Of a stretch of 24,644 nucleotides of DNA, positions 1-24,644 are shown in pieces. Numbering within the stretch: the stretch's first letter is position 1; each line of letters starts with the position of its first letter. The notes under the pieces were generated by a model, which was given only the letters and a program-made list of their open reading frames with translations, was not told the DNA's origin and ran no database searches. This DNA is from a virus, in the IMG/VR virus record IMGVR_UViG_3300033148_000736, positions 1 to 24,644 of that record, one strand, 5' to 3'. Both the position numbers and the translations under genes were made by a program.

Positions 1-1
1 A

Positions 2-1951
2 ACAAGTATTGTAGCTGGTTCTAATATATCTATAAGTGGATCAACAGGTGCGGTTACTATATCTGCTGTAGGTGATGTAACAGGTATAGACGCTGGTGAT
101 GGTATTAGAATAGATGACGGATCTACGGCAACTCCAGAAGTAAACGTACAATATACAGGTACAAACAACGTTGTGGTTAAAGCCCCAGACGCTGAAGGAA
201 CTGCTATAAACACAGCTGATCTTATTATATATGGAGATTCTTCCGCTAGTGATGCTGTTAAAAGAGGTTTAGTTTCTGACTTACCATTTGCTCCATCAGG
301 AACAATATCTGGTGTAACGGCTGTTAACTTTAAAACAGACGGTACTGCTTTAAATGTAGTTTCAAACACAATCACAGGGTCTGGAACTATGACAGGTGTA
401 TGGCAAGGAACTTCTTCTGAATATGTGAATGGTGAAGGTGATAGAGTTACTTTCCCAGCAATACCTCAAGGTGACATAACTGAAGTAGTAGCTGGAGATT
501 ATTTAACTGGCGGTGGAACTTCTGGCTCAGTTGAGCTTGATGTTGAAGCAACAGTCGCGGCTACAGCAAATAAAATTGTAGCAAGAGACGGTTCTGGTTA
601 TGGTTATGTTGTAACACCTTCTTCTGGTGATAGTTCTACTAAAATAGCAACAACTGCCTTCGTGCAATCTTCATTAACTGGTTTATTAGAGTTTAAGGGT
701 GGTTTCAATGCTAGTACCGGTGCAATAGTCGGTGGTGGTAATTTAACATCAGGTGCCGGTAGAGTTGCAGTTGCAGTAGGTGATTACTACGTAGTAACAG
801 TTGCTGGTAATTTCTTTGGAAACGCCGCAACACCTTTAACGCCTGGTGATTCAGTTATAGTTCAAACAGCTGCAGCAGCGGGAGCTTCTGTTGAAGGCGA
901 CTTTATAGTTGTTCAATCCGATACAGATCTAGCAACATTAACAACAGTTGGTTTAGGTAATGTAAACGGAACATCTAACCAAATAGGTGTTACATACTCA
1001 GCAGGTACAGCTACACTAACAAACTTAGATAGAGGATCAAGTCAGAACATATTTAAAAACGTAGCAGCTGATTCAGGTACAGCGGTTGCAGATAATAACA
1101 ATGATACGCTAACTATAACAGGTGGCACAAACGTTACTACCTCTGTAACTGGAGATACTTTAACTATAACATCAACAGATACAAACACACAAAGAGCTGC
1201 AGGTACAGGTTTAAGCTTGTCAGGAAATACTATAAACGCAAACGTAGACGGAACACAAACTGTCGCAGCAAATAGCTCATCATCAAATACAAATAGAACA
1301 TATAAGATTCAAGTTGATTCAGGAGATAACTTAGTAGTTAACGTACCTTGGTCAGACAACAACTCAGGAGGTACAGTGACTAACGTTAGTGCTTCACATG
1401 AAGGGAATGCGTTTACTGTAAGCGTTGGTAGTTCAACCACAACGCCGGCTATTGATATAGATGTTGTTGGTTCTTCTAGCCAGTACATAAATGGTGAGGG
1501 TAATTTAGTTACTTTTCCAGCTATACCACAAGGTGATGTTACAGCTGTACAAGCTTCAACAACTAATGATGAAAAAGGTATTATAGTAACAAGTAGTACA
1601 GGTCCTATACCAAAAGTTGGTCTTGATATTAAAGGTACATCAAGTTCAACAATAGTAGCTGCTGATAAGTTAATATACTATAATGTTGACACAGATACAA
1701 ACAACACAACTACAATTGATGCTGTATCGAACTATGCTAGACAAGCTTCTGGTCACGCCGCTACACTAACCGCGTTTGGATCAGTTACACATAACTTAAA
1801 TTCTTACGATGTTTCAGTGCAGTTATTTGACAACACTACTAAAGAAACAGTTCATGCGTGTGTGGATAGAACAAGTGTAAATGCTGTTCTTATATCAGGA
1901 AACTCGTTCCCAGCAGGTGGAATAAGAGTTCTTGTTGAGAAAATTGGATAG
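2..1951 (+). CDS. Tail fibre protein, 5'-truncated by window edge
   Basis: The reading frame is open from base 2 to the TAG at 1949-1951, so 649 codons are visible and the true start lies outside the window. The GTG at 173 is an ordinary internal valine codon. The protein is rich in Gly, Thr, Ser and Asn with alternating beta-strand patterns, as in trimeric phage fibres. It contains a TKIATTAFV motif (about nt 640-665), a hallmark of phage fibre repeats, followed by a GLLEFKGGF segment and a GDYYVV...PLTPGDSV block of a kind seen in marine phage fibres. A segment of pattern Y-[VI]-NGEG-xx-VTFPAIPQGD-[IV]-T occurs twice (about 419-480 and 1482-1543), an internal duplication. The C-terminus is a compact beta region. 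No chaperone domain is present. It probably acts in host recognition at the outside of the virion. Assignment as a fibre is secure; the receptor is unknown. Confidence 0.85.
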   Translation, partial: TSIVAGSNISISGSTGAVTISAVGDVTGIDAGDGIRIDDGSTATPEVNVQYTGTNNVVVKAPDAEGTAINTADLIIYGDSSASDAVKRGLVSDLPFAPSGTISGVTAVNFKTDGTALNVVSNTITGSGTMTGVWQGTSSEYVNGEGDRVTFPAIPQGDITEVVAGDYLTGGGTSGSVELDVEATVAATANKIVARDGSGYGYVVTPSSGDSSTKIATTAFVQSSLTGLLEFKGGFNASTGAIVGGGNLTSGAGRVAVAVGDYYVVTVAGNFFGNAATPLTPGDSVIVQTAAAAGASVEGDFIVVQSDTDLATLTTVGLGNVNGTSNQIGVTYSAGTATLTNLDRGSSQNIFKNVAADSGTAVADNNNDTLTITGGTNVTTSVTGDTLTITSTDTNTQRAAGTGLSLSGNTINANVDGTQTVAANSSSSNTNRTYKIQVDSGDNLVVNVPWSDNNSGGTVTNVSASHEGNAFTVSVGSSTTTPAIDIDVVGSSSQYINGEGNLVTFPAIPQGDVTAVQASTTNDEKGIIVTSSTGPIPKVGLDIKGTSSSTIVAADKLIYYNVDTDTNNTTTIDAVSNYARQASGHAATLTAFGSVTHNLNSYDVSVQLFDNTTKETVHACVDRTSVNAVLISGNSFPAGGIRVLVEKIG

Positions 1952-1998
1952 TGCCATGTAAATCAAATTTAATTAAATTAATAATAAAACCAACGTAA

Positions 1999-2463
1999 AT
2001 GATACAATATTGTAATTATGACATAAAAGGTACTTTAGCTGTAACAGGAACTTCAGCTTTTACAGGTGCTGCAACTTTTGCAGGGAATGTAATGATTAAT
2101 GGTGACGGTCAGTTATTAAAATTCACCCCAACATCTTATGATGATGTAGAGTTAGGTGTTGATTCTAATGGCTTTGTAATTTACAATACAACAGATGCAA
2201 GGTATGATTTAAAAATATCTGGTACAGGTAACGCAACTTTTGGAGGGACAGTATACATACCATCAAAGTTGGAGCATACTGGGGATTCTAATACTTTTTT
2301 AAACTTTTCAGATGATACTATCACGCTTAGCGCTGGAGCAAATTCTACTGTTTTCTCTGGTAGTGGATTGGTAACTTTCCCCGGTGATATAACTGTTTCG
2401 GGCGGTGATATAACTTTACACGGGAGTAGATACCGTGTCTGCAGGTACAGACGCTACCAGTAA
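1999..2463 (+). CDS. Tail fibre gene, N-terminal fragment before frame change
   Basis: This is the first of three consecutive frames that together look like one fibre gene. It starts at ATG 1999, 47 bases after the previous fibre gene, behind an AT-rich leader without Shine-Dalgarno. The product has short beta repeats (TLAVTGTSAFTGAATFAGN type) typical of phage fibres. The last 13 codons, from about 2425 onward, lose fibre character and become Arg/Tyr-rich. At the same place the next frame reads GVDTVSAGTDATSKTYVD, which matches the downstream repeat GIDTVSASTDAANKAYVD. Removing one G from the GGG at 2422-2424 joins the two frames smoothly. I therefore read this as the N-terminal piece of a larger gene, broken by a one-base insertion or an assembly error. 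Confidence 0.7.
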   Translation: MIQYCNYDIKGTLAVTGTSAFTGAATFAGNVMINGDGQLLKFTPTSYDDVELGVDSNGFVIYNTTDARYDLKISGTGNATFGGTVYIPSKLEHTGDSNTFLNFSDDTITLSAGANSTVFSGSGLVTFPGDITVSGGDITLHGSRYRVCRYRRYQ

Positions 2464-4132
2464 AACATACGTTGATAACGCTATCACTACAGCAACTGGA
2501 GCTTACTTACCACTAGCTGGTGGAACTATGTCAGGTAATATTGGAATGGGCAATAACAATATTACTGGTGTAAATGAGATAAAGGCTAATGGAGATATTA
2601 AACTTAATACTTCAACTGGTGAACACGCTTTATATGGAGCTGCAAATGCTCAAACAATGCTGTATCATAATGGTATAAAAAAGTTTGAAACTGCAAGCAA
2701 TGGTGTTAGTATTATAGGTAATATTGATTTAACTCCAGGTAGTTCTGATATTTCTATAATAGATAATAGCGGTGCTGCTTTAGAAGTAAAGCAAGGTTCT
2801 GATTTATATATGAGATTTATCACCACTAATGGAGGTGAGCATATAGAGGTTAATAAAAATATGGAAATCCAAGGGTTGACAGCAACTGCAGCTACTTTCT
2901 CAAGTACTGTAACTGTCAGCAATGGTCAAATAGTTTTAAATGGTACTGGTAGAATACAAGGAATTGACACAGTGTCTGCAAGCACTGACGCTGCAAACAA
3001 GGCTTATGTAGATGCAAGTATACCAAGTATACCAACTGTAAACAACGCAACTATAACTATAGAGGCAGGTACAAACTTAACAACTGGTGGTAGTTTTACA
3101 ACTAACCAAAGTAGTGACGAGACAATTACTATCGACATGGCAACTGGTGGTATAGGAAATGGAACTTACGGTTCTACATCTAACAGTACTAAGATAGATA
3201 ACATAACAGTTGATGCGTACGGAAGAGTAACAGCAGTAACAACAGGACCAACTGGTAAAGTAGTTACTGTTGGAACTGGAAATAGTAACACATTAACTTC
3301 AAGCGGAACAACAGCAATAACATTAACACCAATAACGGGTACAGTATCTTCTTCTTCTTCTAACTTAGCAACAGGAGCACAAATACAAACAGCTATTGAT
3401 TCAGCTGTAACAGGAGTATTAAAATATCAAGGTACTTGGAACGCATCTTCAAACTCACCAACATTAACAAGTGGATCTGGAACACCAGGTTATTACTATA
3501 TTGTATCAACCGCGGGTTCAACGAATTTAGACGGTATCACAGATTGGGCTGTAGGAGATTGGGCTGTATTCTCTGATCAAGCAACAGATGCTTGGCAAAA
3601 AGTAGATAATACACAAGTTGGTAATGTAACAGGTTCTGGTAGTAATACTAGACTTGCAGTATGGAACAGTGACTCCAATATAACAAGTGACAGTGGTCTG
3701 ACATTTAATACATCATCAAATGCTTTAGCTGTTGGTGGTGCAGTTACTGTTGGTGGTGCAGTTACTTGGAGTGGTGGTAGTTCTGGAGAGTCTAATTTAG
3801 CTTATGATAGAAGTATTGTTTCATTTGGTGATACAGGTACGTCTACCGTGACGTTAACAATAGGTAGACAAGATGGTAATAGTTTAAGTACATCATTTAA
3901 CGTACCACAAGGTACTGTAACTTCAATTGCTACTCCAGTTGATGGTGGTTTGACTGGTGGTACTATTACTTCAAGTGGTAATTTAAGACTTAAAAACTAT
4001 AGTGCATTATCTGCTAATAAAGTAATGCAATGGGATAACACCAATAATCAATTAACAAATGCTCCTATTACTATTAGTGGTAATAATGCTACATTGATGC
4101 AGCAAACAAGCTGTACGTTGATAATGCAATAG
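2435..4132 (+). CDS. Tail fibre gene, central fragment in second frame
   Basis: This is the central 565 codons of the second fibre gene. The GTG at 2435 is probably an internal valine, because fibre-like coding continues back to about 2423. It contains two copies of the repeat DTVSA-x-TDA-xx-K-x-YVD (starting about 2429 and 2966) and a block GVLKYQGTWNAS...VGDWAVFSD...WQKVDNT that is widespread in marine phage fibres. There is also an exact 18-bp tandem duplication at 3731-3766, encoding VGGAVT twice. The final codons (from about 4094) lose fibre sense, while the other frame reads DAANKLYVDNAIAGVPQGD, a third copy of the repeat. A one-base deletion near 4094-4095, or a frameshift there, would explain the break. 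It is not likely to be translated as a separate protein. Confidence 0.65.
   Translation: MSAGTDATSKTYVDNAITTATGAYLPLAGGTMSGNIGMGNNNITGVNEIKANGDIKLNTSTGEHALYGAANAQTMLYHNGIKKFETASNGVSIIGNIDLTPGSSDISIIDNSGAALEVKQGSDLYMRFITTNGGEHIEVNKNMEIQGLTATAATFSSTVTVSNGQIVLNGTGRIQGIDTVSASTDAANKAYVDASIPSIPTVNNATITIEAGTNLTTGGSFTTNQSSDETITIDMATGGIGNGTYGSTSNSTKIDNITVDAYGRVTAVTTGPTGKVVTVGTGNSNTLTSSGTTAITLTPITGTVSSSSSNLATGAQIQTAIDSAVTGVLKYQGTWNASSNSPTLTSGSGTPGYYYIVSTAGSTNLDGITDWAVGDWAVFSDQATDAWQKVDNTQVGNVTGSGSNTRLAVWNSDSNITSDSGLTFNTSSNALAVGGAVTVGGAVTWSGGSSGESNLAYDRSIVSFGDTGTSTVTLTIGRQDGNSLSTSFNVPQGTVTSIATPVDGGLTGGTITSSGNLRLKNYSALSANKVMQWDNTNNQLTNAPITISGNNATLMQQTSCTLIMQ
3731..3766 (+). repeat. Exact 18-bp tandem repeat, two copies, inside fibre gene
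   Basis: The unit gttggtggtgcagttact occurs twice head to tail, at 3731-3748 and 3749-3766, and adds an in-frame six-residue VGGAVT repeat. It is a multiple of three, so copy-number change would lengthen or shorten the fibre without breaking the frame. Confidence 0.9.
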
Positions 4133-4179
4133 CAGGTGTACCGCAAGGTGATATCACTACTATCTACACTGGGACTGGT

Positions 4180-6354
4180 ATGACAGGTACAAATCTATCT
4201 GGTCCTATACCTACTTTAAATGTTAATGGAGGTGATGGTATAACTGCAAATGCAGACGATATTGAAGTAACGCCTGCTCAAACAACTATATCAAGTATAT
4301 ACTATGATGGTTTAGACATTGGTGGGGTTTCTGGTGTAAACGAGATCGAATTTGGAGCAGGTAAAATAGCATTCAAAGCAAATAGTACTTCTATAGGAAA
4401 TATGTATAGTGGTGGTTTTAGACCTAGCCAGAATAATACATTTGCACTTGGTCAGAATACCTCTAAATGGTCATCGGTATATGCAACAACATTTTTAGGT
4501 GACTTAAATGGTACAATAAACACTTCTACTACAGGAGTAACACAATCACAAGGCAATAATAGCACGAAAATAGCTACAACCGCTTATGTAGATAGTTACG
4601 AGAGTGGAGTGCAAACTATCAATGAAGGAGACGGTATAAAAAAATCAGGTACAGCTTCAAGTGTTACTATTTCTGCAAATTACGATTCTGGTGATTCAGA
4701 TAATTTAATACATGCTGCCACATCTGTTACTTCTATTAATGGAGCAACAAGCGGTTATGCTGCTTATGTACTAACTGCGGAGAGCAATCCTGGACTTTCG
4801 TCTGGCCCAGTTAATAAAATACGAGTAAGCGATATACACTTAGATGATTTTGGAGCTGCAGAGGCAAATATAAATTTAAACTCAAATAAAATAACGAATT
4901 TATCTACGCCTACTGCATCAACTGATGCTGCTACTAAAGCGTATGTAGATGCAAACGCAGGCACAGGAACTGTAACAGGTACTGGAGTTTCTAATCGCAT
5001 AGCTTTTTGGACTAATACTTCTAGCATAGCATCTGACTCAGATTTAACATACAATCTCAGTCTTAACAGATTATTATCTGGTAATTATTTAATACCAAAT
5101 AACGGTGATTATCTAGGAACAGATACAAGTAGTAATATAAGAACATTGCTTACGTTGGATTCATCTAATAATGTTGAAATTTCAAATGCAGCTTTATCAG
5201 CGAGTTCTGATACTAATATATATTTTGGAGATAATTTTAGGGTAAAAGATGGAGGTTCTACTAGATTTTCAATACAATCAAATGGTACTATTTCTGGAAA
5301 TGGAAACACGTTTAATAGTGGGCCAATAAATTTAGAAGAAGACAATAAAATTATATTTGATGATGATGGTGATCAATGGAACTACGTCCAAGCTACAGCT
5401 GGTGAAATGGAAATGGGTGTTGGCCAAACATTAACATTAAAGAACGTTGAAGAAGCTCGTTATGGACAAATAGCAGTTGATGCCGTAAAAACCGTAGTAA
5501 GTGATTATATTACTAATACTACCGCTACATACATACCTGTTTACACAGACTCATCGAGTTCTACGACTCCAAGAATACAAAGACAGCAAACGCCTGCTAA
5601 GTTTATTGAGAATAATGGAATAGTCAAAGGTGCGCCAGCGACAAGTGGTAGAGTAGCTGTTTGGACTGGTAGTGGAACCACAAACACAGTAGGTTCTGAT
5701 ACTTTATATTGGAACTCAACTAATAATGTTTTAGGTGTAAACTACAGTGGATCTACATTCAATAATGGAGCAGTGCAAATACAAGGGCCTACTCAAAATA
5801 CAGGTGGAATAGGTCTTCAAATATACAACTCTACATCAGGTACTCCTTATGGCGCGCATGGTATTTTTGTTAACGGGCCAAGGTACGGTAATGCTGGTAT
5901 ATCTGTTAAAAACCCTAATGCTGGATCTACCTTTATGAGATTTTATAGTAGCTCTGGATCGTCTGTAGGTACTATTAGTCAAAGTGGAAGTTCGTCTACT
6001 AGTTATAATACTTCATCTGATTATAGATTAAAAGAAAACATAGAGCCAATGTCAGGTTCTATAGAAAGAATAAAAGCTCTAAAACCTTGCAGGTTTAATT
6101 TTATTGAAGAAGAAATAAAGGATAAAAAAGGAGTTAAAAGAAAAGTAGATGGTTTTTTAGCCCACGAAGCTTCAGGTGTTGTTCCAGAAGCCGTTACAGG
6201 TCAAAAAGATGAATTAGATTACAAGGGAGATCCTGAATATCAATCAATTGATCAATCAAAATTAGTGCCTTTATTAACAAGCGCTTTGCAAGAAGCTTTA
6301 GCTAAAATTGAGTCATTAGAAACCAGACTTGACACCTTAGAACAAAAAAAGTAA
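4180..6354 (+). CDS. Tail fibre gene, C-terminal fragment with S74 intramolecular chaperone
   Basis: This is the C-terminal part of the second fibre gene. Fibre-like coding in this frame begins at about 4096, before the first ATG at 4180; an upstream in-frame stop lies at 4084-4086. It carries NSTKIATTAYVD and TASTDAATKAYVDA repeats (about 4558 and 4912). From about 6013 the sequence SSDYRLKENI opens a C-terminal domain of roughly 113 residues that matches the Peptidase_S74 / intramolecular chaperone auto-processing family. Ser (6016-6018) is followed five residues later by Lys, as in the Ser-Lys dyad of K1F endosialidase, and GFLAHEASGVVPEAV fits the conserved GFxAxE...PE region. The end is a coiled coil (ALAKIESLETRLDTLEQ). 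In known members this domain drives trimerization, then cleaves itself off. The S74 call is secure. Confidence 0.85.
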   Translation: MTGTNLSGPIPTLNVNGGDGITANADDIEVTPAQTTISSIYYDGLDIGGVSGVNEIEFGAGKIAFKANSTSIGNMYSGGFRPSQNNTFALGQNTSKWSSVYATTFLGDLNGTINTSTTGVTQSQGNNSTKIATTAYVDSYESGVQTINEGDGIKKSGTASSVTISANYDSGDSDNLIHAATSVTSINGATSGYAAYVLTAESNPGLSSGPVNKIRVSDIHLDDFGAAEANINLNSNKITNLSTPTASTDAATKAYVDANAGTGTVTGTGVSNRIAFWTNTSSIASDSDLTYNLSLNRLLSGNYLIPNNGDYLGTDTSSNIRTLLTLDSSNNVEISNAALSASSDTNIYFGDNFRVKDGGSTRFSIQSNGTISGNGNTFNSGPINLEEDNKIIFDDDGDQWNYVQATAGEMEMGVGQTLTLKNVEEARYGQIAVDAVKTVVSDYITNTTATYIPVYTDSSSSTTPRIQRQQTPAKFIENNGIVKGAPATSGRVAVWTGSGTTNTVGSDTLYWNSTNNVLGVNYSGSTFNNGAVQIQGPTQNTGGIGLQIYNSTSGTPYGAHGIFVNGPRYGNAGISVKNPNAGSTFMRFYSSSGSSVGTISQSGSSSTSYNTSSDYRLKENIEPMSGSIERIKALKPCRFNFIEEEIKDKKGVKRKVDGFLAHEASGVVPEAVTGQKDELDYKGDPEYQSIDQSKLVPLLTSALQEALAKIESLETRLDTLEQKK

Positions 6355-6391
6355 AAAATAGTAAAAACTTGTAATAATATATTTATACCCT

Positions 6392-6404
6392 GCTCGGGAA
6401 GAGC
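6392..6404 (+). terminator. Weak hairpin after the fibre gene
   Basis: In the 81-base gap after the S74 fibre gene, gctc (6392-6395) can pair with gagc (6401-6404) around a five-base loop. It is the only GC-rich spot in the gap and sits where a transcript end would be useful, but four base pairs and no following T run make a terminator uncertain. The rest of the gap is AT-rich with no clear promoter. Confidence 0.2.
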
Positions 6405-6435
6405 GATAACCAATGTCAATTTAAAACCAAAACCA

Positions 6436-6759
6436 ATGACACTATTTTATTCGACTAACACGTGGAGTAGTCAACCACAATCACAACCAACACAACAAAC
6501 CTTAGACCTTTGGAAGCATGTTGCCAAAAAATCTAATTGGAGAATTGTGCAATTACCAAACGGTTTTTATCAAACCGAATACAAAGATCCAGACTGCGAG
6601 TGTAATCCAGAAAAGGATATCTGCTGCGAAAAATGGATAGACGTAACGAGACGCGAAACAATTGAAGGAGCTGAACAAGCTATAGACGCTTCAATTAACC
6701 ACTATGAGAAAAAACTTTCTTATATTCGCGGACCACAAGTCGTTAAGACCTTTAAGTAA
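6436..6759 (+). CDS. Small conserved-looking phage protein with Cys cluster
   Basis: A 107-residue soluble protein of unknown function. It starts at ATG 6436 after an A/C-rich leader without Shine-Dalgarno and ends 28 bases before the chaperonin gene, suggesting shared transcription. The centre (LPNGFYQTEYKD) is followed by four cysteines in a C-x-C-x6-C-C arrangement (C54, C56, C63, C64), which could bind a metal. The C-terminal half (TIEGAEQAIDASINHYEKKL) is predicted helix. The N-terminal 22 residues are Ser/Gln/Thr-rich and probably disordered. I have seen similar small proteins only as hypotheticals in phage genomes. No signal peptide or membrane segment is visible. Confidence 0.75.
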   Translation: MTLFYSTNTWSSQPQSQPTQQTLDLWKHVAKKSNWRIVQLPNGFYQTEYKDPDCECNPEKDICCEKWIDVTRRETIEGAEQAIDASINHYEKKLSYIRGPQVVKTFK

Positions 6760-6787
6760 AATAAATAAAATTTAATCTAATCAAATT

Positions 6788-8359
6788 ATGGACGGAATCG
6801 TCAAAAACCTTAGTTTTGGAAAACAAGCTAAAAACAAGGTATTTAAAGGAATAGAACAACTCACAAAAGCTGTTAGCTCCACGTTAGGGGCTAGCGGCAA
6901 ATGTGTTATCATGGAGGACAACTCTGGTAACCCTATAATAACTAAAGATGGTGTAACTGTTGCTAATTCAGTTATATTAAGAGATCCTGTTGAAAACATG
7001 GGTGCTACGCTTTTAAAAGAAGCAGCACGTAAAACAGTTAAAGAAGCTGGAGACGGAACAACTACAGCTACAGTTTTAGCTCACTCTATAATGAAAACAG
7101 CTTATTTAGAATTAGGTTCTGATAAAAGCTTTAGAGAAATGAAAGATGGTATATCATCTGGAGTTGAGAAAGTTGTAGACTATTTAAAGTCTATTTCTAT
7201 AGCTGTTAAAGGTGATATGATAGACGATATAGCTACTATATCAACAAACAACGATAAAGAGTTGGGTAAACTAATAGCTGATGCTTTTAGAGCTGTAGGC
7301 GAAACAGGTGTGGTCACAATGGAGCCGTCAGACGGTGGTGTGACTAAGGTTGAAATAGTAGAAGGTGTAGAATATAATAAAGGATTTTCACACGCTGAGT
7401 TTATAACAAATAAAGAGAAAAACGTTTCTGAATTAGAAAACGCTTTAGTTCTTTTAATGGATTCAAAAGTAGATTCAATAAGGCAAATACAACCAGTATT
7501 GGAATATGTTATAAAAAACAATAGATCATTACTAATTATTGGCGAAATAGAAGCAGGAGTGCTATCAGCTTTAGTGATGAACAAAAAGAAAGGTAATATT
7601 AAAATAAATGTTATTGAGCCTCCAGCTTTTGGATTAAGAAGAAAAGAAATATTTGGAGATTTATCTTTACTTACAGGGGCTACTGTCATAAATGAAGATT
7701 TAGGAGATGACTTAAGCTCTATACAGGTTGATTATTTAGGTGTTTGCGAAAAATCAACATCTACGCAAGATCAAACGATAATACAAGTAAATGATGTTTC
7801 TGAAGAAGTTGAAGACATTATAGCAACTATAAAAGAAGATTTAAAAAAGAAAAACAAACCTCATATTCAAGTTGGGTTAGAATTAAGATTAGCTAGACTA
7901 AGCGCAAAAGTAGCTGTAGTTAAAATAGGCGCTAATTCTGACATTGAATTAAAAGAAAAAAGCGATAGAGTTGAAGACGCTATTTGTGCTACAAAAGCTG
8001 CCATTAAAGAAGGTATTGTACCAGGAGGAGGTATTGCTTTGTTAAACGCTTCTAATGTTTTAAAACCAAAAAGTATTGGCGAAGAAATATTACTTAAAGC
8101 AATAACAGCGCCTTTCTCAACACTACTAGCAAATGCTGGTGTGGTTTTAACATCTGAACAAAAAAAGCAATTAGAATCTTCTAAAGGCAAAGGGCTAGAT
8201 GTAGTTACAGGAAAAATGGTTAATATGGTTAAGTTTGGTATTATAGATCCTTTATTGGTTACTAAAAGTGCCTTAATTAATGCAGCTTCCGTAGCATCAA
8301 CAATACTATCTACCGATTGTGTAATCAATAACATGAGAATAGATGAAGGCAGTAGGTAG
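6788..8359 (+). CDS. groEL: Phage-encoded chaperonin, GroEL/Cpn60 family
   Basis: A 523-residue group I chaperonin, predicted to form a ring ATPase that encloses and folds proteins. Visible ATP-site motifs are TLGASG (32-37, normally TLGPKG), ITKDGV (51-56; D54 corresponds to E. coli D52), GDGTTTATVLA (88-98; D89 corresponds to D87), PGGG (412-415) and RVEDA (394-398; D397 corresponds to D398). All three catalytic aspartates are therefore kept. The full equatorial-intermediate-apical-intermediate-equatorial order is present, with only a slightly short length (E. coli has 548). The C-terminus ends in NMRIDEGSR and lacks the GGM tail. In the apical groove, by my manual alignment, E. coli Y203 is Glu (E204) and L234 is Gln (Q235). 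The start ATG follows an AT-rich leader. The gene overlaps the GroES-like gene by 17 bases. Likely clients are fibre, capsid or TerL proteins (inference). Confidence 0.95.
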   Translation: MDGIVKNLSFGKQAKNKVFKGIEQLTKAVSSTLGASGKCVIMEDNSGNPIITKDGVTVANSVILRDPVENMGATLLKEAARKTVKEAGDGTTTATVLAHSIMKTAYLELGSDKSFREMKDGISSGVEKVVDYLKSISIAVKGDMIDDIATISTNNDKELGKLIADAFRAVGETGVVTMEPSDGGVTKVEIVEGVEYNKGFSHAEFITNKEKNVSELENALVLLMDSKVDSIRQIQPVLEYVIKNNRSLLIIGEIEAGVLSALVMNKKKGNIKINVIEPPAFGLRRKEIFGDLSLLTGATVINEDLGDDLSSIQVDYLGVCEKSTSTQDQTIIQVNDVSEEVEDIIATIKEDLKKKNKPHIQVGLELRLARLSAKVAVVKIGANSDIELKEKSDRVEDAICATKAAIKEGIVPGGGIALLNASNVLKPKSIGEEILLKAITAPFSTLLANAGVVLTSEQKKQLESSKGKGLDVVTGKMVNMVKFGIIDPLLVTKSALINAASVASTILSTDCVINNMRIDEGSR

Positions 8360-8603
8360 AAATTTAATAATAGAAAAAATAAAAGAAGGAACTACTGAAA
8401 CAAAAGGTGGTTTACTTTTAGCAGGTTTACATAGAGACGATATAAGGTACATTAGAGCAAACGTAGTTGAAATAGGAGACGAAGTTGTTGGATTACAAAA
8501 AAACGACGTTATATACTACGATAGACATGCTGGACACAAGATAGAAATTAACGATAGATCATACCACGTAATTAAGACACAAGATGTGGTTGTTGTTTTA
8601 TGA
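8343..8603 (+). CDS. groES: Short GroES-like co-chaperonin (Cpn10 fold)
   Basis: An 86-residue lid protein predicted to cap the chaperonin ring encoded just upstream. It shows the Cpn10 layout: a first strand RNLIIEKI (6-13), a mobile loop (about 15-32) with GGLLLAG in place of E. coli GGIVLTG, then ANVVEIGDEV, a KNDVIYY segment matching VGDIVIF, and a C-terminal KTQDVVVVL matching the ESDILAIV end. E. coli GroES has 97 residues. The shortfall lies where the beta-hairpin roof would be (NGRILENGEV region), so the lid may be open at the top. The start ATG lies 17 bases inside the end of the chaperonin gene and the stop overlaps the next ATG (ATGA), pointing to translational coupling. The order groEL-groES is the reverse of the bacterial operon. 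Confidence 0.88.
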   Translation: MKAVGRNLIIEKIKEGTTETKGGLLLAGLHRDDIRYIRANVVEIGDEVVGLQKNDVIYYDRHAGHKIEINDRSYHVIKTQDVVVVL

Positions 8604-9043
8604 AAAAGCTAGACGCAGGTAATTTAAAAGATTTAAACTTGCTAAAACATTACCGTATAATACGCAAATGGGCTTGTAAAAACAACAGCTTACGTGAGTC
8701 TGATTTAGAGTTATTAATATATCTTGACTGCATAGATCTTTTTACGAAAAAAGATTTTGAAGCAGGTGTATATTCTTATAGTTGGGATAATAGACGTTGG
8801 TCTAGATTGATAAAAGAAAACTGGATAACTGTTTGGAGAAAAAGAAACAGAACAACACAGACTTATAATATATATAAAGTTTCTTTTAAAGGTAAGCAAT
8901 TAATAAATAGAATTTACAAGATAATGCTAGGAGATGAAAAAATACCTACTAGCTCTAGAAGAAACAAAATAATTAACGGTAAATCTTACATGGATAAGGT
9001 TTTGACTAAATCCATAAAAAACGTAAACAAAGATACATTATGA
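8600..9043 (+). CDS. Possible winged-helix DNA-binding protein
   Basis: A 147-residue, strongly basic protein coupled to the co-chaperonin gene by an ATGA overlap and to the next gene by another 4-base overlap. The N-terminal half is helical (HYRIIRKWACKNN, LRESDLELLIYLDCID). It is followed by a helix around W68-E78 and a basic, Arg-rich hairpin (TVWRKRNRTTQTYNIYKVS), then FKGKQLINRIYKIML. That order of helices, basic hairpin and final T/S-x-KG-K-x-L helix resembles MarR-type winged-helix proteins. It might regulate late genes or bind DNA during packaging. The assignment rests on pattern only and no structure match was tested. Confidence 0.5.
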   Translation: MKKLDAGNLKDLNLLKHYRIIRKWACKNNSLRESDLELLIYLDCIDLFTKKDFEAGVYSYSWDNRRWSRLIKENWITVWRKRNRTTQTYNIYKVSFKGKQLINRIYKIMLGDEKIPTSSRRNKIINGKSYMDKVLTKSIKNVNKDTL

Positions 9044-9438
9044 TTCCATTCATGAACTTCGGAAGATCTGCTGGTGGGCTACTAAGCGGTTTAGCATCTA
9101 AACTTGCAGCTAGACAATCACAATCAGCAACTGGTCAAAATACTAGTAATAATAACATTCAAGACTTAACGTCAAGAGTTAGTGCTTTAGAATCAGCACA
9201 ACAATCAGCGGTGGGTTCAACTCCCCCTGCAGATCCAGCCTCAGCTATGGCTGCTGATATTTCTGATCAAGGTTCTTTAGCTGCTTCTAATCCAAGTATG
9301 ATGGGTGTATCGCAAATGCAAAATAGCCCTATAAGTGAAAAAGCTTTTGGTTTACCAAACGAACAAATAACAGGAACATTTCAACCTCAGCAACAAATGC
9401 TAGAGCAGTCTATGAACGTCCCTATGATTAACATGTAA
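9040..9438 (+). CDS. Low-complexity Gln/Ser/Met-rich protein, probably virion-associated
   Basis: A 132-residue protein of unknown function. It opens with a Gly/Ala/Ser-rich amphipathic stretch (FGRSAGGLLSGLASKLAAR), then a short predicted coiled coil (IQDLTSRVSALESAQQS). The rest is a disordered tail rich in Gln, Met, Ser and Pro with no aromatic core. Small proteins of this kind are often minor or internal virion components, and the neighbours on the downstream side look structural. It overlaps the previous gene by 4 bases. I do not recognise the family. Confidence 0.65.
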   Translation: MIPFMNFGRSAGGLLSGLASKLAARQSQSATGQNTSNNNIQDLTSRVSALESAQQSAVGSTPPADPASAMAADISDQGSLAASNPSMMGVSQMQNSPISEKAFGLPNEQITGTFQPQQQMLEQSMNVPMINM

Positions 9439-9450
9439 ATAAAAAAAATT

Positions 9451-9669
9451 ATGCATAAAACAGATCCAAATTACAATGAAACTATGGCATCTAAAAACGC
9501 TCACGGCGTGGTAGGTGAAAGCGCTATATGGGACGGACCATTAGATCAAGAAGGTAGAGTACACGGAATGGGCTCTAGCTCAGGAATAACAGGTATGCAA
9601 ATATCAAAAGCAGCTGTGCCTTATAAAGGTTTAAATGCTGTTTTGTGTGCTCAAGGAAAACAATATTAA
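9451..9669 (+). CDS. Small protein of unknown function
   Basis: A 72-residue protein starting at ATG 9451 behind an A-rich leader (aaaaaaatt) and ending 10 bases before the next gene. It is Gly/Ser-rich (HGMGSSSGITGMQ) with a short C-terminal beta pattern (YKGLNAVLCAQGKQY). No membrane segment or known motif is visible. Its position among small likely structural genes suggests a virion or assembly role, but this is context only. Confidence 0.65.
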   Translation: MHKTDPNYNETMASKNAHGVVGESAIWDGPLDQEGRVHGMGSSSGITGMQISKAAVPYKGLNAVLCAQGKQY

Positions 9670-9679
9670 AAAAAAATAA

Positions 9680-10036
9680 ATGGGACTATTTAGAACACAA
9701 GACGCTGTAATAAGCAAAGCAATGCCATTGACAGGTGCAATGATTGCAAGTATAGATGTTAGACCAGCTTGGGAATTTCAAAATCAATCAGGCGTATTAG
9801 GTACTAACTTAAATTCATCTGTTATATACTGTGGAGACATGGGTACAGCTGGTGATGCAAAAATAACTGTAATTTTACCAGGAGTGGTATCAGCAACAGG
9901 AGGTGCGCCAGTACCGTCTCAAGCTATAACATTTGAAGGTTTACAATCAGGAACTATACTTCCCGTAGCTGTAGATTATGTAACAGCAGTTGCAGGAACA
10001 GGTATAACAGTAAGTGACTTTATAGTAGGTAGATAA
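9680..10036 (+). CDS. Small beta-rich protein, probable virion component
   Basis: A 118-residue protein with beta-strand spacing throughout and a C-terminal pattern FEGLQSGTILPVAVDYV followed by GITVSDFIVGR. This 'gly-x-x-leu-pro-val ... val ... iso-val' ending recurs in small structural proteins of many tailed phages, where products are reported as minor head or spike-like components. It starts at ATG 9680 after a run of nine A and leads into the next gene with a three-base gap. The link to that family is from memory of the pattern, not from a search. Confidence 0.65.
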   Translation: MGLFRTQDAVISKAMPLTGAMIASIDVRPAWEFQNQSGVLGTNLNSSVIYCGDMGTAGDAKITVILPGVVSATGGAPVPSQAITFEGLQSGTILPVAVDYVTAVAGTGITVSDFIVGR

Positions 10037-10039
10037 AAT

Positions 10040-10276
10040 ATGGATACAAAAAAAGGATACACAGGACAATACTCTGGTAACTATCACAGACATACTAGAG
10101 TGACTCAACACAACTACAAGGCTACAAGAGCTGATGATATACACCATATGAAATATCTAAAAGAAGATATTGATTATGATAATGAACATGGTCACAGTGA
10201 TATAGATATGACTGCTGATGAAAAACACATTTCAAAATTAGCTGGAGATCTTAAGTATGATGAAAAACATCATTAA
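10040..10276 (+). CDS. Small His/Asp-rich hydrophilic protein
   Basis: A 78-residue, highly hydrophilic protein with ten histidines and many Asp, Lys and Tyr, several His in pairs (DDIHH, EKHH). The first 30 residues are basic and aromatic (GYTGQYSGNYHRHTR) and the rest is acidic. It starts three bases after the previous stop. The composition suggests metal binding or a disordered linker, but no named motif is present. Function is unknown. Confidence 0.65.
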   Translation: MDTKKGYTGQYSGNYHRHTRVTQHNYKATRADDIHHMKYLKEDIDYDNEHGHSDIDMTADEKHISKLAGDLKYDEKHH

Positions 10277-10309
10277 AACAAACAGAGTAAACTGATAAAT
10301 CACATAAAA

Positions 10310-10345
10310 CAAAAACAAAAACAAAAACAAAAACAAAAACAAAAA
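10310..10345 (+). repeat. Six perfect CAAAAA repeats forming the leader of the next gene
   Basis: C residues fall at 10310, 10316, 10322, 10328, 10334 and 10340, each followed by five A. The array ends two bases before the ATG at 10348. It contains no Shine-Dalgarno and is unstructured. In Bacteroidota, A-rich leaders are associated with strong translation, so this may be a translation enhancer whose strength varies with copy number. Confidence 0.9.
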
Positions 10346-10347
10346 TT

Positions 10348-10812
10348 ATGGCAAAATTTGTAAAATTTAAAATCGTAAACAACAACGCTACTTTAGCAGC
10401 TGGGGGAGATTACTCTAGAGATGTATTAGTAAACGTTGATGACATTGAAAACGTAGGAGATGTTGTAGCAGCAGGAAACTACAGTGTAGTAGTAACATTA
10501 AAAGGAATTGTTGGACTAGGAGTTGGTCATGCTGACGGAGCTACTGTACCAGCAGATACTATTGGTGGTAGAATACTTACTCTTCAAGTTTCAAAAAGCC
10601 CTATTGGAGCTGCTACTCCAGCTAACGCTGATGAGCCAGTTGCAATCACTGTACCTGCTAACATGCCTTCTCAATCTATTATAAAAGCTTTAACAGCTAA
10701 CCCTGGTGGTGTAGCTGCTTCTTGCCAGTTAGGTAAAGACGGAGCTGGATTACCATCTAGCAATCAAATGTACTGGTCAAGCGCTGTATTTAGTTCTGAT
10801 TCAACTCTATAG
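10348..10812 (+). CDS. Probable abundant small virion protein
   Basis: A 154-residue protein beginning MAKFVKFKIVNNN, beta-rich and Gly/Ala/Val-rich, with no charged low-complexity or membrane region. It has a leader made of six CAAAAA repeats and, like the capsid gene, favours a small set of codons (gct, gta, aac, gga), both suggesting high expression. Such a small, beta-rich, strongly expressed protein between head genes could be a decoration, head-fibre or cement protein. I do not recognise a specific family, so the role is inferred from composition and context. Confidence 0.65.
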   Translation: MAKFVKFKIVNNNATLAAGGDYSRDVLVNVDDIENVGDVVAAGNYSVVVTLKGIVGLGVGHADGATVPADTIGGRILTLQVSKSPIGAATPANADEPVAITVPANMPSQSIIKALTANPGGVAASCQLGKDGAGLPSSNQMYWSSAVFSSDSTL

Positions 10813-10815
10813 TAG

Positions 10816-10971
10816 ATGAAATCTAGAGGACTTGGCGACAGCATTGCTAAATTCACACAGAAAACAGGTGTTAAGACTATCGTAGACAGAGTGTCTGATG
10901 GTCTTAACATTAACTGTGGTTGTAATAATAGACAAGAATGGTTTAACGAAAAGTTTCCTTACAGAAGATAA
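10816..10971 (+). CDS. 51-residue basic protein with CGC motif
   Basis: A short gene with ATG at 10816, three bases after the previous stop, and TAA at 10969-10971, one base before the next ATG. The product opens with MKSRGLGDSIAKFTQKTG (helical, basic) and ends CGCNNRQEWFNEKFPYRR. The pattern GLGDxIAKFT...CGC-xx-R-xxx-x-N-x-x-FP is one I know as a recurring small hypothetical in tailed phages, so I consider it real despite its size. The CGC pair may bind metal or a partner. The exact fit between its neighbours also supports it. Function is unknown. Confidence 0.75.
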   Translation: MKSRGLGDSIAKFTQKTGVKTIVDRVSDGLNINCGCNNRQEWFNEKFPYRR

Positions 10972-10972
10972 C

Positions 10973-11338
10973 ATGGCATTTAAAATTAATTCTCCGTTTG
11001 ATTTAAGCAAGATGAGTACATCTGTGTTCGAAAGAGATATGGGAGAGGATCCTGTATTTGCTAGAACACCTAAAAACGGGGTTATCATTATAAACGAAGA
11101 CTTAAAAGATCCAGTAGAATTAGAGAAAACATTAGCTCATGAACTAGTTCACGTTAATCAATATAAAGATGAATTAAAAAATCCAGGTACTGGATTAGAT
11201 TATGAGGTTGATTCTAAAGGAGCTGGTAAAGTAATGTTTAAAGGAAAAGAGTACGACTATTCAGTAATGCAAGCCGGTAAAGGTCCTTGGGAAAAAGACG
11301 CATACGCCGCAGAAAGAAAATTAAAGCAAACAAATTAA
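10973..11338 (+). CDS. Minimal HExxH zinc metallopeptidase-like protein
   Basis: A 121-residue protein. The frame is open further upstream (to a GTG/ATG region near 10898), but that extension would overlap most of the 51-residue gene, so ATG 10973 is preferred. It contains AHELVHVNQY with H56, E57 and H60 (HExxH zinc motif and catalytic Glu). About 47 residues later comes PWEKDAYAAE, where E107 is a good candidate for the third ligand, as in gluzincin-like minimal peptidases. No signal peptide is seen. Possible roles are processing of scaffold or virion proteins or attack on a host protein. The family occurs as a small protein in other phage structural regions; activity is not shown. Confidence 0.75.
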   Translation: MAFKINSPFDLSKMSTSVFERDMGEDPVFARTPKNGVIIINEDLKDPVELEKTLAHELVHVNQYKDELKNPGTGLDYEVDSKGAGKVMFKGKEYDYSVMQAGKGPWEKDAYAAERKLKQTN

Positions 11339-11348
11339 AAAAACAACA

Positions 11349-12116
11349 ATGGCAAAAATGAAAACAAATCAAGATGGCGGAAGTTATTCTGCTAAAAAAT
11401 CAAGCGCTCCAGCAAAGGAGTTAGCGGCAAACCAAAAAGGAGCTGCTAAGAAAAAACCAGACGCAAACGGAAATGGTGTGCCTGATTATGCTGAAGATGG
11501 TAAAGGAGCTTCAAGAATGGGTTACAACCAATCTTTTAATGGTTCAGCAAGAAAAAATTGCTACCAAAAAGGAGCTGCTAAAGTTCAAGATATTATGACT
11601 AATGGAGGTGCTGCTAAATACATGAAGCATGGACCAGCCGATAAAGGACATGGAGATGACGACAGAGTGCATACTCATAAGACTAGTGGATCTTACGGTT
11701 TAAACCCAAACACAGGAGGAATGGGTAGAGGATCTTTAGTAGGTAAAAAAGCAAGTAATAATTTAACTATTACTCACGATCCTCAACACAAGGACTTATC
11801 AATGGCCGGTAGACTTGCTAATTCAATGCTTTTTGATAGCACTGGATCTGATGATACTTATCCTGGTGATTACTTAAATCGCGTTAGAAGAACTGGAGGT
11901 TCAGCTGGATCTGTTAATAGATATGGAGAAACTAAGATTGGAGCTAACTTTTTTCCACCAGAAAATAAAATTAAAACACCAACTGTTAAGACTGGATACG
12001 TAAGTGATTCAAGAACAAATAAACCAGTAGGTGATGGAGATACTGTTTTTAATGATGCAAATCAAGATGGTACTATGTTAGGTAGAGGTTTATCTTACTT
12101 AAGAAGTAAATTTTAA
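11349..12116 (+). CDS. Gly/Lys-rich protein with EF-hand-like loops
   Basis: A 255-residue, basic, Gly/Asn/Ser/Lys-rich protein with little hydrophobic core, mostly disordered in appearance. Near the N-terminus, DANGNGVPDYAED (38-50) fits a calcium-binding loop (D-x-N-x-N-G-x-x-D), and NDANQDGT near the C-terminus is a partial second one. The N-terminal 35 residues are Lys/Ala-rich. It starts 10 bases after the peptidase gene and its stop is directly followed by the holin start codon. Proteins with this make-up often sit inside phage heads or link structural parts; that role is inferred. Confidence 0.7.
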   Translation: MAKMKTNQDGGSYSAKKSSAPAKELAANQKGAAKKKPDANGNGVPDYAEDGKGASRMGYNQSFNGSARKNCYQKGAAKVQDIMTNGGAAKYMKHGPADKGHGDDDRVHTHKTSGSYGLNPNTGGMGRGSLVGKKASNNLTITHDPQHKDLSMAGRLANSMLFDSTGSDDTYPGDYLNRVRRTGGSAGSVNRYGETKIGANFFPPENKIKTPTVKTGYVSDSRTNKPVGDGDTVFNDANQDGTMLGRGLSYLRSKF

Positions 12117-12518
12117 TTGAAAAAAATAATTCAATGGCTTACGGGTGGCGTCATCAAAGAAGTTGGTGACGTCATTGATAAGCTTACAACCACGAAAGAG
12201 GAAAAGCTGCTAATTAAAAAGCAAATCCAAGAAATTATGGATAAGGCTAATGCTGAAGCAGAGAGTCAAATAACAAGGCGTTGGGAAAGCGATATGAAAT
12301 CAGATTCATGGCTTTCTAAAAACACACGACCTATGGCTTTAATATTTTTATCTATTATGGCTATAGCTTTTATATGGGTTGATAGTCATCATGAAATATC
12401 TTTTACCGTAGAGCAAGAGTGGATTGGATTATTAAAACAGTTACTTACAACTGTTTATATAGCTTACTTTGGATCACGAGGTGTGGAAAAATTCAAATCT
12501 ATAAGTAATAATAAATAG
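12117..12518 (+). CDS. Holin, similar to the 3TM GTA-type holin family
   Basis: A 133-residue membrane protein. An N-terminal helical region rich in Lys and Glu (about 16-55) is followed by ITRRWESDMKSDSWLSKNTRP, then a transmembrane segment (about 72-89, MALIFLSIMAIAFIWV) and a second hydrophobic segment (about 103-119), ending FGSRGVEKFKS. The SW-x-x-K-x-x-RP sequence before the first membrane helix and the GxRGxEK end match the 'Holin of 3TMs, for gene-transfer release' family. It should form inner-membrane pores at lysis. The start is TTG at 12117, directly after the previous TAA; no in-frame ATG occurs before codon 41, inside the conserved region, so TTG is favoured. Confidence 0.8.
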   Translation: MKKIIQWLTGGVIKEVGDVIDKLTTTKEEKLLIKKQIQEIMDKANAEAESQITRRWESDMKSDSWLSKNTRPMALIFLSIMAIAFIWVDSHHEISFTVEQEWIGLLKQLLTTVYIAYFGSRGVEKFKSISNNK

Positions 12519-12544
12519 TAAGAGTATTAATTAAATAAAATAAA

Positions 12545-12739
12545 ATGAAATATTTAAAACTAGTAATGTACACGTTATTAGTGCCTGGATATTATTTTTT
12601 AGCTTACATGCTAAATCAAAATCCAGTTACACAAAAATATTCGTGGGACATGACATTGACACTTCTTCCATGCTTTTTTTTAGCCGTATGGATTTTGGGT
12701 GGAATTAGATTATTAAGAAAAACAATTAAATTAAATTAA
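12545..12739 (+). CDS. Small two-helix membrane protein, possible second lysis protein
   Basis: A 64-residue protein with two hydrophobic segments (about 6-22 and 36-57), a short polar loop (NQNPVTQKYSWD) and a basic C-terminal end (RLLRKTIKLN), giving a hairpin with both ends likely cytoplasmic. It follows the holin by 26 bases. It may be a holin partner, antiholin or other membrane accessory protein. No spanin lipobox or endolysin is visible nearby. Confidence 0.65.
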   Translation: MKYLKLVMYTLLVPGYYFLAYMLNQNPVTQKYSWDMTLTLLPCFFLAVWILGGIRLLRKTIKLN

Positions 12740-12742
12740 ATT

Positions 12743-13006
12743 ATGAGTAAAGTAAAAGAAATGAAAGTAAACAAGATTACAGAAGAGCAATTAAAAACTG
12801 TAACTGAGCAACAGACTAAGATGAATGATCTGTTAAGACATATAGGTTTGTTAGACGTGCAAAAATTAAACACACACGCTGCTATTAAAGAAATAACTGC
12901 TGAAATAGATAAAACAAAAAAAGAATTAGAAGATCAATATGGTCAAGTCAATATAGACTTAAAAGATGGTTCTTATACAGACATTGAGCAGAAAGATGAC
13001 AAATAA
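12743..13006 (+). CDS. Small coiled-coil protein
   Basis: An 87-residue, mostly helical, charged protein. A long heptad-like region (about 14-66) ends in ELEDQYGQVNIDLKDGSY, a helix-to-strand ending that recurs in small phage hypotheticals. It starts three bases after the previous stop behind an attaaattaaatt leader and overlaps the next gene by 11 bases. Its position upstream of the terminase genes suggests a packaging or assembly role, without direct evidence. Confidence 0.7.
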   Translation: MSKVKEMKVNKITEEQLKTVTEQQTKMNDLLRHIGLLDVQKLNTHAAIKEITAEIDKTKKELEDQYGQVNIDLKDGSYTDIEQKDDK

Positions 13007-13223
13007 TATTAGAAAGATTAGTATTGGGTCTGACTACAAAAATGATGCTATGCATTACTCTGTAGGTCAACAAGTTTATGGTGGCCATGAAATATCACAT
13101 ATACTTTTTGAAGACTCAGATAATTCTTATAATATACATATAAAGAAAAACAACGAGGTATTGCCATGGAAAAAGTTTAACTCTAACATGGCTATATCCG
13201 TTGAGTACGATTTAGAATACTAA
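12996..13223 (+). CDS. 75-residue protein of a recurring phage family, function unknown
   Basis: The start at ATG 12996 is preferred over an upstream ATG at 12966 because it leaves only an 11-base overlap with the coiled-coil gene and begins at the conserved part. The product has a beta-rich layout: ISIGSDYKNDAMHYSVGQ, then SYNIHIKKN, WKKFNSNM and SVEYDLEY. The IGxDYKxxAMHYxVGQ...WKxFN...EYxL pattern is one I have seen in other phage genomes as hypothetical. Its last A is the first base of the next ATG, a one-base overlap that suggests translational coupling. Confidence 0.7.
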   Translation: MTNNIRKISIGSDYKNDAMHYSVGQQVYGGHEISHILFEDSDNSYNIHIKKNNEVLPWKKFNSNMAISVEYDLEY

Positions 13224-13828
13224 TGAAAAGCTTATACGACTTTATAGTTAGACCGGTTGGAAACGAATACGATAACGAAATAGAAATAGGTAATAAAAAA
13301 ATAATACTTAATACTAAAATAGAAAGTTTTAAATTCGTTAACAACATAGCCGAGGTTGTAGAAATTCCTAAAGCATTTAAAACACCTATAAATAAAGGTG
13401 ACTTCATAGTTATACATCACAATGTTTTTCGCACGTTCTACGACATGAAAGGTGTTAAGAAAAAAAGTAGATCATCATTTGTTGATGGTTTATATTTTTG
13501 TGCACTAGATCAAGTGTATCTTTATAAGAAAAAAGACAAATGGAAATCTATAAACAATAGATGTTTTATAAAACCACTAGTTAATAAAGATGGTTTAGAA
13601 GTGAGTAAAGAGCAAAAACTTATTGGTATACTTAAAATAGGTAATAGCTCCTTAGAAGCTCTAGGAATAAGCGAGGGTGACACTGTAGGCTACACGCCTT
13701 ATGGTGAATATGACTTCATTGTAGATAAAGAGCGGTTGTATTGTATGAAATCAAATGATATTGTAATTAAGTATGGAGATCAACAAAACCAAAAGGAATA
13801 TAATCCAAGCTGGGCAAGTAGCAGTTGA
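13223..13828 (+). CDS. Tandem GroES-like (double Cpn10) protein, putative
   Basis: A 201-residue soluble protein that I read as two consecutive GroES-type beta barrels. Repeat 1 (about 5-104): DFIVRPVG, NKKIILNT, AEVVEIPK, INKGDFIVIHHNVFR, then DQVYLYKK. Repeat 2 (about 113-185): CFIKPLVN, IGILKIGN, ISEGDTVGYTPYGEYDF, then ERLYCMKSNDIVIKYG. The second half follows the end of E. coli GroES closely (GEVLAVGN ... VKVGDIVIFNDGYG ... EVLIMSESDILAIV). A tandem Cpn10 is known in chloroplast Cpn20. It lies just before the terminase genes, about 5 kb from groEL. It may be a second co-chaperonin or a virion or assembly factor that reuses the fold. No GG-[IVL]3 mobile loop as clear as that of the 86-residue protein is visible, so partnership with GroEL is uncertain. 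Confidence 0.55.
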   Translation: MKSLYDFIVRPVGNEYDNEIEIGNKKIILNTKIESFKFVNNIAEVVEIPKAFKTPINKGDFIVIHHNVFRTFYDMKGVKKKSRSSFVDGLYFCALDQVYLYKKKDKWKSINNRCFIKPLVNKDGLEVSKEQKLIGILKIGNSSLEALGISEGDTVGYTPYGEYDFIVDKERLYCMKSNDIVIKYGDQQNQKEYNPSWASSS

Positions 13829-14048
13829 GGAGTTAATAAAAGTAGCTAAAGAAGCTATTGTTGATTCTGATGATGATATATCAGCAGATAGACTAAAAAA
13901 CGCAGCGGCTACAAAAAAGTTAGCTATATTTGATGCTTTTGAAATATTAAATAGAATACAGGAAGAAGAGGACTTGTTAAATGAAAAACCTAAAAAAGTT
14001 AAAGAAGAAACAGCTTTTAAAGGTTTTGCTGAAGGTAGATCTAGATAA
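13773..14048 (+). CDS. terS: Small terminase subunit candidate
   Basis: A 91-residue, helical protein (RNIIQAGQVAVEELIKVAKEA, then KNAAATKKLAIFDAFEILNRIQ) that ends one base into the TerL start codon. Its place directly upstream of TerL, small size and helical content match a small terminase subunit or a TerL-linked packaging helper. No clear N-terminal helix-turn-helix is visible, which weakens the call. The only ATG (13773) gives a 56-base overlap with the tandem-GroES gene, larger than the other overlaps here. Confidence 0.5.
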   Translation: MEINKTKRNIIQAGQVAVEELIKVAKEAIVDSDDDISADRLKNAAATKKLAIFDAFEILNRIQEEEDLLNEKPKKVKEETAFKGFAEGRSR

Positions 14049-16261
14049 TGTACGAGCAAACTCTATATAAAGTATTAAAAAACTATGTTGATTCTAAAAC
14101 TTTAAATCACAAGAACAAACATAAGAAATGGGAATATGGCTACAATGAGGAATATGACATAGTAGTAATAAGTAAGACAGGTCAAATAGGAGAGGTATAT
14201 GAAATACAGAATCTTAAAATAGCTCTGCCAAAAGAAAATGAAGTCGTAAAGTTTGAAAACAATAAGTGGAATTATTCTGAATACCCTAAGCAATTAAAAA
14301 AAATTAAATCTGTATTCGACTGGGAAGAATATCCATTAGATTTTAAAGAAAAATGGTATGACTATATTGACAAAGAATTTACTAGACGTGAAGAAGGTTT
14401 TTGGTTTGTTAACAAAGACATTCCTACTTATATCACTGGTACTCATTACATGTACTTGCAGTGGTCCAAGATTGATGTTGGGAAACCAGACTTTAGGGAA
14501 TCAAATAGATTATTCTACATCTTTTGGGAGGCTTGCAAAGCAGACCCAAGATCATATGGAATGTGCTATCTTAAAAACCGTAGATCAGGATTCTCATTTA
14601 TGTCCTCAGCTGAATCGGTCAACCTTGCTACAATATCCACGGATTCACGGTTCGGCATATTGTCCAAATCTGGTCCCGATGCTAAAAAGATGTTCACAGA
14701 TAAAGTTGTACCAATTTCCGTTAACTACCCTTTCTTTTTTAAACCGATCCAAGATGGTATGGACAGGCCAAAAACCGAGCTTGCTTACAGAGTTCCTGCT
14801 TCTAAATTCACCCGTAGAAAGCTTGACGCCAATACGAAAGTACAAGAAATTACCGGTCTTGACACCACTATCGACTGGAAGAACACAGGGGATAACTCCT
14901 ATGATGGAGAGAAACTCAAGCTCCTCGTTCATGATGAATCAGGTAAATGGGAAAGACCAAACAACATCCTCAATAACTGGAGGGTTACGAAAACAACATT
15001 AAGATTAGGTAGTAAGGTCATAGGTAAGTGCATGATGGGAAGTACATCAAACGCTTTAGATAAAGGAGGAGATAATTTTAAAAACCTATATAACGCTTCA
15101 GATGTTACAAAAAGAAACGCCAATGGGCAAACTAGCTCGGGACTATATTCTTTGTTCATACCTATGGAATGGAATTACGAAGGATACATTGATTCTTATG
15201 GCATACCTGTCTTCGACACGCCTAAAAAAGCTGTAAAAGATCCGCATGGATCTGATATAAAAATAGGTGTAATTGAATACTGGCAAAATGAAGTAAATGG
15301 TTTAAAAGAAGATCAAGATGGTTTAAACGAATTTTACCGTCAGTTTCCAAGAACGGAAGAACACGCGTTTAGAGATGAGGCTAAATCATCTTTATTTAAT
15401 CTTACTAAAATATACCAACAAGTAGATTGGAATGCTGATTTAAAAAACAGCGGAATAATAACACAAGGCAATTTCCAATGGGTTAATGGTGTTAAAGATA
15501 CTAAAGTTGTCTTCATGCCTAGCAAGCAGGGTAGATTTTTTGTATCCTGGATACCATCTGTTGAAATGCAGAATAGTGTTATAAAGAAAAATGGACTTAA
15601 ATGGCCTGGTAATGATTACATGGGGGCTTTTGGCTGTGATAGTTACGATATATCTGGAACTGTAGATAGAAGAGGATCTAATGGGGCTTTACATGGTTTA
15701 ACTAAGTTTAACATGGATAACGTTCCATCAAATCATTTTTTCCTAGAATATATATCTAGACCTCAAACAGCTGAAATATTTTTTGAAGATGTATTAATGG
15801 CTTGTGTTTTTTATGGCATGCCAATACTTGCTGAAAACAATAAACCTAGACTATTGTACTATTTTAAACGTAGAGGCTATAGAGGTTATTCTATAAACAG
15901 ACCAGATAAAAAATACAGTAAACTATCAACTACAGAAAGAGAGATAGGTGGAATACCAAACTCTAGTGAAGACATAAAGCAAGCTCATGCTGCAGCTATA
16001 GAGTCTTACATAGAACATCATGTTGGTTTAAAAGATGATGGTAACTATGGCGATGTTTATTTTCAAAGAACTCTTGAGGATTGGGCTAAATTTAATATAA
16101 ACAATAGAACATCACATGATGCATCTATAAGTTCAGGCTTAGCTATTATGGCCTGTAATAAAAATAAGTATAAACCAAACCCAACATTCAAAAGACCTTC
16201 TTACAATTTAGGTTTTAAAAGATATAATAATAAAGGTACATTGTCAAAAATAATTGAATAA
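14048..16261 (+). CDS. terL: Terminase large subunit, packaging ATPase-nuclease
   Basis: A 737-residue motor protein that cuts DNA and pumps it through the portal. The ATPase half has an atypical Walker A, KNRRSGFS (176-183), of the K-x-R-R-x-G-x-S kind seen in crAss-like phages, and a Walker B, LKLLVHDE (D296, E297). The nuclease half has a RuvC-like set: FGCDSYD (D531), LAENN (E596) and SHDAS (D691). The N-terminal 100 residues are an extra region rich in Lys, Trp and Tyr before the ATPase core. The gene directly abuts the portal gene. Bases 14521-14940 are visibly richer in G+C (about 43 percent by hand count) than the flanks (30-38 percent), with C-ending codons and cgg arginine, hinting at a recombined segment. 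Confidence 0.92.
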   Translation: MYEQTLYKVLKNYVDSKTLNHKNKHKKWEYGYNEEYDIVVISKTGQIGEVYEIQNLKIALPKENEVVKFENNKWNYSEYPKQLKKIKSVFDWEEYPLDFKEKWYDYIDKEFTRREEGFWFVNKDIPTYITGTHYMYLQWSKIDVGKPDFRESNRLFYIFWEACKADPRSYGMCYLKNRRSGFSFMSSAESVNLATISTDSRFGILSKSGPDAKKMFTDKVVPISVNYPFFFKPIQDGMDRPKTELAYRVPASKFTRRKLDANTKVQEITGLDTTIDWKNTGDNSYDGEKLKLLVHDESGKWERPNNILNNWRVTKTTLRLGSKVIGKCMMGSTSNALDKGGDNFKNLYNASDVTKRNANGQTSSGLYSLFIPMEWNYEGYIDSYGIPVFDTPKKAVKDPHGSDIKIGVIEYWQNEVNGLKEDQDGLNEFYRQFPRTEEHAFRDEAKSSLFNLTKIYQQVDWNADLKNSGIITQGNFQWVNGVKDTKVVFMPSKQGRFFVSWIPSVEMQNSVIKKNGLKWPGNDYMGAFGCDSYDISGTVDRRGSNGALHGLTKFNMDNVPSNHFFLEYISRPQTAEIFFEDVLMACVFYGMPILAENNKPRLLYYFKRRGYRGYSINRPDKKYSKLSTTEREIGGIPNSSEDIKQAHAAAIESYIEHHVGLKDDGNYGDVYFQRTLEDWAKFNINNRTSHDASISSGLAIMACNKNKYKPNPTFKRPSYNLGFKRYNNKGTLSKIIE

Positions 16262-18676
16262 ATGAAAATATATACTAATTCAAATAGCGCTTTTCCTAGT
16301 CAGGTAGTACCAGACGCTGAAAAAGCTTCAAGAGAGTACGGCTCTCAAGTAGCTTCTGCTATTGAAACTGAGTGGTTTAATCAAGGTAGAACAAACGGTA
16401 ACAGATACCTTACTAGTTGGAATAATTTTCATAATCTAAGACTGTACGCTAGAGGAGAACAATCTGTTCAAAAATACAAAGACGAATTATCTATAAACGG
16501 TGATTTGTCTTATTTAAATTTAGACTGGAAGCCAGTTCCTGTTATATCAAAATTTGTAAATATAGTAGTAAATGGTATATCAAATAAGGAGTTTGAAATT
16601 AAAGCTTTTTCCCAAGATCCAGAGTCTGTAAAAAAACGAACAAAGTATGCACAAGCTATAGCGGAAGATATGTACGCTAAAGAGCTAATGCAGCAAGCAA
16701 AACAAGCTTTAGGTATTGACGCTAAGCAGTCAAAAATACCAGACGAACAACTACCTCAAAGTAATGAGGAATTAGAACTTCACATGCAGCTTTCCTACAA
16801 GCAATCAGTAGAAATAGCAGAAGAAGAAGCTATAACAACTACACTGGCTAGCAACAGGTGGCCTTTGATAAAAAGAAGAATAAACGAAGATTTAGTTGTC
16901 TGTGGTATTGCTTGTGCTAAGACAAGTTTCAACAAAACAAATGGTATAGTTGTTGACTACGTTGATCCAGCTAATTTAATATATTCATATACAGAAGACC
17001 CTAACTTTGAAGATGTTTACTATGTCGGTGAAGTTAAATCTATTACAATACCTGAACTAAAAAAACAATTTCCTAACATACCAGAAAGAGAACTTCAAAG
17101 AATACAGGAAATGCCAGGTAATAGGCAGTATATAACAGGGTGGGGTAATTACGACAGTAACACTGTTCAAGTTATGTATTTTGAATATAAAACATACATG
17201 AACCAAGTGTTTAAGTTAAAAAACACTGAAAATGGTTTAGAAAAAGTTATTCAAAAAACAGACGAATTTAATCCACCTCCCGCTGATACATACAATAGAG
17301 TTTCTAGAACTATAGAGGTTTTATATTCAGGCGTAAAAGTTCTTGGTACAGATATAATGCTAAAATGGGAACTTGCTGAAAACATGACTAGACCTAATTC
17401 TGATAGCACTAAAGTTGAAATGAACTATGCTATATGTGCTCCTAGAATGTACAAGGGTAGAATAGAGTCTATAGTAAGTAAGATAACAGGTTTTGCTGAC
17501 ATGATTCAAATAACACATTTGAAAATGCAGCAAGTTTTATCTAGAATGGTACCAGATGGTGTATTCTTAGATATGGATGGGCTTGCTGAAGTTGACCTAG
17601 GTAATGGTACAAATTACAACCCAGCGGAAGCATTAAATATGTATTTTCAAACTGGTTCCATTGTTGGTAGATCCTTAACTCAAGATGGAGAGCTTAATAG
17701 AGGTAAAGTACCTATTCAAGAACTACAGTCATCAGCTGGAAGTGCCAAGCTACAAAGCTTAATAATGACTTACAATTATTATTTACAAATGATAAGAGAT
17801 GTAACAGGTCTTAACGAAGCTAGAGATGGTAGCATGCAAGATAAAGACGCTTTAGTAGGTATAGCAAAGATGGCTGCTAATCAATCTAATATAGCAACTA
17901 AGCACGTTAATCAAGCTAGCTTGTTTCTTGCTCTTAGAATATGTGAAAACATATCTTTAAAAATGGTTGATGTACTTTCTTTTCCTTTAACTAAAAATGC
18001 TTTAATAGAGAGTATATCACTATTTAATGCTAGTACGTTAGCTGAAATAGCCACACTTAATCTACATGATTTTGGTATATTCTTAGAACTAGAACCTGAC
18101 GACGAAGCTCAAGCTCAGTTAGAGCAAAACATACAAATAGCTTTACAAAGTGGAGGTATTGATTTAGAAGACGCTATAGATATAAGGCAAATAAAAAACC
18201 TTAAATTAGCTAATCAACTGTTGAAGCAGAAAAGAAAAAAGAAACTAGCAAGAGAACAGGCACAACAACAACAAATGATTCAAGCGCAAGCACAGGCAAA
18301 TGCTAAAACTACAGAGGCTGCCGCTATGGCTGAGGTTCAAAAAAACCAAGCTATGACAGAGTCAAAAGTGCAAGTAGAGCAAGCTAAATCGCAGTTTGAA
18401 ATTCAAAGGATGCAAACAGAGATGACGGTTAAGCAACAGCTAATGGCTCAAGAGTTTGAATACCAAAAACAGTTAGCTCAAATAAAAATGGGCGTAGAGT
18501 CTGAAAAAGAAAACAAAATAGAGGATAGAAAAGATAAAAGAGTTAAATTACAAGGAACTCAACAAAGTCAATTAATAAATCAACGACAAAATGATTCAGC
18601 TCCAGTAGATTTTGAAAGTGGAGATTCATCACAACTAGGCACGTTTGGTTTACAAAATATAATGCCGCCTAGTTAA
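16262..18676 (+). CDS. Portal protein with long C-terminal coiled coil
   Basis: An 804-residue protein starting at ATG 16262, immediately after the TerL stop. It forms the twelve-fold ring through which DNA enters the head. LDWKPVPVISKFVNIVVNGI (about 91-110) followed by a helical region and DYVDPANLIYSYTEDPNFED is the arrangement of crAss-like and P22-like portals. The last 200 residues carry a long Gln/Ala/Lys/Glu-rich helix (about 650-760, with runs such as QAQQQQMIQAQAQAN), likely an extended barrel, and a disordered tail. Its position between TerL and scaffold agrees. The call is firm; the exact subfamily is inferred. Confidence 0.88.
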   Translation: MKIYTNSNSAFPSQVVPDAEKASREYGSQVASAIETEWFNQGRTNGNRYLTSWNNFHNLRLYARGEQSVQKYKDELSINGDLSYLNLDWKPVPVISKFVNIVVNGISNKEFEIKAFSQDPESVKKRTKYAQAIAEDMYAKELMQQAKQALGIDAKQSKIPDEQLPQSNEELELHMQLSYKQSVEIAEEEAITTTLASNRWPLIKRRINEDLVVCGIACAKTSFNKTNGIVVDYVDPANLIYSYTEDPNFEDVYYVGEVKSITIPELKKQFPNIPERELQRIQEMPGNRQYITGWGNYDSNTVQVMYFEYKTYMNQVFKLKNTENGLEKVIQKTDEFNPPPADTYNRVSRTIEVLYSGVKVLGTDIMLKWELAENMTRPNSDSTKVEMNYAICAPRMYKGRIESIVSKITGFADMIQITHLKMQQVLSRMVPDGVFLDMDGLAEVDLGNGTNYNPAEALNMYFQTGSIVGRSLTQDGELNRGKVPIQELQSSAGSAKLQSLIMTYNYYLQMIRDVTGLNEARDGSMQDKDALVGIAKMAANQSNIATKHVNQASLFLALRICENISLKMVDVLSFPLTKNALIESISLFNASTLAEIATLNLHDFGIFLELEPDDEAQAQLEQNIQIALQSGGIDLEDAIDIRQIKNLKLANQLLKQKRKKKLAREQAQQQQMIQAQAQANAKTTEAAAMAEVQKNQAMTESKVQVEQAKSQFEIQRMQTEMTVKQQLMAQEFEYQKQLAQIKMGVESEKENKIEDRKDKRVKLQGTQQSQLINQRQNDSAPVDFESGDSSQLGTFGLQNIMPPS

Positions 18677-18704
18677 CTATTTAATAATTATATAATATTT
18701 TATC

Positions 18705-19931
18705 ATGTCAGAAGAAACAAAACCACAAGAACCCGTTAAACAAGAAGGCGAGTTCAAAGTTAAAAAAAGAAAACCTAAAAATCTAAGTTTACAATCTAAG
18801 GAAGAAATAACTAAGGTTGATTTAACAAAACCAGAAGCAACAGGTGAGATAGCTCCAGAAGTTATAAAAATAGAAGTACCTACTGAAGCTCTAAACAAAG
18901 AAGAAGATGCCATTCAAATCGGAGAAACAAAGAAGATGGATGTGGGCGAACAAACCGGAGATAGCTCTGGAATGGACAAACAAGTATCAAAGCCCGAAAA
19001 GGCTGTTGAAGAAATTACCCCCATCCAAGAAATAACAAAAGAAGAGGTAAAGGAAATAGCTCAAGAAGTTAAAGAAGCACAAAGAGATGAAAAAATCTTA
19101 GGTAAACCTTTACCAGAAAATATCGAAAAGCTAGTATCTTTTATGGAAGAAACCGGCGGAACTGTACAAGATTATGTAGCTTTAAATAAAGACTACAGCT
19201 CTTACAGTTCTAAAGATGTTTTAAGAGAATACTATACAAAGGCAAAACCACATTTAGATCAAGAAGAAATTAGCTTTTTAATGGAAGATAATTTTGATTT
19301 TGATGAAGATGTAGATGAGCCAAGAGAAATACGTAAGAAAAAACTTGCGTTTAAGGAAGAGGTTGCAAACGCAAAACAATTTCTTGAAAGTTCTAAGAGC
19401 AAATATTACGACGAGATCAAGTTGAGACCGGGCGTTACTCAAGAGCAACAAGAAGCTATTAGCTTTTACAACCAATATAAGCAGCAACAAGAAGTTGCTA
19501 CACAAATGCACGGTGATTTTAGAGACAGAACTAAAAAACTATTCAACAATGAATTCAAAGGTTTTGAATTTAATCTTGGGGAAAAAAGATTTAGATATGG
19601 AATTAAAGATCCGGTTAAAGTAGGTGAACTACAAGCTGACGTACAAAATTTCGTGGGTAAATATACAAACGAAGAAGGATTAATGACAGATGCTGCAGGT
19701 TACCATAAAGCGATGTATGCTGCTATGAACGCAGATAAACTTGCTAATCATTTTTACGAACAAGGAAAAGCTGATGGTGTAAAAAGCATAATCAGTGGAT
19801 CTAAAAATCCATCTAAAGACGAACCTAGGCGAGTTGCCGACGGAAATGTATTTATAAATGGATTAAAAGTTAAAGCAATTAGTGGGTTAGACTCGTCAAA
19901 ACTAAAAATTAAAACTAAAAAGTTTAACTAA
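18705..19931 (+). CDS. Capsid scaffold protein, putative
   Basis: A 408-residue protein between portal and capsid genes, the standard place of a scaffold. The N-terminal 130 residues are highly charged, Glu/Lys-rich and probably disordered. The middle is helical with a strongly acidic patch (MEDNFDFDEDVDEP). A conserved-looking region (YHKAMYAAMNADKLANHFYEQGKADG, about 330-355) resembles the capsid-binding end of scaffolds in related phages. It ends with a Lys-rich tail. It starts 28 bases after the portal gene. No separate maturation protease is evident nearby, apart from the HExxH protein about 8 kb upstream. Confidence 0.75.
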   Translation: MSEETKPQEPVKQEGEFKVKKRKPKNLSLQSKEEITKVDLTKPEATGEIAPEVIKIEVPTEALNKEEDAIQIGETKKMDVGEQTGDSSGMDKQVSKPEKAVEEITPIQEITKEEVKEIAQEVKEAQRDEKILGKPLPENIEKLVSFMEETGGTVQDYVALNKDYSSYSSKDVLREYYTKAKPHLDQEEISFLMEDNFDFDEDVDEPREIRKKKLAFKEEVANAKQFLESSKSKYYDEIKLRPGVTQEQQEAISFYNQYKQQQEVATQMHGDFRDRTKKLFNNEFKGFEFNLGEKRFRYGIKDPVKVGELQADVQNFVGKYTNEEGLMTDAAGYHKAMYAAMNADKLANHFYEQGKADGVKSIISGSKNPSKDEPRRVADGNVFINGLKVKAISGLDSSKLKIKTKKFN

Positions 19932-19946
19932 TTAAAAATTAAAATT

Positions 19947-21425
19947 ATGGCAATTGCTCCGCAATTTGGTTCAATCGTACCAAGTCAACAACAACAAACG
20001 TTGGCAAACAACTACCTAAATTTTACAGGTGGACAAAACGATTTCTCACAACAATACCTACCAGAGCTTTACGAAGCAGAGGTAGAAAGATATGGTAACA
20101 GAACGTTATCAGGATTTTTAAGAATGGTTGGCGCTGAAATGCCAATGACATCTGATCAAGTAATTTGGTCTGAACAAAATAGATTACACATTGCTTACAA
20201 CGACTGTACTTCAGCTTCTGGAGCGGGAACAATTACAATTCCTGTTACAGCTGCGGGTGCTGCTGTGCCAATTGTAAACGTAATTTCTCCAGGTGCAACA
20301 ATAGTTGTAATGGATCAATTCGGTGGTGAAGCAAAATGTTTCGTTAGAACTTCTGACACTCGCTTAGCAGGTGGAGGAGGTAATCCAGGACAGTTAGTTG
20401 TAGAGCCTTATGGTTTCGCTAATTTAGCTGCTGCTGGTATCGCTGACGGTGCTGGAAAAAAGATATTTGTTTACGGTTCTGATTTTCAGAAAGGAACTTC
20501 AACTGCAAACGCAGCTGTAGGAGCAAATACTTACGCTGCTAACGCTAACCCTATGGTTACTGTAGATCCTAGCTTTACTCAATTTTCAAACTCTCCAATA
20601 ATCATTAGAAGTACTTATACTATTAATGGTTCTGACACTGCTCAGATTGGATGGGTAGAAGTTGCTACTGAAGATGGAACTGGAGGATACTTATGGTATT
20701 TAAAAGCTGAATCTGAAACTCGTTTACGTTTTGAAGATTACTTAGAAATGGCAATGGTTGAAGGAGAATTAAGTGCTGGTGGACCTGCTGCATTAACAAA
20801 TCAAAGTGGTGGTTCTCAAGGTTTATTCTCTGCTATCAGTCAGAGAGGTAATGTACAAACTGGATTTACAGCTGCTGCTGGATTAGATGCTTTTGATGCA
20901 ATACTTAAAAACTTAGATACTCAAGGAGCTATTGAAGAAAACATGTTATTCTTAAACAGAGCTACTGCTCTTGATTTTGATGATATGCTTGCTTCTATCT
21001 CAGGTGGATTCGCTGGAGGTACTGCTTTTGGATTATTTGAAAATTCTGAAGAAATGGCATTAAATTTAGGTTTCTCTGGTTTCAGAAGAGGTTCTTATGA
21101 CTTCTACAAAACTGACTGGAAATACTTAAACGATGCTTCTACTCGTGGAGCTATTGCTGGACCTGCATCTATTGAAGGTGTGTTAGTACCAGCTGGAACT
21201 TCTACGGTATATGATCAAATCTTAGGAACAAATATTAGAAGACCATTCTTACACGTGCGTTATAGAGCTTCTCAAGCTGATGACAGACGTATGAAGTCTT
21301 GGTTAACTGGTTCTGTAGGAGGTGCTTTTACTTCATCTTTGGATGCAATGGAAGTAAACTTCTTATCAGAAAGATGTTTAGTTACACAAGCTGCGAACAA
21401 CTTCGTATTGTTCAAAGGAATCTAA
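19947..21425 (+). CDS. Major capsid protein, HK97-like fold
   Basis: A 492-residue protein starting at ATG 19947 behind the leader attaaaaattaaaatt. Position after the scaffold, length, and sequence pattern (AEVERYGNRTLSGFLRMVGAE near the N-terminus; LRFEDYLEMAMVEGE in the middle; a long central helix with LDAFDAILKNLDTQGAIEENM; the final beta region with DDRRMKSWLTG) fit the capsid proteins of crAss-like and related podoviruses. The region 90-220 is a beta-rich, Gly/Ala/Val-rich segment, likely an extended surface domain. Its codon use is narrower than that of neighbours (many gct, gga, act), as expected for a very highly expressed gene. A strong hairpin follows the stop. Confidence 0.88.
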   Translation: MAIAPQFGSIVPSQQQQTLANNYLNFTGGQNDFSQQYLPELYEAEVERYGNRTLSGFLRMVGAEMPMTSDQVIWSEQNRLHIAYNDCTSASGAGTITIPVTAAGAAVPIVNVISPGATIVVMDQFGGEAKCFVRTSDTRLAGGGGNPGQLVVEPYGFANLAAAGIADGAGKKIFVYGSDFQKGTSTANAAVGANTYAANANPMVTVDPSFTQFSNSPIIIRSTYTINGSDTAQIGWVEVATEDGTGGYLWYLKAESETRLRFEDYLEMAMVEGELSAGGPAALTNQSGGSQGLFSAISQRGNVQTGFTAAAGLDAFDAILKNLDTQGAIEENMLFLNRATALDFDDMLASISGGFAGGTAFGLFENSEEMALNLGFSGFRRGSYDFYKTDWKYLNDASTRGAIAGPASIEGVLVPAGTSTVYDQILGTNIRRPFLHVRYRASQADDRRMKSWLTGSVGGAFTSSLDAMEVNFLSERCLVTQAANNFVLFKGI

Positions 21426-21437
21426 GATTCAACAAAT

Positions 21438-21478
21438 GTAATTCTTACCCTCGTTGTAATTACGGGGGTAACAATTAC
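21438..21478 (+). terminator. Strong hairpin just downstream of the capsid gene
   Basis: Bases 21438-21454 pair with 21462-21478: gtaatt with aattac, a C-C mismatch, then ttaccctcgt with acgggggtaa. That gives 16 Watson-Crick pairs, one T-G wobble and one mismatch, closing a 7-base loop. It begins 12 bases after the capsid stop and is not followed by a clear T run. It may be a partial terminator, an RNA-stabilizing structure or a processing site that raises capsid output above the next genes. Confidence 0.7.
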
Positions 21479-21508
21479 CCTTATAAAATTATTTAATTAT
21501 ATTATATT

Positions 21509-22273
21509 ATGTCAACAAAAAAACAAACTAAACCTACTGAGTGGGAAATAAAAGATAGAAATTACTATCTAACAGGCAACGAGTCACCATTGACTTATAC
21601 AATACCTAGTAAGCATACAAAAAAACATCCATTATTGTGGTTTGATGAATCAAGAGGATCTCAAAGAGAACTTAAGTACGCAACAAACCAAGCATCTGTC
21701 TTTGTAGATGAACACAAAGGAGAATCAACGATGGGTCATATAACTTTTAGAGACGGCGTTTTAGCTGTTCCAAAAGAAAAACAAAACTTACAAAAACTAT
21801 TGTCTTTATATCACCCTTTGTCAGGGCATAGATTTAAAGAACTAAAACCACAAGAAAATGCTGTTAACGAATTACAGTGGATGGAGTGGGAAATACAAGC
21901 ACTTTTAGCAGCTAGAGATATGGATATAGACCAAGCTGAAGCTGTATTGAGAGTGGAAATAGGAACTAGCATAAACAAACTAAGTTCTAAAGAAATAAAG
22001 AGAGATTTATTAATGTTTGCTAAATCAAATCCACAATTATTTATGGAGTTAGCGAATGATGAAAATGTACAATTAAGAAATTTTGGTATAAAAGCCACTG
22101 AAGCTAGAATAATAAAGTTATCACAAGATCAACGTGTATTTACTTGGGCTAGCAATGGAAGAAAATTAATGACTGTACCATTTGATGAAAATCCATACGC
22201 AGCGTTTGCTGCTTTCTTGAAGACTGACGAAGGAGTAGAAATATACAAGTCTATCGAGAAAAAGTTTAAATAA
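21509..22273 (+). CDS. Conserved capsid-linked phage protein, function unknown
   Basis: A 254-residue soluble protein between two strong hairpins, behind a leader of tta/att repeats. The N-terminal half (TYTIPSKHTKKHPLLWFDE, GSQRELKYATNQASVFVDE, ITFRDGVLAVPKEKQNLQKLLSLYHP) has a beta pattern that I know from large tailed phages as a hypothetical protein near the capsid gene. The C-terminal half is helical (EWEIQALLAARDMDIDQAEAVLRVE, EARIIKLSQDQ). A head, connector or assembly role is likely from position. No catalytic motif was found. Confidence 0.75.
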   Translation: MSTKKQTKPTEWEIKDRNYYLTGNESPLTYTIPSKHTKKHPLLWFDESRGSQRELKYATNQASVFVDEHKGESTMGHITFRDGVLAVPKEKQNLQKLLSLYHPLSGHRFKELKPQENAVNELQWMEWEIQALLAARDMDIDQAEAVLRVEIGTSINKLSSKEIKRDLLMFAKSNPQLFMELANDENVQLRNFGIKATEARIIKLSQDQRVFTWASNGRKLMTVPFDENPYAAFAAFLKTDEGVEIYKSIEKKFK

Positions 22274-22283
22274 CATGTAATAC

Positions 22284-22316
22284 TAATATAGGGCTCGTTC
22301 ACTCGGGCCCATATTA
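22284..22316 (+). terminator. Second strong hairpin, before the first ring-protein gene
   Basis: Bases 22284-22297 pair with 22304-22316: taatat with atatta, one bulged A (22290), then gggctcg with cgggccc including one T-G wobble. That is 13 pairs around the loop ttcact. It is by far the most GC-rich spot in the local AT-rich DNA. Only moderate A/T follows, with no T run. It lies 11 bases after the previous stop and 17 bases before the next ATG, so it could be a terminator, an RNA-processing site or a leader structure. Confidence 0.7.
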
Positions 22317-22332
22317 TAATAAACAAATTAAA

Positions 22333-23265
22333 ATGGCAATAAACGTAGATCAAGTTTATAAAACAGTCTTGTTAATAATAAATAAGGAACAAAGAGGTTA
22401 TCTCACGCCTAACGAGTTTAACAAGTTAGCTACTCAAGTACAGCTTGATATAGTTGACACTTACTTTGAAACTATAAACCAACAACTACGAGTGCCGCAA
22501 AACGAAAGTGAATACGGCAATAGGTATAAAAGCGTGCAAGAAAAACTTGACGTTTTTAAAACTATAGGCTCTTGTGCTTATACAGCGCCAACTACTACGC
22601 AACCAGGTTTTTTTACAACCCCAACATCTTCAGGGACAGCTACTGGAACTCAAAACTTAACAGGAACACTAAACACTATATCATATCCTTTAACAACTAT
22701 AACTCAAGCTCAGGTTGAACAAAGCCAAGTTGTTGTAACTGTTAATGGTGTTGTATACACCAACTACAATATAACAGGTGGTAATTTTAATTTAACAGCG
22801 GGAGCGCTAGGGGTAGGCGTAAGTATAGTTATAACATTGTATCCTTTAGATTTTTATAAGTTAGGTACTGTTATTTATAATGACGACAAAGAGGTTGAGG
22901 CTGTTCAAAGAAATGAACTAGCTCAATTAAACTTATCTACAATAACTAAACCTTCAACTTATTTTCCAGTTTACATATACGAAGATAATAAAATAACTAT
23001 ATATCCTCAATCAATAAATTCTAACGTACAAGCTACTTACGTTAAAAAACCAGCGGATGTTGTTTGGAACTTTACATCGTCAGCTCCTGACTATACATAC
23101 ACGTGGAATCCTTCAACCTCAGTTGACTTTCAGTTAGATATAACAGAACAAACAAATGTTGTTTTGCAAATTTTGCTTTATGCTGGAGTTGTAATAAAAG
23201 ATCCAAGTATAGTTCAAGCCGCTGCTAGTGAAATTGCTCAAGAGGCACAAAACGAAAGAAACTAA
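22333..23265 (+). CDS. Ring/adaptor-like neck protein with beta-rich insertion
   Basis: A 310-residue protein. The N-terminal helical part (VYKTVLLIINKEQRGYLTPNEFNKLA) is a pattern I associate with crAss-like phage neck/tail ring proteins. Near residues 82-172 a Thr/Gly-rich beta region (VEQSQVVVTVNGVVYTNYNI ... VGVSIVITLYP) is inserted before DFYKLGTVIYNDDKEVEAV, where simpler homologs seem to run straight through. The C-terminal part (ITKPSTYFPVYIYEDNKITIYP) continues the core. It probably sits under the portal as an adaptor ring. Its start follows an attaaaatg-type leader behind the hairpin. Confidence 0.75.
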   Translation: MAINVDQVYKTVLLIINKEQRGYLTPNEFNKLATQVQLDIVDTYFETINQQLRVPQNESEYGNRYKSVQEKLDVFKTIGSCAYTAPTTTQPGFFTTPTSSGTATGTQNLTGTLNTISYPLTTITQAQVEQSQVVVTVNGVVYTNYNITGGNFNLTAGALGVGVSIVITLYPLDFYKLGTVIYNDDKEVEAVQRNELAQLNLSTITKPSTYFPVYIYEDNKITIYPQSINSNVQATYVKKPADVVWNFTSSAPDYTYTWNPSTSVDFQLDITEQTNVVLQILLYAGVVIKDPSIVQAAASEIAQEAQNERN

Positions 23266-23271
23266 TATACA

Positions 23272-24540
23272 ATGGCTATACAACCTACTAATAACGGATT
23301 AATAACTGAAAATTCTCAACAGTATTATCAAGGAACGCAAGACTTTAAAGGAGCTGGATCGGTAACACCTAATCAAAAATTTACAACAGATTTTAATACA
23401 GACTTAATATTAGGAAGTCCTACTAGCTGGAATCCTAGTGATCCTGACTATGGCTTAAACAACTTTAAAGTTTACACAAGTCAAAGCGGTTTAGCGGGAA
23501 CATGGAGTCAATGGGTTACAGAAATAGTAGTTACTAATGGCAAAACCATATCTTTAACCGCGTCTCCACAAGCAAACGCTTTTATAGTTGTTCAATTAAA
23601 AACATTAAGTGGCGGTAAGTACGCTAACACAGAGGCTGAAAAAGCATATGGGCAAGCAGTAGAAGATAACTACGGAGGATATCAATATATTAAACTAAAC
23701 GACATTGTTAGTAATTTTTTAGTAGGATATATAGGGCAAGGTAAATTAATACCAAACGCTAAAAGAACAGATGTAATATTCCACACTAAAAGAGCAATGC
23801 AAGAGTTTAGCTATGACACTTTAAAAAGTATAAAAAAAGCTGAACTAACTGTACCTAACGAGCTTACTTTAGTGTTACCTCAAGACTATGTTAACTATGT
23901 AAGTATGTCTTGGATTGATGAATTAGGCGTTAAAAGACCTATGTATCCAGCCAACAACTTAACAACTAGCCCTTACTACACTCAAGCTCAAGACTCAGCA
24001 GGTATACCAACTCAAGATCAATGGGGTAACGACATAGAAGGAACGTCTATAACTCAGGAAAGATGGCATAACGCTAACACTGATTTTATTGACGGTAATT
24101 TTACCAATGATTTTACAAATGATATGTGGGCTTACAACTGGGGTGACTTAGGTAATACTATTGGATCTGGTTACGGAAGAATGTATGGAATGGATCCTCA
24201 GTATTCTCAAATGAACGGATGGTTTAATATGAATGAAAGAGAAGGTAAAGTTTCTTTTTCAAGTAATTTAGTTGGTAAACTAATAGTGTTAGAGTACATC
24301 TCAGATGGGCTAGCTTTTGACTTAGATAGTAGAATACCTAAAATGGCTGAAGACGCAATGTATGCTTATATATTACACGCTCTTATATCTACTAGAATAA
24401 ATCAACCAGAGTACATAGTTCAAAGACTAAGAAGAGAAAAAAGTTCTAAATTAAGAAATGCTAAAATAAGATTATCTAATATAAAACTTAACGAAATAGT
24501 TCAAGTGATGAGAGGTAAATCTAAATGGATAAAATCATAA
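23272..24540 (+). CDS. Second ring/tail-adaptor-like protein
   Basis: A 422-residue protein starting six bases after the first ring gene. The first 125 residues are a beta-rich extension (NNFKVYTSQSGLAGTWSQW, ITLTASPQANAFIVVQLK). The core begins at LNDIVSNFLVGYIGQGKLIPNAKRTDVIFHTKRAMQEFSYDTLK and continues to LPQDYVNYVSMSWIDELGV, then a Trp/Asn/Gly/Tyr-rich loop (about 245-320), then VGKLIVLEYISDGLAFD and a helical C-terminus ending MRGKSKWIKS. This fits tail ring/P22 gp4-type adaptor proteins in crAss-like phages. It should build the neck that joins the portal to the muzzle. Confidence 0.78.
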   Translation: MAIQPTNNGLITENSQQYYQGTQDFKGAGSVTPNQKFTTDFNTDLILGSPTSWNPSDPDYGLNNFKVYTSQSGLAGTWSQWVTEIVVTNGKTISLTASPQANAFIVVQLKTLSGGKYANTEAEKAYGQAVEDNYGGYQYIKLNDIVSNFLVGYIGQGKLIPNAKRTDVIFHTKRAMQEFSYDTLKSIKKAELTVPNELTLVLPQDYVNYVSMSWIDELGVKRPMYPANNLTTSPYYTQAQDSAGIPTQDQWGNDIEGTSITQERWHNANTDFIDGNFTNDFTNDMWAYNWGDLGNTIGSGYGRMYGMDPQYSQMNGWFNMNEREGKVSFSSNLVGKLIVLEYISDGLAFDLDSRIPKMAEDAMYAYILHALISTRINQPEYIVQRLRREKSSKLRNAKIRLSNIKLNEIVQVMRGKSKWIKS

Positions 24541-24543
24541 TAC

Positions 24544-24644
24544 ATGGCAGAGGCTAAAAATAGTTTCATCAAGTCTAAAATGAATAAAGATTTAGACGAG
24601 AGACTTATACCAAATAACGAATACAGAGACGCTTTAAATATAGC
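24544..24644 (+). CDS. Tail stabilization/muzzle-like protein, 3'-truncated
   Basis: Only the first 33 codons are present, beginning ATG 24544, three bases after the ring gene. The sequence KSKMNKDLDERLIPNNEYRDALNI is strongly reminiscent of the N-terminus of the phage stabilization (P22 gp10-like, 'muzzle' in crAss001) proteins, in which a basic segment is followed by DLDERLxPxGxYRDAxNI. Position directly after the ring proteins agrees. The rest lies outside the window. Confidence 0.75.
   Translation, partial: MAEAKNSFIKSKMNKDLDERLIPNNEYRDALNI

What the first reader, a model, noticed from the sequence alone, without database searches (positions are those of the whole stretch)
6788..8603. 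Complete phage chaperonin operon in reversed, overlapping order
groEL precedes groES, with the groES start 17 bases inside groEL. Bacterial operons are normally groES-groEL with no overlap. All three ATP-site aspartates are kept and the ORFs are intact, so the system is probably active. It sits between fibre and head genes, suggesting a phage-specific folding machine for virion proteins rather than a passively captured host operon.
Basis: partly seen in the sequence, partly recalled or inferred. Interest (0 to 1): 0.72.

Follow-up and report, generated by a model that had tools for sequence, protein, structure and literature searches.

The report
Old phage chaperonin pair, reversed order
A marine bacteria-infecting virus carries its own protein-folding machine (GroEL and its lid GroES) in an order opposite to that of bacteria; this is real and ancient but shared by a large, already-known group of viruses, and the less expected part is a second, apparently double-length lid gene nearby.

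Summary
In detail: groEL (6788-8359) precedes groES (8343-8603) with a 17-base overlap, both intact, with D52, D87 and D398 kept. It is not an assembly artefact: 75 IMG/VR contigs show the same order. It is not unusual for phages: cultured Elemovirus, podovirus ctfjg026 and Maribacter phage Panino have groEL-groES too, while 73 of 80 bacterial loci have groES-groEL and none is reversed. On the GroEL tree the window clade lies outside all sampled bacteria; a grouping with Bacteroidota is rejected (AU p = 0.0008). So this is an old phage-resident chaperonin, not a captured host operon, and it is under purifying selection. Its GroES lacks the dome 'roof' hairpin, as T4 gp31 does. The overlap is ordinary (8 of 27 neighbouring pairs overlap). 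That it folds virion proteins is plausible but untested. It is conserved across related phages, including one (phi19:3) that has both co-chaperonins but no GroEL. New member of a known kind; the single-plus-double lid pair is the part worth testing.

The parts
6436..6759 (+). uncharacterised ORF, 107 aa, immediately upstream of groEL
   Evidence: found upstream of groEL in every window-clade locus listed (50-100% id); no family match
6788..8359 (+). groEL, group I chaperonin, 523 aa
   Evidence: Pfam PF00118 and phrog_5725; D52/D87/D398 kept; dN/dS 0.03-0.19
8343..8603 (+). groES, single-domain co-chaperonin, 86 aa, without roof hairpin; start lies 17 nt inside groEL
   Evidence: Pfam PF00166; alignment and AF2 model show no roof hairpin; PDB matches are Cpn10/GroES
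8600..9043 (+). uncharacterised ORF (phrog_17028), 147 aa, overlaps groES by 4 nt
   Evidence: near groES throughout the window clade, and on the opposite strand next to groES in ctfjg026; weaker match next to groES in Elemovirus
13223..13828 (+). second co-chaperonin, 201 aa, probably two GroES-like domains (Cpn20-like), just upstream of terL
   Evidence: phrog_13932 'co-chaperonin GroES' E 4.7e-20; C half matches GroES profile; AF2 model best PDB match is Cpn20 over its full length
14048..16261 (+). terminase large subunit (context)
   Evidence: phrog_6681 E 1.1e-163
19947..21425 (+). virion structural protein, candidate major capsid protein, 52.3 kDa (candidate client)
   Evidence: phrog_13704 E 5.3e-86; mass

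Best explanation
This is a long-resident, functional phage chaperonin. GroEL forms an ATP-driven ring; GroES, encoded right after it and overlapping it, is its lid. The reversed order is an inherited trait of one old phage GroEL lineage, not a recent rearrangement of a host operon. The lid lacks the roof hairpin, leaving the dome open at the top as in T4 gp31. The GroEL has changed its client/lid-binding face and its ring-ring contact residues, so the pair has probably become specific for phage clients, most likely late proteins such as the 52 kDa capsid candidate. A second, probably double-domain co-chaperonin beside terL likely acts in the same machine or on the host's GroEL. Shown: sequence, order, conservation, selection, phylogeny, missing roof. 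Inferred: ATPase and folding activity, altered specificity, virion clients, role of the second lid.
For: Intact ORFs, ATP site kept. dN/dS well below 1 in groEL (0.03-0.19) and groES (0.14-0.24). Same order in 75/75 IMG/VR relatives with a groES, 13/13 Elemovirus-type, 78/80 ctfjg026-type, and Panino. Window clade separate from bacteria; union with Bacteroidota rejected. Roof segment about 5 residues against 9 in Flavobacterium and 14 in Salmonella; gp31 also lacks roof loops, one of the differences thought to let it fold the 56 kDa gp23 (PMC6318259). Apical positions 203 and 234 are polar (E and Q) instead of Y and L, and there is no GGM tail.
Against: No expression, binding or folding data. 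Position near late genes is not universal: in Callevirus groES/groEL sit among replication genes. Flavobacterial GroES already has a shortened roof, so the difference from the host is smaller than from E. coli. The relatives Gundel and phi19:3 show no GroEL, so capsid folding in this type of phage does not always need one of its own.
Confidence: 0.62

Rival explanations
1. General proteostasis aid: the phage chaperonin supplements or replaces the host's GroEL for all proteins during infection (stress, cold, overload), with no special link to virion proteins.
For: GroEL is variably present among relatives; in Callevirus it lies among replication genes; Bacteroides phage GroELs look like later captures of host genes.
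Against: In the window clade groEL/groES stay upstream of the packaging genes in the long loci read; the apical face has diverged where a generalist keeps it hydrophobic.
Confidence: 0.27
2. The proteins no longer fold clients and have another role, for example structural, regulatory or as decoys for the host's GroEL.
For: Polar apical residues at 203 and 234, altered inter-ring residues.
Against: ATP site kept across the clade and partner groES always retained beside it, both under purifying selection.
Confidence: 0.08
3. A recently captured host groES-groEL operon that was rearranged in the phage.
For: Hosts of related cultured phages are Flavobacteriia, whose GroEL is about 41% identical to this one.
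Against: The window clade (100/99) lies outside a group that holds all bacteria (100/98); AU test p = 0.0008 against union with Bacteroidota.
Confidence: 0.02
4. Assembly chimera or mis-assembly at 6760-8610.
For: None found.
Against: Single alignments spanning 6600-8800 in many other contigs; same genes and order in 75 contigs.
Confidence: 0.01

Closest known systems
Elemovirus (Flavobacterium phage vB_FspP_elemo) and podovirus ctfjg026 groEL-groES
   Same: groEL before groES, same strand, touching or nearly so; related TerL, portal and second co-chaperonin
   Different: GroEL only about 36-39% identical; elemo genes are on the strand opposite to the packaging genes; overlap 1 nt or gap 4 nt instead of 17
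Marine virioplankton GroELs (Nishimura 2017, PMC5332604; Marine 2017, ISME J, not held here)
   Same: GroEL in 36 environmental genomes of the phi38:1-type Flavobacteriaceae phage group. From memory, not checked: Marine 2017 reports that the order of large and small subunit genes follows GroEL phylogeny
   Different: this window is one more member; no difference in kind
T4 gp31
   Same: phage co-chaperonin without roof loops (PMC6318259); fold match 1g31
   Different: gp31 works with host GroEL; here GroEL is phage-encoded; no close sequence relation (10% identity in the fold match)
phiEL / OBP chaperonins
   Same: phage-encoded GroEL
   Different: those need no co-chaperonin (PMC5934643); here groES is always next to groEL
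Chloroplast/apicoplast Cpn20
   Same: two GroES-like domains in one chain; in chloroplasts found together with a single-domain Cpn10 (PMC5780408); best PDB match of the 13223-13828 model
   Different: phage gene, 14-16% identity in the fold match; N-terminal domain only weakly supported by sequence; probably an independent fusion

Membership tests
Group I chaperonin (GroEL/Cpn60) | Cpn60 sequence family over full length | tested here: met
   PF00118 E 3.5e-55; PDB GroELs aligned over residues 6-516
Group I chaperonin (GroEL/Cpn60) | ATP-site D52, D87, D398 and the DGTTT motif | tested here: met
Group I chaperonin (GroEL/Cpn60) | hydrophobic apical client/GroES-binding residues (199, 203, 204, 234, 237, 259, 263, 264) | tested here: inconclusive
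   six of eight hydrophobic; 203 is E, 234 is Q
Group I chaperonin (GroEL/Cpn60) | double ring through inter-ring contacts (K105/E434, R452/E461) | tested here: inconclusive
   residues not kept, but the alignment is gappy there; ring number cannot be read from sequence
Group I chaperonin (GroEL/Cpn60) | ATP-dependent folding with a co-chaperonin | not testable with these tools
   needs protein
GroES/Cpn10 | Cpn10 family and fold | tested here: met
   PF00166 above cut-off; AF2 model matches Cpn10 structures
GroES/Cpn10 | mobile loop with GG-hydrophobic tripeptide | tested here: met
   TKGGLLLAG aligns with SAGGIVLTG
GroES/Cpn10 | roof beta-hairpin closing the dome | tested here: not met
   about 5 residues instead of 14; no strands there in the model. 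Not essential for the family: gp31 lacks it too
T4 gp31-type co-chaperonin | no roof loops | tested here: met
T4 gp31-type co-chaperonin | acts on the host GroEL | not testable with these tools
   here a phage GroEL is present
Cpn20-type double co-chaperonin (13223-13828) | C-terminal GroES-like domain | tested here: met
   HHalign probability 95.7%; phi19:3 homologue above the Pfam cut-off
Cpn20-type double co-chaperonin (13223-13828) | N-terminal GroES-like domain | tested here: inconclusive
   model matches Cpn20 over 205 columns, TM 0.52/0.54. By sequence only phi19:3 (13.9 bits) and elemo (10.7 bits) exceed the best of 1000 shuffles (8.5); the window's own N half does not (2.4)
Cpn20-type double co-chaperonin (13223-13828) | co-chaperonin activity | not testable with these tools
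   needs protein

The most novel reading that the evidence does not exclude
These phages build a mixed lid from a single-domain roofless GroES and a double-domain GroES (Cpn20-like), as chloroplasts do with Cpn10 and Cpn20, tuned for large phage clients. The pair of lids is the conserved core and the phage GroEL is an optional addition: phi19:3 carries both lids and no GroEL, so its lids would cap the host's GroEL.
Probability: 0.25. Interest if true: 0.65.

Novelty: new member of a known kind. Interest (0 to 1): 0.36.

Why it matters
It shows that a phage lineage has kept its own GroEL/GroES long enough to diverge from all sampled bacteria, with gene order as a marker of that lineage. If the second gene is a true double co-chaperonin, double lids, described in a review read here as unique to chloroplasts (PMC5780408), exist in phages too and are common there (at least 591 IMG/VR stretches matched). 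Cultured phages with GroEL (Elemovirus, phi38:1) and without (phi19:3) make the question of why phages bring lids, chaperonins or both directly testable.

Tried and rejected
Chimera: rejected by spanning alignments. Host capture: rejected by tree and AU test. Meaning of the 17-nt overlap: dropped, since overlaps are common in the window (8 of 27) and vary between 17, 4 and 1 nt within the clade. Close GroEL on plasmids: none at E 1e-120. GroEL from Panino as query found no IMG/VR relatives. Single-ring reading from inter-ring residues: left open because that loop aligns poorly. The idea that the second co-chaperonin depends on a phage GroEL was dropped when phi19:3 turned out to have it without GroEL. 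A description of a phage double GroES: none found in the held library; Marine 2017 is not held.

Full report
OBSERVATION. The window carries groEL at 6788-8359 and groES at 8343-8603, both on the + strand, both intact, sharing 17 bases. Family searches confirm both. The three ATP-site aspartates are present. The window is itself a 24,644-base virus record. The overlap is not remarkable: 8 of 27 neighbouring + strand ORF pairs in the window overlap.

NOT A CHIMERA. 75 IMG/VR contigs with a GroEL at least 58% identical have groES directly downstream, with an overlap of 17, 4 or 1 nt. Many contigs align to the window without a break through 6600-8800. The ORFs upstream (6436-6759) and downstream (8600-9043) of the pair are also conserved across the clade, so four genes form a stable block; in a few loci one more gene seems to lie between groES and the 8600 homologue.

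GENE ORDER SURVEY. Of 80 bacterial loci with a long enough groEL, 73 have groES upstream of groEL, 7 have no groES nearby and none is reversed. Among phages, groEL-groES is found in 98 of 99 window-clade loci (some contigs counted twice because two searches fetched them), 13 of 13 Elemovirus-type, 78 of 80 ctfjg026-type (often with other DNA in between) and in Maribacter phage Panino. groES-groEL is found in Immutovirus, Callevirus and Bacteroides phage SJC03. Annotated public genomes already show the reversed order.

PHYLOGENY. In a tree of 90 GroELs (quick method) nearly all groEL-groES phages fall in one group outside the bacteria; gene order needs two changes, because one long-branched contig (L385, reversed) sits among Bacteroidota. 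In a careful tree of 72, from which 18 rows, mostly long-branched and including L385 and Panino, were removed, the reversed-order phages lie on one side of a branch (support 88/84; 91% of bootstrap trees) and order needs one change. That branch is not strongly supported and the root is unknown, so a single origin is likely, not proven. The firm result is that the window clade (100/99) lies outside a group that holds all the bacteria (100/98), and that forcing it together with Bacteroidota is rejected (AU p = 0.0008). By contrast the Bacteroides phage GroELs nest within Bacteroidales, and that of Vibrio phage Va1 within Gammaproteobacteria: these look like separate later captures.

SELECTION AND FUNCTION. 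dN/dS is 0.03-0.19 for groEL and 0.14-0.24 for groES, so both are maintained as proteins; for the more distant pairs dS is above 1 and the ratios are rough. The GroES has about 5 residues where Salmonella has 14 and Flavobacterium 9 in the roof hairpin, and the AF2 model (mean pLDDT 78) shows no strands there. T4 gp31 also lacks roof loops, one of the differences thought to let it fold the 56 kDa gp23 (PMC6318259). The window's candidate capsid protein is 52.3 kDa. GroEL shows E and Q at positions 203 and 234, where bacteria have Y and L, has lost the GGM tail and does not keep the known inter-ring residues, though that loop aligns poorly. These changes fit a specialised pair but do not show one.

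SECOND CO-CHAPERONIN. ORF 13223-13828 (201 aa), upstream of terL, matches phrog_13932 'co-chaperonin GroES'. Its C-terminal half is GroES-like by profile comparison (95.7%). Its AF2 model (mean pLDDT 78) best matches chloroplast Cpn20, a double-GroES protein, over its full length, and a separately predicted phage model, phi18:3 cpn10, also over its full length. Sequence support for the N-terminal half is weak: two relatives exceed 1000 shuffles, the window's own N half does not. It is therefore probably, not certainly, a double co-chaperonin. It lies near terL in the window clade, ctfjg026, Elemovirus and phi38:1, and two genes away in phi19:3. At least 591 IMG/VR stretches encode relatives. 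'Chaperonin cpn10' is already listed as a core protein of Pervagoviridae (PMC8776804). phi19:3 has a single GroES (gp82) and this protein (gp101) but no GroEL detectable by tblastn or profile; in Gundel none of the three was found. In chloroplasts single- and double-domain co-chaperonins combine into seven-domain lids (PMC5780408); whether phages do the same is an open, testable idea.

VERDICT. Real, intact, ancient and conserved; ordinary as a kind, since phage GroEL/GroES and this gene order are already present in annotated phages, and, from memory and not checked here, Marine and colleagues in 2017 linked gene order to GroEL phylogeny. The unexpected part is the second, probably double, co-chaperonin.

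Noticed in passing
window 13223-13828: Second co-chaperonin gene beside terL, probably two GroES-like domains (Cpn20-like); an HHN motif in the N-terminal half is invariant in the aligned relatives.
   Followed up: yes
L486:32116-32370 and L487:7085-7687 (Cellulophaga phage phi19:3): Both a single and a double co-chaperonin but no detectable GroEL in this complete genome.
   Followed up: partly
window 8600-9043; L080:12224-12700 (-): phrog_17028 protein near groES across the clade; in ctfjg026 it is on the opposite strand, annotated 'repressor protein' and weakly matches a transcriptional regulator family. Possibly a regulator of the chaperonin genes.
   Followed up: partly
L264-L343 (ctfjg026-type contigs): Between groEL and groES there is often an insert of 0.1 to 1.9 kb, yet the order is kept.
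   Followed up: no
window 10898-11338: Weak match to IrrE/M78-type metallopeptidase with a HELVH motif, below the Pfam cut-off.
   Followed up: no
L385: Phage contig with reversed order whose long-branched GroEL sits among Bacteroidota in the quick tree; possible independent reversal.
   Followed up: no
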